64,000 nucleotides of DNA from the NCBI RefSeq assembly GCF_000293885.2, contig NZ_CP010945.1:620001-684000 (forward strand), in the 5' to 3' direction. The translations under genes and the position numbers were made by a program. The notes below the pieces were generated by a model. That model saw nothing but the letters and a program-made list of their open reading frames with translations, searched no databases and was not told where the DNA came from. This DNA comes from Pseudomonas fluorescens NCIMB 11764 (GTDB lineage Bacteria > Pseudomonadota > Gammaproteobacteria > Pseudomonadales > Pseudomonadaceae). This document shows positions 1 through 64,000 of the stretch, in pieces (within the stretch, counting starts at the first letter, position 1; each line of letters begins with the position of its first letter).

Positions 1-1230
1 GGGCTCCGGCGCGTCACCGTGGCGCATGTCGAGCCAGGCCGGAGTGCCATGGCGACGACCGCGCGGGTCGTGGCCCATGTTTGGCGCACCACCGAAACCG
101 GCGAGGCGACCACGAGTCACGGTGGAAGAATGGCCGTCGCCATCGACTTGCAGAGTCGCACCGATGAACAGGTCGACCGCGTATTGCCCGGCCAGTTGGC
201 TGAACATTCGGTTGGATCGCAGCGAGCCGTCGCGACCGGTGAAGAACACGTCCGGCCGCGCGGCGATGTAGTTTTCCATGCCCAGTTCGGTGCCGAAGCA
301 ATGCACGCTTTCGACCCAGCCGCTTTCGATGGCAGGGATCAGGGTTGGATGCGGATTGAGCGTCCAGTTGCGGCAGATCTTGCCTTTGAGGCCGAGGGAT
401 TCGCCGTAGGTCGGCAGGATCAATTCGATGGCGGCGGTGTTGAAGCCGATGCCGTGGTTCAGCGACTGGACGTTGTGTTTTTCGTAGATCCCGCGGATCG
501 CCATCATCGCCATCAGCACGTGCACAGGCTTGATATGCCGGGGGTCGCGGGTGAACAGCGGTTCGATGTAGAACGGCTTGTCGGCCACCACCACGAAATC
601 GACCCACGAAGCGGGGATGTCGACGCGTGGCAGGTCAGTGACGTCGTCCACCAACTGATTGACCTGAACGATGACGATACCGTCGCTGAACGCCGCCGGT
701 TCGATCAGCGCCGGCGTGTCTTCGGTGCTGGGGCCGGTGTAGATGTTGCCGGCGCGGTCGGCCATGAAACCGGCGGAGAGCACGACGTTTGGAATCAGGT
801 CCACCACCAACCGTGCGTAGAGCTCGATGTAGGTGTGGATCGCGCCGATTTCCAGCAGGCCGTCTTCCAGCAACTGGCTGATGCGCAGACTCTGGGTGCC
901 GGCAAAGGAAAAGTCGAGCTTGCGGGCGATGCCGCGTTCAAACAGGTCCAGGTGTTCGGAGCGTCCGACGCTGGGCATGATCATGTGCAGGTCATGCAGC
1001 TTTGTCGGATCGGCTTTTGCCAGTGAGCGCGAAAGGAAATCCGCCTGCTTCTGGTTGTTGCCCTCCAGCACCACACGGTCGCCAGGCAGGATCAACGCTT
1101 CGAGCGCCGCCACGATGTTGTCGGTGGGCAGGACCACACCGTCGGCCAGGCCCTTGACCAACTCGAGGCGCCGCTGCTTTTCGCTGCGCCGCCGCGTCCA
1201 TCGCGAGTCGGGGGATATTGTTGTTGTCAT
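1..1230 (-). CDS. mdcA: Malonate decarboxylase alpha subunit (5' part, runs off the window)
   Basis: The reading frame starts at an ATG at 1230 behind a GGAG ribosome site and is open for all 410 codons to the window edge, so the 3' end is missing. The protein begins MTTTISPDSRWTRRRSEKQR and continues with segments I recognise from Pseudomonas MdcA. This subunit is the acetyl-S-ACP:malonate ACP transferase of the cytoplasmic biotin-independent malonate decarboxylase, which converts malonate to acetate and CO2. In Pseudomonas it is the first gene of mdcABCDEGHLM, so the rest of the operon should lie left of the window. A perfect palindrome 80 bases upstream is a candidate operator. Confidence in the family is high. 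Confidence 0.93.
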   Translation of the reverse strand, partial: MTTTISPDSRWTRRRSEKQRRLELVKGLADGVVLPTDNIVAALEALILPGDRVVLEGNNQKQADFLSRSLAKADPTKLHDLHMIMPSVGRSEHLDLFERGIARKLDFSFAGTQSLRISQLLEDGLLEIGAIHTYIELYARLVVDLIPNVVLSAGFMADRAGNIYTGPSTEDTPALIEPAAFSDGIVIVQVNQLVDDVTDLPRVDIPASWVDFVVVADKPFYIEPLFTRDPRHIKPVHVLMAMMAIRGIYEKHNVQSLNHGIGFNTAAIELILPTYGESLGLKGKICRNWTLNPHPTLIPAIESGWVESVHCFGTELGMENYIAARPDVFFTGRDGSLRSNRMFSQLAGQYAVDLFIGATLQVDGDGHSSTVTRGRLAGFGGAPNMGHDPRGRRHGTPAWLDMRHGDAPEP

Positions 1231-1309
1231 GACCACTCCACGGGTTCGCTGTCGTGGGGGTCACCTTAGGAGTGTTGGGTGGGGGGCATCAATCAAGCAG
1301 AGAGACGGA

Positions 1310-1330
1310 TCGTTACGGTCACCGTAACGA
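1310..1330. promoter_or_regulatory. Perfect 21-bp palindrome, candidate operator of the mdc operon
   Basis: Two 10-base arms, TCGTTACGGT and ACCGTAACGA, flank a single central C and match perfectly. The site lies 80 bases before the mdcA start. Such a symmetrical site suggests a dimeric regulator. The regulator is unknown here; mdc operons are controlled by LysR or GntR proteins in other bacteria. No convincing sigma-70 promoter could be placed next to it. Confidence 0.55.
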
Positions 1331-1335
1331 ACACT

Positions 1336-1476
1336 CCCCTTGTGGCGAGGGAGCTTGCTCCCGCTCGGCTGCGAAGCAGTCGTAAAACATTGCACGCGGT
1401 ATACCTGATTTACCTCGGTCGCAGGTCTTGGGGCCGCTTCGCGCCCCAGCGGGAGCAAGCTCCCTCGCCACAGGGG
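1336..1476. repeat. REPIN (REP doublet), GTGGCGAGGGAGC class
   Basis: Two inverted copies of a REP beginning CCCCTTGTGGCGAGGGAG and ending CTCCCTCGCCACAGGGG face each other across about 50 bases. Each arm is itself palindromic (GGGAGCTTGCTCCC). It fills the gap between the chpC end and the mdcA control region. Elements of the same class occur at 13713-13851 and 52158-52292. Confidence 0.85.
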
Positions 1477-1480
1477 CTGG

Positions 1481-1936
1481 TCAGGCGAGCCCGGCACTCA
1501 CAAGCAACTCCTCCAGCGCCAGCAAGTCCGGCACCTTGGCCACTTGATCACCCACTTGCACTGCCGCCTGCTCCAGCGCACACAGCGGCACATCCACATA
1601 GCTCAATTGGCTATCGAGCTTGTAAGACCGCGGAATCCCCTGCACCAGCAACGCCATGAATTTCAGCTCCGGCCGCCCCCCCAGCGCATTGAGAATCACA
1701 ATTCGCGCCCGTTCGCCGATGACGATTTTCTGCCCGCAGGCCGACTCGAAACTCAGCAACGGAATCTGCCGGTCCCGCCACGTTACCCGCCCCAGATACC
1801 ACGGCGGCGAATCGAGATCGAACGCTCCCGCTTGATAGTCGATCAGCTCTGCAATCGCCACGTTGGGCAAAATCAGATTGCGGTCAGCCAGGGGCAGCAG
1901 CAGCCCGGTGAGGTTGCTGGTGCGGTGTTCAAGCAT
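1481..1936 (-). CDS. chpC: CheW-like adaptor ChpC of the Pil-Chp system
   Basis: 151 residues forming a single CheW-like domain, with typical segments LLLPLADRNLILPNVAIAEL near the N-terminus and PLLSFESACG in the middle. CheW proteins couple a chemoreceptor to a CheA kinase at the inner membrane. The start overlaps the chpA stop by 8 bases, so translation is probably coupled. It is the last gene of the operon. In P. aeruginosa a methylesterase gene, chpB, sits between chpA and chpC; here there is no room for it. Confidence 0.88.
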   Translation of the reverse strand: MLEHRTSNLTGLLLPLADRNLILPNVAIAELIDYQAGAFDLDSPPWYLGRVTWRDRQIPLLSFESACGQKIVIGERARIVILNALGGRPELKFMALLVQGIPRSYKLDSQLSYVDVPLCALEQAAVQVGDQVAKVPDLLALEELLVSAGLA

Positions 1937-4900
1937 GGGTTTTGCTCCACAGCGCGATGCTTTCGAGCAGCACCGATTCCTGGTACGGCTTGCCGAGGTA
2001 GTCGTTGACGCCGATGGCCATGGCGCGGTCGCGGTGTTTCTGGCCGGTGCGCGAGGTGATCATGATGATCGGCAAGTGCTGCAAACGTTCGTCCGCACGC
2101 ACTTGGGTCGCCACTTCGAAACCGTCCATGCGCGGCATTTCAATGTCCAGCAGCATCAGGTCCGGCATGTGTTCTTCGAGCAGCAACATGGCATCGACGC
2201 CATCCTTGGCCGTCAGTACGTTCATGCCGTGGCGTTCGAGCAAACGGCTGGTGACCTTGCGCACGGTGACTGAGTCGTCGACCACCAACACCAGCAACGG
2301 CTTGTGCGGCTCGGATTCTGCGTCCTGCCTCAGCGGTTGTTGCGGCACCCGCGCCTGCATCGCGCGGATCGGCGCCAGCAGATCGAGAATCAGCACCACC
2401 CGGCCATCGCCGAGGATCGTCGCCCCGGACAATCCCTGCACCGCCGCAAACTGCGGGCCGAGGCTTTTCACCACGATTTCCCGGGTACCGGCCATGGCAT
2501 CGACCTGCACCGCGATGTGCCGTTCGTTGCATTGCACCAGCAACACCGGCAACGGCAGGCTCTGGCCCAGCAGTTTCGGGCGGGTACTGGTTTTCAGCAG
2601 TTCGCCGAGGTAGCACAGTTCATAGTGCTGCCCGGCGTATTTGTAGGTCGGCGGATCGAGCCGGTAATGCCCTTCGAGTTCGTTGGGCAGCACCCGCACG
2701 ATACCGTCGATGGTGTTCAGCGGGATCGCATATTGGTCCTCACCGCACTGCACCATCAGCGCCCGGTTGACCGACACGGTGAACGGCAGCCGAATGCGGA
2801 AATGCACGCCCTGCCCCGGCACAGAGTCGATGCTCATGCTGCCGCCCAGCTGTCGCACCTCTTCGTGGACCACGTCCATGCCCACACCACGCCCGGAAAT
2901 CTGGGTGATTTTTTCCGCCGTGGAGAACCCCGGTTGCAGGATGAATTGCAGCACGTCGCGGTCGCTGATATCGCTGTCCGGGGCCAGCAAACCGCGCTTG
3001 ATTGCCTTGCGCCGTACCGCGTCCAATGGCACACCGGCGCCGTCGTCGCGGATGTCGAAAATGATGTCGCCGCCTTCGCGCGACAGGTCGAGGGTGATCC
3101 GCCCTTGCGCCGGTTTACCGGCCGCGATGCGCACCTCCGCGGATTCCAGGCCATGGTCGACGGCGTTGCGCAGCATGTGTTCCAGCGGCGCGGCCATGCG
3201 TTCGAGGACGTTGCGATCCATCTCGCCTTCGGCGTTGCCGACGATGAATTCCACGTCCTTGCCCAGTTCGCTGGAAACCTGGCGAACGATGCGTTTCAAA
3301 CGCGGCAACATCCGCTCGAACGGCACCATGCGCGTACGCATCAGGCCTTCCTGCAATTCGGTGTTGATGCGGCCCTGCTGTTGCAGCAGGTTCTCCGCGT
3401 CCTGGTTGCGCCGGTCGAGGGTTTCCTTGAGGTCGAGCAAGTCAGAAGCGGACTCGAACAGCGCCCGCGACAGTTGCTGCAACTGCGAGTGACGATCCAT
3501 CTCCAGCGGGTCGAATTCTTCGTAGTCCGAACGCTCGGCGTCGACTTGCTGACGGCTGAGAATCCGCCCCTGGGTTTCGGTATCGAGCCGGCGCAGTTGA
3601 TCACGCATGCGCTCGATGGTGGTTTCCATCTCGTTCAACGCCACGCGCGCATCGTTGACCTGTTGTTCGATGCGGCCACGGAAGATCGAGGTTTCCCCGG
3701 CCAGGTTGACCAGGTCGTCGAGCAATTCTGCCGAGACCTTGACCATGTCGGCACCGGCATCGACTTGTGGCGCAAGTGGCTCGACCTTGGGTGCAACCGT
3801 TGCGGCAACCGGTGCTTCCGGCACCTCCGGATGGCTGAAATTGCGGATCGCATCGATCAGTCGATCAGCGGGCGGCAACGGTTGACCGGCGCGGGTGGCG
3901 TCGAGCATCTGCGCCAGTCGGTCATGGCTGCTTTGCAACAACCCGAACAGCGCTGCCGTCGGTTTCAGCGTACCGGCGGACAAACCTTCGTAGAGAAATT
4001 CCAGTTCATGGGCGAGGTCGCCGATCGGGCCGATTTCCACCATCCGTGCACCGCCCTTGAGGGTGTGCAGGTCGCGCAGCAGGGTTTCCATTTCCTGGCG
4101 ATTGGAAGGTTCTGCCTGCCAGCGCACCAACGCCGCGCCGGAGTTTTCGATGATGTCGAAACCTTCCTCGAGAAAGATTTCCAACAGTTCAGGATCATGC
4201 CCTGGCGAATCCTCGGCTCGCGCAGCCTCGACGGTTTCAGGCGCGTTGGCGTTGCCTTGGCGGAACTCGCGGATGGCGTCGATCAGCTCGCCCGGATCAC
4301 CCAGCGGTTTCTGGTGCTGTAATTGCTCAAGCAACTGAGCCAGCCGCTCATGGCTTTGTTGCAGCAGGTGCGCCAACGCCTCGCTGTGGCTGTAACGGCG
4401 ATCGACAAGGCCTTCGTAAAGGTTTTCCAACTCATGGGCGAGGTCACCGACCGGTTCGACCTCGGCCATCCGCGCCCCCCCCTTGAGCGTGTGCATATCC
4501 CGCTGCAAGGACAACAGCGGCGCGGCGTTTTCCGGGTCGTTCAGCCAGCGCTGCAGGGCCTGGCCGGCGCTTTCGAGGATGTCCACCGCCTCTTCGAGGA
4601 AGATCGAAACAATCTCATCGTCTAGCTCATGATCCTTTGTGGGAGCGAGCCTGCTCGCGATGGATTCATAGGCGCCGCGTTTATCCTGCAATAATGCGTC
4701 ATCGTTGACGTCCATCGCGAGCAGGCTCGCTCCCACAGGGGGTACTGTGTTTTCAAGTTCGGCGGTAACGCTGCCCAGTTCGCGAATGCTCAGGGTGCGG
4801 CTGCCGTCACTGCGAATCAGGCCCATGGCCGACGGGTCGAGGCTCTCGTCGAGCAAACCGCGCAAGGCGCGGATGCGCTCCGGTTGCGGGCTGACTTCCT

Positions 4901-7900
4901 GGCCGGCTGCCAGTTCGTCGAGCATGTTGATCAGCGCTTCGTGAGCACTTTGCGCCTCGTGGAAAAACCGGTCGCTGACCGCCAGGCTGCTTTCTTCCAC
5001 GGCACCGTAGAGATCCAGCAAGGCTTCGCATAACTCATCCACCGGATGCAGATCCGCCAGGTGTGCCCCTTCGCCAAGGGTGGTCAATTCATCCAGCAGT
5101 GCACTGAGTTCCTGACGTTCGCCGGGGTGTTGCTGCCAGCGCTGCAACAGGCTTTCGGCATCCAGCAGGATGTCCATGCCCTGGGCCAGGAAGTTGTTGA
5201 TCAACTGCGGATCGCGCTTGGTTCGAAGCGCCGTGCTCGGCGTGCTCAACAGCGCTTCCAGACGCTCGGCCAGCAGCGTCTGGGTTCTCTCGATCAATGA
5301 ACGGGCACCGGGAATCTCGGCCAGCGGATCGACCTTGAGCTGACGCAGCCCGAGGCGAAACACGCCTTCGGCTTCCAGCAGCAGTTCGACTTCGTCGAGG
5401 TCCAGGGCGATGAGGTGCGCCTTGTACTCGCGGGCCAGGTGATCCAGCGGTGTCGCCAGCTCGGCGATCGGCAGGACGCCGGCCATCGAGGCGCTGCCCT
5501 TGAGGGTGTGCAGCGCTCGCTGCAATTCGTCGCTGGCCTGCAACGGCACGTGTTCGGCGGCCTGTTCGAGGAAGCGGTTGAGGGTGGCCAGATGGGTTTC
5601 GGCCTCGTTGCGGAAGATCTCCAGCAACAGCGGATCGAGGGCCGCGACGTCCTGCACGTCTTCATCGGACAAAGGCTCGTCACCCTTGGCGAGGGCATGT
5701 GCGCGGGCGGCCAATTGGTCGACATCGTTGCGCTGACGCTGGGCATTGTCGGCAAATTCGGCCACCAGTTCCGGCAGCAGGTTCAACACATCACCGAGCA
5801 GTTGTTGCACGGCCTGGCCCGGCTCAACGCTGTGCTCCAGCACACGGTTGAGCAGGTTTTCCACAGCCCACGCCAATTCACCCAGGACCAAGGCGCGAAC
5901 CATCCGGCCACTGCCCTTGAGCGTGTGGAAGGCTCGGCGCAACTCGCTCAAGGCTGCTGTGTTGTCGGGATAGGCCAACCAGCGCGGCAGGTATTCGCGA
6001 AGGATGTCCAGGACTTCATCGGTTTCTTCAAGGAAGACTTCGCGCAACTCGTCGTCCACCGGCGCTTCGCCCACCGGCGGCGGTAGCAGGCTGCCAGGGG
6101 TGTTCTGCGCGGGCGGGTTCACCGCAGAGACCGGGTTGGCCAGCACATCGGCCAGGGTCTGGACGACTTCCGGATCATCCAGTTCCTGCAGGTCCTGCAT
6201 GACCTGCGCTTCGCTCGGGCTGAGCACGTCTTCAAGCACCGGTACATGCTGCTCGCTGGGGAAGACACCCAGTGACGCGAGGCTTTTTTCCGCGACGTCG
6301 AGCAACTGTTCGCCGGCCGCTTCGGGATCGTCGCTGAGGCGCTCAAGGTAATACTCGAGGCTGGTGATGACGTCGGCCAGGCTGTCCAGTTCCTGCCAGT
6401 CAGGCTGGCCCTGTTCCAGCAGCAAATGCTCACGGATGAAATGATTGCAGGCGTCGATCAGGCTCGCGGCCCGGCTCAGCGGAATCATCGCCAGCGCACC
6501 GCGCACCTGGGTCAGCAAGTCCGGCAACGGTTGCAAATGCTGGCGGTCCCAATCGGCGTCGATGTAATCGACAATCATGTCCTTGGCCTGCTGCAGGCAG
6601 ATGCGCGCTTCCTTGATTACGATCTGGTGGATCTGCGTCAGGTCGGTGGTCGGCAGACGGCTGTCTTCCTGGCTACTTTCCGGCTCCACGGTGCCGACCA
6701 TGCCGGCCAGCGTCGCCTCGACGTAGAGCAAGGCCCCGGCGACATCCATGAGGATCGCGTCGTTGGGTTCGCGTTGGCCTTGAGCAAGGCTCAGCACCAC
6801 CGCCAGTTGATCGATGATGACCTTGCGCGGCTGGCCGAAACCGAGCACCGCCAGGGTGTCCGCAATCTGTCGCAGCGGTGCGAGCAGGCTTTCGAGGTCC
6901 GAGGTGTGCTGACGGTCGCTGCGCACGAACAGGTCCAGGCGCTCCTTGACCCGAACCAGTTCTTCGCACAGCGCCGCCAGTACCGAGCGCATGGCATCGC
7001 GGTCAGGACCCGCCAGCCGCGCCCGCTCTTCGTCGACCATCGCGCTGTCAGGCAACGCGTCGTCCAATCCGTAGCGATCTTTCATGGTCAGCATCTGCCC
7101 GGTGGGGTGTTCGGCCTTGGCAATGTAGAACAGCAAACTCTTGAGCAACTCCGGCGGTGCCGGCTGATTGATCGCGGACATGCCCTGCTCGAGCAGGCGC
7201 TTGAGCTCTTTGTCGGCGTCCTTGAACAGGCTGCGCAGGGCCGGGCTGTTGGCGATCGAACCGCCGCGCATGCCTTCGACCAGCGCCGAAGCGACTTGCC
7301 ACAACGGGCTGAGGGGCGCGTTGCCACACAACCCCTCGAGGCGTGAAAACACCTTGGCCAGGTAACCGAGGTGGGTGTCGTCATCCTGCTCGCGCAGCAA
7401 CCCGACCAGGGCCATCTGCAACATCTGGCGCAATTTGCGCAACACGTTTGGCAGGTCCGCCGGTTCCAGCCGCGCCAGTGATTGTTCATTCAGCGGTGGC
7501 AGTTCCGGCAACTGCGGAGTGAACAGGCTGGTTTCCGACAACAGGCTTTCGCCGCGGGCGCTGCGCAGATCGTTGATCAGCGGCAGCACCACCAGCGGCA
7601 GGTCGCGGCGCGCGCCTTGTACGCGGTCGAGATAGATCGGCAACTGACCGATTGCTTGCAGCAACAGGTGAATGGCCTCGTCGCGATGGCTGACGCGGTT
7701 CTGCTGCAAGGCAGCGGCCAGTTGCTCCATTTCTTCGGCGAGCAGTGCCGCGCCGTAAAACTCGACCATCTGCAAACTGCCGTGAACCTGATGGATACAC
7801 GCCAGACATTCACTGAGGGCGTGCGTCGCCTGAGGGTCATCAAGCAACGTTTCAATCGCCTGGTGAGCCACTTTCAGCGTTTCGGCAATCTCGCCTTTGA

Positions 7901-7937
7901 CCCACTCCAGGGCCACATAGTCGTGCCGATCACCCAT
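1929..7937 (-). CDS. chpA: Hybrid chemotaxis histidine kinase ChpA (CheA-like), with an in-frame REPIN
   Basis: 2002 residues. The start is the ATG at 7937 (MGDRHDYVALEWVKGE), which has a GGAG site 5 bases upstream and matches the family start; open codons further upstream are not needed. Order: N-terminal Hpt-like region (HQVHGS near residue 50), Hpt domains with HTLKG at about residues 670, 810, 1147 and 1290 (the last two look like a tandem duplication), dimerisation region from about 1410, ATPase core (N box EHMLRNAVDHG, then DDGAGV and GRGVGMDVV), CheW-like domain, and a C-terminal receiver (VVDDSVTVRK). It is shorter than P. aeruginosa ChpA (about 2470 residues). Residues about 1067-1100 are encoded by REP DNA. 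The role is phosphorelay to PilG and PilH controlling twitching and cAMP. Confidence 0.93.
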   Translation of the reverse strand: MGDRHDYVALEWVKGEIAETLKVAHQAIETLLDDPQATHALSECLACIHQVHGSLQMVEFYGAALLAEEMEQLAAALQQNRVSHRDEAIHLLLQAIGQLPIYLDRVQGARRDLPLVVLPLINDLRSARGESLLSETSLFTPQLPELPPLNEQSLARLEPADLPNVLRKLRQMLQMALVGLLREQDDDTHLGYLAKVFSRLEGLCGNAPLSPLWQVASALVEGMRGGSIANSPALRSLFKDADKELKRLLEQGMSAINQPAPPELLKSLLFYIAKAEHPTGQMLTMKDRYGLDDALPDSAMVDEERARLAGPDRDAMRSVLAALCEELVRVKERLDLFVRSDRQHTSDLESLLAPLRQIADTLAVLGFGQPRKVIIDQLAVVLSLAQGQREPNDAILMDVAGALLYVEATLAGMVGTVEPESSQEDSRLPTTDLTQIHQIVIKEARICLQQAKDMIVDYIDADWDRQHLQPLPDLLTQVRGALAMIPLSRAASLIDACNHFIREHLLLEQGQPDWQELDSLADVITSLEYYLERLSDDPEAAGEQLLDVAEKSLASLGVFPSEQHVPVLEDVLSPSEAQVMQDLQELDDPEVVQTLADVLANPVSAVNPPAQNTPGSLLPPPVGEAPVDDELREVFLEETDEVLDILREYLPRWLAYPDNTAALSELRRAFHTLKGSGRMVRALVLGELAWAVENLLNRVLEHSVEPGQAVQQLLGDVLNLLPELVAEFADNAQRQRNDVDQLAARAHALAKGDEPLSDEDVQDVAALDPLLLEIFRNEAETHLATLNRFLEQAAEHVPLQASDELQRALHTLKGSASMAGVLPIAELATPLDHLAREYKAHLIALDLDEVELLLEAEGVFRLGLRQLKVDPLAEIPGARSLIERTQTLLAERLEALLSTPSTALRTKRDPQLINNFLAQGMDILLDAESLLQRWQQHPGERQELSALLDELTTLGEGAHLADLHPVDELCEALLDLYGAVEESSLAVSDRFFHEAQSAHEALINMLDELAAGQEVSPQPERIRALRGLLDESLDPSAMGLIRSDGSRTLSIRELGSVTAELENTVPPVGASLLAMDVNDDALLQDKRGAYESIASRLAPTKDHELDDEIVSIFLEEAVDILESAGQALQRWLNDPENAAPLLSLQRDMHTLKGGARMAEVEPVGDLAHELENLYEGLVDRRYSHSEALAHLLQQSHERLAQLLEQLQHQKPLGDPGELIDAIREFRQGNANAPETVEAARAEDSPGHDPELLEIFLEEGFDIIENSGAALVRWQAEPSNRQEMETLLRDLHTLKGGARMVEIGPIGDLAHELEFLYEGLSAGTLKPTAALFGLLQSSHDRLAQMLDATRAGQPLPPADRLIDAIRNFSHPEVPEAPVAATVAPKVEPLAPQVDAGADMVKVSAELLDDLVNLAGETSIFRGRIEQQVNDARVALNEMETTIERMRDQLRRLDTETQGRILSRQQVDAERSDYEEFDPLEMDRHSQLQQLSRALFESASDLLDLKETLDRRNQDAENLLQQQGRINTELQEGLMRTRMVPFERMLPRLKRIVRQVSSELGKDVEFIVGNAEGEMDRNVLERMAAPLEHMLRNAVDHGLESAEVRIAAGKPAQGRITLDLSREGGDIIFDIRDDGAGVPLDAVRRKAIKRGLLAPDSDISDRDVLQFILQPGFSTAEKITQISGRGVGMDVVHEEVRQLGGSMSIDSVPGQGVHFRIRLPFTVSVNRALMVQCGEDQYAIPLNTIDGIVRVLPNELEGHYRLDPPTYKYAGQHYELCYLGELLKTSTRPKLLGQSLPLPVLLVQCNERHIAVQVDAMAGTREIVVKSLGPQFAAVQGLSGATILGDGRVVLILDLLAPIRAMQARVPQQPLRQDAESEPHKPLLVLVVDDSVTVRKVTSRLLERHGMNVLTAKDGVDAMLLLEEHMPDLMLLDIEMPRMDGFEVATQVRADERLQHLPIIMITSRTGQKHRDRAMAIGVNDYLGKPYQESVLLESIALWSKTHA
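4638..4737. repeat. REPIN inside chpA, translated in frame
   Basis: Arms at 4638-4663 and 4712-4737 are perfect 26-base inverted copies (TGTGGGAGCGAGCCTGCTCG...). The reading frame of chpA passes through both arms, giving the peptides VGASLLAMD and ESIASRLAPT. The same REP class is found between genes at 30440-30537. It lies in the linker ahead of the third HTLKG Hpt domain. Confidence 0.93.
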
Positions 7938-7974
7938 AACTGCTCCGTTCATCGTTCGAACGCCCGTGGGCACT

Positions 7975-10032
7975 TCACACTTTATCCACAGTTTGCGCCT
8001 TGGCGGCCGGCAAGGTGAAACCCGACACCGAGCGCCGCAGCTGGCTGGCCATTTTCGCCAGGTTGCCGATGCTTTCGGCCGTGGCCGTGGAGCCGGACGA
8101 CGTTTGCGTGGTGATCTGCTGGATCACGTTCATCGTCAGGGAAATCTGTCCGGCCGAAGACGTTTGTTGCTGGGCGGCGTTGGAGATGCTCTGGATCAGC
8201 GCCGCGAGGGTTTTCGATACGCCTTCGATTTCTTCCAGGGCCACACCGGCATCCTGCGCCAGACGCGCGCCACGCACGACCTCGGTAGTGGTCTGTTCCA
8301 TGGAAATGACCGCTTCGTTGGTGTCGGCCTGAATCGCCCGCACCAGGGTTTCGATCTGCCGGGTCGCGGCGGACGAGCGTTCGGCCAGCCGTTGCACTTC
8401 GTCGGCAACCACCGCAAAACCGCGCCCGGCGTCACCGGCCATGGAGGCCTGGATGGCCGCGTTGAGCGCGAGGATGTTGGTCTGGTCGGCAATGTCATCA
8501 ATCAGGCTGACAATGTCGCCGATTTCCTGCGAAGACTCGCCCAGGCGTTTGATGCGTTTGGCGGTGTCCTGAATCTGCTCGCGGATGTTGTCCATGCCGT
8601 GGATGGTGTTGTGCACCACTTCATTGCCCTTGTTGGCAATTTCCACGGAGCGCTCGGCAACTGCCGAAGATTCGGCGGCGTTGGCCGAGACCTGGTCGAT
8701 GGACTGCGCCATGTCGTTGATCGCGGTGGAGGCTTCGCTGATCTGTTGCGCCTGATGTTCCGAGGCCTGTGCCAGGTGCATGGCGGTGGCTTGGGTTTCC
8801 TGCACGGCGGCGGCGACCTGGCCGGCGGTGAGGTTGATGGTTGCCACCAGATCGCGTAGCTGATCCACGGAATAGTTGATCGAATCGGCGATGGTCCCGG
8901 TGAAGTCCTCGGTCACCGATGCCGTCACGGTCAGGTCACCGTCGGCCAGGTCTTCGATCTCGTCCAGCAGCCGCATGATTGCGTTCTGGTTGCGTTCGTT
9001 CTTCTCGGCGGTTTCCCGTAGCTGACGGTTGGTTTCGCGAACCATTACCAGACCGATGAGGATGATCGACATCAGCGCCAGCAGGCCCAGCACGTAGCCA
9101 CCGATTTCGTCGGTATTACGCCCGCCGGCGAGGTTTTCGAAACCGCTGGCCAGGTGTGAAGCTTCGTCTAGCAGGGTTTGCGACAAGGAAAAAATGTTGG
9201 TGGCCGATTCGCGAACCTTGAACAGTTCTGGCGATGTTTCGAGGATTTCATCCACCGAACCGGAGACGAATTCGAACAACTCGGAAATCTCGACCAGTCG
9301 GGCACGGGCATCTCGGTCTTCGACCTGGCTGACCTTCAATGCCGGATTGCCCTGAAGCATGCCCGTGAGCACCTGGCCGAAACGCGCGGCGTCGCGACCG
9401 AAAGCGTCGGCGGCCTGTTGCGAACTTTCATCGCCAGACAGCACGGTGTTGACTGCGCCGAGAATCCGCTCGGCCAACAGTGACTGACGCTGGGCCATCG
9501 CGACCTGAGCGGCCGGCGCACCCCGTTGCAGAAGGATTTCGACGACTTTTTCGTACTCGACCTGCAATTGCGGCACGGTTTCAGCGAGGGTGGCGGCGAC
9601 TTGATGCAGCGACAGCACCGTCTGTTCGCTGGACAGGATGGCGTCGGTGTTTTTCAGCAGACGCTCCCAGTCCAGTTGCACGGCGCGCATTTCCGGGCGC
9701 ACGGTGGACGGCGCTGGCGGCAGGCCGGTAGACGGGTCGCCTTTCTTCAGATAACCCCAGCGCTGGGCGAAATCGTTGCGCGCATCGCTGAGCAACTTGA
9801 ACGCGGCAGCCTTGCCGGCTGCGGCTTCCGTGGCGTTCTTGGCAATACGCTGGGACAGCACGCGCAGCTCGCCGGCGTGGCCGATGTACTGTTTATCGTA
9901 CGTGGCTTGAGTGTTGAGGTAAGCGAAGTTGGCGAACAGCAGCATGATGAAAACAATCAACGCGATGAACAGCGCGATGATCTGCGATCGGCTGCGCGAC
10001 CCTTCTGGCTTGCCTGTTTTTGCTTTTATCAT
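7975..10032 (-). CDS. pilJ: Methyl-accepting chemotaxis protein PilJ
   Basis: 685 residues. A transmembrane segment (about 18-40, [21 protein letters not shown]) precedes a large periplasmic sensing region with two PilJ-type helical modules ([16 protein letters not shown] and [10 protein letters not shown]). A second membrane segment near 310-330 leads into a HAMP region and a cytoplasmic signalling tip ([17 protein letters not shown]). It is the receptor of the Pil-Chp array at the cell pole, reported to respond to surface contact through the pilus. In P. aeruginosa pilK follows; here chpA follows after 37 bases. The start has an AGGA site 3 bases upstream. Confidence 0.95.
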
Positions 10033-10075
10033 CGGTCCTCGCCTGTTATCGCACCGTTAGAACCCACCATAAATC

Positions 10076-10128
10076 CCCTGTGGGAGCGAGCTTTTGTGGC
10101 TCACCACATAGCCCGGCGCCCACAGGGT
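10076..10128. repeat. Degenerate REP remnant between pilI and pilJ
   Basis: The segment starts CCCCTGTGGGAGCGAGC and ends GCCCACAGGG, so the outer tips of a REPIN are preserved while the middle is decayed. It occupies the pilI-pilJ gap within an operon. Confidence 0.6.
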
Positions 10129-10134
10129 CCGGGA

Positions 10135-10683
10135 TTACAGCGCTACATGCATGAAGCTTTGCGATCGCGCCAGCGCAAACGGGCTGAACACCTGCCAATT
10201 CTGCTCACGCCGAAACCGGCCCTTGATGAACGGTGCAATCGGGCCATTCAACGCCTCTACCGGCTCCAGGCTGTCCTGGGCAAAGTGCTGAAGGCCGAAA
10301 ACCTCATCGACCATCAACCCGGCAAACACGTCGTGATGCTCCACCACCAGTACCCGCCGCTGTTTGCGCGCCGCCGACAACTCGTGGCCGAGCTCTTTAT
10401 CCGAAAAGAAGGCGCACAAATCCATCATCGGCAGCAAGCGCCCGCGCAGGTTGGCCACGCCCTTGACCCAGGGCTTGACCCCCGGCAGTTGCGTGAACCG
10501 TGGTTCGTGCAGGACTTCGCTGACCTCGCCCATGGGGGCGACGTACCAGTGCTCGCCCAAGCGAAAACCGATGCCGCTCCAGTTGTCCTGCCGGGTCGGC
10601 TGGGAGGGCAGATCCGCCGCCAGCAGACGACAGCGCTGGTCAATCTGCAGCAGCAATTCGAAAGCCGTCAGCGACTCGGTCAT
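10135..10683 (-). CDS. pilI: CheW-like adaptor PilI
   Basis: 182 residues with a CheW-like domain: IGFRLGEHWYVAPMGEVSEVL, then GVANLRGRLLPMMDL, the hallmark segment. It links PilJ to ChpA. It starts 10 bases after the pilH stop, and a decayed REP separates it from pilJ. Length and position fit P. aeruginosa PilI. Confidence is high. Confidence 0.93.
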   Translation of the reverse strand: MTESLTAFELLLQIDQRCRLLAADLPSQPTRQDNWSGIGFRLGEHWYVAPMGEVSEVLHEPRFTQLPGVKPWVKGVANLRGRLLPMMDLCAFFSDKELGHELSAARKQRRVLVVEHHDVFAGLMVDEVFGLQHFAQDSLEPVEALNGPIAPFIKGRFRREQNWQVFSPFALARSQSFMHVAL

Positions 10684-10693
10684 GGCCGGACGA

Positions 10694-11059
10694 TCAACCG
10701 GCCAGTACGTTGTTCAGGGTCTTGATCAGGGTTTCTTCGTCGACCGGCTTGGTCAGGTAGTCCTTGGCGCCCTGGCGCGTGCCCCAGACCTTGTCGGTTT
10801 CCTGGTCCTTGGTGGTGATGATGATCACCGGGATGTGCCCGGTTTCCGGGTCTTTGGTCAGTTGGCGGGTCGCCTGGAAACCGTTGAGGCCGGGCATGAC
10901 GATGTCCATCAGCACCGCGTCGGGTTTTTCCTGACGGGCAAGTGCTACGCCGTCGGCGCCGTTTTCGGCTTTCAATACTTCATGACCGTGCTTTTCCAGC
11001 ATGCCGGTCAGTTTGTACATTTCAGTCGGCGAATCATCGACGATCAGAATTCGTGCCAT
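10694..11059 (-). CDS. pilH: Response regulator PilH
   Basis: 121 residues, a lone receiver domain: acidic pair in MARILIVDDS, phosphorylation Asp in VLMDIVMPG, and the conserved Lys in DYLTKPV. I chose the ATG at 11059 because it gives the family N-terminus and has GGGGA 4 bases upstream; an ATG 12 bases further upstream is in frame. PilH is the CheY-like output associated with pilus retraction or acts as a phosphate sink. It has no DNA-binding domain. Confidence 0.94.
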   Translation of the reverse strand: MARILIVDDSPTEMYKLTGMLEKHGHEVLKAENGADGVALARQEKPDAVLMDIVMPGLNGFQATRQLTKDPETGHIPVIIITTKDQETDKVWGTRQGAKDYLTKPVDEETLIKTLNNVLAG

Positions 11060-11119
11060 GGTTGTCCCCATTCTTCTTGTCGACGCCGGGCCCGCTGGCC
11101 GAGCGTCACTGTGCGTGTC

Positions 11120-11524
11120 CTACTGCGGCAAAACGGCGGAGAAGCCCGGTACATGGGCCTGGATCGCGTTCAGCAGTTCTTCCTTGCTGAAAGGCTTGGT
11201 CAAAAACTGGTCGGAACCGACGATGCGTCCCTTGGCCTTGTCGAACAACCCGTCCTTGGACGACAGCATGATCACTGGCGTGGACTTGAACGCACTGTTG
11301 TTCTTGATTAAAGCGCAGGTCTGATAGCCATCCAGGCGCGGCATCATGATGTCGACGAAAATGATGCCGGGATGATTGTCGGCAATCTTGGCCAGGGCAT
11401 CGAAACCGTCGACGGCCGTGATGACCTCACACCCCACGTTCTTCAGCAGCGTTTCGGCGGTGCGGCGAATCGTCTTCGAATCGTCGATCACCATGACCTT
11501 CAAGGCGCTGGAATGCTGGTCCAT
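11120..11524 (-). CDS. pilG: Response regulator PilG
   Basis: 134 residues, a single receiver domain (MVIDDSKTIRR, phosphorylation Asp in IIFVDIMMPRLDG, Lys in FLTKPF). It is first in the pilG-pilH-pilI-pilJ-chpA-chpC operon. PilG is the CheY-like output tied to pilus extension and adenylate cyclase CyaB activation in P. aeruginosa. The sequence is near-identical in type to that protein. The 235 bases between pilG and the divergent gshB must hold both promoters, but no strong consensus was visible. Confidence 0.94.
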   Translation of the reverse strand: MDQHSSALKVMVIDDSKTIRRTAETLLKNVGCEVITAVDGFDALAKIADNHPGIIFVDIMMPRLDGYQTCALIKNNSAFKSTPVIMLSSKDGLFDKAKGRIVGSDQFLTKPFSKEELLNAIQAHVPGFSAVLPQ

Positions 11525-11759
11525 AAAATGCTCTACCGTCGCCTTTGCGAATCAATTTGTCCGTTTCCGATAACCGGAGGCTCGAAACCCTTGATGTTTA
11601 AGGGCCAGAACGATATGGCAGCCTTTTTAGCACAGTCTCCAAATGCAATCTATCGGGGGACTGGCGCGGTGGTTTTTCCTTGACCGGGAACACACTCGGC
11701 GCCACTCTGACGCCACTTTTTCGTGTCCTTTCGGACCACCCCATTTCGAGGAAAAACCC

Positions 11760-12713
11760 ATGAGCGTTCGCGTCGGGATTGTCATGGACCCTATCGCCAG
11801 CATCTCCTATAAAAAGGATAGCTCGCTGGCCATGCTGCTGGCCGCACAGAAGCGCGGCTGGGAACTGTTCTATATGGAACAGGGCGATTTGTATCAGGCC
11901 GAAGGTGAAGCGCGGGCGCGGATGCGGCCGCTGAAAGTCTTCGCCAACCCGGAAAAATGGTTCGAACTGGAAGCCGAGACCGACGCGTTGCTGAGCGATC
12001 TGGACGTGATCCTGATGCGCAAGGATCCGCCGTTCGACATGGAGTTCGTCTACTCCACTTACCTGCTGGAGCAGGCCGAGCGCGCCGGCGTGCTGGTGGT
12101 CAACAAGCCGCAGAGCCTGCGTGACTGCAATGAAAAACTGTTCGCCACGCTGTTCCCGCAGTGCACGCCGCCGACCATCGTCAGCCGTCGCCCGGACGTG
12201 CTGCGCGAATTCGCCGATCATCACGGCGACGTGATCCTCAAGCCGCTGGACGGCATGGGCGGCTCTTCGATCTTCCGTCACACCGCCGGCCACCCGAACC
12301 TGTCGGTGATTCTCGAAACCCTGACCTTGCACGGCAAGCAGCAGATCATGATCCAGGGTTACCTGCCGGCGATCGTCGACGGCGACAAGCGAATCCTGAT
12401 GATCGACGGCGAGCCGGTGGATTATTGCCTGGCACGGATTCCGGCGGCCGGCGAAACCCGTGGCAACCTCGCGGCCGGTGGTCGTGGCGAAGCCCGTCCG
12501 CTGACCGAGAAAGACCGCTGGATCGCCGCGCAAGTCGGTCCGACCCTGCGCGAGAAAGGCCTGCTGTTCGTGGGCCTGGACGTGATTGGCGAGCACCTGA
12601 CGGAGATCAACGTCACCAGCCCGACCTGCATTCGCGAGATTGATAATGCGTTCGGCACCGACATCGGCGGGATGCTGATGGATGCCATCGATCAGAAGCT
12701 CAAGGCCCGTTGA
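11760..12713 (+). CDS. gshB: Glutathione synthetase
   Basis: 317 residues. The start at 11760 gives MSVRVGIVMDPIASI with GAGGA just upstream. GshB joins gamma-glutamylcysteine and glycine with ATP. The N-terminal domain is followed by an ATP-grasp fold (DVILKPLDGMGGSSIFR, then GLDVIGEHLTEINVTSPT with metal ligands). It is cytoplasmic and stands divergent to pilG, as in P. aeruginosa (PA0407). Confidence 0.96.
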   Translation: MSVRVGIVMDPIASISYKKDSSLAMLLAAQKRGWELFYMEQGDLYQAEGEARARMRPLKVFANPEKWFELEAETDALLSDLDVILMRKDPPFDMEFVYSTYLLEQAERAGVLVVNKPQSLRDCNEKLFATLFPQCTPPTIVSRRPDVLREFADHHGDVILKPLDGMGGSSIFRHTAGHPNLSVILETLTLHGKQQIMIQGYLPAIVDGDKRILMIDGEPVDYCLARIPAAGETRGNLAAGGRGEARPLTEKDRWIAAQVGPTLREKGLLFVGLDVIGEHLTEINVTSPTCIREIDNAFGTDIGGMLMDAIDQKLKAR

Positions 12714-12790
12714 TATAGAACAGCCAAGATCGAACCAACATTGCGTTATCATGCGCGGCCTGTGAAAAACGCGATGTTGGTTTTCTTGTC

Positions 12791-13687
12791 ATGACACTTC
12801 CGTCCGATCTGCCTGCAGAACTCGCCCACCGTGGTGTGCGCCCGGCCGATCGCCTCGGATTTACCCTGTTTCTCGCGGCGCTGATTCACCTGGCCTTGCT
12901 GTTGGGCGTCGGCTTCACGATGGTCGAACCCAAGCAAATCAGCAAAACCCTGGAAATCACCCTCGCCACCTTCAAGAGCGAAAAGAAGCCGACGAAGGCT
13001 GATTTCCTCGCCCAGGAAAATCAGGAAGGCAGCGGCACCCTGGATAAAAAGGCGATCCCCAAGACCACCGAGGTCGCGCCGTTCCAGGACAACAAGGTGC
13101 AGAAAGTCACGCCACCGCCGGCCGCCAAGCCTGAAGTGCAAGCGCCGCCCAAGGCTGCCGTGACCACCGTCGCACCGAAACCGAAAAAAGCCGCGGCCAA
13201 GACCGAAGAACCCAAGCCCGTGACCAAGCCCGCTGTCGCAGCGCCGACGTTCGACAGTGAACAGCTGTCCAGCGACATCGCCAGCCTGGAAGCGGAACTG
13301 GCCAATGAACAACAGCTGTACGCCAAGCGCCCGCGCATCCACCGCCTGAGCGCCGCGTCGACCATGAAAGACAAGGGCGCCTGGTACAAGGACGAATGGC
13401 GCAAGAAGGTCGAACGCATCGGCAACCTCAATTACCCCGACGAAGCGCGGCGCAAGCAGATCTACGGCAATTTGCGGTTGATGGTTTCGATCAACCGCGA
13501 CGGTTCGCTGTACGAAGTGCTGGTGCTGGAATCGTCCGGGCAACCGCTGCTGGATCAGGCGGCGCAACGGATCGTTAGGCTGGCGGCGCCGTTTTCGCCG
13601 TTTACCGGGGATTTGTCGGACATCGATCGGCTGGAAATCATCAGGACGTGGAAGTTTGCGCGCGGGGACCGGTTGTCCAGTAACTGA
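12791..13687 (+). CDS. tonB3: TonB-family energy transducer (TonB3-like)
   Basis: 298 residues. One N-terminal membrane helix (about 23-43, LGFTLFLAALIHLALLLGVGF) is followed by a Lys/Pro/Ala-rich periplasm-spanning stretch to about residue 165. The C-terminal TonB domain carries NYPDEARRKQIYGNLRLMV and a VLESSGQPLLDQAA segment. TonB proteins use the proton gradient through ExbBD to drive outer-membrane receptors. No exbB or exbD is adjacent. In P. aeruginosa the gene at this position, tonB3, is needed for twitching motility, which fits the pil genes nearby. Confidence 0.85.
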   Translation: MTLPSDLPAELAHRGVRPADRLGFTLFLAALIHLALLLGVGFTMVEPKQISKTLEITLATFKSEKKPTKADFLAQENQEGSGTLDKKAIPKTTEVAPFQDNKVQKVTPPPAAKPEVQAPPKAAVTTVAPKPKKAAAKTEEPKPVTKPAVAAPTFDSEQLSSDIASLEAELANEQQLYAKRPRIHRLSAASTMKDKGAWYKDEWRKKVERIGNLNYPDEARRKQIYGNLRLMVSINRDGSLYEVLVLESSGQPLLDQAAQRIVRLAAPFSPFTGDLSDIDRLEIIRTWKFARGDRLSSN

Positions 13688-13712
13688 TTGGGGATTTTCT
13701 GCCCAGTGTTGA

Positions 13713-13851
13713 CCCTGTGGCGAGGGAGCTTGCTCCCGCTGGGCAGCGAAGCAGCCCCAAAACCTGCAGGCCTTGTATTTCCTGACACACCGCAACAATC
13801 AGATCACGACTGCTGCGCAGCCGAACGGGAGCAAGCTCCCTCGCCACAGGG
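13713..13851. repeat. REPIN, GTGGCGAGGGAGC class
   Basis: Inverted REP copies (CCCTGTGGCGAGGGAGC ... GCTCCCTCGCCACAGGG) occupy most of the gap between tonB3 and yqgE. The inner part of each arm (GCAGCGAAGCAG / CTGCTGCGCAG) is also roughly complementary. It is of the same class as 1336-1476 and 52158-52292. Confidence 0.85.
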
Positions 13852-13929
13852 TTCTGCGGCGGCTTCAATCACCATTTCCTACGCATCCCCAGCTTGTCAG
13901 TTCGTCCCTCCAACGCCACACTAGCGCTC

Positions 13930-14502
13930 ATGAAGAACGTCAGCCCCAGCTACCTCAAGCATCACTTCCTGATCGCCATGCCTCACATGGCCGACCCGAA
14001 CTTTGCGCACACCTTGACCTACATCGTCGAGCACACGGCCAATGGTGCCATGGGGTTGGTGGTCAACCGTCCGCAAGACCTGAACCTGGCCGATATCCTC
14101 GAGCAATTGCGCCCCGATGTCGAACCGCCGATGCTCTGCCAGCATGTGCCGATTTTCATCGGCGGCCCGGTGCAGACCGATCGCGGTTTTGTCCTGCACC
14201 CGTCGGGCAAGAAGTTTCAGGCGACCGTTGATCTGGAAGGCGACCTGTCCCTCTCCACGTCCCAGGACGTGCTGTTCGCCATCGCCGATGGTGTCGGCCC
14301 GGCCAAGAGTGTCATCACCCTGGGTTATGCCGGCTGGGAAGCCGGGCAGCTTGAAGCCGAACTGGCGCAGAACGCCTGGCTCACCTGCCCGTTCGACGCC
14401 GACATCCTGTTCAACACCAGCAGCGAACTGCGCCTCGAAGCGGCGGCCAAACACCTCGGCGTCAACCTTAGCCTGCTCACCAGCCAGGCGGGGCACGCCT
14501 GA
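13930..14502 (+). CDS. yqgE: YqgE/AlgH family protein
   Basis: 190 residues; start at the ATG at 13930, giving MKNVSPSYLKHHFLIAMP as in the family. Conserved segments include GAMGLVVNRP, PIFIGGPVQTDRGFVLH and LGYAGWEAGQLEAEL. The molecular function is unsettled; it was once called AlgH for an effect on alginate in P. aeruginosa. Its stop overlaps the start of ruvX (TGATG), so the two are translationally coupled. No membrane segment or signal is seen. Confidence 0.9.
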   Translation: MKNVSPSYLKHHFLIAMPHMADPNFAHTLTYIVEHTANGAMGLVVNRPQDLNLADILEQLRPDVEPPMLCQHVPIFIGGPVQTDRGFVLHPSGKKFQATVDLEGDLSLSTSQDVLFAIADGVGPAKSVITLGYAGWEAGQLEAELAQNAWLTCPFDADILFNTSSELRLEAAAKHLGVNLSLLTSQAGHA

Positions 14503-14939
14503 TGGCCCTGCGCCTGATCCTGGGGTTCGACTACGGCACCAAACAGATCGGCGTGGCGGTCGGCCAGGTGATTACCGGCCAGGCCCGCGAACTGTGCACC
14601 TTGAAGGCGCAAAACGGTGTTCCCGACTGGAACCAGGTCGAAGCCCTCATTAAAGAGTGGAAGCCCGATGCAGTCGTCGTCGGCCTGCCACTGAACATGG
14701 ACGGCACGCCGAGCGACATGTGCCTGCGCGCCGAGAAGTTCGCCCGCCGCCTCAACGGCCGCTACAACCTGCCCTTCTATACCCACGATGAACGCCTGAC
14801 CACGTTTGAAGCCAAGGGCGAACGACGTGATCGTGGCGGGCAAAAAGGCAGTTACCGCGACAACCCGGTCGACGCCATCGCCGCCGCCCTGCTGCTGCAA
14901 GGCTGGCTCGACGAAAACACTGCACTGTTCGAATCCTGA
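14502..14939 (+). CDS. ruvX: Holliday-junction-resolvase-like nuclease YqgF/RuvX
   Basis: 145 residues with an RNase H-like fold: [15 protein letters not shown] holds the first catalytic Asp, [10 protein letters not shown] the middle acidic strand region, YTHDERLTT the conserved acidic segment, and [16 protein letters not shown] the last catalytic Asp. The family processes the 5' end of pre-16S rRNA in E. coli (YqgF). It begins inside the yqgE stop codon. Confidence 0.92.
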
Positions 14940-15022
14940 AGAGCCGTAACAAGCGACTCTCTATAGCGACAACCCGGAGCCACCTCCAGCACCGCCCGGC
15001 CCGGGCCCAAGAAGGAGCAACC

Positions 15023-15526
15023 ATGAGCCTGCCCAATCCCGCCGAACTGATCAGCCAGATGGCGATCCGTCTCAAGGCCCATCTGGAACACCGTGGCATC
15101 AGCGAACCGCGCTACATCGGTATTCGTACCGGTGGCGTCTGGGTCGCCCAGGCGTTGCTCGAGGAACTGGGCAGCGATGCGCCGCTCGGCACGCTGGACG
15201 TGTCCTTCTACCGCGACGATTTCAGCCAGAACGGCCTGCACCCGCAGGTGCGCCCCTCGGCCCTGCCGTTCGAGATCGAAGGCCAGGACCTGGTGCTGAT
15301 CGACGACGTGCTGATGAGCGGCCGCACCATCCGCGCCGCAATGAACGAACTCTTCGACTATGGCCGCCCGGCCAGCGTGACGCTGGTGTGTCTGCTGGAC
15401 CTGGACGCTGGCGAGCTGCCGATCCGCCCGAACGTCGTGGGCGCGACCCTGTCGCTGGCGGCCCACGAGCGCGTGAAGCTGTCCGGCCCGGAACTCAAGC
15501 TTGAACTGCAAGACCTCGCCCTTTAA
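15023..15526 (+). CDS. pyrR: Pyrimidine regulatory protein / uracil phosphoribosyltransferase PyrR
   Basis: 167 residues, with the PRPP-binding motif [17 protein letters not shown] and the [12 protein letters not shown] segment. AAGGAG lies 6 bases before the ATG. In Bacillus PyrR is an RNA-binding attenuator with weak uracil phosphoribosyltransferase activity; in Pseudomonas it precedes pyrB-pyrC' and affects their expression. No clear attenuator hairpin with a U-run was seen in the 83-base leader or the 27-base gap to pyrB. Confidence 0.93.
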
Positions 15527-15553
15527 TTCGCCCTATTGAGAGTCCCCCTCGCG

Positions 15554-16558
15554 ATGACGCCTCTAGAAACCAAGCGCCCGCTGCAGCTCAATGATCAGGG
15601 CCAGCTGCGCCACTTCCTCTCGCTCGACGGTTTGCGCCGCGAACTGCTGACGGAGATCCTCGACACCGCGGACTCGTTCCTCGAAGTCGGCGCCCGGGCC
15701 GTGAAGAAGGTCCCGCTGCTGCGCGGCAAGACCGTGTGCAACGTGTTCTTCGAGAACTCCACACGCACCCGCACGACCTTCGAACTGGCGGCCCAACGGT
15801 TGTCGGCAGACGTGATCACGTTGAACGTGTCGACATCGTCGGCGAGCAAGGGCGAAACCCTGCTCGACACCCTGCGCAACCTGGAAGCCATGGCCGCCGA
15901 CATGTTCGTCGTGCGTCACGGTGATTCCGGTGCCGCGCACTTCATCGCCGAACACGTGTGCCCGCAAGTGGCGATCATCAACGGCGGCGACGGCCGTCAC
16001 GCCCACCCGACCCAGGGCATGCTCGACATGCTGACGATCCGTCGCCACAAGGGCGGTTTCGAAAACCTTTCGGTGGCCATCGTCGGCGACATCCTGCACT
16101 CCCGGGTCGCGCGCTCGAACATGCTGGCGCTGAAAACCCTCGGTTGCCCGGACATTCGCGTGATCGCGCCGAAAACCCTGCTGCCGATCGGCATCGAGCA
16201 GTACGGCGTGAAGGTCTACACCGACATGGCCGAAGGCCTGAAAGACGTCGATGTGGTGATCATGTTGCGCCTGCAACGCGAGCGCATGGCCGGCGGCCTG
16301 CTGCCGAGCGAAGGCGAGTTCTACCGCCTGTTCGGCCTGACCACTGCGCGCCTGGCCGGCGCCAAGCCGGACTGCATCGTCATGCACCCGGGGCCGATCA
16401 ACCGCGGCGTGGAAATCGAATCGGCGGTGGCCGACGGCCCGCATTCGGTGATTCTCAACCAGGTGACCTACGGCATCGCCATACGTATGGCTGTGTTGTC
16501 CATGGCCATGAGCGGGCAGACTGCCCAGCGCCAATTCGAGCAGGAGAACGCCCAGTGA
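15554..16558 (+). CDS. pyrB: Aspartate carbamoyltransferase catalytic chain
   Basis: 334 residues. It catalyses the first committed step of pyrimidine synthesis. It carries the carbamoyl-phosphate motif [11 protein letters not shown], the mobile SxxKGET loop ([12 protein letters not shown]), HPTQGMLDM, and the [10 protein letters not shown] segment. I took the ATG at 15554 ([12 protein letters not shown]); an in-frame TTG 18 bases upstream is an alternative. The stop overlaps the pyrC' start, matching the obligate PyrB-PyrC' dodecamer known in pseudomonads. Confidence 0.95.
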
Positions 16559-17826
16559 AGCTCAGCATTCTCGGCGCCCGCGTGATCGATCCAGTCAGCG
16601 GGCTGGATCAAGTGACTGATATCCACATCGAAGCCTGCAAGATCGTCGCCATTGGCGCCGCACCGGCCGGTTTCGTCGCCGTCGACACCCTTGATGCCCA
16701 AGGCCTGGTGGCCGCTCCTGGCCTGGTTGACCTCAACGTCGCCCTGCGCGAGCCGGGTTACAGCCGCAAAGGTTCGATCGTCAGTGAAACCCGCGCGGCC
16801 GCGGCCGGTGGTGTGACCAGCCTGTGCTGCCCGCCGAAAACCAAACCGGTACTGGACACCTCGGCCGTGGCCGAACTGATCCTCGACCGCGCCCGCGAGG
16901 CCGGCAACACCAAAGTCTTCCCGATCGGCGCGCTGAGCAAGGGTCTGGACGGTGAGCAACTGGCAGAGCTGGTTGCGTTGCGCGATGCCGGATGCGTGGC
17001 GTTCGGCAACGGCCTGGAAAGCTTCCGCAACACCCGCACGCTGTGCCGTGCGCTGGAGTACGCGGCGACCTTCGACCTGACGGTGATATTCAACTCCCAG
17101 GACCATGATCTGGCCGAAGGCGGCTTGGCGCATGAAGGCCCGACCGCCAGTTTCCTCGGTTTGCCGGGCATTCCGGAAACCGCCGAAACCGTGGCATTGG
17201 CCCGGGATCTGCTGCTGGTCGAGCAAAGCGGCGTGCGTGCGCACTTCAGCCAGCTGACCAGTGCTCGCGGCGTGGCCCTGATCGCTCAGGCTCAGGCCCG
17301 AGGGTTGCCGGTGACGGCCGATGTCGCGCTGTATCAGCTGATACTGACCGATGAAGCGCTGATCGATTTCAGCAGTCTCTATCACGTCCAGCCGCCGCTG
17401 CGCACCCGCGCCGACCGCGACGGCCTGCGTGAAGCGGTGAAGTCAGGGGTGGTCTCGGCCATTTCCAGCCATCACCAGCCACATGAGCGGGACGCCAAAC
17501 TGGCGCCGTTCGGTGCGACCGAACCGGGGATCAGCAGTGTTGAACTGTTGCTGCCGCTGGCGATGACGCTGGTGGAGGATGGTTTGCTGGATCTGCCGAC
17601 ATTACTGGCACGTCTGAGCGCCGGTCCTGCAGAAGCCTTGCGCCTGCCGGCAGGCAAGCTGGCAGTGGGTGGCGCGGCGGATATCGTGCTGTTTGACCCG
17701 ACGGCTTCGACCGTGGCCGGTGAAACCTGGTTGTCCAAGGGTGAGAATTGCCCGTTCATTGGGCATAGCCTGCCTGGCGTGGTGCGTTACACCCTGGTGG
17801 ACGGGCGGATCAGCCACCAGGCTTGA
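16555..17826 (+). CDS. pyrC': Non-catalytic dihydroorotase homologue PyrC' (ATCase structural subunit)
   Basis: 423 residues, GTG start inside the pyrB stop (GTGA). The amidohydrolase fold is recognisable (APGLVDL ... REPG), but the HxH metal pair is replaced by Asn61 and Ala63, and the later catalytic Asp region reads ISSHHQPHE instead of a TDHAPH-type motif. It therefore should not hydrolyse dihydroorotate. In P. putida and P. aeruginosa this protein is needed to assemble active aspartate carbamoyltransferase. A real dihydroorotase must lie elsewhere. Confidence 0.93.
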
Positions 17827-17840
17827 TACCCGGTTGTCCC

Positions 17841-17920
17841 AATCGCTAGCAGGACTAGCTCCCACACAGGATCTGTGAACAACACAAATCCGCCGTGGGA
17901 GCCAGCCTGCTGGCGATGAC
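17841..17920. repeat. REPIN, GTGGGAGCCAGCCTGCTGGCGATG class
   Basis: The left arm is decayed (AATCGCTAGCAGGACTAGCTCCCAC) and the right arm is intact (CCGTGGGAGCCAGCCTGCTGG...). It lies between the convergent pyrC' and TM2 genes. The same class is seen at 59837-59931. Confidence 0.8.
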
Positions 17921-18352
17921 TTACTGGAAAGTGCCGCGATTCTGAGCGTTGCGAACCGACACCTGATCATTCAGCGTCCAGAAGTCATACAAGACCCCCA
18001 GAAAGAACAACCCGCCCGTCACCAGGTACAGCAACCCGCTGATCCACTTCCCCTGATACATCCGGTGCACGCCGAACACCCCGAGAAACGTCAGCAGAAT
18101 CCACGCTACGTTGTATTCGATCGGCCCGGCGGTAAAACGCAGGTCGGCTTCACGGTCCATCGCCGGGATCAGGAAGATGTCGATCAGCCAGCCAATGCCC
18201 AGCAAACCGAAGGTGAAAAACCAGATCGTCCCGGTCACCGGCTTGCCGTAATAGAAGCGGTGCGCCCCGGTAAAACCGAAAATCCACAGCAGGTATCCGA
18301 TCACTTTGCTGTGGGTGTCCTGATGCGGAACGGGGTGTTGATAGGTGTTCAT
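17921..18352 (-). CDS. TM2-domain membrane protein
   Basis: 143 residues; ATG at 18352 with GAGG 6 bases upstream. It has two TM2-like units: YLLWIFGFTGAHRFYYGKPVTGTIWFFTFGLLGIGWLIDIFLIP and AWILLTFLGVFGVHRMYQGKWISGLLYLVTGGLFFLGVLYDFW, each with a G-x-H-R-x-Y turn between two helices, giving about four membrane segments. The function of this family is not known. It stands alone, convergent with pyrC'. Confidence 0.8.
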   Translation of the reverse strand: MNTYQHPVPHQDTHSKVIGYLLWIFGFTGAHRFYYGKPVTGTIWFFTFGLLGIGWLIDIFLIPAMDREADLRFTAGPIEYNVAWILLTFLGVFGVHRMYQGKWISGLLYLVTGGLFFLGVLYDFWTLNDQVSVRNAQNRGTFQ

Positions 18353-18601
18353 GGATGACCTCAATTCACACGATAGATAAATATTCTTTAAATCTTTGTG
18401 ACTTTTTTACGAGTAGCCGACGTATGGCAGGTGCTACCTTGTCTGCCGTCAAACCCCTGTAGCAACTGAGTTCTGTCCGACAATTGCGTCCATTTAACGC
18501 TTATTTGGTTCCGTTGCACGCCGTTTGAATCGACCAACGGCCTCGGAAGGCCCAAAAAAGCTGTTATAAAGTTGCGCGCTAACCAATATGAGCCTTGCCT
18601 A

Positions 18602-19219
18602 ATGCGTCCATTTTTCAAGACATGGCTAACCATTTGCCTTTTGATGCCACTGGCCGCCCACGCCACCAATCGTGAGCAACGTCTTCCTAACGTTAATGGT
18701 TACACCCCCAAATCCCATGCTTCTGCTCCTTCGAGCAAAAACAAACAAGCCGTAAAACGCGCCCCGCAGCTGGCCAGCAAAAGCAGCCTTGTCCCGCCAA
18801 TGGCGACCAAGGAAAGCAGCAATGTGCTGAGCCGCGCCGTGAACGTCCTCGGTACACCTTACCGTTGGGGCGGCAGCAGCCCAAGCAAAGGGTTCGATTG
18901 CAGCGGCCTGGTGAAATACGCGTTCAACGACGCCACGTTCGACCTGCCGCGCACTTCGAACGCCATGGCCAGCGGTCATGGCGAGAAAGTCGATCGCAAG
19001 GATCTGAAGCCGGGCGACCTGATTTTCTTCAACATCAAGAGCCGTCGGGTCAACCATGTTGCCATCTACCTGGGCAACGACCGCTTCATCCATGCGCCAC
19101 GCCGCGGCAAGTCGGTGACCATCGACACCTTGAAGAAACCGTACTGGGAAAGCCACTACGTGGTTGCCAAGCGGGTTCTGCCGAAAGAGAAGAACACTCT
19201 GCAGGTTGTTCAGCGCTGA
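18602..19219 (+). CDS. NlpC/P60 family cell-wall endopeptidase
   Basis: 205 residues. A signal peptide ends near AHA (residue 21), so the protein is exported. After a basic linker comes the NlpC/P60 domain with catalytic Cys100 (GFDCSGLVKYAF), His152 (VNHVAIYLG) and a third polar residue His164 (FIHAPRRG). Such enzymes cut gamma-D-Glu-diaminopimelate or related peptide bonds in peptidoglycan. A TATAAA lies 32-37 bases upstream, but no good -35 box goes with it. A strong terminator follows. Confidence 0.88.
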   Translation: MRPFFKTWLTICLLMPLAAHATNREQRLPNVNGYTPKSHASAPSSKNKQAVKRAPQLASKSSLVPPMATKESSNVLSRAVNVLGTPYRWGGSSPSKGFDCSGLVKYAFNDATFDLPRTSNAMASGHGEKVDRKDLKPGDLIFFNIKSRRVNHVAIYLGNDRFIHAPRRGKSVTIDTLKKPYWESHYVVAKRVLPKEKNTLQVVQR

Positions 19220-19231
19220 TTTGAAACAAGA

Positions 19232-19264
19232 GCAAAAGATCGCAGCCTGCGATCTTTTGCTTTT
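19232..19264 (+). terminator. Rho-independent terminator after the NlpC/P60 gene
   Basis: A 13-bp perfect stem (GCAAAAGATCGCA / TGCGATCTTTTGC) with a GCC loop is followed by TTTT. The core AAGATCGCAGCC is also the tip of a common Pseudomonas REP class found at 43436 and 49861, so a repeat appears to serve as terminator. It is symmetrical and may also stop pilT transcripts. Confidence 0.8.
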
Positions 19265-19269
19265 GAGCC

Positions 19270-20304
19270 TCAGAAATTATCCGGCGACCGCGCCTTCTCC
19301 CGAGCGTGCTCGCGACTGATAAAGCCTTTGGTCACCAGATCCTTCAAGCACATATCCAGCGTCTGCATCCCCAGATTCCCGCCGGTCTGAATCGACGAGT
19401 ACATCTGCGCCACTTTGTCCTCGCGGATCAGGTTACGGATCGCCGATGTCCCCAGCATGATCTCGTGCGCCGCGATGCGGCCCCCGCCGATCTTCTTCAC
19501 CAGCGTTTGCGACACCACCGCCAGCAATGATTCGGACAGCATCGAACGCACCATCGACTTCTCGTCCCCCGGAAACACATCCACTACCCGGTCGATGGTT
19601 TTCGCCGCCGACGTGGTGTGCAGCGTGCCGAACACCAGGTGACCGGTCTCGGCAGCGGTCAGCGCCAGACGAATGGTCTCCAGATCCCGCATCTCCCCCA
19701 CCAGAATCACATCCGGGTCTTCCCGCAGCGCCGAACGCAACGCCGTGGCGAAACTGCGGGTATCGCGATGGACTTCACGCTGATTGATCAGGCATTTGCG
19801 CGACTCGTGGACAAATTCGATCGGGTCTTCGATGGTCAGAATGTGGTGATGGCGATGGTTGTTCAGGTGATCGATCATCGCCGCCAAAGTGGTGGACTTG
19901 CCGGAACCGGTCGGTCCGGTCACCAGCACCAGGCCTCGGGGCGCTTCGGTAATCTTGCGAAACACTTCCCCCATGCCCAGGTCCTCCATGCTCAGGACCT
20001 TGGACGGAATGGTCCGGAATACGGCGCCTGCACCACGGTTCTGGTTGAAGGCATTGACCCGAAAACGCGCCACGCCGGGGACTTCGAATGAGAAGTCGGT
20101 TTCCAGATGCTTCTCGAAGTCCACCCGCTGCAGGTCGTTCATGATGTCGTAGATCAGCTCGTGCACCTCCTTGTGGTCCAGAGCCGGCAGGTTGATGCGC
20201 CGCACATCGCCGTCGACGCGAATCATCGGGGGCAAGCCTGCCGACAGGTGCAAGTCGGACGCGCCTTGTTTGGCGCTGAACGCCAGCAGTTCAGTGATAT
20301 CCAT
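19270..20304 (-). CDS. pilT: Type IV pilus retraction ATPase PilT
   Basis: 344 residues; ATG at 20304 preceded by AGGAG. The N-terminal PAS-like region (SDLHLSAGLPPMIRVDG) is followed by Walker A (GPTGSGKST, residues 130-138), Asp box, Walker B (LVGEMRD), and the AIRNLIRE segment typical of PilT. This hexameric cytoplasmic motor pulls pili back. In P. aeruginosa pilU lies directly downstream; here the NlpC/P60 gene follows and no pilU is in the window. Confidence 0.95.
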   Translation of the reverse strand: MDITELLAFSAKQGASDLHLSAGLPPMIRVDGDVRRINLPALDHKEVHELIYDIMNDLQRVDFEKHLETDFSFEVPGVARFRVNAFNQNRGAGAVFRTIPSKVLSMEDLGMGEVFRKITEAPRGLVLVTGPTGSGKSTTLAAMIDHLNNHRHHHILTIEDPIEFVHESRKCLINQREVHRDTRSFATALRSALREDPDVILVGEMRDLETIRLALTAAETGHLVFGTLHTTSAAKTIDRVVDVFPGDEKSMVRSMLSESLLAVVSQTLVKKIGGGRIAAHEIMLGTSAIRNLIREDKVAQMYSSIQTGGNLGMQTLDMCLKDLVTKGFISREHAREKARSPDNF

Positions 20305-20360
20305 AGCACTCCTCAATTCCAGTAGAATGCCGCCAACCTCAGACCGCTGGCGCCTCTTGA

Positions 20361-21047
20361 ATGTCCACGATAGCAGACAACATTGCACTGGTTAGTTCAC
20401 GCATCCGGGCTGCCGCCCTTGCCGCCCACCGTGACGAGCACAGCGTCCAGCTATTGGCCGTGAGCAAGACCAAGCCCGCTGACGCCGTGCGTGAAGCCCA
20501 CGCCGCCGGCCTGCGCGACTTTGGCGAGAACTACTTGCAGGAAGCCTTGGGCAAACAGCTCGAATTGACCGACCTGCCCTTGATCTGGCACTTCATCGGC
20601 CCCATTCAATCGAACAAGACTCGCGCTATCGCCGAGCATTTCGACTGGGTGCATTCCGTGGATCGTTTGAAAATTGCACAACGCCTGTCCGAACAACGTC
20701 CTGCCGATCTGCCACCATTGAACATCTGCATCCAGGTCAACGTCAGCGGTGAAGCCAGCAAATCCGGCTGCACCCCGGTCGACCTGCCCGCCCTGGCCCA
20801 CGCCATCAGTGAACTGCCGCGCCTCAAGTTGCGCGGCTTGATGGCGATTCCCGAGCCGACCGAAGATCGCGCCGCCCAGGACGCTGCTTTTGCTGCCGTG
20901 CAAAGCCTGCAAGCCAGCCTGAACCTGCCGCTCGACACACTTTCCATGGGCATGAGCCACGACCTCGAGTCGGCCATCGCCCAAGGCGCCACCTGGGTCC
21001 GCATCGGAACGGCCCTGTTTGGTGCCCGCGACTACAGCCAGCCTTGA
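20361..21047 (+). CDS. yggS: PLP-homeostasis protein YggS/PipY family
   Basis: 228 residues, alanine-racemase-like barrel without the second domain. The PLP lysine is Lys36 in LLAVSKTKP; FGENYLQEA, WHFIGPIQSNK and SMGMSHDLESAIAQGATWVRIGTALFG are family signatures. The protein binds pyridoxal phosphate and influences vitamin B6 and amino-acid pools. It stands divergent to pilT (56 bases apart) and opens the yggS-proC-yggT-yggU set. Confidence 0.94.
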   Translation: MSTIADNIALVSSRIRAAALAAHRDEHSVQLLAVSKTKPADAVREAHAAGLRDFGENYLQEALGKQLELTDLPLIWHFIGPIQSNKTRAIAEHFDWVHSVDRLKIAQRLSEQRPADLPPLNICIQVNVSGEASKSGCTPVDLPALAHAISELPRLKLRGLMAIPEPTEDRAAQDAAFAAVQSLQASLNLPLDTLSMGMSHDLESAIAQGATWVRIGTALFGARDYSQP

Positions 21048-21082
21048 ACAATGGCTGACACCACTCTTTATAGGGACCTGAC

Positions 21083-21901
21083 ATGAGCAAGACTCGTATT
21101 GCCTTTATCGGTGCCGGCAACATGGCCGCCAGCCTGATTGGCGGCCTGCGCGCCAAAGGTCTGGACGCCGCGCAGATCCGCGCCAGCGATCCGGGCGCTG
21201 AAACCCGCGCCAAAGTGAACGCCGAACAAGGCATTGAAGTATTCGCTGACAACGCCGAGGCCATTCAAGGCGCGGACGTGGTCGTGCTGGCGGTCAAACC
21301 CCAGGCGATGAAAGCCGTGTGCGAAGCGATTCGCCCAAGCTTGAAACCGAATCAACTGGTGGTGTCCATCGCCGCCGGCATCACCTGCGCCAGCATGAAC
21401 AACTGGCTCGGCGCCCAACCGATCGTGCGCTGTATGCCCAACACTCCGGCGCTGCTGCGCCAGGGCGTGAGCGGTTTGTTCGCCACTGCCGAAGTGACCG
21501 CAGAGCAACGTCAGCAGGCGCAAGAGCTGCTGTCGGCCGTCGGTATCGCCTTGTGGTTGAACGAAGAACAGCAACTGGACGCCGTCACTGCCGTGTCCGG
21601 CTCGGGCCCCGCGTACTTCTTCCTGCTGATCGAAGCCATGACCGCTGCCGGCGTGAAGCTGGGTCTGCCGGCGGACATCGCCGCGCAACTGACCCTGCAA
21701 ACCGCGCTGGGCGCCGCGCACATGGCGGTTGCCAGCGATGTCGACGCTGCGGAACTGCGCCGTCGCGTGACTTCGCCCGCCGGCACCACAGAAGCTGCAA
21801 TCAAATCGTTCCAGGCTGGTGGCTTCGAAGCCCTGGTAGAAAAAGCACTCGGCGCCGCTGCGCACCGCTCGGCCGAGATGGCCGAACAATTGGGTCAATA
21901 A
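21083..21901 (+). CDS. proC: Pyrroline-5-carboxylate reductase
   Basis: 272 residues. The Rossmann start IAFIGAGNMAASLIGGL binds NAD(P)H; VLAVKPQ, RCMPNTPALL and the C-terminal dimerisation motif AVSGSGPAYFFLLIEAM with SPAGTTEAAI are typical. It makes the last step of proline synthesis in the cytoplasm. It begins 35 bases after yggS and probably shares its transcript. Confidence 0.96.
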   Translation: MSKTRIAFIGAGNMAASLIGGLRAKGLDAAQIRASDPGAETRAKVNAEQGIEVFADNAEAIQGADVVVLAVKPQAMKAVCEAIRPSLKPNQLVVSIAAGITCASMNNWLGAQPIVRCMPNTPALLRQGVSGLFATAEVTAEQRQQAQELLSAVGIALWLNEEQQLDAVTAVSGSGPAYFFLLIEAMTAAGVKLGLPADIAAQLTLQTALGAAHMAVASDVDAAELRRRVTSPAGTTEAAIKSFQAGGFEALVEKALGAAAHRSAEMAEQLGQ

Positions 21902-21911
21902 GGAGCCTTAC

Positions 21912-22502
21912 ATGATTGGATTGAACACTGCAGCGGTCTACGTGCTGCAAACCCTCGGCAGCCTGTACCTGCTGATCGTGCTGCTGCGCTTTGTGCTGCA
22001 ACTGGTGCGGGCGAACTTCTACAACCCGCTGTGCCAGTTCGCCGTCAAGGCCACTCAGCCATTGCTCAAGCCGCTGCGCCGGATTATCCCGAGCATGTTC
22101 GGCCTGGACATGTCCTCGCTGGTGCTGGCGATCCTCGTGCAACTGGCGCTGATGGCCCTCACCCTGCTGCTGACCTACGGCACCACCGGCAACCCGCTGC
22201 AGCTACTGATCTGGTCGCTGATTGGCGTGACCGCGCTGTTCCTGAAAATTTTCTTCTTCGCGCTGATCATCAGCGTGATCCTGTCGTGGGTCGCACCGGG
22301 CAGCCACAACCCTGGTGCCGAGTTGGTGAACCAGATCTGCGAACCGGCCCTGGCGCCGTTCCGCAAGATCCTGCCCAACCTTGGCGGCCTGGATATCTCG
22401 CCGATCCTGGCGTTCATGGTGCTGAAGCTGATCGACATGCTGGTGATCAACAACCTCGCCGCGATGACGATGATGCCGGAAATCCTGCGTCTGCTGATCT
22501 GA
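21912..22502 (+). CDS. yggT: YggT family integral membrane protein
   Basis: 196 residues with two YggT repeats, each having two membrane helices: the first around LYLLIVLLRFVLQLV, the second around IFFFALIISVILSWVAPG. The conserved NPLCQFAVKATQPLLKPLRRIIP and VNQICEPALAPFRKILPNLGGLDISP loops are present. The function is unclear; the family has been linked to osmotic tolerance and cell shape. It follows proC after 10 bases with an AAGGAG site. Confidence 0.9.
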   Translation: MIGLNTAAVYVLQTLGSLYLLIVLLRFVLQLVRANFYNPLCQFAVKATQPLLKPLRRIIPSMFGLDMSSLVLAILVQLALMALTLLLTYGTTGNPLQLLIWSLIGVTALFLKIFFFALIISVILSWVAPGSHNPGAELVNQICEPALAPFRKILPNLGGLDISPILAFMVLKLIDMLVINNLAAMTMMPEILRLLI

Positions 22503-22506
22503 CCCG

Positions 22507-22803
22507 GTGAGCTACTTTCGCTGGGACGGTGACGACCTGATTCTGGAGTGTCATCTGCAACCGGCAGCCCGCAGCGATGATTTCTGCGGGTTGCACGGGG
22601 ATCGATTGAAGATTCGCCTGACGGCGCCGCCGGTTGAAGGCAAGGCCAACGCGTACCTGATAGCGTTTCTGGCCAAGGCGTTCGGAGTGTCCAAGAGCCA
22701 GGTGAGCTTGATCAGCGGCGAGTTGAACCGGCAGAAACGGGTGCGGATCTGTTCGCCGAAGAAGCTGCCGGAGTTGCCGGATCTGGCGCGCCCGACAGGT
22801 TGA
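22507..22803 (+). CDS. yggU: YggU/DUF167 family protein (UPF0235)
   Basis: 98 residues, GTG start 4 bases after yggT stops. The DUF167 core is clear: LHGDRLKIRLTAPPVEGKANAYLIAFLAKAFGVSKSQVSLISGE. Small cytoplasmic proteins of this family have no proven role. The tight spacing suggests translation coupled to yggT. A stem-loop follows directly. Confidence 0.88.
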   Translation: MSYFRWDGDDLILECHLQPAARSDDFCGLHGDRLKIRLTAPPVEGKANAYLIAFLAKAFGVSKSQVSLISGELNRQKRVRICSPKKLPELPDLARPTG

Positions 22804-22841
22804 CCGAGGCGTGGCTTGCCCGCGATGGCCGCGCCTCGGTC
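22802..22841. repeat. Inverted repeat downstream of yggU (REP-like, possible weak terminator)
   Basis: A 10-bp stem GACCGAGGCG / CGCCTCGGTC encloses a loop containing GGCTTGCCCGCGATGG, a known REP core. There is no T-run after it, so it may be a repeat more than a terminator. Confidence 0.5.
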
Positions 22842-22872
22842 TTACGGGGGAAAAATCAGGCCCGGCCTTTGC

Positions 22873-22901
22873 TTGCCGCTAACCCCACCGGTCTTTAGAC
22901 T
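22873..22901 (+). promoter_or_regulatory. Possible sigma-70 promoter of metX
   Basis: TTGCCG (-35) and TAGACT (-10) are separated by 17 bases, each matching four of six consensus positions, 30 bases before the metX start. No riboswitch was recognised in the leader. Confidence 0.35.
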
Positions 22902-22930
22902 TACGCCTCATTTCAACGAGAGCAGGGTCG

Positions 22931-24070
22931 ATGCCAACTGCCTTTCCCCCCGATTCTGTTGGTCTGGTGACGCCGCAAGTGGCGCACTTCAGCGAACCCC
23001 TGGCCCTGGCCTGCGGCCGTTCGCTTCCGGCGTATGACCTGATCTACGAAACCTACGGCACGCTGAACGCCACGGCGAGCAACGCCGTGCTGATCTGCCA
23101 CGCATTGTCGGGCCACCATCACGCGGCGGGTTTCCACAGCGCCGACGACCGCAAGCCCGGTTGGTGGGACAGCTGCATCGGTCCCGGCAAGCCGATCGAC
23201 ACCAACAAGTTCTTCGTGGTCAGCCTGAACAACCTCGGCGGCTGCAACGGCTCCACCGGCCCGAGCAGCGTCAACCCGGAAACCGGCAAGCCGTTCGGCG
23301 CCGATTTCCCGGTGCTGACCGTGGAAGACTGGGTGCACAGCCAGGCGCGCCTGGCAGACCGACTCGGCATCAGCCAATGGGCCGCCGTGATCGGCGGCAG
23401 CCTCGGCGGCATGCAGGCCATGCAGTGGAGCATCACGTACCCCGATCGCATTCGTCACTGCCTGGCCATCGCCTCGGCACCGAAGCTGTCGGCGCAGAAC
23501 ATCGCCTTCAACGAAGTCGCACGCCAGGCGATCCTCACCGACCCTGACTTCCACGGCGGCTCGTTCCAGGAAGCGGGCGTGATCCCCAAGCGCGGCTTGA
23601 TGCTGGCGCGGATGGTCGGGCACATCACCTACCTGTCCGACGATTCAATGGGCGAGAAATTCGGCCGTGGCCTCAAGAGCGAAAAGCTCAACTACGACTT
23701 CCACAGCGTCGAGTTCCAGGTTGAAAGCTACCTGCGTTATCAGGGCGAGGAGTTCTCCGGGCGTTTCGATGCCAACACTTACCTGCTGATGACCAAGGCG
23801 CTGGATTACTTCGACCCGGCGGCGAACTTCGACGATGACCTGGCGAAAACCTTCGCCGGCGCCTCGGCCAAGTTCTGCGTGATGTCCTTCACCACCGACT
23901 GGCGCTTCTCCCCTGCCCGCTCGCGGGAACTGGTGGACGCATTGATGGCGGCCAAGAAAGACGTTTGCTACCTCGAGATCGACGCTCCGCAAGGCCACGA
24001 CGCCTTCCTGATTCCGATCCCGCGCTACTTGCAGGCGTTCAGCAATTACATGAACCGCATTACGTTGTGA
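22931..24070 (+). CDS. metX: Homoserine O-acyltransferase MetX (probable O-succinyltransferase)
   Basis: 379 residues, alpha/beta-hydrolase fold. The nucleophile elbow [12 protein letters not shown] gives Ser157; the Asp is in [11 protein letters not shown] and the His in QGHDAFL. It acylates homoserine for methionine synthesis. Acyl-donor choice cannot be settled by eye; in pseudomonads this enzyme is reported to use succinyl-CoA (MetXS). It is followed after 7 bases by metW. Confidence 0.95.
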
Positions 24071-24077
24071 GAAAGCC

Positions 24078-24698
24078 ATGAGAGCTGATCTGGAAATCAT
24101 CCAGGAATGGATCCCCGCCGGCAGCCGCGTGCTCGACCTCGGTTGCGGTGACGGCGAGCTGCTGACGTGGCTGCGGGACAACAAGCAAGTCACCGGCTAC
24201 GGCCTGGAAAATGACCCGGACAACATCGCCGAGTGCGTGGCCAAGGGCATCAACGTGATCGAGCAGGACCTGGACAAGGGCCTGGGCAACTTTGCCAGCA
24301 ACAGTTTCGACATCGTGGTCATGACCCAGGCGCTGCAAGCCGTGCACTACCCGGACAAGATCCTCGACGAAATGCTGCGCGTCGGTCGCCAGTGCATCAT
24401 CACCTTCCCCAACTTCGGTCACTGGCGCTGCCGCTGGTACCTGGCGAGCAAGGGCCGGATGCCGGTGTCCGAGTTTCTGCCGTACACCTGGTACAACACG
24501 CCGAACATCCACTTCTGCACCTTCGAAGACTTTGAAGCATTGTGTCGCGAACGTGACGCAAAGGTCATTGATCGGCTTGCCGTGGATCAACAGCATCGGC
24601 ACGGGTGGGCCAGTAAGCTATGGCCTAATCTGTTAGGTGAGATCGGTATCTACCGCGTCAGCAGCCCCGGGCTGCAAGACCACAAGGTCGCGGTCTGA
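24078..24698 (+). CDS. metW: Methionine biosynthesis protein MetW
   Basis: 206 residues with a class I methyltransferase-like fold: VLDLGCGDGELLTWL is the SAM-binding loop, then NSFDIVVMTQALQAV and ITFPNFGHWRCRWYL. In Pseudomonas MetW is needed with MetX for homoserine acylation. The metX-metW order is the usual one and the genes are 7 bases apart. Confidence 0.94.
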   Translation: MRADLEIIQEWIPAGSRVLDLGCGDGELLTWLRDNKQVTGYGLENDPDNIAECVAKGINVIEQDLDKGLGNFASNSFDIVVMTQALQAVHYPDKILDEMLRVGRQCIITFPNFGHWRCRWYLASKGRMPVSEFLPYTWYNTPNIHFCTFEDFEALCRERDAKVIDRLAVDQQHRHGWASKLWPNLLGEIGIYRVSSPGLQDHKVAV

Positions 24699-24724
24699 AC
24701 CACGACATTCCAAGGAGAACGATA

Positions 24725-25159
24725 ATGGGTCGTCTAGCGCTGTTTGTACTCACTGCCTGCCTGAGCGTCACCGCCATGGCTGCCGATGCCATCAAAGGTG
24801 ACCGTCAGGAAAAGTTCGGTGATTTGACGGTGCATTACAACACCTTCAACTCCACCTTCCTGACACCGGACATCGCCAAGGCCGCGGAGCTCACCCGCAG
24901 CAAGAATCAAGGCGTGATCAACGTTTCGGTGCTCAAGGATGGCAAGCCGCAGATGGCTCAAGTGAGCGGCACGGTCAAAGACCTGACCAGCCAGTCCGTG
25001 CCACTGAAATTCAAACAGATCACCGAACAAGGCGCGATCTACTACATCGCCCAGTTCCCGGTCGATCAGCAGGAAGTCCGCACCTTCGAGATCAAGGTGC
25101 AGAACGGTGACAAAATCAACACCATCAATTTCAACCAAGAGCTTTTCCCCGGCGAATGA
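24725..25159 (+). CDS. DUF4426 periplasmic protein
   Basis: 144 residues. A signal peptide ([20 protein letters not shown], cut near residue 20) precedes a beta-rich domain with [17 protein letters not shown] and [13 protein letters not shown]. The function is unknown. It sits between metW and rdgB, and its stop overlaps the rdgB start by 4 bases (ATGA), so it is part of the same transcript. Confidence 0.85.
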
Positions 25160-25752
25160 TCAACTTCACGCAACTCGTACTGGCCAGCCACAACGCCGGC
25201 AAACTCAAGGAACTCCAGGCCATGCTTGGCGGCTCGGTGCAACTGCGCTCGATCGGCGAGTTCAGCAGCGTCGAGCCTGAAGAAACCGGCCTGTCGTTCG
25301 TCGAGAACGCCATCCTCAAGGCCCGTAATGCCGCGCGCATTTCCGGCCTGCCGGCACTGGCCGACGACTCGGGACTGGCGGTGGATTTCCTCGGCGGTGC
25401 GCCGGGGATCTACTCGGCCCGTTATGCCGACGGCCAGGGCGATGCGGCGAACAACGCCAAACTGCTCGATGCCCTGAAAGACGTGCCGGAAGCCGAGCGC
25501 GGCGCGCAGTTCGTCTGCGTCCTGGCGCTGGTGCGTCACGCCGACGATCCATTGCCGATCCTTTGCGAAGGTCTGTGGCATGGCCGCATCCTGACCCAAG
25601 CCAGCGGTGATCACGGATTTGGCTACGACCCGCTGTTCTGGGTGCCGTCGCGCGATTGCTCCAGCGCCGAGCTAAGCCCGAACGAAAAGAACCTCATCAG
25701 CCACCGCGCCCGTGCAATGGATCTGCTGCGCCAGCGTCTAGGCCTGATATGA
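25156..25752 (+). CDS. rdgB: dITP/XTP pyrophosphatase RdgB
   Basis: 198 residues of the Ham1 family: [14 protein letters not shown] at the N-terminus, [26 protein letters not shown] (metal-binding Asp pair), and the GYDPLFWVP and SHRARAM segments. It removes deaminated purine nucleotides such as dITP and XTP. Its stop overlaps the hemW start (ATGA). Confidence 0.96.
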
Positions 25753-26954
25753 CCCATGAATCATCCGCGTCGCCGCTGATTTTCGGCGGCGCCGCACAAT
25801 CGCCTCGGGCGGCCTTGCCTGTGTTGCCTCCCCTGGCGTTGTACATCCACATCCCGTGGTGTGTGCGCAAATGCCCTTATTGCGACTTCAACTCCCACAC
25901 CGCCAGCCCGGTGCTGCCGGAAGATGAGTACGTCGACGCGCTACTCGCTGACCTCGATCAGGATCTGCACGCCGTTTACGGCCGTGAATTGAGCTCGATC
26001 TTCTTTGGTGGCGGCACGCCGAGCCTGTTCAGCGCCGAAGCCTTGGGCCGATTGCTCAAGGGCGTCGAGCAGCGCATCCCGTTTGCCAGCGACATCGAAA
26101 TCACCCTGGAGGCCAATCCGGGGACGTTCGAGCAAGAAAAGTTCGTCGCCTACCGCGCATTGGGCATCAATCGCTTGTCGATCGGCATCCAGAGCTTTCA
26201 GGAAGAGAAACTCAAGGCACTGGGGCGGATTCACAATGGCGATGAAGCGGTACGTGCCGCCGGCATGGCCCGCGAGGCCGGGTTCGATAACTTCAACCTG
26301 GACCTGATGCACGGTTTGCCGGATCAGTCGCTGGACGACGCCCTGAGCGACCTTCGTCAGGCCATCGCCCTGAAACCGACCCACTTGTCCTGGTATCAAC
26401 TGACGCTGGAGCCGAACACGGTGTTCTGGAACCAGCCGCCGACGCTGCCGGAAGACGACATGCTGTGGGATATTCAGGAAGCCGGTCAGGCGCTGCTCGC
26501 CGAACACGGTTACGTGCAATACGAAGTCTCCGCCTATGCCCAGCCCGGTCGTCCGGCGCGGCACAACCTCAACTACTGGAGTTTTGGCGACTTCATCGGC
26601 ATCGGCGCCGGCGCTCACGGCAAGCTCAGTCACCCGGACGGGCGCATTGTGCGCACCTGGAAGACGCGCCTGCCGAAGGACTACCTGAACCCGGCGAAAA
26701 GCTTCAAGGCTGGCGAGAAGGCACTGACCAATGATGAAATGCCGTTCGAGTTCCTGATGAACGCCTTGCGCCTGACCGAGGGCGTCGAATCGCGACTGTA
26801 CCCGGAGCGTACCGGGCTGAGTCTGGAAAGCTTCGCCGAAGGCCGCCTCGAGGCCGAACAAAGCGGCTTGTTGCAGGTCGAACCGTCACGTCTGGCGGCC
26901 ACCGAGCGCGGGCAACTGTTCCTCAATGACTTGCTGCAGAAATTTCTGAGCTGA
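25749..26954 (+). CDS. hemW: Radical SAM heme chaperone HemW
   Basis: 401 residues; ATG at 25749 overlapping the rdgB stop. The radical SAM cluster is CVRKCPYC (Cys38, Cys42, Cys45) in [14 protein letters not shown], followed by [11 protein letters not shown] and the HemN-like C-terminal domain. HemW was long annotated as oxygen-independent coproporphyrinogen oxidase but acts as a heme chaperone; I prefer HemW because it sits next to rdgB. Confidence 0.93.
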
Positions 26955-26976
26955 TTTCAGCCTTAAGGGAAAACGA

Positions 26977-27300
26977 ATGGATTTGATACTCGACCTGCTC
27001 GCCACCGTCTCCCGCTGGAGCCGCAGCAACCTGTCGGAAATCTCGCTGGCGCTGGTGGGCTGTTTGCTCGTGCTGTTCGGCGCGGACATCAAAGGCTGGG
27101 TCGATCAACGCCTGGGCAGCATCGCCGGCGCCTTGCGCGTCCCGCTGATGGCCTTGGTATGCATGGTCGGCAGCGGTCTCGCGCTGATCTACGCCACGCC
27201 GTGGATCATCAAAGGCCTGAGCCAGTTCAACAACTACAGCCTGGCGCCGGTGTTGTTGGTGGTATTGGTGCTCATCGGCGTCGTCGCAGACCGCCGCTGA
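26977..27300 (+). CDS. DUF3392 membrane protein
   Basis: 107 residues with three likely membrane helices: ISLALVGCLLVLFGADI, PLMALVCMVGSGLALIYATPW and LAPVLLVVLVLIGVVA. The family is conserved in gammaproteobacteria without a known role. It is the last gene of the metX-to-hemW run and is followed by a perfect stem-loop. Confidence 0.82.
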   Translation: MDLILDLLATVSRWSRSNLSEISLALVGCLLVLFGADIKGWVDQRLGSIAGALRVPLMALVCMVGSGLALIYATPWIIKGLSQFNNYSLAPVLLVVLVLIGVVADRR

Positions 27301-27322
27301 CTTCAGCTACAACCGAAAACAA

Positions 27323-27362
27323 CTGTGGGAGCGAGACCGGCTTGCCGGTCTCGCTCCCACAG
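27323..27362. terminator. Perfect 18-bp stem-loop between convergent genes (REP-derived)
   Basis: CTGTGGGAGCGAGACCGG pairs perfectly with its complement around a CTTG loop. It lies between the convergent DUF3392 gene and trmB and is followed by TTTGTATT. The sequence is a variant of the GTGGGAGCGAG REP class. It probably stops transcription from both sides. Confidence 0.65.
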
Positions 27363-27379
27363 TTTGTATTGCGTAGGGC

Positions 27380-28105
27380 TTAGGACTGCTTCTCGAACTT
27401 CAGGTCCCACACGCCATGCCCAAGACGTTCGCCGCGGCGTTCGAACTTGGTGATCGGGCGCTCGGCCGGGCGCGGAACGCACTTGCCGTCCTCCGCCAGG
27501 TTGCGATAACCCGGCGCAACGCTCATCACTTCCAGCATGTATTCGGCGTACGGCTCCCAGTCGGTGGCCATGTGCAGAATACCGCCGACCTTCAACTTGC
27601 TGCGCACCAGTTCAGCGAACGACGCCTGAACGATACGGCGCTTGTGATGCCGGCTCTTGTGCCACGGGTCGGGGAAAAACAGCATCAGGCGATCGAGGCT
27701 GTTGTCGGCGATGCAACGGTTGAGCACTTCGATCGCGTCGCAATCGTAGACCCGCAGGTTGGTCAGGCCCTGAGTCAGCACGCCATTGAGCAGCGCGCCG
27801 ACACCCGGGCGGTGCACTTCCACGCCAATGAAATCCTGTTCCGGCGAGGCCGCGGCCATTTCCAGCAGCGAATGGCCCATGCCGAAACCGATTTCCAGCG
27901 AGCGCGGTGCCGAGCGGCCGAACACCTGGTCGTAATCCACCGGCGCGTCGGCCAATGGCAGCACGAACAGCGGCGTGCCTTGATCCAGGCCTTTTTGCTG
28001 GCCTTCGGTCATGCGCCCGGCGCGCATCACGAAACTCTTGATGCGGCGGTGTTGGCGCTCGTCGCCTTCTTCCGTCTGGATTGGCGTGTCGTTTGATTCA
28101 GTCAT
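27380..28105 (-). CDS. trmB: tRNA (guanine-N7-)-methyltransferase
   Basis: 241 residues; I use the ATG at 28105 (a TTG directly before it is in frame). SAM-binding loop [15 protein letters not shown], the signature [18 protein letters not shown], and the C-terminal [18 protein letters not shown] identify TrmB, which makes m7G46 in tRNA. It starts 10 bases after thiG ends, an arrangement common in pseudomonads. Confidence 0.96.
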
Positions 28106-28114
28106 CAATGGCTC

Positions 28115-28909
28115 TTACTTGATCAGACCATCCAGCGGCGAAGAGGCGCTGGCATAGAGTTTTTTCGGCATGCGGCCGGCGAGGTAGGCCAGGCGGCCCG
28201 CAACGATGGCGTGTTTCATGGCTTCAGCCATCATGATCGGCTGCTGGGCATGGGCGATGGCCGAGTTCATCAGCACCGCTTCACACCCCAGTTCCATGGC
28301 GATGGTGGCGTCGGAAGCCGTACCGACACCGGCATCCACCAACACCGGAATCTTGGCTTCTTCGAGGATGATCTGCAGGTTGTACGGGTTGCAGATCCCC
28401 AGGCCCGTGCCGATCAGACCGGCCAGCGGCATGACCGCGATAACGCCGATTTCCGCCAGTTGACGGGCAATGATCGGGTCATCACTGGTGTACACCATCA
28501 CGTCGAAACCTTCCTTGACCAGCACTTCGGCGGCCTTGAGGGTTTCGATGACGTTGGGGAACAGGGTTTTCTGGTCCGCCAGCACTTCCAGCTTCACCAG
28601 GTTGTGACCGCCGAGCAGCTCACGGGCCAGGCGGCAGGTGCGCACTGCCTCGGTAGCGTCGAAGCAACCGGCGGTGTTCGGCAGGAAGGTGTAACGATCC
28701 GGCGACAGGACTTCGAGCAGGTTCGGTTCGCCCGCATTCTGGCCGAGGTTGGTACGGCGCACGGCGAAGGTGACGATCTCGGCACCCGAGGCCTCGATGG
28801 CCAGGCGGGTTTCTTCCATGTCGCGGTACTTGCCGGTGCCTACCAGCAAACGCGACTGGTAAGTACGACCGGCCAGGACGAAGGGCTTGTCGCTACGAAC
28901 GATGCTCAT
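28115..28909 (-). CDS. thiG: Thiazole synthase ThiG
   Basis: 264 residues, a TIM barrel. The Schiff-base lysine lies in [66 protein letters not shown] are typical. It forms the thiazole of thiamine from deoxyxylulose phosphate, dehydroglycine and ThiS thiocarboxylate. It is paired with thiS 60 bases upstream. Confidence 0.96.
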
Positions 28910-28969
28910 GGGAAATCCTCTGTAGGGGTGAGGTTCTTGCAGAATTCTGTGCCCTTAGGGGCCGGGCGA

Positions 28970-29170
28970 CTAGCCGCCGCCGATGGCGTGCACCACTTCG
29001 ACGGAATCGCCGTCGTTCAGCGTGGTTTCTGCGTGCTGGCTGCGCGGGACGATATCCAGATTGAGTTCGACCGCCACCCGGCGTCCGGTCAGATCCAGAC
29101 GGGTCAGCAGGGCCGCAACGGTTTCACCGTCGGGCAGTTCAAGGGATTCGCCGTTCAACTGAATGCGCAT
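28970..29170 (-). CDS. thiS: Sulfur carrier protein ThiS
   Basis: 66 residues ending in the required Gly-Gly (HAIGGG), with a ubiquitin-like fold. The ATG at 29170 gives [15 protein letters not shown], the usual start; further ATGs upstream (to 29188) are in frame. The C-terminal glycine is activated and thiolated to donate sulfur to ThiG. No thiamine riboswitch was recognised before it. Confidence 0.93.
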
Positions 29171-29260
29171 GCCGAATGCCGCCATCATTTTTAGGGGCAG
29201 GCATTCTAGCCCGATCAGTCTTGGCGACCCAAGCCATTCGTCATGAAATGGACCGCCCGG

Positions 29261-29632
29261 TCAGCTCAACCGCCAGGCGGCAAGGCCCAGGCAGAGCCAG
29301 CCGACCAGAAATGCCAGGCCGCCGAAGGGTGTGATGATCCCGAGCTTGCTGATGCCGGTCAGGGTCAACAGGTACAGGCTGCCGGAAAACAGCAGAATAC
29401 CGATGGCAAACGAAGCGCCAGCCCATGTGATCAAGCGCCCCTGAACCTGTGTGGCCAGCAACGCTATACCCAACAGAGCCAGGGTGTGCACCAGTTGGTA
29501 GGTGACGCCAGTGTGGAAGATCGCCAGGTATTCAGGCGTCAGCCGGTTTTTCAGGCCATGGGCGGCGAACGCGCCAAGGGCAACGCCAGTGAAGCCGAAA
29601 AAAGCGGCCAGCATCAGAAAGCCACGCAGCAT
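29261..29632 (-). CDS. DUF423 membrane protein
   Basis: 123 residues with about four membrane helices. It carries the DUF423 signature GVALGAFAAHGLKNRL, then YQLVHTLALLGIAL and LFSGSLYLLTLTG and ends LGLAAWRL. The function is unknown. It stands divergent to mtgA with 74 bases between. Confidence 0.88.
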   Translation of the reverse strand: MLRGFLMLAAFFGFTGVALGAFAAHGLKNRLTPEYLAIFHTGVTYQLVHTLALLGIALLATQVQGRLITWAGASFAIGILLFSGSLYLLTLTGISKLGIITPFGGLAFLVGWLCLGLAAWRLS

Positions 29633-29706
29633 GAAGAACTCCAGTCAGACTCGATCAACAGGGTCTGTATAATGGCCCGCTCAACGGGTTCGGCCAAGCC
29701 ATCTCT

Positions 29707-30429
29707 ATGCTGCGTTTATTTTTACGACGATTCACGAAGGCCCTGCTCTGGTTCGCGGGTGGCAGCGTATTGCTGGTTCTGATTTTTCGCGTGGTGCCGC
29801 CACCGGGTACGGCGCTGATGGTCGAGCGCAAGATCGAATCCTGGATCGACGGGGAGCCGATTGACCTGCAACGCACCTGGAAACCCTGGGATGAAATATC
29901 TGACGACCTTAAAGTCGCAGTGATTGCCGGCGAAGATCAGAAATTCCCGGAGCATTGGGGTTTTGACCTGGGTGCGATCCGGGCCGCACTGGCCCACAAC
30001 GAGCTGGGCGGTTCGGTGCGCGGCGCCAGTACATTGAGCCAGCAAGTCTCGAAAAACCTGTTTTTGTGGTCCGGGCGCAGTTGGTTGCGCAAAGGGCTGG
30101 AAGCCTGGTTTACCGGGTTGATCGAGGTGTTTTGGCCCAAGCAGCGGATTCTTGAGGTTTACTTGAACAGCGTCGAGTGGGATGACGGCGTGTTTGGCGC
30201 GGAAGCGGCGGCCAGGCATCACTTTGGTGTTGGCGCTCGTTCTTTGTCGCGCCAGCAAGCGAGTTTGCTGGCTGCCGTTCTACCCAATCCAAGGGTGTGG
30301 AGCGCGAGTCATCCGACCAATTATGTTGCGCGGCGGGCTGGGTGGATTCGGCAGCAGATGAGTCAGCTGGGTGGTGATAGCTATCTGCTGGGGCTCAACG
30401 ATTCACGCCGGGCGCCTTGGTCCCAATAA
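29707..30429 (+). CDS. mtgA: Monofunctional biosynthetic peptidoglycan transglycosylase
   Basis: 240 residues. One N-terminal membrane anchor (LLWFAGGSVLLVLIF) is followed by a GT51 domain: catalytic Glu in VIAGEDQKFPEHWGFD, GASTLSQQVSKNLFLW, and RILEVYLNSVEWDDGVFGAEAAA. It polymerises lipid II glycan strands without a transpeptidase domain. In P. aeruginosa it lies beside rpoH as here. Confidence 0.95.
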   Translation: MLRLFLRRFTKALLWFAGGSVLLVLIFRVVPPPGTALMVERKIESWIDGEPIDLQRTWKPWDEISDDLKVAVIAGEDQKFPEHWGFDLGAIRAALAHNELGGSVRGASTLSQQVSKNLFLWSGRSWLRKGLEAWFTGLIEVFWPKQRILEVYLNSVEWDDGVFGAEAAARHHFGVGARSLSRQQASLLAAVLPNPRVWSASHPTNYVARRAGWIRQQMSQLGGDSYLLGLNDSRRAPWSQ

Positions 30430-30439
30430 CACCGCAAAT

Positions 30440-30537
30440 CCCCTGTGGGAGCGAGCCTGCTCGCGATAGCGGTAGATTATTCAACATCTGTACCGACTGA
30501 CCTGACGCCATCGCGAGCAGGCTCACTCCCACAGGGG
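30440..30537. repeat. REPIN, GTGGGAGCGAGCCTGCTCGCGAT class
   Basis: Two 28-base arms (30440-30467 and 30510-30537) are inverted copies with one mismatch, starting CCCCTGTGGGAGCGAGC. The element sits between convergent mtgA and rpoH. It is nearly the same element as the one inside chpA. Confidence 0.92.
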
Positions 30538-30564
30538 CCGGCGCCAGCCGGATAAATGGGCAAT

Positions 30565-30599
30565 AAAAAACGCCCCGATCAATGATCGGGGCGTTTTTT
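30565..30599. terminator. Bidirectional Rho-independent terminator between mtgA and rpoH
   Basis: The stem AAAAAACGCCCCGATC / GATCGGGGCGTTTTTT with an AAT loop has a T-run on either strand. It ends rpoH transcription 17 bases after its stop, and mtgA from the other side. Confidence 0.93.
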
Positions 30600-30615
30600 A
30601 TTGCCTTCTCGCAGG

Positions 30616-31470
30616 TTACGCAGCGATCGACAACTTGAGCTTGTTCATCGCGCTCTTCTCAAGCTGACGAATACGCTCGGCCGACACGTTGTACTTCTGC
30701 GCCAGGTCGTGCAGCGTGGCTTTCTCTTCAGCCAACCAGCGCTGATAAAGAATGTCACGGCTGCGGTCGTCCAGCACTTCCAGCGCTTCGTGCAGGTTGT
30801 GGTTGGAGTTGTCGCTCCAGTCGGCATCTTCCAGTTGACGGGCCGGGTCGTACCGGTGGTCTTCCAGATAGTTGGCCGGCGACTGGAAAGCACTGTCGTC
30901 GTCCGCTTCTGCAGCCGGGTCGAAAGCCATGTCATGGCCGGTCAGGCGACTTTCCATCTCGCGCACTTCCCGCGGCTCTACGCCGAGGCTTTCCGCCACA
31001 CGGTGGACTTCCTCGTTGTTCAGCCACGCCAGACGTTTCTTCTGGCTGCGCAGGTTGAAGAAGAGCTTGCGCTGGGCCTTGGTGGTCGCGACTTTCACGA
31101 TGCGCCAGTTGCGCAGGATGAACTCGTGGATTTCCGCCTTGATCCAGTGCACAGCGAACGAAACCAGACGCACACCCATTTCCGGGTTGAAGCGCTTCAC
31201 GGCCTTCATCAGGCCGACGTTGCCTTCCTGGATCAGGTCAGCCTGAGCCAGGCCGTAGCCGGAATAGCTACGGGCGATATGTACGACAAAACGCAGGTGG
31301 GCGAGCACCATCTGCCGAGCCGCCCCCAAATCCTGCTCATAATAGAGACTCTCGGCCAGTTCACGCTCCTGCTCCGGCGTCAGCAATGGAATGCTGTTGA
31401 CGGTGTGCACGTAGGCCTCCAGGTTCGCACCCGGGACCAGAGCATATGCAGGTTGCAAAGAATTGGTCAT
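30616..31470 (-). CDS. rpoH: Heat-shock sigma factor RpoH (sigma-32)
   Basis: 284 residues. Region 2 ([41 protein letters not shown], then [11 protein letters not shown]), the RpoH box region ([14 protein letters not shown]), and region 4 ([26 protein letters not shown]) are all present. It directs chaperone and protease genes. It lies downstream of ftsX and has its own sigma-E-like promoter. Confidence 0.96.
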
Positions 31471-31518
31471 ACGAAAAAACCTCCGACTTACAAACTCGTG
31501 CAGTTCAGCACTGCGAAA

Positions 31519-31546
31519 ATTGACCGGAAACCGAAGAACAAGTTCC
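31519..31546 (-). promoter_or_regulatory. Sigma-E/AlgU-type promoter of rpoH
   Basis: On the minus strand GGAACTT (31540-31546) is followed after exactly 16 bases by TCAAT (31519-31523), close to the ECF sigma-E consensus. The -10 lies about 50 bases before the rpoH start. AlgU-dependent rpoH transcription is known in P. aeruginosa. Confidence 0.75.
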
Positions 31547-31589
31547 CTGAACCCATAAACGCTGAAAGGTCAATACGAGCAAAATGATA

Positions 31590-32612
31590 CTACTTAGGCG
31601 CAAGCTCCCTCAGGTGGCGTGCGACTGCAATCCATGCACCGATATACCCTAACAGCACCGCGCCAAGCAAGAGCGACAGACCGTCGGCAACCGGCACTCC
31701 GGCCAGCGCGAAATCACTGCCGTACAAACCCGCCAGCCCGACCACCGCGTCGTTCAGCCAGTTCAGGCCGAACGCCAATACACCCCAGGAAAGCAACCCC
31801 GCACCGAAGCCATACAGCGCGCCCATATACAGAAAGGGCCGGCGCACATAACTGTCAGTGCCGCCGACGAGTTTAATCACTTCTATCTCTGTGCGGCGGT
31901 TTTCAATATGAAGACGAATGGTATTGCCTATCACCAAAAGTAATGCAGAAACCAGAAGCACGGTCAGACCGAAGACAAAACGGTCGCCCAGCTTCAGGAT
32001 AGCTGCCAGACGCTCGACCCAGACTAGATCAAGTTGTGCCTGTTGTACCTTCGGCAGCTCGGAAAGTTTTTGTCGTAATGCTTCAAGCGCAGGCTTGTCG
32101 ACTTCGTTCGGCGTCACCAGTACCACGCCTGGCAAGGGGTTTTCCGGCAACTCCTTCAGCGCCTCGCCCAGTCCGGACTGCTGCTGAAACTCTTCCAGCG
32201 CTTGATCACGGCCGACATATTCAGCATCGGCGACGCCGGGAATGCCTTTGATCTGGTCGCGCAACGACTCGCCTTCAGCCGGGCTGGCCTCAAGTTGCAG
32301 GTACAGGGAAATCTGCGCCGCACGCTGCCAGGAACCGCCGAGACGCTCGACGTTGCTTAGCAAAAGTGACAGGCCCATCGGCAAACTCAGGGCCACCGCC
32401 ATCACCATGCAGGTGAAGAAACTACCGATGGGCTGCTTGCCCAGGCGACGCAAACTGTCCAGCAGACTGGCGCGATGGCTTTCGACCCAGGCGCGGAACA
32501 GCGTGGCAAAGTCCGGGCCGTCGTCATCGTCGCGTTTTTTCTTCTGCGGTTGCGGGTCGGCGGCTTTCGGCGCCACGCGCTCGGAAACCTTAGGGCTGCG
32601 TGTCGCACTCAT
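31590..32612 (-). CDS. ftsX: Cell-division ABC transporter permease FtsX
   Basis: 340 residues. The cytoplasmic N-terminal tail (to about residue 60) is long and charged (KKKRDDDDGPD). A membrane helix follows (FFTCMVMAVALSLPMGLSLLL), then a periplasmic domain that in E. coli controls EnvC, and three C-terminal helices. It starts inside the ftsE stop (4-base overlap). FtsEX activates septal cell-wall hydrolysis. Confidence 0.94.
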   Translation of the reverse strand: MSATRSPKVSERVAPKAADPQPQKKKRDDDDGPDFATLFRAWVESHRASLLDSLRRLGKQPIGSFFTCMVMAVALSLPMGLSLLLSNVERLGGSWQRAAQISLYLQLEASPAEGESLRDQIKGIPGVADAEYVGRDQALEEFQQQSGLGEALKELPENPLPGVVLVTPNEVDKPALEALRQKLSELPKVQQAQLDLVWVERLAAILKLGDRFVFGLTVLLVSALLLVIGNTIRLHIENRRTEIEVIKLVGGTDSYVRRPFLYMGALYGFGAGLLSWGVLAFGLNWLNDAVVGLAGLYGSDFALAGVPVADGLSLLLGAVLLGYIGAWIAVARHLRELAPK

Positions 32613-33280
32613 ACGCCGGCCTCCCCGTCGCCGATCAGTCGGCCGCGTTGCAGGGTCAACATGCGATGACGCATGCGAGCGATCAAGGCCAGGTCGTGAC
32701 TGGCGATCAGCACGCTGGTGCCCAAGCGGTTGATGTCTTCGAACACGCCCATGATCTCGGCCGCCAGACGCGGATCGAGGTTACCGGTCGGCTCATCCGC
32801 CAACAGCAGCGCCGGCCGGTGAACGATGGCGCGGGCGATGCCGACGCGTTGCTGCTGGCCGGTGGACAGGTCGCCGGGGTACAGATCGGTTTTATCCGAC
32901 AGCGCCACCCGCTCCAGGGCCGAATCCACACGCTTGGCGATCTCGGCCTTGGAAAGACCGAGGATCTGCAGTGGCAGCGCGACGTTATTGAACACGGTGC
33001 GATCGAACAGCAACTGGTGATTCTGGAACACCACGCCAATCTGCCGGCGCAGGAAAGGAATTTGCGCATTGCTGATGGTGCCGAGGTCCTGGCCGGCCAG
33101 CAGCAACTTGCCGGTGGTCGGACGCTCCATCGCCAGCAGCAGCCGCAACAAGGTGCTTTTACCAGCGCCGGAGTGGCCGGTCACAAACAAGAACTCGCCC
33201 CGACGGACTCGAAAGCTCAGCTCATGCAAGCCGACGTGACCGTTCGGGTAGCGTTTACCGACCTGTTCGAAACGAATCAT
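32609..33280 (-). CDS. ftsE: Cell-division ATP-binding protein FtsE
   Basis: 223 residues, a complete ABC ATPase: Walker A GHSGAGKSTLL, Q-loop, signature LSTGQQQRVGIARA, Walker B ALLLADEPTGNLD, and the switch His in VLIASHDLALI. It partners FtsX at the septum. Its start overlaps the ftsY stop and its stop overlaps the ftsX start, so the three genes are translationally coupled. Confidence 0.96.
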   Translation of the reverse strand: MIRFEQVGKRYPNGHVGLHELSFRVRRGEFLFVTGHSGAGKSTLLRLLLAMERPTTGKLLLAGQDLGTISNAQIPFLRRQIGVVFQNHQLLFDRTVFNNVALPLQILGLSKAEIAKRVDSALERVALSDKTDLYPGDLSTGQQQRVGIARAIVHRPALLLADEPTGNLDPRLAAEIMGVFEDINRLGTSVLIASHDLALIARMRHRMLTLQRGRLIGDGEAGV

Positions 33281-34821
33281 GAACGCTCCCGCTCGGCAAA
33301 CAATGCCTGGACAAAGGGTTCTGCTTCAAAAGTGCGCAAGTCATCGATGCCTTCACCGACGCCGATGTAGCGAATCGGCAGGCCAAACTGCTTGGCCAGG
33401 GCGAAAATCACCCCGCCCTTGGCGGTGCCGTCGAGCTTGGTCAGCGCCAGGCCGGTCAGTTCGACGGTCTGGTTGAATTGCTTGGCCTGGTTGATCGCGT
33501 TCTGACCGGTGCCGGCATCGAGCACCAGCAGCACCTCGTGCGGTGCGTCGGCGTCGAGCTTGCCGATCACCCGGCGAACCTTCTTCAACTCTTCCATCAA
33601 ATTGTCTTTGGTGTGCAGACGACCGGCGGTGTCGGCGATCAACACGTCAATGCCACGAGCCTTGGCCGCCTGCACGGCGTCGAAGATCACCGAAGCCGAG
33701 TCGGCGCCAGTGTGCTGGGCGATCACCGGAATCTTGTTGCGCTCGCCCCAGACCTGCAATTGCTCGACCGCCGCGGCACGGAAGGTATCACCCGCCGCGA
33801 GCATGACTTTCTTGCCTTCGAGTTGCAGTTTCTTCGCCAGTTTGCCGATGGTGGTGGTCTTGCCGGCGCCGTTGACACCGACGACCAGAATCACGAACGG
33901 TTTGTTTTGCGAAGTGATTTTCAGCGGCTGCTCGACCGGCTTGAGCATTGCCGCCAGTTCAGCCTGCAGGGACTTGTAGAGAGCGTCGGCATCCGCCAGC
34001 TCTTTACGCGCAACCTTTTGGGTCAGGCGCTGGATGATGACCGAAGTGGCTTCAACGCCGACGTCGGCCGTCAGCAAACGGGTTTCGATGTCTTCGAGCA
34101 GCTCGTCATCGATGATCTTCTTGCCGAGGAACAGGCTGGCCATGCCTTCGCCGATGCTGGCGCTGGTCTTGGACAGGCCTTGCTTGAGGCGAGCGAAGAA
34201 ACCGGCCTTGGTTTCTTCGGTGCGCGCTGGCTCGGCGGGTGTTTCGACCGGCACGACCGGCGCGGCGGCCACGGGAGCGACGACCGGTGCGGGCTCTGGC
34301 GCTGGAACAATAGGAACAATAGGAACAATAGGAACAACAGGAACAACCGGAGCGGCTGGAGCGACGAAGGCTGGAATCACAGGCTCCGGAACAACCGGCG
34401 CAGGCGCGGCCACAACAACCGGCTCAAGAGTCGGTTCAACCACCGGAGCCTGAATCGGCTCAGGCGCGAACGCAGTCGGCGCTGGAATCGGCGGCGTAAT
34501 GTGCGGTGCCAATTCGTCTTCGACCAAAGCCACCGGCTCTTCCGCCACCGGCAATGTCAGCCACGGCTCGGCGGCTGGTGTCAGCGGCTGTTCGGCCACG
34601 ACCTCAGCTTGCGCCTCAGCCATCGGTTGCAGCACCGGTTCGGCATTCGGCAGGACAATCGGCGCCAGCTCTTCTTCTATTACAGGCGCCGGGGCTGGCT
34701 CAGGGAGTGGCTGTGGCTGTTCGACGACGGTTTCCTGCGGCTTTTTGCGCAGCCATCCGAACAGGCTTTTCTTCTCGCCAGCCGCAGCTGGGGCTTTCTT
34801 GTCGTCGTTGGAACCAAACAT
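33277..34821 (-). CDS. ftsY: Signal recognition particle receptor FtsY
   Basis: 514 residues. The first 200 or so are a Pro/Ala/Val/Glu-rich acidic region containing a VPI/VPV tandem repeat; the C-terminal NG domain is a GTPase with GVNGAGKTTTIGKLAKKL (G1), DTAGRLHT (G3) and TKLDGTAKGG (G4). The N-terminus (MFGSNDDKK ... LFGWLRKKP) is the amphipathic membrane-binding helix. It docks SRP-ribosome complexes at the inner membrane. The variable A-domain is expected; the repeat is the odd part. Confidence 0.95.
   Translation of the reverse strand: MFGSNDDKKAPAAAGEKKSLFGWLRKKPQETVVEQPQPLPEPAPAPVIEEELAPIVLPNAEPVLQPMAEAQAEVVAEQPLTPAAEPWLTLPVAEEPVALVEDELAPHITPPIPAPTAFAPEPIQAPVVEPTLEPVVVAAPAPVVPEPVIPAFVAPAAPVVPVVPIVPIVPIVPAPEPAPVVAPVAAAPVVPVETPAEPARTEETKAGFFARLKQGLSKTSASIGEGMASLFLGKKIIDDELLEDIETRLLTADVGVEATSVIIQRLTQKVARKELADADALYKSLQAELAAMLKPVEQPLKITSQNKPFVILVVGVNGAGKTTTIGKLAKKLQLEGKKVMLAAGDTFRAAAVEQLQVWGERNKIPVIAQHTGADSASVIFDAVQAAKARGIDVLIADTAGRLHTKDNLMEELKKVRRVIGKLDADAPHEVLLVLDAGTGQNAINQAKQFNQTVELTGLALTKLDGTAKGGVIFALAKQFGLPIRYIGVGEGIDDLRTFEAEPFVQALFAERERS
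34304..34348. repeat. Nine-base tandem repeat inside ftsY
   Basis: Five units of GGAACAATA or a one- to two-base variant (GGAACAACA, GGAACAACC) lie head to tail. On the coding strand they give repeats of Val-Pro-Ile/Val in the acidic A-domain. As the unit is a multiple of three, length change would keep the frame. Confidence 0.9.
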
Positions 34822-35165
34822 GGAGGACGGCTATCTCACGGTAGCGACGCGCCAAAGGGCGCCTCGGCAAGTAAATATTCGATGCAGAACAGACTGCGAT
34901 TGACCCCGCTTGTTCACGCGCAACATTTTGTAGAGGTGCAAATGGCGCCTTACAAAAACGATTTCACGAAAGACTGATGCGGCAAAATCGGCGAAAAGGT
35001 GGAGTTTAGCTGATAAAACGTAGCCTTCTGCCGCAAACCCATACAACCTGATCAAACGCAATGGCCTGATAGGCGTGGCCGCCAGTAAAACGGATCAGTA
35101 TCCTAGCACCCTCTCGCCCGCCGACGCTAAGACCAAGCGGGCAGCTCAACAGGTTTAAAAAACGA
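34822..35165. other. 344-base gap between divergent ftsY and the M16 peptidase genes
   Basis: This gap should contain promoters for both the ftsYEX operon and the M16 pair. It is more AT-rich than its surroundings in the middle. No REP, hairpin with T-run, RNA gene or strong promoter consensus could be supported by reading it. Confidence 0.5.
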
Positions 35166-36521
35166 ATGAATGCTCTAGCCCGCCGCGCTGCAGGCCTGCT
35201 GCTCAGCACAGTTTGTCTGCCACTTTCAGCCCTCGCTGCCGATCCGCAACCCACCCACGAATTCACCCTCGACAATGGCCTGAAGGTCGTCGTGCGTGAA
35301 GACCATCGTGCGCCGGTGGTGGTTTCCCAAGTCTGGTACAAGGTCGGTTCAAGCTACGAGACACCGGGGCAAACCGGCTTGTCCCATGCGCTGGAACACA
35401 TGATGTTCAAGGGCAGCGAGAAAGTCGGCCCCGGCGAGGCCTCGCTGATCCTGCGCGACCTCGGCGCGGAAGAGAACGCGTTCACCAGCGACGACTTCAC
35501 TGCCTACTATCAAGTGCTGGCCCGCGACCGTCTGGGCGTGGCCTTCGAACTCGAAGCGGACCGCATGGCCAGCCTGCGCCTGCCGGCTGACGAATTCGCC
35601 CGCGAAATCGAAGTCATCAAAGAAGAACGCCGCTTGCGCACTGACGACAAGCCGATGTCCAAGGCCTACGAACGCTTCAAGGCCATGGCTTACCCGGCCA
35701 GCGGCTATCACACGCCGACCATCGGCTGGATGGCGGACCTCGACCGCATGAAAGTCGAAGAGCTGCGCCACTGGTACCAATCCTGGTACGTGCCGAACAA
35801 CGCCACGCTGGTGGTGGTCGGCGACGTGACCCCGGAAGAGGTCAAAACCCTGGCCCAGCGCTATTTCGGTCCGATCGCCAAGCGTGATGTGCCGCCGGCG
35901 AAAATCCCGATGGAACTGGCCGAACCCGGCGAGCGGCAGATCACCCTGCATGTGCAGACGCAATTGCCGAGCCTGATGCTGGGCTTCAACGTACCGAGCA
36001 TCGCCACCGCTCAAGACAAGCGTTCAGTCAACGCCTTGCGCCTGATCTCGGCCCTGCTCGACGGCGGCTACAGCGGACGCATCCCGACACAACTGGAACG
36101 CGGCGAAGAGCTGGTGTCCGGCGGCTCGTCGAGCTACGACGCCTACACCCGCGGCGACAGCCTGTTCACGCTTTCGGCAACGCCGAACACCCAGAAGAAC
36201 AAAACCATGGCCCAGGCCGAAGCCGGGTTGTGGAAGCTGCTCGAACAGCTGAAAACCACCGCGCCATCGGCCGAAGAGCTGGAGCGCGTGCGGGCCCAGG
36301 TGATTGCCGGCCTGGTTTACGAGCGTGACTCGATCACCAGCCAGGCGACCGCCATCGGCCAACTGGAAACGGTCGGCCTGTCGTGGAAGCTGATGGACAC
36401 CGAACTGGCCGAACTGGAAAGCGTCACGCCAGAGGACATCCAGAAAGCCGCCAAGCTGTATTTCACCCGCGAACGTCTCAGCGTCGCCCATGTCCTGCCA
36501 CTGGAGACGACTCATGAGTGA
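35166..36521 (+). CDS. Exported M16 zinc metallopeptidase, catalytic subunit
   Basis: 451 residues. The signal peptide (MNALARRAAGLLLSTVCLPLSALAA) predicts a periplasmic protein. The inverted zinc motif HxxEH is HALEH at residues 74-78, with the third ligand in the EVIKEER segment about 75 residues on. It matches pitrilysin-type M16B peptidases that pair with a non-catalytic partner. The stop overlaps the next gene by 8 bases. The substrate is unknown. A close relative forms the first half of the fusion protein at 38762. Confidence 0.9.
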   Translation: MNALARRAAGLLLSTVCLPLSALAADPQPTHEFTLDNGLKVVVREDHRAPVVVSQVWYKVGSSYETPGQTGLSHALEHMMFKGSEKVGPGEASLILRDLGAEENAFTSDDFTAYYQVLARDRLGVAFELEADRMASLRLPADEFAREIEVIKEERRLRTDDKPMSKAYERFKAMAYPASGYHTPTIGWMADLDRMKVEELRHWYQSWYVPNNATLVVVGDVTPEEVKTLAQRYFGPIAKRDVPPAKIPMELAEPGERQITLHVQTQLPSLMLGFNVPSIATAQDKRSVNALRLISALLDGGYSGRIPTQLERGEELVSGGSSSYDAYTRGDSLFTLSATPNTQKNKTMAQAEAGLWKLLEQLKTTAPSAEELERVRAQVIAGLVYERDSITSQATAIGQLETVGLSWKLMDTELAELESVTPEDIQKAAKLYFTRERLSVAHVLPLETTHE

Positions 36522-38004
36522 GCGTAAAAAACCACGTCTGGCCCTGATTGGCCTGATTGCTGTTGCCCTGATCGGCTCCGCGGCCTTCTATTTCTCGAAG
36601 ACTGACGAATCCATCGCCAGCGAAGCCCTCGACAAGGCCAAGTCCAGCCAGAAGCTGCAATCGCTGGCCGAACTCGACGGCAAGGCGCCGAGTCGCCGCA
36701 CGCTGGACGTACAGACCTGGAACACGGCCGAAGGCGCCAAGGTGCTGTTCGTCGAGGCCCGCGAGTTGCCGATGTTCGACATGCGCCTGATCTTCGCCGC
36801 CGGCAGCAGCCAGGACGGCGATGCGCCGGGCCTGGCCGTGCTGACCAACGCAATGCTCAACGAAGGCGTGGCCGGCAAAGATGTTGGCGCCATTGCCCAG
36901 GGCTTTGAAGGCCTGGGTGCCGACTTCGGCAACGGCGCGTTCAAGGACATGGCACTGGCCTCGTTGCGCAGCCTCAGCGCCGCGGACAAACGCGAGCCCG
37001 CACTGAAACTGTTCTCCGAAGTCGTCGGCAAACCGACCTTCCCCGCCGATTCGTTTGCGCGCATCAAGAACCAGATGCTCGCCGGCTTCGAATACCAGAA
37101 ACAGAACCCCGGCAAACTCGCCAGCATCGAGCTGATGAACCGCTTGTACGGCGACCACCCTTACGCGCATTCCAGCGATGGCACGGCGAAAACCGTTCCA
37201 GCCATTACCCTGGCTCAGTTGAAGGCGTTCCATGAGAAAGCCTACGCCGCCGGCAACGTGGTGATTGCGCTGGTGGGCGACCTGTCCCGCGCCGAAGCCG
37301 AGGCGATGGCTGCGCAAGTCTCCGGCGCGCTGCCGAAAGGCCCTGCCCTGGCGAAATTGCCGCAACCGGACGAGCCAAAAGCCAGCATCGGCCACATCGA
37401 GTTCCCGTCCAAGCAGACCAACCTGATGCTCGCGCAACTGGGCATCGACCGTGACGACCCGGATTACGCCGCGCTGTCCATGGGCAACCAGATCCTCGGC
37501 GGCGGTGGGTTTGGCACCCGTTTGATGAGCGAAGTGCGCGAGAAGCGCGGCCTGACGTACGGCGTGTATTCGGGCTTTACCCCGATGCAGGCGCGCGGCC
37601 CGTTCATGATCAATCTGCAGACCCGTGCCGAGATGAGTGAAGGCACGCTGAAACTGGTGCAGGATGTGCTCGCCGACTACCTTAAAACCGGACCGACCGA
37701 GAAAGAACTCGACGACGCCAAGCGTGAACTGGCCGGCAGCTTCCCGCTGTCCACCGCCAGCAACGCGGATATCGTCGGCCAGCTCGGCGCGATGGGGTTC
37801 TACAACCTGCCGTTGAGCTATCTGGAGGACTTCATGCAGCAGTCCCAAAGCCTGACCGTCGAGCAAGTCAAAACGGCACTGAACAAACACCTGAGCACGG
37901 ACAAAATGGTCATCGTCAGCGCTGGCCCGACCGTGCCGCAAAAGCCGTTACCGGCCCCTACTGATAAACCTGCCGAGCAGCCGCTCGGGGTTCCGGAGCA
38001 TTAA
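36514..38004 (+). CDS. M16 peptidase-like partner subunit, membrane anchored, non-catalytic
   Basis: 496 residues. A basic start (MSERKKPR) and one hydrophobic helix (LALIGLIAVALIGSAAFYF) suggest an inner-membrane anchor facing the periplasm. The fold is M16 but HxxEH is absent; the Arg-Tyr substrate-binding pair of the partner subunit is in REKRGLTYGVYS. It starts inside the preceding gene, so the two subunits are made together. The rsmD start codon overlaps its end. Confidence 0.88.
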   Translation: MSERKKPRLALIGLIAVALIGSAAFYFSKTDESIASEALDKAKSSQKLQSLAELDGKAPSRRTLDVQTWNTAEGAKVLFVEARELPMFDMRLIFAAGSSQDGDAPGLAVLTNAMLNEGVAGKDVGAIAQGFEGLGADFGNGAFKDMALASLRSLSAADKREPALKLFSEVVGKPTFPADSFARIKNQMLAGFEYQKQNPGKLASIELMNRLYGDHPYAHSSDGTAKTVPAITLAQLKAFHEKAYAAGNVVIALVGDLSRAEAEAMAAQVSGALPKGPALAKLPQPDEPKASIGHIEFPSKQTNLMLAQLGIDRDDPDYAALSMGNQILGGGGFGTRLMSEVREKRGLTYGVYSGFTPMQARGPFMINLQTRAEMSEGTLKLVQDVLADYLKTGPTEKELDDAKRELAGSFPLSTASNADIVGQLGAMGFYNLPLSYLEDFMQQSQSLTVEQVKTALNKHLSTDKMVIVSAGPTVPQKPLPAPTDKPAEQPLGVPEH

Positions 38005-38615
38005 TGGCCACTCGTCCTAAAAAACCTGTTCACAACGTGCACAACGGCGTGAATCAACTGCGCATCATCGGCGGTGAATGGGGCAGCCGAAAGCTGAGCT
38101 TCCCCGATGCACCCGGCCTGCGCCCCACGCCAGACCGAGTGCGTGAAACCTTGTTCAACTGGCTTGCACCTTATGTGCCCGGGGCCAAGGTCTTTGACCC
38201 GTTCGCCGGCAGCGGCGCGCTGTTCCTCGAGGCGCTGTCCCGTGGCGCGGCGATGGGCCAGGCGCTGGACGCCAGCAACATCGCCGTCTCAAGCATCAAG
38301 GAACATCTGGGCACCCTGCGCTGCACCACCGGCCAGATCCAGACGGCCGATGCCCTGCGCTACCTGGAAACCCAGCCAGCAGTGGCTTACGACCTGGTGT
38401 TCCTCGATCCGCCGTTCAACCAGAACCTGTTGCCCACCGTCTGCACTCTGCTGGAAGAGCGCCAATGGCTGGCGAACGACGCCTGGGTGTACACCGAGAG
38501 CGAAACCGCCCCTTCGACGCTTGGTTTGCCGGCGAACTGGCGCCTGCACCGCGAGCAGAAATCCGGGCGCGTCTACTACTCGCTGTGGCAGCGAAGCACT
38601 GAAGTGTCTTCTTAA
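38004..38615 (+). CDS. rsmD: 16S rRNA (guanine-966-N2)-methyltransferase RsmD
   Basis: 203 residues. It begins with an ATG that shares a base with the upstream TAA. Family signatures: LRIIGGEWGSRKLSFPD, GLRPTPDRVRETLFNWL, FDPFAGSGALFLEALSRGA (SAM site) and the catalytic LVFLDPPFNQNLL. The C-terminal segment ends YYSLWQRSTEVSS. It modifies G966 in the small ribosomal subunit. Confidence 0.95.
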   Translation: MATRPKKPVHNVHNGVNQLRIIGGEWGSRKLSFPDAPGLRPTPDRVRETLFNWLAPYVPGAKVFDPFAGSGALFLEALSRGAAMGQALDASNIAVSSIKEHLGTLRCTTGQIQTADALRYLETQPAVAYDLVFLDPPFNQNLLPTVCTLLEERQWLANDAWVYTESETAPSTLGLPANWRLHREQKSGRVYYSLWQRSTEVSS

Positions 38616-38623
38616 AGTAATCA

Positions 38624-38649
38624 CCTGGACGGCAAACCGTCCGTCCAGG
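38624..38649. terminator. Stem-loop after rsmD (possible terminator)
   Basis: A 9-bp stem CCTGGACGG / CCGTCCAGG with an 8-base loop begins 9 bases after the rsmD stop. There is no T-run on the plus strand, so termination is uncertain. Confidence 0.4.
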
Positions 38650-38761
38650 GCGCCCTCCCGCTTTCTCAAACAGCAACATACCCGGTTTGCCTGATTCTTT
38701 TCCTTTAGTTCATTGTGAACTTGCGAAACAACTCGCATGGACGCAAAGGACTATTAACGGA

Positions 38762-41443
38762 ATGAAAGTATTAACTAACGAGACAACTTCCAGTTCGACT
38801 ACCGAGTTCACACTCGATAATGGCCTCAAGGTCATTGTGCGCGAGGATCATCGGGCCCCGGTGGTCGCCTCCCAGGTCTGGTACAAGGTCGGCGCCAGCT
38901 ACGAACCTCCGGGTCAGACCGGCCTGTCCCACGCGCTGGAACACATGATGTTCAAGGGCAGCAAAAAAGTCGGCCCGGGCAAAATCCTGCCACTGCTGCG
39001 CGAGCTCGGTATCCAATTCAACGCCGTCACCGGTAACGACTTCACCGCGTACTACCAAACGCTGGCTCGTGATCGTCTGGGCGTGGCCTTCGAACTGGAA
39101 GCGGACCGCATGGCCAATCTGCTTCTGCCGGCCGACGAATTTGCCCGGGAAATCGAAGTCATCAAGGAAGAACGTCGTCAGACCACCGACGACAAACCAA
39201 TGGCCAAGGCCTACGAACGCTTCAAGGCCATGGCCTACCCGGCCAGCGGTTACCACACGCCGACCATCGGCTGGATGGCTGACCTCGACCGGATGAAGGT
39301 CGAAGAACTGCGTCACTGGTATGAGTCCTGGTATGCGCCGAACAACGCCACGCTGGTGGTGGTCGGCGACGTGACCGCGGACGAAGTCAAAGCCCAGGCC
39401 CAGCGCTACTTCGGCCCGATCGCCAAACGCGATGTACCGGCCGCGAAAAGACCGCTGGAACTGGCCAGGCCCGGTGAGCGCCAGATGACTCTGCACGTGA
39501 AGACGCAATTGCCCAGCCTGATGCTGGCCTTCAACGTGCCGAGTATCGCGACCGCCAAAGACAAGCGTTCAGTGCATGCCTTGCGCCTGATTTCGGCCTT
39601 GCTCGGCGATGGCCACAGCGCGCGCATCCCGACGCAACTGCAACGCGATGAAGAGCTGGTGTCCGACGGTACGTCGAGCTATAGCGCCTACACCCGGGGC
39701 GACAGCCTGTTTCTCCTGTCGGCAACACCCAACAGCCATAAAAACAAAACCATCGCCCAGGCCGAAGCCGGTTTGTGGAGGCTGCTGGACCAGCTGAAAA
39801 CCACACCGCCGACCACTGAAGAACTGGGACGCGTACGCGCACAAGTCATCGCCGGGCTGGTTTACGAGCGCGACTCGATCACCCGCCAGGCCAGCGCTAT
39901 CGGCCGACTGGAAACGTTCGGACTGTCGTGGAAATGGATGGACACCGAACTGGCCGAGCTGGAAAGCGTAACGCCAGAAGACATCCAGAAAGCCGCCACG
40001 CTGTATTTCACCCGCGAGCGGCTCAGCGTCGCCCATATCCTGCCAATGGAGACCAATAAAGAGGATGGGGATGAGTCCGGCGACGGCGAAGTGCCAGACA
40101 AGGAGAACTCCAGCCAAATGCTGCAATCGCTGGCTGAGCTCGACGGCAAGGCGCCAAGTCATCGCCTGCTCGACATACAGACCTGGAATACCACCGAAGG
40201 CGCCAACGTGTTGTTCGCCGAGGCCAGAGGGTTACCGATGTTCGACGTGCGTCTGACCTTCGCTGCCGGCAGCAGCCGGGATGGAGACACTCCAGGCCTG
40301 GCCATGCTGACAAACTTGATGCTCAACGAAGGTGTTGCCGGCAGTGATGCCAACGCTATTGCCCAGGGTTTCGAAAGCCTGGGCGCACAGTATGCCCCCG
40401 GCACTGATCTGGATACGGCGCAAGTCTCCCTGCGCAGCCTCAGCGCCAAGGACAAACGCGATCCGGCACTGACCCTCTTCGCCGAAGTCGTAGGCAAGCC
40501 AACCTTCCCTGACGACGCGCATGCGCGCCTGCGCAATCAGACCCTCGCCGCTTTCGAAGATCAGAAGCATGACCCGGGCAAACGGGCGAGCCTGGAGTTG
40601 ATGAACCGCTTGTATGGCGATCATCCGTACGCGCATGCCAGCGATGGCACGGCGCAAGCCATTCCGTCCATCACCCCGACCCAGCTGCGCGCGTTCCACG
40701 AAAAAGCCTACGCGGCCGGCAACGTGGTGATCTCGTTGGTGGGTGACTTGTCCCGTGCCGAAGCGGAAGCCATTGCCGCGAAGATATCCGCGACCCTGCC
40801 CGAAGGCCCGGCCCTGGCGAAAGTCCCGCAACCGATGGAACCCAATGCCAGCAAAAGCCACATCGAATTCCCATCGCAACAGACCATTCTGATGCTCGCA
40901 CAACTGGGCATCGACCATGACAATCCAGACTACGCGGCACTGTTCATGGGCAACCAGATCCTTGGCGGCGGTTTCGGCACTCGACTGATGAGCGAAGTCC
41001 GCGAAAAACGTGGCCTGACGTACGGGGTTGTTTCAGCCTTCACGCCGATGCAGGCGCGCGGTCCGTTCATGATCAAACTGCAGACCCGCGCCGAAACAAG
41101 CGAAGGCACGCTGAAACTGGTACAGGACGTGCTCGCCGACTACCTTAAAACCGGACCGACCGAAAAAGAACTGGCTGATGCCAAACGCGCGTTGGCCGGC
41201 AGCTTCCCGCAGTCCACTGCGAGCAACGCACACATCGTCGCGAAACTGGCGTCTATCGGCTTTTACAACCTGCCGTTGAATCATCTGGACGACTTCATGC
41301 AGCAGTCCCAGCGTCTCACCGTAGCGCAGGTCAAAACCGCATTGAACAAACACCTGAGCATGGACAAATTGGTCATCATCAGCGCAGGACCGACCGTCCC
41401 GCAAAAGCCATTGCCGGAGCCTGCAGATAAACCTGCCAGGTAA
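38762..41443 (+). CDS. Fused two-domain M16 peptidase without export signal (duplicate of the upstream pair)
   Basis: 893 residues from the ATG at 38762. The first half copies the catalytic subunit at 35166 with long identical runs and an intact zinc site (HALEH at residues 57-61, EVIKEER from 132). The second half copies the partner subunit at 36514, including REKRGLTYGV. The signal peptide is replaced by a short polar start (MKVLTNETTSSSTTEF). The membrane anchor is replaced by an acidic linker (EDGDESGDGEVPDKENSS). The product should be cytoplasmic and a single chain. AAGGA lies 11 bases before the start, which is far; an in-frame ATG upstream (38687) is possible but also gives no signal. 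The substrate is unknown. Confidence 0.88.
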   Translation: MKVLTNETTSSSTTEFTLDNGLKVIVREDHRAPVVASQVWYKVGASYEPPGQTGLSHALEHMMFKGSKKVGPGKILPLLRELGIQFNAVTGNDFTAYYQTLARDRLGVAFELEADRMANLLLPADEFAREIEVIKEERRQTTDDKPMAKAYERFKAMAYPASGYHTPTIGWMADLDRMKVEELRHWYESWYAPNNATLVVVGDVTADEVKAQAQRYFGPIAKRDVPAAKRPLELARPGERQMTLHVKTQLPSLMLAFNVPSIATAKDKRSVHALRLISALLGDGHSARIPTQLQRDEELVSDGTSSYSAYTRGDSLFLLSATPNSHKNKTIAQAEAGLWRLLDQLKTTPPTTEELGRVRAQVIAGLVYERDSITRQASAIGRLETFGLSWKWMDTELAELESVTPEDIQKAATLYFTRERLSVAHILPMETNKEDGDESGDGEVPDKENSSQMLQSLAELDGKAPSHRLLDIQTWNTTEGANVLFAEARGLPMFDVRLTFAAGSSRDGDTPGLAMLTNLMLNEGVAGSDANAIAQGFESLGAQYAPGTDLDTAQVSLRSLSAKDKRDPALTLFAEVVGKPTFPDDAHARLRNQTLAAFEDQKHDPGKRASLELMNRLYGDHPYAHASDGTAQAIPSITPTQLRAFHEKAYAAGNVVISLVGDLSRAEAEAIAAKISATLPEGPALAKVPQPMEPNASKSHIEFPSQQTILMLAQLGIDHDNPDYAALFMGNQILGGGFGTRLMSEVREKRGLTYGVVSAFTPMQARGPFMIKLQTRAETSEGTLKLVQDVLADYLKTGPTEKELADAKRALAGSFPQSTASNAHIVAKLASIGFYNLPLNHLDDFMQQSQRLTVAQVKTALNKHLSMDKLVIISAGPTVPQKPLPEPADKPAR

Positions 41444-41542
41444 TTGCTCAATCTGTCAGGCGACTTTCGCAGCATCGGCCAGCAGAAAACCGAGCGACTC
41501 TACTGTTCGTTGTGGCAACGTATGGTAGAGATCGCCGGTTAA
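41444..41542 (+). pseudogene. Remnant of a second rsmD (C-terminal codons only)
   Basis: Directly after the TAA of the M16 fusion and in the same frame, 32 codons and a stop read LLNLSGDF ... QQKTERLYCSLWQRMVEIAG. This aligns without gaps to the end of RsmD (TLGLPANW ... EQKSGRVYYSLWQRSTEVSS), including the identical SLWQR. The start, SAM site and catalytic motif are missing. It fits a deleted second copy of rsmD. Confidence 0.7.
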
Positions 41543-41597
41543 CCCACCGGCCTGAAAAGGTGCGCACAGGTTGCGCACCGCTGCATCGAGAGCCATC

Positions 41598-42596
41598 GTG
41601 TCTTTTCCGCCAGAACGCTTCACCCCCGCCTTCGGCCTTGGCAACCCGCACTTGCAAACCTTGTGGGGACCGCTGTGGCGCAAAACCACGCACATCGAAC
41701 GCGAGCGCGAACGCTTGTGGCTCGAGGACGGTGATTTCCTTGACCTGGACTGGCACGGTCCGCACCGCGCCGATACGCCGCTGGTGCTGGTGTTGCACGG
41801 CCTGACCGGTTCCTCCAATTCACCTTACGTGGCCGGCGTGCAGAAAGTACTGGGTGCCCAGGGCTGGGCCAGCGTCGCGCTGAACTGGCGCGGCTGCTCG
41901 GGGGAACCGAATCTGTTGCCACGCAGCTACCATTCCGGTGCCAGTGAAGACCTCGCCGAAGCCATCAGACACCTGCGGGCCAAACGACCGCTCGCGCCGC
42001 TGTACGCGGTCGGTTATTCCCTCGGCGGCAACGTTTTGCTCAAACACTTGGGCGAGACCGGCAGCGACAGCGGCGTGGTCGGCGCCGTGGCAGTGTCGGT
42101 GCCGTTTCGGCTCGATCAGTGCGCCGACCGTATCGGCCAGGGTTTCTCGAAGGTGTATCAGGCGCACTTCATGCGCGAGATGGTCGCCTACATCAAGAAC
42201 AAGCAGCGGCAGTTCCAGCATGACGGGCGCGAGGATGGCCTGGCGAAGCTGGCCGCCCTGGGCTCGCTGGAAAACATGCGCACCTTCTGGGATTTCGATG
42301 GCCGGGTCACCGCGCCGCTGCATGGTTTCACCGATGCACAGGATTACTATCGCCGTGCCTCGAGCCGCTATTTCCTTGGGGAGATTCGCACGCCGACGCT
42401 GATCATTCAGGCCGCCGACGACCCGTTCGTCTTCCCTCACAGCCTGCCGTCAGCCGAGGAATTGTCCGCCTGCACCCAGTTCGAGCTGCAAGCCAGGGGC
42501 GGGCATGTCGGCTTCGTCGATGGCACGTTCCGGCAACCGGGTTACTACCTGGAACGGCGCATCCCGCAGTGGCTGGCCGCCGTGGGTCGCGGGTAA
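41598..42596 (+). CDS. YheT-family alpha/beta hydrolase
   Basis: 332 residues from the GTG at 41598 (MSFPPERFTPAFGLGNPHLQTLWG), with GAGAG upstream; an in-frame TTG at 41571 is an alternative. The fold has LVLVLHGLTGSSNSPYV (oxyanion region), the nucleophile in VGYSLGGNVLLKHL, and a late His in RGGHVGFV. The family is described as carboxylesterase-like with unproved substrate. P. aeruginosa has a homologue at the same place (PA0368). Confidence 0.87.
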   Translation: MSFPPERFTPAFGLGNPHLQTLWGPLWRKTTHIERERERLWLEDGDFLDLDWHGPHRADTPLVLVLHGLTGSSNSPYVAGVQKVLGAQGWASVALNWRGCSGEPNLLPRSYHSGASEDLAEAIRHLRAKRPLAPLYAVGYSLGGNVLLKHLGETGSDSGVVGAVAVSVPFRLDQCADRIGQGFSKVYQAHFMREMVAYIKNKQRQFQHDGREDGLAKLAALGSLENMRTFWDFDGRVTAPLHGFTDAQDYYRRASSRYFLGEIRTPTLIIQAADDPFVFPHSLPSAEELSACTQFELQARGGHVGFVDGTFRQPGYYLERRIPQWLAAVGRG

Positions 42597-42600
42597 ATCG

Positions 42601-43428
42601 ATGGATACCGATCAGGGCGAGTCGATCCATTTCTGGCAAACGGCACCGTTGGCCGGGGTCGAGTTGTTGTCTGCGCGCTACATCGAACACCGCTTCGCCC
42701 CGCATGTGCATGACGGTTACGTGATCGGCATGATCATGGCCGGCGCTCAGCGTTATCGCTATCGCGGCGCCGAACACCTGGCGGGCAGCGGCACGCTGGT
42801 GTTGATCAATCCGGATGAATTGCACACTGGGCACAAGGGCACGGAAGACGGTTGGCTGTACCGGGCGTTTTATCCCGACAGCGGGCAGATTCTCTCGCTG
42901 CTGACCGAGCTGGAACTACCAACCCACACCTTGCCGGCGTTTGGCGCCACGCTGTATCGCGATCCGGATCTGGTCAAGGGCTTCTGCCAACTGCACCGGC
43001 TGCTCGAAACACCGTCAACCGCCCTGCAACAGCAGACCGCCTGGCGGGAGTTGATGCTGTCGTTGCTGCAACGTCACGCCGCTGTCCCGGACGCCGGCAA
43101 ACCCGGCAAGGAACACCGCGCGGTGACCCTGGCCAAGGAACTCCTGCAGACGCAATTGGCGGCGCCGCCTTCGCTGGAAGAACTCGCGGCAGCGGTGAAC
43201 CTGTCGCCGTTCCATTTCGCCCGGGTGTTCCGCCGCGCCACTGGCATGCCACCGCACACCTGGCTGATACAGCAGCGCATCGCCCGGGCACGTGGGTTAT
43301 TGCAGAGTGGCTGTCTGCCGCTGGAAGTGGCCACGCAATTGGGATTTGCCGACCAGAGTCATCTGAATCGGCAGTTCAAGCAGGTTTACGGGGTGGGGCC
43401 GGGGGCGTATCGCAGAGCCCGACTTTAG
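42601..43428 (+). CDS. AraC-family transcription regulator with cupin sensor domain
   Basis: 275 residues; ATG at 42601, 4 bases after the previous stop. The N-terminal cupin-like domain (HRFAPHVHDGYVIGMI, LVLINPDELHTGH) binds an unknown ligand. The C-terminal double helix-turn-helix runs from about 180: LEELAAAVNLSPFHFARVFRRATGMPPHTWL and LEVATQLGFADQSHLNRQFKQVYGVGPGAYR. It could be coupled to the YheT gene. Targets are unknown. Confidence 0.88.
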   Translation: MDTDQGESIHFWQTAPLAGVELLSARYIEHRFAPHVHDGYVIGMIMAGAQRYRYRGAEHLAGSGTLVLINPDELHTGHKGTEDGWLYRAFYPDSGQILSLLTELELPTHTLPAFGATLYRDPDLVKGFCQLHRLLETPSTALQQQTAWRELMLSLLQRHAAVPDAGKPGKEHRAVTLAKELLQTQLAAPPSLEELAAAVNLSPFHFARVFRRATGMPPHTWLIQQRIARARGLLQSGCLPLEVATQLGFADQSHLNRQFKQVYGVGPGAYRRARL

Positions 43429-43435
43429 AAACAAA

Positions 43436-43500
43436 AAGATCGCAGCCTTCGGCAGCGCCTACAGTGGGAATGCGCAGGCGCTGCCGGAGGCTGCGATCTT
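43436..43500. repeat. Inverted repeat, AAGATCGCAGCCTTCGGCAGC class
   Basis: Two 25-base arms with one mismatch, separated by 15 bases, lie between convergent araC-type and sseA genes. The same class appears at 49861-49937 and as a half at 49476-49503. It may work as a bidirectional terminator. Confidence 0.85.
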
Positions 43501-43507
43501 CTGATCT

Positions 43508-44362
43508 TTACTCGCCGGTGGCGACGCCCCGCGCAGGTTCGTTGATCCACTCGCTCCACGACCCGGCATACAACGATCCCAACGGATATCCCGCGAGGCA
43601 CAACGCAAACAGGTTATGACACGCCGTCACGCCAGAGCCGCAGTACGCCACCAGATCATTCGGTGAACGATTGCCCAGTTTCTCGGCAAACCGCTGCTTG
43701 AGCTGATCGGCCGGCAGGAAATGCCCGTCGCTGCCCAGGTTGTCGGTGAACGCCGCGCATTGCGCGCTGGGAATGTGCCCGGCAATCGGGTCGATCGGTT
43801 CCACTTCGCCCTTGAAACGCGGCAAGGCCCGGGCATCGAGCAGGGTCATCGCGGGTTGGCCGAGACGTTGCTGAAGCTGTTCGGCGCTCAGGATCAGCCC
43901 GTTGTCCGGCGTCCCGTTAAAGGTGCCACGTTCAACACCAGAGGCATCGAGACTCAGGGGCAAACCCGCCGCGTGCCAGGCCTTGAGCCCGCCATCGAGA
44001 ATGAACACGCCGTCGCGCTTGCCCAGCCAGGCCAGCAACCACCAGGCCCGCGCCGCATAGGCGCCGGGACCATCGTCATACAAAACCACTTCGCTGTCGG
44101 CGTTGATGCCCCAGGCCTGCAAACGCTCGATCAACTCTCCAGGCTCGGGCAACGGATGGCGCCCGGTCACTCCTTTGACCACTGCCCCGCTCAAGTCGCG
44201 CTCAAGATCGGCAAAACTCGACCCGGCGATATGCCCTTCGGCATAGCTGCGCTGGCCGTAATCCGGGTCTTCGAGGGCAAAACGACAATCCAGAATCACC
44301 AGCCCTGGCTGCTCCTTTTTCAGGTCCAGTGCTTGCGGGCTGATCAATTGCGCAATGGGCAT
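43508..44362 (-). CDS. sseA: 3-mercaptopyruvate sulfurtransferase
   Basis: 284 residues with two rhodanese domains. The active-site loop of the second domain is AYCGSGVTAC with Cys241, the CGSGVTA form typical of mercaptopyruvate sulfurtransferases as opposed to thiosulfate enzymes. The first domain has LVILDCRFALEDPDYG and HIAGSSFADLERDLSG. It is cytoplasmic. Confidence 0.92.
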   Translation of the reverse strand: MPIAQLISPQALDLKKEQPGLVILDCRFALEDPDYGQRSYAEGHIAGSSFADLERDLSGAVVKGVTGRHPLPEPGELIERLQAWGINADSEVVLYDDGPGAYAARAWWLLAWLGKRDGVFILDGGLKAWHAAGLPLSLDASGVERGTFNGTPDNGLILSAEQLQQRLGQPAMTLLDARALPRFKGEVEPIDPIAGHIPSAQCAAFTDNLGSDGHFLPADQLKQRFAEKLGNRSPNDLVAYCGSGVTACHNLFALCLAGYPLGSLYAGSWSEWINEPARGVATGE

Positions 44363-44394
44363 AACGGGCTCCAGTGATTAGGCGATGTCTGATC

Positions 44395-45066
44395 CTACTG
44401 TACTTCTTCCAGGGCTTGCGCCAACGGCACGTAAAACTCCTCGAACAAGGCGTTGACCGCATCGCGGGACTGATCCGTGACAAACCCGGCTTCCAGCACC
44501 AGCACCTGGTACACCCCACGCTTGATTGCCTGTTCGCTCAGGTGATTGGAGTTCTCCCGCGTGGTGCACAGGAAACGCACCCAGGACGTCAGGATGATCC
44601 AGGCGTTGAGGGTCAGGGATTCGATCTGTACCCGATCCATCTTCAAGATGCCGGCCTCGACGAACCCTTTGTAGATCGCCGTGCCCTGGATCACGCAGCG
44701 CTGGGAAAAACGCCGATAACGGGCGGCCAGTTCCGGATCGCTGTCGAGCAAATGCTCGAGGTCACGGTGCAAAAACCGGTAGCGCCACATGGCTGCCAGC
44801 AACTCCTGGAGGTAGTAACGCTTGTCCTCCACCGTCGCGGCGCGCCCTTGGGGCGGGCGCAGGAAGCTGTCCACCAGGCTTTCATACTCACTGAACAATA
44901 CGGCGATGATCGCCTGCTTGTTGGGGAAGTGGTAGTACAGGTTGCCCGGGGAAATTTCCATGTGGGCAGCAATGTGGTTGGTGCTGACGCTGCGCTCGCC
45001 CTGCTGATTGAACAGCTCCAGGCTGTTCTGCACGATGCGCTCGCTGGTTTTGATCCGTGGGGCCAT
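44395..45066 (-). CDS. TetR-family repressor, divergent to the aldehyde dehydrogenase set
   Basis: 223 residues. The helix-turn-helix is RIVQNSLELFNQQGERSVSTNHIAAHMEISPGNLYYHFPNKQAIIA near the N-terminus, with a helical ligand domain after it. It is divergent to calB and most likely controls it; P. aeruginosa has the same pair (PA0367-PA0366). The inducer is unknown, an aldehyde or alcohol being a reasonable guess. Confidence 0.9.
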   Translation of the reverse strand: MAPRIKTSERIVQNSLELFNQQGERSVSTNHIAAHMEISPGNLYYHFPNKQAIIAVLFSEYESLVDSFLRPPQGRAATVEDKRYYLQELLAAMWRYRFLHRDLEHLLDSDPELAARYRRFSQRCVIQGTAIYKGFVEAGILKMDRVQIESLTLNAWIILTSWVRFLCTTRENSNHLSEQAIKRGVYQVLVLEAGFVTDQSRDAVNALFEEFYVPLAQALEEVQ

Positions 45067-45152
45067 GGCTTGAGCTTTAATTCAGAGGGCGTTGCCGGGC
45101 ATCTTACGACCTATCCGCCCGTGGATAAAACATCGCTGCGCCAGGATGTCAT

Positions 45153-45181
45153 TTGACTTTCTAGAGCATAGACTCTAAAAA
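45153..45181 (+). promoter_or_regulatory. Promoter and possible TetR operator of the aldehyde dehydrogenase gene
   Basis: TTGACT (-35) and TAAAAA (-10) are 17 bases apart. An inverted repeat TAGAG ... CTCTA (45162-45177) covers the spacer, where a bound repressor would block RNA polymerase. It lies 32 bases before the calB start. Confidence 0.5.
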
Positions 45182-45212
45182 GCTCGTCACAACAATAAAT
45201 CCGGAGATGACC

Positions 45213-46643
45213 ATGTCTGCTGAAATTGCCTACCTCCAGAATCTGCAGCAGCCACTGGAAGAACTCCAAACCCTGTTCGAGGCCCAGCGTGCAGCCTATG
45301 CCGCCAACCCGATGCCCCCCGCGGCGCAGCGCCAGCAATGGCTCAAAGCGTTGCGGGATGTGTTGAGCACTGAACGCCAGGCGCTGATCGATGCCATCAG
45401 CCAGGATTTCAGCCACCGCAGCGCCGATGAAACCCTGCTCGCCGAACTGATGCCGAGCCTGCACGGCATTCACTACGCCAGTCAGCACCTCAAGGGCTGG
45501 ATGAAGCCGTCACGGCGCAAAGTCGGTGTTGCCTTTCAGCCCGCCTCGGCCAAAGTCGTTTATCAGCCGCTGGGCGTGGTCGGAGTGATCGTGCCCTGGA
45601 ACTACCCGCTGTATCTGGCCATCGGCCCTTTGGTGGGTGCGTTGTCGGCGGGCAATCGGGTGATGCTCAAACTCAGCGAGTCGACCCCCGCCACCGGCCT
45701 GCTGCTCAAGGCTTTGCTGGGCCGGATCTTTCCCGAAGACCTGGTGTGCGTGGTGCTCGGCGAGGCCGATATCGGCGTGGCGTTCTCCCGCCTGCGTTTC
45801 GACCACCTGCTGTTCACCGGCGCCACCAGCATCGGCAAACATGTGATGCGCGCGGCCGCCGAGAACCTGACGCCAGTGACGCTGGAACTGGGCGGAAAAT
45901 CCCCGGCCATCGTTTCCCGGGATGTGCCACTGAAAGATGCCGCCGAACGCATCGCCTTCGGCAAGACGCTCAACGCCGGGCAAACCTGCGTGGCCCCGGA
46001 CTACGTGCTGGTACCGGAAGACCGCGTGGGCTCTTTCATCGAAGCCTATCGCCAGGCAGTTCGCGGATTTTACCCGACCCTGGCTGACAACCCGGACTAC
46101 ACCGCGATCATCAATGACCGACAACTGGCCCGGCTCAATGGCTACATCAGCGATGCCACCAGCAAAGGCGCGCTGCTGATTCCGTTGTTCGACCAGGGTC
46201 AGGGGCGCCGCATGAGCCATAGCCTGCTGCTCAACGTCACTGACGAGATGATGGTGATGCAGGACGAAATCTTCGGTCCTCTGCTGCCGATCGTTCCGTA
46301 CAAGGACCTGGATGAAGCATTTGCCTACATCAGCCAGCGACCTCGTCCGTTGGCGCTGTATTACTTCGGCTACGACAAGCGCGAACAAAACCGCGTCCTG
46401 CACGAGACCCATTCCGGTGGCGTGTGCCTGAACGACACGTTGCTGCATGTTGCCCAGGACGACATGCCGTTCGGCGGCATCGGCGCCTCGGGCATGGGCC
46501 ATTACCACGGCCATGAAGGCTTCCTGACATTCAGCAAGGCCAAAGGTGTGCTGATCAAACAGCGCTTCAACGCGGCGAAGCTGATCTACCCACCGTACGG
46601 CAAAACCATCCAGAAACTGATCCAGAAGCTGTTTATCCGCTAA
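45213..46643 (+). CDS. calB: Coniferyl aldehyde dehydrogenase-type enzyme
   Basis: 476 residues; the ATG at 45213 has GGAG 6 bases upstream, unlike the in-frame ATG at 45207. It belongs to the class-3-like aldehyde dehydrogenases: VIVPWNYPLYLAIGPLV, ELGGKSPAIV with catalytic Glu, Cys259 in NAGQTCVAPDYVL, and EIFGPLLPIVPY. The protein resembles enzymes annotated as coniferyl aldehyde dehydrogenase (NAD(P)+, to ferulate), but the natural substrate cannot be read from sequence. It heads a three-gene set. Confidence 0.85.
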   Translation: MSAEIAYLQNLQQPLEELQTLFEAQRAAYAANPMPPAAQRQQWLKALRDVLSTERQALIDAISQDFSHRSADETLLAELMPSLHGIHYASQHLKGWMKPSRRKVGVAFQPASAKVVYQPLGVVGVIVPWNYPLYLAIGPLVGALSAGNRVMLKLSESTPATGLLLKALLGRIFPEDLVCVVLGEADIGVAFSRLRFDHLLFTGATSIGKHVMRAAAENLTPVTLELGGKSPAIVSRDVPLKDAAERIAFGKTLNAGQTCVAPDYVLVPEDRVGSFIEAYRQAVRGFYPTLADNPDYTAIINDRQLARLNGYISDATSKGALLIPLFDQGQGRRMSHSLLLNVTDEMMVMQDEIFGPLLPIVPYKDLDEAFAYISQRPRPLALYYFGYDKREQNRVLHETHSGGVCLNDTLLHVAQDDMPFGGIGASGMGHYHGHEGFLTFSKAKGVLIKQRFNAAKLIYPPYGKTIQKLIQKLFIR

Positions 46644-46671
46644 CGATCAAATTCTTCGGGTAATAACAATA

Positions 46672-47217
46672 ATGAGCCCAAGCCTGTCCGATACACCCGC
46701 GCTGTCACGGCGCGGCCTGCTCAAGTTCAGCCTCGGCGCGAGCGCTTTCCTGGCCACGGCCGGGTTGGGCGCGAGCCTCAGCGGATGTTCGTCGAGCATT
46801 CCGGCTGACGGTTTCGCGATGCTGCGCAGCGGCGATCTGCTGTTTTTGCGGGCGTTGACTCCGGTGATGCTCGAGGGGGCCGTGGTCGCCGGGAGTTTGC
46901 CGAGGGCGGTAGACCAGACCTTGCACAGCCTGGATAACAGCCTGAATCACCTGTCGCCGGAAATGCTCAAGCTGACCCGGCAGTTGTTCGATGTGCTGGG
47001 GATGGCCGTGACTCGTGGGCCACTGACCGGCATCTGGGGCAGTTGGGAAAACGCCAGCGCCGACGAGATCAGGCACTTTCTTGATCGCTGGGAAAACAGC
47101 TCGTTGAGCCTGTTGCGCATGGGGTACAGCTCGTTGCTGCAACTGGTGATGATGGCGTGGTACAGCCGGGCGGAATCGTGGGCGCATTGCGGGTATCCCG
47201 GCCCCCCCAAGGTTTGA
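46672..47217 (+). CDS. Tat-signal protein, possible small subunit of the adjacent GMC oxidoreductase
   Basis: 181 residues. The N-terminus holds a twin-arginine motif (SRRGLLKFSLGAS) and a hydrophobic stretch ending in a lipobox-like LSGC, so export through Tat and perhaps lipidation are predicted. The rest is helical with no obvious cofactor motif. Its place between calB and a GMC oxidoreductase recalls the small Tat subunit of gluconate dehydrogenase-type complexes. That role is inferred from context. Confidence 0.75.
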   Translation: MSPSLSDTPALSRRGLLKFSLGASAFLATAGLGASLSGCSSSIPADGFAMLRSGDLLFLRALTPVMLEGAVVAGSLPRAVDQTLHSLDNSLNHLSPEMLKLTRQLFDVLGMAVTRGPLTGIWGSWENASADEIRHFLDRWENSSLSLLRMGYSSLLQLVMMAWYSRAESWAHCGYPGPPKV

Positions 47218-47287
47218 GACCGAGGCTTGCCCGCGAAGGCGTCAGCCGCATCACCACAGCCTCCAAAAACAATAAGAGAACCCGAAC

Positions 47288-48883
47288 ATGCCCGTACCCG
47301 ATCCGTTCCGCGAAGGCATGGCCCGCGGCTGGAAAACCCACGACGGCTCGCAACTGACCGAAGACCTGGCCCTCGAAGCGGACGTCGCGATCATCGGCAG
47401 CGGCGCCGGTGGCGGGACGACGGCTGAAATCCTCAGCGCCGCCGGCTACAAGGTGTTGCTGATCGAAGAAGGCCCGCTCAAGACCAGCAGCGATTTCAAG
47501 TTGCTCGAGGACCAGGCCTATACCAGCCTCTATCAGGAAGGCATCGGCCGCATGAGCAAGGACGGCGCGATCACCATCCTTCAAGGCCGGGCGGTGGGCG
47601 GCACCACGCTGATCAACTGGACGTCGAGCTTTCGCACCCCGGACCCGACGCTCGAACATTGGGCCAGGGAGCACGACGTCAAAGGCCACAGCCCCACGGA
47701 GATGGCGCCATGGTTCGAGAAAATGGAACAGCGTCTCGGCGTCGCGCCGTGGATGGTTCCGCCCAACGCCAACAATGACGTGATCCGTAAGGGCTGCGAG
47801 AAGCTCGGTTACACCTGGCACGTCATCCCGCGCAACGTGCGTGGTTGCTGGAACCTCGGTTATTGCGGCATGGGCTGCCCGACCAACGCCAAACAATCGA
47901 TGATGGTGACGACGATTCCAGCGACCCTGGAAAAGGGGGGTGAGCTTATTTATCTGGCTCGCGCGGAAAAACTGGTGATCAAGGACGGCAAGGTCACGAG
48001 CCTGCAGTGCGTGGCGATGGACGACCGTTGCGTCACCCCCACGGGCAAGACGATCACGGTGAAGGCGCGGCATTACGTACTGGCCGGCGGCGGGATCAAC
48101 AGCCCTGCGCTGCTGTTGCGCTCGGATGCGCCAGACCCGCACAAGCGGCTGGGAAAACGGACTTTTCTGCATCTGGTCAACATGTCCGCCGGGCTGTTCG
48201 ACGAGGTGATCAATCCGTTCTACGGCGCGCCGCAGTCGATCTACTCCGACCACTTCCAATGGCAGGACGGCACGACCGGCAAGATGGCTTACAAACTCGA
48301 AGTGCCACCCCTGCACCCGGCGCTGGCGGCCACCCTGCTCGGCGGTTTCGGCAAGGAAAACGCCCGGCACATGGAAAACCTGCCCCATACCCACGCCATG
48401 CTGGCGCTGCTGCGCGATGGTTTTCACCCGGACAGCCCCGGCGGCAGTGTCGAGCTGCGCGGTGACAACACGCCGGCGCTCGACTACCAGGTTTCAGCCT
48501 ACGCCTGGGACGGTTTGCGCCGCGCGTTCCACAGCATGGCCGAGATCCAGTTCGCCGGTGGCGCCAACGCCGTCATGCCGATGCACGCCGACGCGCGCTA
48601 CGTGAAAACCCTGGCCGAAGCACGCACGCTGATCGACGGTTTGAGCCTTGAGCTGTATCGCACTCGCCTGGGCAGTGCCCATGTGATGGGCGGTTGTGCC
48701 ATGGGTGAAGACCCGAAAAATGCCGTGACCGACAGCCTTGGCCGGCACCATCAACTGAGCAACCTGTCGATCCACGACGGCTCGCTGTTCCCCACCAGCA
48801 TTGGCGCGAACCCGCAATTGTCGGTCTACGGGCTGACGGCGCAACTGGCGACTTCGCTCGCCGAACGTTTGAAAAACCCGTGA
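47288..48883 (+). CDS. GMC-family FAD oxidoreductase
   Basis: 531 residues. FAD-binding fold near residues 33-62 (DVAIIGSGAGGGTTAEIL ... LLIEEG), LQGRAVGGTTLINW, a Cys-rich CWNLGYCGMGCPTNAK segment, AGGGINSPALLLRS, and the C-terminal GGCAMGEDPKNAVTD and PTSIGANPQLSVYG. GMC enzymes oxidise alcohols; the Cys cluster resembles that of membrane-linked long-chain or sugar alcohol dehydrogenases. With calB it could carry an alcohol through aldehyde to acid. Confidence 0.85.
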   Translation: MPVPDPFREGMARGWKTHDGSQLTEDLALEADVAIIGSGAGGGTTAEILSAAGYKVLLIEEGPLKTSSDFKLLEDQAYTSLYQEGIGRMSKDGAITILQGRAVGGTTLINWTSSFRTPDPTLEHWAREHDVKGHSPTEMAPWFEKMEQRLGVAPWMVPPNANNDVIRKGCEKLGYTWHVIPRNVRGCWNLGYCGMGCPTNAKQSMMVTTIPATLEKGGELIYLARAEKLVIKDGKVTSLQCVAMDDRCVTPTGKTITVKARHYVLAGGGINSPALLLRSDAPDPHKRLGKRTFLHLVNMSAGLFDEVINPFYGAPQSIYSDHFQWQDGTTGKMAYKLEVPPLHPALAATLLGGFGKENARHMENLPHTHAMLALLRDGFHPDSPGGSVELRGDNTPALDYQVSAYAWDGLRRAFHSMAEIQFAGGANAVMPMHADARYVKTLAEARTLIDGLSLELYRTRLGSAHVMGGCAMGEDPKNAVTDSLGRHHQLSNLSIHDGSLFPTSIGANPQLSVYGLTAQLATSLAERLKNP

Positions 48884-48911
48884 AAAGAGCGAATATTCCC
48901 ATCGTCTATAG

Positions 48912-49853
<942 letters not shown>

Positions 49854-49860
49854 GAGCCTG

Positions 49861-49937
49861 AAAAGATCGCAGCCCTCGGCAGCGCCTACAGATACTTTGC
49901 GATCGCCTGTAGGAGCTGCCGAAGGCTGCGATCTTTT
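49861..49937. repeat. Inverted repeat, AAGATCGCAGCCTTCGGCAGC class
   Basis: Two 30-base arms with two mismatches (AAAAGATCGCAGCCCTCGGC... and its inverse) lie between the ferredoxin gene and the convergent small ORF. The right end carries ATCTTTTGATTTTT, so it could end fdx transcripts. Confidence 0.85.
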
Positions 49938-49950
49938 GATTTTTCCTTCC

Positions 49951-50274
49951 TCACTCCCGCTGCTCAAACCCCTCCCCGATACACCCCAGACACCGCACGA
50001 ACGCCGCCTTCGCCGGATCAACCACCAGCGCCTGCCCCGCATCGCCGACATTGCCGCCCAGTGCGGTGAACGGCAACGACACCACAAATGCCCCCGCGCC
50101 GATCACTGTTGCCGCGACCAGCAAAGGTCGGGCAATCAGCAAATCGCCGAGCATGGCGTAGGCCGGAGGGTTCTGGATGGTGTAGCGGGGATCACCGCTG
50201 CCGGTATTTGCCGCCAGCACCGGCGTACCAACGCTCAGCAACACAACGACGGCAGCGGTTCGAAGCAGGTTCAT
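49951..50274 (-). CDS. Small exported protein of unknown function
   Basis: 107 residues. A clear signal peptide ([22 protein letters not shown]) is followed by a second hydrophobic stretch ([24 protein letters not shown]) and a C-terminal tail with Cys pair (RCLGCIGEG). I do not recognise a function. Similar short proteins are annotated only as hypothetical in pseudomonads. It lies downstream of mutM on the same strand. Confidence 0.7.
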
Positions 50275-50323
50275 GGCTCGGTCCTATAACAGTGAGAACA
50301 CTGACTATAGACCGTAGGAAATA

Positions 50324-51136
50324 TCAGCTCTGACAGCGCGGGCAAAAGACGCTGGCACGCTGCCCGAGCTTGACTTCCCGCAGCTCTGTCCCGCACACCT
50401 TGCATGGCTGACTGCCACGGCCGTACACGAACAGTTCCTGCTGGAAGTAACCCGGCTGACCGTCGCCGCCGATAAAGTCGCGCAACGTCGTACCGCCGCG
50501 CTCGATGGCGGCGGCCAGAATGCGCTTGATCTCGATGGCCAGCTTCAGATAGCGCGCCCGGGAAATGCTCTTGGCCTCGCGGCGCGGGTCGATACCGGCC
50601 GCAAACAACGCTTCGGTGGCGTAGATATTACCGACGCCGACCACCACCGCGTTGTCCATGATGAACGGCTTGACCGCCATCGAACGCCCGCGGGACTGCT
50701 GGAACAAGCGCTCGCCGTCGAACAGGTCGGTCAACGGCTCCGGCCCCAGGCGAATCAACAGTTCGTGGTTGAGCGGGTCGAGGCTCCAGAGCATCGCGCC
50801 GAACCGTCGCGGGTCGGTATAACGCAGGGCCAGGCCCGATTCCAGTTCGATGTCCACATGCTCATGCTTGGCGGCCGGCATGCCGACTTCCACCAAACGC
50901 AAATTGCCCGACATCCCCAAATGACTGATCAACGTGCCCACTTCGGCATTGATCAGCAGGTACTTGGCGCGCCGTTCCACCAGCACGATACGCTGGCCGG
51001 AGAGGCGCACATCCAGGTCTTCAGGGATCGGCCAGCGCAGGCGACGGTCACGCACGATCACCCGGCTGACGCGCTGGCCTTCCAGGTGCGGCGCAATACC
51101 GCGGCGGGTGGTTTCGACTTCCGGCAGTTCAGGCAT
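50324..51136 (-). CDS. mutM: Formamidopyrimidine-DNA glycosylase
   Basis: 270 residues starting [13 protein letters not shown]; Pro2 is the nucleophile and Glu3 is catalytic. HLGMSG, the H2TH region around [17 protein letters not shown], and the C-terminal zinc finger ([13 protein letters not shown] ... FCPRCQ) are intact. It removes 8-oxoguanine and FapyG from DNA. Confidence 0.97.
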
Positions 51137-51165
51137 GGTGCTCTCGAATCAGGCTTTCACCACAC

Positions 51166-52035
51166 TCAGCGGTGAGCGCCGAGGTCGCGAATCGTTTGTT
51201 TGAGGGTTTCGAAGTCGTAGTCCGAAAGGCCGACGTAATCGAGCACCAGCGCCGAAATGCTGTTCCATTCGTGGTCATCGTTCTGGTTGCCCAGTACCCG
51301 GTAGGACGCACAAATGTGCTCGGCCATCTTCAGGATCGCCAGCAGGTTTTTCAGCTGGCTGTTGCGCGATGACTCATCGCTGAAAATCGCCAGTGCATTG
51401 TGGTGATTGGCGATCGCCGTGCTCACGTGCTCAGGCAGACGCCAGGATTTGGCCGTGTAGTAACCGACCACCGCATGGTTGGTATTGAACACCCGGTTTT
51501 CGGTGTCGACTATGCGGCATTCAGCACTGGCGTTGGCGTAGGCTTCTTCCAGAACAGTCATGTAGTTGGGGAAGCGCTGCAACATCAGCGGCACGCCGCA
51601 ATCGTGGAACAGGCCCAAGGCGTACGCTTCATCGCCGGCCTGGACGCCGATGCGCTTGGCCAGGGTCAGGCAAGTCATCGCCACGTCCTGAGCGGTGTCC
51701 CAGAATCGGTTCAGGGTGACGATGGTGTCATCGTTCATTTCGCCCTTGATCGACTGCGCGTTGATCAGGTTGATGATCGAACGGCTACCCAGCAGATTCA
51801 CCGCACGCTGGATCGAGGCGATCTTGTTGCTCAAGCCGTAATACGGCGAGTTGACGATTTTCAGCAGGGAACCAGAGAGGCCCGGGTCCTGGGAGATCAG
51901 CTTGGCGATCACCTCCAGATCCGGGTCGGGCATGTACTGCTCCATCTGCAGATCCACCATGATCTGCGGCTGGGCCGGCACGCTGATGCCTTGCAGGGAC
52001 TGTTGGATCTGTTCGGTGGTCAGCTCTTGGGACAT
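51166..52035 (-). CDS. HDOD-domain signalling protein
   Basis: 289 residues. The HDOD domain covers about residues 20-215: ISQDPGLSGSLLKIVNSPYYGLSNKIASIQRAVNLLG, then LGLFHDCGVPLML and NHAVVGYYTAKSWRLPEHVSTAI. HDOD proteins are HD-like regulators, often without catalytic metal residues, linked to virulence and second-messenger pathways. No output domain is attached. It lies 30 bases upstream of mutM. Confidence 0.88.
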   Translation of the reverse strand: MSQELTTEQIQQSLQGISVPAQPQIMVDLQMEQYMPDPDLEVIAKLISQDPGLSGSLLKIVNSPYYGLSNKIASIQRAVNLLGSRSIINLINAQSIKGEMNDDTIVTLNRFWDTAQDVAMTCLTLAKRIGVQAGDEAYALGLFHDCGVPLMLQRFPNYMTVLEEAYANASAECRIVDTENRVFNTNHAVVGYYTAKSWRLPEHVSTAIANHHNALAIFSDESSRNSQLKNLLAILKMAEHICASYRVLGNQNDDHEWNSISALVLDYVGLSDYDFETLKQTIRDLGAHR

Positions 52036-52359
52036 AAGTACACACTCTGGGACAGGTGGCGATTCTAACCTTTATAAAGTTGGATCCGACACCATGGTCG
52101 GCTCATCATCTGAAGTTTCATAAAATTCCCAATCCGTCTCCTGAGCGCAATGCATTTCCCTGTGGCGAGGGAGCTTGCTCCCGCTCGGCTGCGAAGCAGA
52201 CGTAAATCCAGCGAATGCAGCCGCCTGATGTACTGCAACAGCCGTTTTCGGGACGGCTCCGCCGTCCAGCGGGAGCAAGCTCCCTTGCCACATGTCCACC
52301 TCCAAACCTGGCAGCGCTGCAACACGCTATACTCCCGCTCTTTTTTCCGGAGCGACGTC
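52036..52359. other. Gap between divergent HDOD and rlmI genes, containing a REPIN
   Basis: About 135 of the 324 bases are a REPIN (52158-52292). The short flanks must hold the two promoters; ACGCTATACT just before the rlmI leader could contribute a -10 (TATACT), but a -35 was not convincing. Confidence 0.5.
52158..52292. repeat. REPIN, GTGGCGAGGGAGC class
   Basis: Inverted arms CCCTGTGGCGAGGGAGC and GCTCCCTTGCCACA surround about 80 bases including the secondary pair GAAGCAGACG / CGGCTCCGCCG. Same class as 1336-1476 and 13713-13851. Confidence 0.85.
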
Positions 52360-53556
52360 ATGTCCCTGCCTAGCCTGCGCCTCAAAGCCAACGCCGACCG
52401 TCGCCTGCGAAACGGTCACTTGTGGGTCTACAGCAACGAAATCGATGTGGCCGCCACCCCTTTGCACGGTTTCAAGGCCGGCGACCAGGCGATCCTCGAA
52501 GCGGCCGGCGGCAAACCGCTGGGCATCGTCGCCATGAGCCCGAACAACCTGATCTGCGCCCGCCTGCTGTCGCGCGACATCAAGTTGCCGCTGGACAAAT
52601 CGTTGCTGGTGCATCGTCTGAACGTTGCCCTGTCCCTGCGTGATCGCCTGTTCGACAAGCCGTTCTATCGCCTGGTCTACGGCGACTCCGACCTGTTGCC
52701 AGGCCTGGTGGTCGACCGTTTCGGCGACATCCTGGTGGTGCAGATCGCTTCGGCGACCATGGAAGCGCATAAAGATGACGTGATCGCGGCGCTGACCCAA
52801 GTGCTCAAGCCAAGCGGCATTCTGTTCAAGAACGACTCCGCCGCCCGTGACGCCGAAGGCCTCAACCGCTACGTCGAAACCGTGTTCGGCCTGGTGCCGG
52901 AGTGGGTCGCGCTGGAAGAGAACGGCGTGAAATTCGAAGCGCCGGTCATCCAGGGCCAGAAAACCGGCTGGTTCTACGACCACCGCATGAACCGCGCACG
53001 CCTGGCCCCTTATGCCAAAGGCAAACGCGTACTCGACCTCTACAGCTACATCGGCGGTTGGGGCGTGCAAGCGGCCGCCTTCGGCGCCAGTGAAGTGTTC
53101 TGCGTCGACGCGTCGGCCTTCGCCCTCGATGGCGTGGAACGTAACGCTGCGCTGAACGGTTTTGCCGAGAAAATGACCTGCATCGAAGGCGACGTTTTCG
53201 AAGCCCTGAAAGAGCTGAAAGCCAGCGAAGAACGTTTCGACGTGATCGTGGCCGACCCTCCGGCGTTCATCAAACGCAAGAAAGACATGAAAAACGGCGA
53301 AGGCGCCTACCGTCGCCTGAACGAGCAAGCCATGCGCCTGCTCAGCAAGGACGGCATCCTGGTCAGCGCTTCGTGCTCGATGCACCTGCCGGAAGACGAC
53401 CTGCAGAACATCCTGCTGACCAGCGCCCGCCACCTGGACCGCAACATTCAGATGCTGGAGCGTGGTGGCCAGGGTCCGGACCATCCGGTGCACCCGGCGA
53501 TTGCTGAAACCCGTTACATCAAGAGCATTACTTGCCGGTTGCTGCCAAACAGCTAA
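52360..53556 (+). CDS. rlmI: 23S rRNA (cytosine-C5)-methyltransferase RlmI family
   Basis: 398 residues; ATG at 52360 with CGGAG upstream. The N-terminal PUA region (LRLKANADRRLRNGHLWVYSNEI) is followed by the EEHE-like and SAM-binding parts: KTGWFYDHRMNRA, VLDLYSYIGGWGVQAAAFG, and DVIVADPPAFIKRKKD with the catalytic SASCSMHLPEDDL cysteine. RlmI makes m5C1962 in 23S rRNA. Confidence 0.93.
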   Translation: MSLPSLRLKANADRRLRNGHLWVYSNEIDVAATPLHGFKAGDQAILEAAGGKPLGIVAMSPNNLICARLLSRDIKLPLDKSLLVHRLNVALSLRDRLFDKPFYRLVYGDSDLLPGLVVDRFGDILVVQIASATMEAHKDDVIAALTQVLKPSGILFKNDSAARDAEGLNRYVETVFGLVPEWVALEENGVKFEAPVIQGQKTGWFYDHRMNRARLAPYAKGKRVLDLYSYIGGWGVQAAAFGASEVFCVDASAFALDGVERNAALNGFAEKMTCIEGDVFEALKELKASEERFDVIVADPPAFIKRKKDMKNGEGAYRRLNEQAMRLLSKDGILVSASCSMHLPEDDLQNILLTSARHLDRNIQMLERGGQGPDHPVHPAIAETRYIKSITCRLLPNS

Positions 53557-53569
53557 CAACACGAAACAC

Positions 53570-53597
53570 TGTAGGAGCGAGCTTGCTCGCTCCTACA
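53570..53597. terminator. Perfect palindrome after rlmI (REP single, possible terminator)
   Basis: A 13-bp perfect stem TGTAGGAGCGAGC / GCTCGCTCCTACA with a TT loop begins 13 bases after the rlmI stop. No long T-run follows. The sequence is a well-known Pseudomonas REP variant. Confidence 0.6.
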
Positions 53598-53689
53598 ACT
53601 GATTCGGAAGTTTCCTGCGCCCTCATGCATTGACTTCCATATCCATCAGGTCAACTCTCGGCCCCCCTCACGGATCGAGAGCGTTGTTG

Positions 53690-54889
53690 ATGAACCCTTC
53701 CACGCATACCGCGAAAAAATCGTCGCTCATCCTGCTTTTGATGACGATGACGCTACTGGGTGTATTCCCGCTGGACGTCGTACTCCCGTCCTTTCCCGCG
53801 CTCTCTGACTACTTCCAGACCTCAGCCTCCGACATTGCCCTTTCGGTCAGTCTGTTCGCCATCGGTCTTGCGCTATCGGTGGTGCTGGTCGGACCGTTGT
53901 CGGATTTGTGGGGGCGCAGGACCCTGTTGCTGACCGGTATCGCCATCTCGCTGGTCGGTGCAACCGGTTGCCTGCTTTCCAGCGAATACAGCGGGTTCCT
54001 GGTGTTTCGAGTCATTCAGGCCGTGGGTTGCGGTTCCTTTGTGCTGTCGCAGGCGCTGATCCAGGATCTGTTCGTCGGCAAGGAACAGGAACGAATCAGG
54101 ATCTGGATGACCACCGCCGCGGGGGTGTTCATCTCCATCTCGCCGCTGCTCGGAACCTGGCTGCAAATGCATCTGGGCTGGGAGGGCAGTTTCTATGTCT
54201 TTATCGCGTTGGCAGCGATTGTCTGGATAAAGGCTGGCGTCTTGCTCAAGGAGAGCCCACGCAGTCGGAATGCGGCGCCCGGTCGTTTTTTCAGTGCCTA
54301 TTGGCGGCTGTGTTCCGACCTGCGCTTCATGGGTTACTGGCTTATTTCCGGCCTGGCCTTCGCCTGCCATTTTTCATTCATTGTCATGTCACCGATCATT
54401 TTCATGGAACGCCTGGCACTCTCGCCCTACGAATTTGCCTGGACATTGTTGCTGTACGGCGTGGCCTATGTGTTCGGCGGGATAGTCGCCAGTGCGCTGC
54501 ATCGGCGTCTGCCGGCCAATTCGCAGATCGTGATCGGCCTGGGGCTTATCGCACTGTCGGGGTTGGTCATGCTGTGGCTGGCGAATCAGTTCGGGCTCAC
54601 TGCCGCTGCAGTGCTGATCCCCATGCTCATTTGCACGGCCGGCACCACCATTGCCCGGCCTATCGCCAACTCCAAAGCCATGACCCTTTATCCACAGGAT
54701 GCCGGTACGTCCTCATCGGTCGGCGGCGTCATGATCTTCCTCTGCGGCGGGGTGATCAGTGTGGTGATCAATCTCGCGTCCGCAGATCTCACCACGGCAC
54801 TCGCCTTGTGTTTCCTGTTCCTGAGCGCGGCAGGCCTTGGTTTGAACGCGCTGATCATGCAGCGCAATCTGGCGCTGAACGCGAGTTGA
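53690..54889 (+). CDS. MFS exporter, Bcr/CflA-like
   Basis: 399 residues with twelve predicted membrane helices. It opens with PLDVVLPSFPALSDYFQTS, carries the loop motif VGPLSDLWGRRTLLL between helices 2 and 3, and VLSQALIQDLFVGKEQERIR after helix 4, all typical of Bcr/CflA drug-proton antiporters. I chose the ATG at 53690 with GAGAG 8 bases upstream. The substrate is unknown. It seems to be an addition relative to the P. aeruginosa order between PA0357-region genes and ilvD. Confidence 0.8.
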   Translation: MNPSTHTAKKSSLILLLMTMTLLGVFPLDVVLPSFPALSDYFQTSASDIALSVSLFAIGLALSVVLVGPLSDLWGRRTLLLTGIAISLVGATGCLLSSEYSGFLVFRVIQAVGCGSFVLSQALIQDLFVGKEQERIRIWMTTAAGVFISISPLLGTWLQMHLGWEGSFYVFIALAAIVWIKAGVLLKESPRSRNAAPGRFFSAYWRLCSDLRFMGYWLISGLAFACHFSFIVMSPIIFMERLALSPYEFAWTLLLYGVAYVFGGIVASALHRRLPANSQIVIGLGLIALSGLVMLWLANQFGLTAAAVLIPMLICTAGTTIARPIANSKAMTLYPQDAGTSSSVGGVMIFLCGGVISVVINLASADLTTALALCFLFLSAAGLGLNALIMQRNLALNAS

Positions 54890-55147
54890 TAAACGCCGGT
54901 CGTCATCCCGCACACGCCACGGTTGCCGGATCAATGCTTCCCGGCATTCCCTCCTGACGCCAGCCGTGTAGAATCGCGACATTCATCGCCAGTCATCCCC
55001 CGGCGGGTTTATGAGCTCAAGCTGAAGCGCGCGGCGATCCCGCAAAGTTATCGGCAACTTCCGGACACACGGCCATTTCTGAGTGTTCCAGACGTCAATA
55101 GAAGCTCACTTCCCTTTTGATACCTGATTAGCCGCCCGGAGTGCTTC

Positions 55148-56989
55148 ATGCCTGATTACCGCTCGAAAACATCCACCCACGGCCGCAACATGGCCGGTGC
55201 CCGCGCACTGTGGCGCGCCACGGGGATGAAAGATGACGACTTCAAAAAGCCGATCATCGCCATTGCCAACTCGTTCACCCAATTCGTACCGGGCCACGTC
55301 CACCTCAAGGACCTGGGCCAACTGGTCGCCCGCGAAATCGAACGCGCCGGCGGTGTAGCGAAAGAATTCAACACCATCGCTGTCGATGACGGCATCGCCA
55401 TGGGCCACGACGGCATGCTGTATTCGCTGCCGAGCCGCGAGATCATCGCCGACTCCGTCGAATACATGGTCAACGCCCACTGCGCCGACGCCATCGTCTG
55501 CATCTCCAACTGCGACAAGATCACCCCTGGCATGCTGATGGCTGCCCTGCGCCTGAACATCCCGGTGATCTTCGTCTCCGGCGGCCCGATGGAAGCCGGC
55601 AAGACCAAACTGGCCAGCCACGGTCTCGACCTGGTCGACGCCATGGTGATCGCCGCCGACTCCAGCGCTTCTGACGAGAAAGTCGCCGAGTACGAGCGTA
55701 GCGCCTGCCCGACCTGCGGTTCGTGCTCCGGCATGTTCACCGCCAACTCGATGAACTGCCTGGTTGAAGCCCTGGGCCTGGCCTTGCCGGGCAACGGTTC
55801 GACCCTGGCGACCCACAGCGACCGCGAGCAACTGTTCCTGCAGGCTGGCCGCACCATCGTCGAGCTGTGCAAGCGTTACTACGGTGAGAACGACGAGTCG
55901 GTATTGCCGCGCAACATCGCCAACTTCAAGGCGTTCGAAAACGCCATGACCCTGGACATCGCCATGGGCGGTTCCACCAATACCATCCTGCACTTGCTGG
56001 CCGCCGCCCAGGAAGCCGAGATCGATTTCGACCTGCGCGATATCGACCGTCTCTCGCGCAACGTGCCGCAACTGTGCAAAGTCGCGCCGAACATCCAGAA
56101 GTACCACATGGAAGACGTGCACCGCGCCGGCGGGATCTTCAGCATCCTCGGCTCGCTGGCCCGTGGCGGCCTGCTGCACACCGACCTGCCGACCGTGCAC
56201 AGCAAGACCCTGGCCGAAGGCATCGCCAAGTGGGACATCACCCAGACCGACGACGAAGCGGTGCATCACTTCTTCAAGGCTGGCCCGGCGGGCATCCCGA
56301 CACAAACCGCGTTCAGCCAGTCGACCCGTTGGGAAACCCTGGACGACGACCGTGAAAACGGCTGCATCCGCAGTGTCGAACACGCTTACTCGAAAGAAGG
56401 CGGCCTGGCCGTTCTCTACGGCAACATCGCGCTGGACGGCTGCGTGGTGAAAACCGCCGGCGTCGACGAGTCGATCCACGTGTTCGAAGGCAACGCGAAG
56501 ATCTTCGAAAGCCAGGACAGCGCCGTACGCGGCATCCTCGCGGACGAAGTGAAGGCCGGCGACATCGTGATCATCCGTTACGAAGGCCCGAAAGGCGGCC
56601 CGGGCATGCAGGAAATGCTGTACCCGACGTCCTACCTGAAATCCAAAGGCCTGGGCAAAGCCTGCGCCCTGCTGACTGACGGTCGTTTCTCCGGCGGTAC
56701 TTCGGGCCTGTCCATCGGCCACGCTTCGCCGGAAGCGGCTGCCGGTGGCGCGATTGGCCTGGTGCAGGACGGCGACAAAGTGCTGATCGACATTCCGAAC
56801 CGCTCGATCAACCTGTTGATCAGCGACGAAGAAATGGCCGGGCGCCGTGCCGAACAGGATCAGAAAGGCTGGAAGCCTGTGGAAAAACGTCCACGCAAGG
56901 TGACCACCGCGCTGAAGGCCTACGCCCTGCTGGCAACCAGCGCCGACAAGGGTGCTGTGCGTAACAAGGCGATGCTTGACGGGCTGTAA
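55148..56989 (+). CDS. ilvD: Dihydroxy-acid dehydratase
   Basis: 613 residues, full length. Fe-S cluster cysteines are in [13 protein letters not shown] and [36 protein letters not shown] and [20 protein letters not shown] are signatures. It makes the 2-keto acids for valine and isoleucine (and CoA and leucine). The upstream gap of 258 bases carries TAGAAT at 54969, a possible -10. A good terminator follows. Confidence 0.97.
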
Positions 56990-57006
56990 GCGTCAATCGC
57001 AGAAAT

Positions 57007-57039
57007 AAAAATGCCCCGCCAAGTGCGGGGCATTTTTTT
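57007..57039 (+). terminator. Rho-independent terminator of ilvD
   Basis: Stem AAAAATGCCCCGC / GCGGGGCATTTTT with a CAAGT loop, followed by a T-run, 18 bases after the ilvD stop. Confidence 0.93.
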
Positions 57040-57087
57040 GCTCTCGAAACCGGTTTGGCAACAGGCACACCAGTGACTGTGATACCG

Positions 57088-57111
57088 CCATCGCGGGCTT
57101 GCCCGCGATTG
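57088..57111. repeat. Single REP palindrome between ilvD and pchP
   Basis: ATCGCGGGC / GCCCGCGAT form a 9-bp stem with a TT loop. Comparable GGCTTGCCCGCGA cores appear at 22802-22841 and near 47222. Confidence 0.65.
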
Positions 57112-57124
57112 GAGCGACTCGGTC

Positions 57125-58180
57125 CTACTGGATTTCAGCCGGCGTCACGATCACCCAGTTCTTGTCCGCCGTCACCGGCAATCCTTCCTTGGCCTGGGCC
57201 GCAGCGTTTTTGGCCATCATGCCGTTAATCTGGGTCATGTATTTGTCCTTGCGGTTGACCCACAAGTGGATGCCGCCCTTGGCCACGTCGACGCTGTGGA
57301 ACAGCATGTAACCGTCGCTGGTTGGGGTATCACCGCCCACCAGTACCGGTTTTTTCCACTCATCGATGTAGGTCAGGATCGCCGCGTGCTTGCCGGCCAT
57401 CCAGGTTGCCGGAGTCCACAGGTACGGGGTCAGTTCGAGGCCGAGGTTGGCCTTCTCGTCATATTTGCCAGCGGTGATCTGTTTGCGCGCGGTGGTCAGC
57501 TCGCCGGACTTTTGATCCTTGAGCAGCAGGCTCACCCCGATCACATTCTGCGGTTTGACGTTGTAGCCGTACTTCGGATCGGCAGCGACCATGCGCACCA
57601 GCTCTTCGGAGGCGGCGGTCATCACGTAGACCTCGATGCCGTTCTCCATCAGTTTGTTGTAGAGCTCTTGCTGGCCGGTGAAGATTTTCGGCGGGTTGAC
57701 GTCGAGGTTCTTGACCACGTCGCCTTCGTAATAAGTCGCGGGCACCGGTTTGCCGGACGCCATCAACTCGTCGACATAGCCTTTGAGTTCTTTAAGTGTG
57801 AAACCGGAGAACACCTGGGCGACCCATGGGTAGCAAACCATGTCGTCGACTTCGCAGAGGCGGTAGTAGTAGCTGAACAGGCTTTCCTTGTGGTCGGCAG
57901 TGTCCTTGAACGGCATCAGTTTCAGGGAGGGGTCGAGTTTCTCGCGGGTGATCAGGCCCTTGTTTTCCATGTACGGCAGCAACGACTCTTCGAGGTCGTA
58001 GCGGTAACTGGTGTTGTCCATGTCGAACACCGCGTAGTTACCCTTGTTGGCGTTGGCCGCGATCATGGCGTCCAGCGCCTTCGCCTGATCGGCGGGCCAA
58101 TGCTTCAAGTCCGTGGCGAACGCCTGGCCGGCGAGGCCAAGGCAAAGTGCAGCGAGCAGAAATTTCGGCGCGAGCTTCAT
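57125..58180 (-). CDS. pchP: Phosphorylcholine phosphatase
   Basis: 351 residues; ATG at 58180 with GGAG 8 bases upstream. A signal peptide (MKLAPKFLLAALCLGLAGQAFA) sends it to the periplasm. HAD motif I is VFDMDNTSYRYDLEE; motif II is in VYVMTAASEELVR and motif III/IV in VLVGGDTPTSDGYML. It strongly resembles P. aeruginosa PchP, which frees choline from phosphocholine, so it belongs to choline and glycine-betaine use. Confidence 0.92.
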   Translation of the reverse strand: MKLAPKFLLAALCLGLAGQAFATDLKHWPADQAKALDAMIAANANKGNYAVFDMDNTSYRYDLEESLLPYMENKGLITREKLDPSLKLMPFKDTADHKESLFSYYYRLCEVDDMVCYPWVAQVFSGFTLKELKGYVDELMASGKPVPATYYEGDVVKNLDVNPPKIFTGQQELYNKLMENGIEVYVMTAASEELVRMVAADPKYGYNVKPQNVIGVSLLLKDQKSGELTTARKQITAGKYDEKANLGLELTPYLWTPATWMAGKHAAILTYIDEWKKPVLVGGDTPTSDGYMLFHSVDVAKGGIHLWVNRKDKYMTQINGMMAKNAAAQAKEGLPVTADKNWVIVTPAEIQ

Positions 58181-58420
58181 CGACAGTTCTCCCTGATTCA
58201 AAGATATCGACGCTAACAAATACGTGTGACAGTCCTCGTCTGTCAGCGACCGCTCGCGTCCCTTTCGCGTCAGCTGCATCCCTGACAGCGACATCCGCTT
58301 ATTCCAAAAACGACAGTTATCAGACTTTTTGGGTATTAAATCATTGTAAATCAAGCTGTTAGGCTTGCTGGTTCGCAACTGCCCCGGAAGGCAGTTGGCA
58401 CATGTCTAATGGGAGTTCCA

Positions 58421-59812
58421 ATGAACCTGCCGCTGATTCTCAACCTGCTGGTGTTCCTCGCCCTGCTCTTCGGTCTCGCGCAAACCCGTCACACGACGTG
58501 GAGCCTGGCTAAAAAAGTCCTGCTCGCTTTGGTGTTGGGCGTTGTGTTCGGTGTCGCACTGCACACGATTTACGGTGCCGGCAATCCGGTGCTGAAAGCG
58601 TCGATCGGCTGGTTCGATCTGGTGGGCAACGGTTACGTGCAGTTGCTGCAAATGATCGTGATCCCGCTGGTGTTCGCCTCGATCCTCAGCGCCGTGGCAC
58701 GCCTGCACAATGCTTCGTCGCTGGGCAAGATCAGCTTCCTGACCATCGGCACGCTGCTGTTCACCACTGCCATCGCGGCGCTGATCGGTATCGGCCTGAC
58801 CAACCTGTTCGGCCTCACGGCTGAAGGCCTGGTGGCCGGCACGCAGGAAATGGCCCGTCTGCAAACCATTCAGAGCGACTACGCGGGCAAGGTCACCGAC
58901 CTGAATGTGCCGCAGTTGCTGTTGTCGTTCATCCCGCAAAACCCGTTCGCTGACCTGGCGCGGGCCAAGCCGACGTCGATCATCAGCGTGGTGATTTTCG
59001 CCGCGTTCCTCGGCGTCGCCGCTCTGCAATTGCTGAGGGATGATGTCGAGAAAGGTCAGAAAGTGATCAACGCCATCGACACCCTGCAAGCCTGGGTGAT
59101 GCGCCTGGTGCGCCTGGTGATGAAGCTGACTCCGTACGGCGTATTGGCCCTGATGACCAAAGTGGTCGCCGGTTCCAACTTGCAAGACATCATCAAGCTC
59201 GGCAGTTTTGTGGTGGTGTCCTACATCGGCCTGGGCCTGATGTTTGTGGTCCACGGCGTGCTGGTGTCGGCGGCCGGGATCAACCCGCTGCGCTTCTTCC
59301 GCAAGATCTGGCCGGTGCTGACGTTTGCCTTCACCAGCCGTTCGAGTGCAGCGACGATTCCGTTGAGCATTGAGGCGCAGACCAGCCGCCTGGGCATTCC
59401 GCAGTCCATCGCCAGTTTCGCCGCTTCGTTCGGCGCGACTATTGGCCAGAATGGCTGCGCCGGTCTGTACCCGGCAATGTTGGCGGTGATGGTGGCGCCG
59501 ACCGTGGGCATCAACCCGCTGGACCCGCTGTGGATCGCGACGCTGGTGGCGATTGTGACGCTGAGCTCGGCCGGCGTGGCCGGTGTGGGGGGTGGCGCAA
59601 CGTTCGCGGCGCTGATCGTGTTGCCGGCGATGGGCTTGCCGGTGTCACTGGTGGCGTTGCTGATTTCGGTTGAGCCGCTGATTGATATGGGGCGTACGGC
59701 GTTGAACGTGAGCGGTTCGATCACGGCCGGGGCGATTACCAGCCAGATCATGCAGCAGACGGATAAAGCGCTGCTGGATGCGGATGAGCATTCGGCGTTG
59801 GCTCACGCTTAA
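58421..59812 (+). CDS. tcyP: L-cystine:cation symporter TcyP-like (DAACS family)
   Basis: 463 residues, about eight to nine membrane segments plus re-entrant loops. The dicarboxylate/amino acid:cation symporter core is seen in [19 protein letters not shown] (serine-rich hairpin), [23 protein letters not shown] and [18 protein letters not shown]. It resembles TcyP/YdjN more than the C4-dicarboxylate or glutamate types. The ATG at 58421 has GGAG 6 bases upstream. Confidence 0.87.
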
Positions 59813-59836
59813 ATTCTTTAGCGTCTGAACTGGCCT

Positions 59837-59931
59837 CATCGCCAGCAGGCTGGCTCCCACAGGGATTTTGGGTGTTCACACAATCTGTGTTTCACCCCAA
59901 ACCCACTGTGGGAGCCAGCCTGCTGGCGATG
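59837..59931. repeat. REPIN, GTGGGAGCCAGCCTGCTGGCGATG class
   Basis: Perfect 26-base arms (59837-59862 and 59906-59931). The inner flanks (TTTTGGGTG / CACCCCAAA) pair as well, which could give a long hairpin between convergent tcyP and folA. Confidence 0.93.
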
Positions 59932-59934
59932 TTT

Positions 59935-60447
59935 TTAAGCCTTTTCCCAGACTTCGAAGTTGTACGCCGGTTTGTCGCCTTCGGCCGGATTCGGGGTGTT
60001 AGACACCAACTTCCACTGCGTCAAATCAAACTCTGGAAACCACGCATCCCCTTCCGGGCTCAACGCCACGCGTGTCAGGTACAACCGATCCGCTTGAGCC
60101 ATTCCTTGCGCATACAACTGCGCGCCGCCAATCAGCATCAACTCATCGACGCCCTGCTCCTTCGCCCACTCTTCAGCGCGAACCACCGCAGCTTCCAGCG
60201 ACGGATAAACTTCCGCGCCTTCCAGCACCAGATCCGCCTGACGACTGACCACGATGTTCAACCGCCCCGGCAGCGGACGACCGAGGGAATCCCAGGTCTT
60301 GCGCCCCATGATGATCGGCTTGCCCAAGGTGGTGGCCTTGAAGTATTTGAAGTCCCCCGGCAGGTGCCAGGGCATGCTGTTGTCGACGCCGATCACGCGG
60401 TTTTCACCGAGGGCTGCGATCAGGCTGAGGGGGAGTGATTTAGTCAT
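59935..60447 (-). CDS. folA: Dihydrofolate reductase
   Basis: 170 residues from the ATG at 60447. LSLIAALGENRVIGVDNSMPWHLPGDFKYFKATTLGKPIIMGRKTWDSLG is the classical N-terminus; the catalytic acid is the Asp in PGDFKYF, and LMLIGGAQLYAQ binds NADPH. It makes tetrahydrofolate and is the trimethoprim target. It is divergent to the DUF2868 gene. Confidence 0.96.
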   Translation of the reverse strand: MTKSLPLSLIAALGENRVIGVDNSMPWHLPGDFKYFKATTLGKPIIMGRKTWDSLGRPLPGRLNIVVSRQADLVLEGAEVYPSLEAAVVRAEEWAKEQGVDELMLIGGAQLYAQGMAQADRLYLTRVALSPEGDAWFPEFDLTQWKLVSNTPNPAEGDKPAYNFEVWEKA

Positions 60448-60532
60448 GCCGGCGAGGATACCAGAGCCCCCCGTACCCCGATAAGCGTCACAGCGGTTAT
60501 GCTCACAGCTCGATTGAGCGACGGGATGCCGC

Positions 60533-61903
60533 GTGACTGAACTGAATAACCTATGGCTGACAGAAACCATCCGCCTGCGTGAAGAACACGCCGGCCCTCT
60601 GGATGACCTGGAAGCCAACAGACTGGCGCGCACTGCCGGCGGCGATCTGCCGACGAGGATTGCGCGCCGCGCCGTGTGGCTGGCCGAGCGCGATGGACTG
60701 ACCGAAGCCCTCAGGCATTGGCTGCAAGGCGCACGACTGGCATTGATCGTCATGGCCGTGCTGGCCGTGGTCAGTGGCGCCGGGCTGGCGTTTGCCGCGA
60801 TGGGTGACGGTCAGACACCGGTGAATGTGTTTTGGGCCTTGGGCAGTCTGCTCGGGCTGAACCTGATTCTGCTGCTGAGCTGGGCCATGGGCCTGGTGTT
60901 TGCCGGCGAACACGGCGCAACGCTGGGACGCTTGTGGTTGTGGCTCAGCGAAAAACTCGCCCGCGACGCCAAAGCCGCGCAACTGGCGCCCGCGCTGCTG
61001 TTGCTGCTGCAACGACAAAAACTCAATCGCTGGGCGCTCGGCGTGCTGGTCAACGGCTTGTGGTTGCTGGCGATGCTGAGCGCGCTGGTGATTCTGCTGA
61101 TGCTGATGGCGACCCGGCGTTATGGCTTCGTCTGGGAAACCACCCTGCTCAGCACCGACACCTTCGTGACCATGACCCAAATGCTGGGTGCACTGCCCGC
61201 CGTGCTGGCGTTCAACGTGCCAACGATGGAGATGATCCGCGCCAGTGGCGATGCCGCGCTGAACATCGAAAGCGCCCGCCAGGCCTGGGCCACCTGGCTG
61301 GTTGGCGTGCTGGTGATTTACGGCATTGTGCCGCGCCTGCTCTTGGCGTTGTTCTGCCTGTGGCGCTGGAAAAGCGGCCGCGCAAACCTGCATCTGGACC
61401 TGAACCTGCCCGGTTACGCCCAACTGCGCGAACGCCTGATGCCCACCAGCGAACGCCTGGGCATCAGCGACGCGGCGCCCGCGCAACTTCATCGGGTGGA
61501 AAGCGCTGTCAGCGATCTGCAAAGCGATGGCGCACTGCTGGTGGCCATTGAGCTGGACGAACAACGCCCATGGCCGCCACAACTGCCTGAAAACGTGAGC
61601 AACGCGGGCATCCTCGACAGCCGTGAATCGCGTAACAAACTCCTCGAGCAGCTCAGCCGTTTTCCTCCGGCCCGCCTGGCCATCGCCTGCGATCCACGGC
61701 GCTCGCCGGATCGCGGCAGCCTCGCCTTGATCGCCGAACTGGCCCGCAGCGCCAGCGCTACCCGCGTCTGGTTGCTGCAAGCGCCGCCCGGCGAAGCGCT
61801 GGATGCCGAGCGCCTCGGCGACTGGCACGTGGCGCTGCAACAACTGAATCTGCCCTTCGCCGACTGCGCGCCGCTGAACTGGCTGGAGACCGGTCATGAC
61901 TAA
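60533..61903 (+). CDS. DUF2868 membrane protein
   Basis: 456 residues, GTG start (MTELNNLWLTETIRLREEHAG). About four membrane helices fall between residues 68 and 285 (ALIVMAVLAVVSGAGLAF, LILLLSWAMGLVFAG, LWLLAMLSALVILLMLM, LVGVLVIYGIVPRLLLALFCL). The C-terminal 150 residues are soluble. The function is unknown. It overlaps the GTPase gene by 8 bases, as usual for this pair in pseudomonads, so the two likely act together. Confidence 0.85.
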   Translation: MTELNNLWLTETIRLREEHAGPLDDLEANRLARTAGGDLPTRIARRAVWLAERDGLTEALRHWLQGARLALIVMAVLAVVSGAGLAFAAMGDGQTPVNVFWALGSLLGLNLILLLSWAMGLVFAGEHGATLGRLWLWLSEKLARDAKAAQLAPALLLLLQRQKLNRWALGVLVNGLWLLAMLSALVILLMLMATRRYGFVWETTLLSTDTFVTMTQMLGALPAVLAFNVPTMEMIRASGDAALNIESARQAWATWLVGVLVIYGIVPRLLLALFCLWRWKSGRANLHLDLNLPGYAQLRERLMPTSERLGISDAAPAQLHRVESAVSDLQSDGALLVAIELDEQRPWPPQLPENVSNAGILDSRESRNKLLEQLSRFPPARLAIACDPRRSPDRGSLALIAELARSASATRVWLLQAPPGEALDAERLGDWHVALQQLNLPFADCAPLNWLETGHD

Positions 61904-63272
61904 TTCGTGGAAAGCGCCGTTGAAGCTCGCCGTGGTCGGCCACACCAACGTCGGCAAAACCTCGTTGCTGCGCACGTTGACCCGTGACGTCGGTTTCGGT
62001 GAAGTCTCCCATCGCCCGAGTACCACGCGACACGTCGAAGGCGCGCGGTTGTCGGTGGACGGCGAGCCCTTGCTCGACCTGTTCGACACGCCGGGACTGG
62101 AAGACGCCATCGCCCTGCTCGACTACCTCGAACGCCTGGAACGTCCCGGTGAACGCCTCGACGGCCCGGCGCGGCTGGCGCGCTTTCTTGAAGGAAGTGA
62201 AGCCCGGCAGCGTTTCGAGCAAGAAGCCAAAGTGCTGCGGCAACTGCTCACCTGCGACGCCGGCCTCTATGTGATCGACGCCCGCGAACCGGTGTTGGCC
62301 AAATACCGCGACGAACTGGAAGTGCTCGCCAGCTGCGGCAAACCGTTACTGCCGGTGTTGAATTTCGTCAGCAGTGCCAACCACCGCGAACCGGACTGGC
62401 GCGAAGCGCTGGCACGGCTGGGCTTGCACGCCCTGGTGCGTTTCGACAGCGTGGCGCCGCCGGAGGATGGCGAACGTCGGCTCTATGAAAGCCTCGCGCT
62501 GCTGCTGGAAAACTCCCGCGAGCAACTGGAACGACTGATCGCCGATCAGCAAGCCCAGCGCCTGGCCCGCCAACAAAGCGCGGCGCGGCTGATTGCTGAA
62601 TTGTTGATCGATTGCGCAGCGTGTCGGCGCAGCGTGGTCAGCGATGCGGAACAGGAACAGCAAGCCATCAGCGAACTGCGCAAAGCCGTTCGGCAACGGG
62701 AACAGCGCTGTGTCGAAGCGTTGCTCAAGCTCTTCGCCTTCCGCCCTCAGGACGCGGCGGCCAGTGATCTGCCGCTGCTCGACGGTCGTTGGGGCGATGA
62801 TCTGTTCAATCCGGAAACCCTCAAGCAACTGGGCGTGCGGGTCGGCGGAGGTATCGCGGCGGGGGCGGCGGCCGGGGCCGGGGTGGATTTGCTGGTCGGC
62901 GGTTTGACCCTCGGCGCGGCGGCACTGGCCGGCGCGATTGCCGGCGGCGCGCTGCAAACCGCACGCAGCTATGGCAGCCGGTTGCTGGGCAAGATCAAGG
63001 GTCAGCGAGAGTTGACGGTCGATGACAGCGTGTTGCGGTTGTTGGCATTGCGTCAGCGGCAATTGCTTCAGGCGCTGAATGCACGTGGGCACGCGGCGAT
63101 GGACAGCATTCAAGTCGCCACGCCACAGGACAAGAGTTGGCGCGAAGGCAAACTGCCCGAAGCCCTGAACAAGGCTCGGGCGCATCCGCAGTGGTCATCA
63201 CTGAATCCGCAGGCGAAGTTGAGTCAGGCGGAGCGGCAGGAGCAGGTTGAGGTATTGGCGCAGCAGCTGTAA
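61896..63272 (+). CDS. DUF3482 Era-like GTPase
   Basis: 458 residues. G1 is GHTNVGKTS (residues 15-23), switch I threonines are in RPSTTRHVEG, and G3 is DTPG (64-67). The usual NKxD guanine-specificity motif is replaced by NFVS near residue 156. The C-terminal half has a glycine/alanine-rich hydrophobic hairpin (GGGIAAGAAAGAGVDLLVGGLTLGAAALAGAIAGGAL), which suggests membrane insertion. It overlaps the DUF2868 gene. Role unknown. Confidence 0.88.
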   Translation: MTNSWKAPLKLAVVGHTNVGKTSLLRTLTRDVGFGEVSHRPSTTRHVEGARLSVDGEPLLDLFDTPGLEDAIALLDYLERLERPGERLDGPARLARFLEGSEARQRFEQEAKVLRQLLTCDAGLYVIDAREPVLAKYRDELEVLASCGKPLLPVLNFVSSANHREPDWREALARLGLHALVRFDSVAPPEDGERRLYESLALLLENSREQLERLIADQQAQRLARQQSAARLIAELLIDCAACRRSVVSDAEQEQQAISELRKAVRQREQRCVEALLKLFAFRPQDAAASDLPLLDGRWGDDLFNPETLKQLGVRVGGGIAAGAAAGAGVDLLVGGLTLGAAALAGAIAGGALQTARSYGSRLLGKIKGQRELTVDDSVLRLLALRQRQLLQALNARGHAAMDSIQVATPQDKSWREGKLPEALNKARAHPQWSSLNPQAKLSQAERQEQVEVLAQQL

Positions 63273-63317
63273 AACTACAGTGTCTGGGCCGGCCTCATCG
63301 TGCCTCGGCGCCTATGT

Positions 63318-63345
63318 CCTAAGCCCTAAGCCCTAAGCCCTAAGC
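63318..63345. repeat. Four tandem copies of CCTAAGC
   Basis: Four perfect 7-base units lie head to tail and cover the stop codon of the HD-domain gene (63340-63342 on the minus strand). The unit resembles a telomere-type repeat by chance. Confidence 0.95.
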
Positions 63346-63897
63346 CGCCATCAGGCGCAAGGCCTTTTCCTTCAAAACGCCAAGATCAATCACCGGCACC
63401 CACATCTCCTTGGCCAGCTCATCCCACTGCCGCATGCGCAAACTGACGGCGCACAACGGGTCCTGCTCGAACGCTTCAGCCTCTGCCTCGGTCATCACCC
63501 CGCCCTGGTATTCCAGGGTCCGGCGGCTGGCTTCGCTCAAGCGATCGTAGTACCCGGGCTCGTTGAGTGTCAGATAACGCTTGGCTTGCACGTGGAATTC
63601 CACCAGCCGCGCCATGCGTTCGCTGAAGCCTGCGCGACGCAAGTAATCGGCGCCCAGACGCTCATGGCTGACCACGCCGAAACCACCCATGTTCTCAGCG
63701 CTCTCGGCGCAAATGTGTCCGATGTCGTGAAAGAACGCCGCCAGCACCACTTCGTCATCGAAGCCTTCGGCCATGGCCAGTTGTGCGGCCTGGGACATGT
63801 GCTCGATTTGCGACACCGGCTCGCCGATGTAATCACTGTCGCCAAAACGCTCGTACAGCGCGAATACCTCGTCGATCACTTGCTCAGTGCGGTCCAT
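63340..63897 (-). CDS. HD-domain protein of phosphonate degradation (PhnZ-like)
   Basis: 185 residues from the ATG at 63897 (a TTG codon before it is in frame). The HD-type iron site is EHMSQAA, FFHDIGHIC and HERLGADYL; the N-terminal YIGEPVSQIEHM resembles the segment in PhnZ, the mixed-valent di-iron oxygenase of 2-aminoethylphosphonate breakdown. Family members are found in phosphonate operons. It overlaps the stop of the upstream FAD-oxidoreductase gene by one base. The substrate is inferred. Confidence 0.8.
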   Translation of the reverse strand: MDRTEQVIDEVFALYERFGDSDYIGEPVSQIEHMSQAAQLAMAEGFDDEVVLAAFFHDIGHICAESAENMGGFGVVSHERLGADYLRRAGFSERMARLVEFHVQAKRYLTLNEPGYYDRLSEASRRTLEYQGGVMTEAEAEAFEQDPLCAVSLRMRQWDELAKEMWVPVIDLGVLKEKALRLMAA

Positions 63898-64000
63898 CAA
63901 CGCTCTCCCAATACAGTCGCGACATTACGTTCTGCCATGGCCGGCCCGACACTCATGCCGACGCCCGTGTGCATCAGCGCCACGCTCACGCCCGGCATCG
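63897..64000 (-). CDS. FAD-dependent oxidoreductase, C-terminal end only
   Basis: The last 33 codons of a gene that enters from the right edge read MPGVSVALMHTGVGMSVGPA and end ATVLGER with a TGA shared with the next ATG. This resembles the C-terminal FAD-contacting helix of D-amino-acid-oxidase-type enzymes; a member of that family often accompanies the HD protein in phosphonate clusters. Only a fragment is visible, so the family call is tentative. Confidence 0.55.
   Translation of the reverse strand, partial: MPGVSVALMHTGVGMSVGPAMAERNVATVLGER

Follow-up and report, generated by a model that had tools for sequence, protein, structure and literature searches.

The fused gene and its neighbors

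The window, that is, the whole stretch of 64,000 nucleotides of Pseudomonas fluorescens NCIMB 11764 that was analyzed, contains a pair of M16 peptidase genes, designated pair 1, and a third gene in which copies of both are joined; all lie on the plus strand. The first gene of the pair (35166–36521) encodes a catalytic M16B subunit with Pfam M16 and M16_C matches, the zinc motif HALEH at residue 74, and, judged by hydropathy, a signal-like stretch within roughly 25 residues of the N terminus. The second (36490–38004) encodes the partner subunit, in which Pfam finds M16_C, with M16 below the cut-off, and which starts with a hydrophobic anchor at residues 17–35 (36538–36594; 19-residue hydropathy of 2.35). 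An rsmD-like methyltransferase gene follows at 38004–38615 (Pfam Cons_hypoth95), which we take to be rsmD and whose product ends in QRSTEVSS, as compared with QRMAEIAG in close relatives in which the site downstream is empty. A GC-rich inverted repeat, terminator-like on the minus strand, lies just past it at 38624–38649, where 0.5 would be expected by chance. The fused gene occupies 38762–41443 and was characterized from the open reading frame list, BLASTP, Pfam, comparison of carriers, dN/dS, and hydropathy as encoding a leaderless single-chain M16B protein of 893 residues from its ATG; a TTG at 38687 extends the open frame 25 codons upstream. It is followed by a decayed second copy of the 3′ end of rsmD (41461–41542), recognized by sequence comparison, and by an alpha/beta hydrolase gene (41571–42596; Pfam and locus comparison), which forms the right flank of the site.

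The N-terminal half of the fusion is identical to the catalytic subunit at 350 of 417 positions (84%) and the C-terminal half to the partner at 357 of 457 (78%) in BLASTP alignments, in agreement with the initial annotation, which had described the gene as joined copies of the two adjacent subunits. Pfam identifies two stretches of M16 and two of M16_C, with M16_C detected in each half; placements are given for the best M16 and the best M16_C stretch only. The partner half has lost one glycine from a run of four (GGGG to GGG) in all three carriers of the fusion. The gene is intact in two other genomes, at 95 and 89% identity, and is therefore not an assembly error. A PADLOC search returned no defense-system match for it. 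Three more M16_C matches are present in the genome of the window (G000:C1:1178036–1178557 and 462497–464152, in frames of 555 and 816 residues), and the 816-residue frame may, from its size, be PqqF.

The junction between the halves (40054–40069) consists of 16 bp in place of 95 bp in the pair (36509–36603). This net loss of 79 bp took out the stop codon of the catalytic gene, the partner's overlapping start, and its membrane anchor, and the two frames were thereby joined. The length of the junction is identical in the three carriers. The resulting linker, ETNKEDGDESGDGEVPDKENSSQ, is acidic and partly aligns with the segment that follows the anchor in the partner itself.

Signal-peptide and anchor assignments for the fusion, the catalytic subunit, and the partner are by hydropathy alone. 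The best 12-residue value near the N terminus is 2.0 for the catalytic subunit and 3.16 for the partner as compared with 0.8 (ATG) or 0.65 (TTG) for the fusion, and no 19-residue segment of the fusion exceeds 1.12, so that the scan detects no membrane-like segment. An upstream start that restores a signal peptide was considered and rejected because no start of the open frame gives a signal-like stretch; the initial annotation had named such a start as evidence against its view that both the signal peptide and the anchor are gone, and on this measure that view holds from either start codon. It had also presented a short polar start and an acidic linker as the replacements. The linker is indeed acidic, but the beginning of the protein does not appear to have been simply trimmed since the polar N terminus and the DNA leader ahead of it are shared with other leaderless M16-like genes, described below. 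Because export signals are absent, a change of compartment is likely, with the fusion predicted to be a soluble protein that remains in the cytosol.

Catalytic residues and a changed segment

The zinc motif HALEH is at residues 57–61 of the fusion (38930–38944), and Glu137 (39170–39172) is the probable third ligand by analogy with His51, His55, and Glu131 of SPH2681 (passages of PMC12731061 on that protein). The separation between His57 and Glu137, 80 residues, is the same as that between His51 and Glu131 in SPH2681 (same passages). The protein thus has an HxxEH motif with a third Glu in the range of about 75–80 residues beyond it, and it has two M16 halves with the R-Y motif in the partner half (Arg750 and Tyr754, 41009–41023, from a check of the residues), as is characteristic of M16B enzymes. 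HALEH, Glu137, and the R-Y motif are preserved in all three carriers; the retention of these elements noted in the initial annotation is correct.

A cluster of replacements follows the zinc motif. Fixed changes were defined as residues that are more than 95% conserved in the pair-1 rows of the alignment (329 positions in the N-half) and altered alike in all three fusions. Nine of the 21 in the N-half fall in residues 74–86 (38981–39019), a degree of clustering matched by none of 20,000 random placements (the largest had seven), for a 13-residue window that was picked after the cluster had been seen. When each fusion is compared with the catalytic subunit of its own genome, this segment has 13–14 nonsynonymous differences on 28–29 sites and 1–5 synonymous differences on about 10, and the remainder of the N-half has 61–69 nonsynonymous differences on about 900 sites and 106–112 synonymous differences on about 290. 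Clustering of fixed changes in the C-half (5 of 21 in 15 residues) is not significant (p = 0.054). The possibility that residues 74–86 were copied from another M16 gene was rejected, as the fetched loci include no better source. By analogy with other M16 proteins these residues would line the peptide chamber, and since the fixed changes cluster just past the zinc motif, they hint at an altered peptide preference or a new substrate.

Distribution, descent, and leaderless relatives

The fusion occurs in few soil Pseudomonas genomes, and three carriers were found. Among the matches listed for 398 genomes of the genus, in a list sorted by score in which a fusion would rank at the top, a single-frame fusion is present in two, the genome of the window (G000) and G005 (89% identical), and a match of any kind in 394. 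In a scan with one genome per species, the best 80 of 589 confirmed stretches contain one fusion, that of P. fluorescens PS858 (L038; 95%). Other samples gave 2 of 194 relatives (G000 and G005) and 1 of 398 genomes of the family (G000); the genus, relatives, family, and class samples overlap. In the class sample, 8 of 274 genomes gave matches within the E limit, including that of the window. The seven besides that of the window comprise G486, in which the subunits match separately, and six genomes with one stretch that covers both halves, interrupted in five of the six by 1–3 internal stops; in four of these five loci the longest frames are 458–482 residues. The sixth, the gammaproteobacterial locus L139 (G836:C1:592800–596300), has an open frame of 915 residues over both halves, 41% identical, in which a single codon, where the two subunits meet, could not be read. 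An anchor-like stretch follows this boundary and no clear signal-like stretch precedes HxxEH; the locus, which may be a fusion or an assembly flaw, was left out of the fusion count.

Both rsmD and the hydrolase gene are present in 76 of the 80 best loci, a sample that is skewed toward close relatives; one of the two is missing from the stretch in the other four. The interval between them is shorter than 300 nucleotides in 62 of the 76 and contains a second split M16 pair (pair 2) in 10 (L040, L044, L045, L048, L049, L050, L060, L070, L088, and L116), the fusion in one, leaderless M16-like genes in two (two in tandem in L073, one in L079), and a 1480-nucleotide insert with a degraded M16-like frame in one (L058). 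Pair 2 is also found at L137:6031–8831, in genome G246, where pair 1 is followed by rsmD, pair 2, a leaderless gene, and the hydrolase gene. A signal-like start and HALEH are kept in the pairs 2 that were studied closely (L040, L116, and L137). The site is empty in the relatives G262, G301, and G211. A second, decayed 3′ end of rsmD precedes the hydrolase gene in all three fusion loci and in L073 and L079, which therefore appear to trace to one insertion or duplication. For the 10 pair-2 loci and L058, the best match to such an end (E = 0.009) was located outside rsmD, and an exact-string comparison, the one check made in L137, gave no match there. The final codons of rsmD at occupied loci (38594–38615 in the window) encode ...WQRSA, WQRSPLAS, or WQRSTEVSS as compared with WQRMAEIAG in close empty-site relatives; the differing ends hint at a recurrent insertion point, and empty-site loci of other subgroups vary there too.

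A quick tree search was made with 72 of 122 rows. The three fusions form one clade (support of 100) inside the pair-1 rows of the fluorescens group and apart from pair 2, the 10 rows of which form a clade of their own (support of 100). Its precise position within the pair-1 rows is weakly supported, with SH-aLRT values of 80–94 for the fusion in this quick search, and is an open fork in a tree of the N-half (43 rows). Because the fusion groups inside the pair-1 tree, the split pair is ancestral. The reverse order, which the initial annotation had listed as a finding that would overturn its view, is rejected on this nesting and on the presence of a match in 394 of 398 genus genomes as compared with a fusion in two among the matches listed. 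Derivation of the fusion from pair 2 was also rejected, as pair 2 is an older clade, 51–57 and 42–46% identical to the two subunits of the pair in the window.

Between carriers, dN/dS by the NG86 method is 0.206, 0.217, and 0.287 for the fusion, 0.024–0.031 for the catalytic subunit, and 0.042–0.090 for the partner, so that constraint on the fusion is about 3–9 times weaker than on the pair. The pN/pS ratios of the fusion are 0.22–0.32, with synonymous in excess of nonsynonymous change (Fisher p = 7e-17, 3e-29, and 4e-19). This excess places the fusion under constraint rather than in free decay; the statement in the initial annotation that the gene is not decaying thus finds support in the purifying selection that its suggested dN/dS comparison reveals. 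As the pair is more tightly constrained, the evolution of the fusion may be partly relaxed.

The dS values of the fusion between carriers (0.118, 0.244, and 0.200) are about half of those for pair 1 and the hydrolase gene (0.24–0.70), and in all 11 of the 300-bp tiles downstream of the fusion and 13 of 19 upstream, the window is closer to the empty-site genome G262 than to the carrier PS858. The low dS and the tile comparison suggest that the fusion has spread laterally within the group. Against this, the rsmD dS for PS858 and G005 is 0.178 and that of the fusion is not below it, and in plain DNA identity to G005 the fusion tiles are no higher than the pair; the patchiness could possibly reflect loss from the empty-site relatives instead of lateral spread.

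The leaderless M16-like genes (L073:9500–12368, two in tandem in P. lini CC269; L079:9503–10738; and L137:8994–10244) encode proteins of 412–422 residues that begin M-N-[V/I/M]-x-T-[T/N]-E-L, are without HxxEH, and match M16_C only in Pfam. The first three compared are 36–55% identical to one another. The start M-[N/K]-x-x-[T/A]-[T/N]-E is common to them and the fusions, as is about 45 bp of highly conserved DNA leader ahead of the start. The fusion thus has the leader and polar N terminus of these genes, but not their single half that is without HxxEH, and they carry 0–3 of 25 fusion-specific residues, a count that is uninformative as to shared descent. The core of the leader, TGCGAAAYAACTCGCNNGGACGCA (38722–38745, with a 5-bp hairpin or inverted repeat at 38722–38737), is upstream of seven leaderless genes in six genomes: the three fusions, the two genes of L073, L079, and L137. 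It has a single occurrence in the genome of the window even when three mismatches are allowed and, at one mismatch or less, is found in 4 of 298 genus genomes (G000, G005, G208, which is 100% identical to L079, and G246), two of them fusion carriers. Comparison of the leader with DNA upstream of pair 1 gave no convincing similarity (best E = 0.3), and a search of Rfam gave no match; a small hairpin is possible (z of −2.3 to −4.3 in five sequences). In the region 38708–38745, an inverted repeat, GTTCA-TTG-TGAAC, is present only in the fusions (with the spacer CTG in G005) and is followed by the hairpin that is retained in the leaderless genes; the region may act as an operator or as an RNA element. 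The inverted repeat GTTCATTGTGAAC was rejected as a family-wide operator because it is not conserved in the leaderless cousins.

In other species the site is occupied by leaderless M16-like genes that share the leader of the fusion, and the route of origin is therefore richer than that proposed in the initial annotation. The latter had also given many inactivated copies in sister strains as a finding that would count against it; genes without HxxEH do occur in three genomes, and one more, L058, has a degraded frame, but they are few. All leaderless relatives found are without HxxEH, which indicates that a leaderless copy can persist without this motif.

Proposed origin and role, and comparison with known M16 systems

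We propose, with a probability of roughly 0.6, that the fusion is a soluble, cytosolic, one-chain M16B zinc peptidase with an altered chamber that arose at the rsmD site from the body of the pair and the 5′ end of the leaderless family. It would have originated at a recurrent site of M16 duplication between rsmD and the alpha/beta hydrolase gene, where a 5′ leader and short polar N terminus from a leaderless M16-like gene were joined to a body copied from the neighboring exported pair; the junction loss deleted the stop, second start, and anchor and fused the frames. With no export signals the product would remain in the cytosol, where, as in the rest of the family, the two linked halves may close on unfolded peptides within an inner chamber. 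The HxxEH...E site is predicted from its motifs to cut these peptides, and the fixed changes just past it may have changed which are preferred.

The body of the fusion falls within pair 1, whereas the free tree sets the leaderless genes beside pair 2, on long branches and with weak support (86/67), and we therefore lean toward a chimera. A different history, with the same product, would have an early leaderless copy of the pair found the whole family, the fusion staying active while the others diverged rapidly, shedding both the partner half and HxxEH. The leader and start common to all of these genes and the duplicated rsmD 3′ end of the fusion loci, L073, and L079 are consistent with such a common ancestor, and a clade of fusion and leaderless genes is not rejected (AU p = 0.425). 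However, the leaderless bodies are 29–36% identical to the pair as compared with 84% for the fusion and, as noted, the free tree places them elsewhere, and we consider this history somewhat unlikely. It is unlikely, too, that the fusion is a duplicate under relaxed constraint that is being lost and has no lasting role, with the relatives lacking HxxEH in L073, L079, and L137 and the degraded frame in L058 as the next stage. Its weaker constraint relative to the pair and its rare, patchy occurrence next to empty sites would be expected of such a gene, but 893 codons are open in all three carriers with the catalytic residues retained and a strong synonymous excess, the changes in the N-half are clustered rather than spread, and the leader is highly conserved.

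The same retention of catalytic and partner motifs in every carrier makes a non-proteolytic binder or scaffold improbable, although the four leaderless cousins, which match M16_C alone, may be of this kind. Still less probable is a non-classical route to the periplasm or the outside, by which fusion and loss of the anchor would just have made a soluble form of an exported enzyme. Both parents are exported, judged by sequence, but neither start codon of the fusion gives a signal-like stretch or anchor, the polar start is kept in the three carriers, and neither of the two flanking genes, which this check covered, is a secretion gene according to Pfam.

The parent pair is still adjacent and empty-site relatives are at hand, so that the cytosolic one-chain peptidase that we favor would represent a fairly recent and traceable passage from a two-chain exported protease to a one-chain protease without export signals. 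It makes testable both the conversion of an M16 heterodimer to a single chain and the adaptation of an active site to a new compartment. As a bolder and rather doubtful conjecture, the rsmD site of fluorescens-group Pseudomonas could repeatedly give rise to cytosolic M16 proteins under one shared, hairpin-bearing leader. These would include fast-changing, catalytically dead half-enzymes and, at least once, an active enzyme revived by capture of the body of the exported pair; its chamber would be reshaped to suit one cytosolic peptide in particular, such as one that is maturing or invading, and recombination would spread it between species.

The solved chains nearest to the fusion are 3GWB (2e-207, residues 459–885) and 4NNZ (5e-189, residues 11–435), both presumably from Pseudomonas; these are separate subunits, and matches to solved chains of PqqL and FusC are far weaker (3e-19 for 6OFS and 4e-17 for 6BRS), which places the fusion outside the FusC/PqqL lineage. 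Neither 3GWB nor 4NNZ is named in any paper of the open-licence literature searched, the titles and abstract openings of which also gave no description of the fusion gene or the leaderless family; on that basis, the leaderless cousins without HxxEH would be an undescribed set of M16-like proteins. Pair 1, whose P. aeruginosa orthologues we take to be PA0371 and PA0372 and to which 4NNZ (catalytic) and 3GWB (partner) are the nearest solved chains, aligns with the fusion over whole halves. It differs in having separate chains with a signal peptide and an anchor; the fusion, with one chain and neither signal, is not its orthologue.

The heterodimeric M16B peptidase SPH2681/SPH2682 of Sphingomonas (3AMJ) resembles the fusion in HALEH, the spacing to Glu, and the combination of an active and an inactive subunit but is composed of two chains (passages of PMC12731061). 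AlbF/AlbE and PqqF, which function in maturation of peptide natural products, use a chamber to process short peptides (PMC12731061, in part), as is proposed for the fusion; the genes that flank the fusion are those for RsmD and the hydrolase. A parallel in architecture is provided by FusC from Pectobacterium and PqqL from Escherichia coli, in which both M16B halves are linked in one chain (PMC12731061, in part). According to passages of PMC12731061 and PMC6793856 these are periplasmic, PqqL having a cleaved signal peptide and FusC being tied to TonB-dependent import (PMC6793856), whereas the fusion has no signal-like stretch by hydropathy. Single-chain M16B enzymes are thus already known; it is the leaderless, putatively cytosolic variant that is new.
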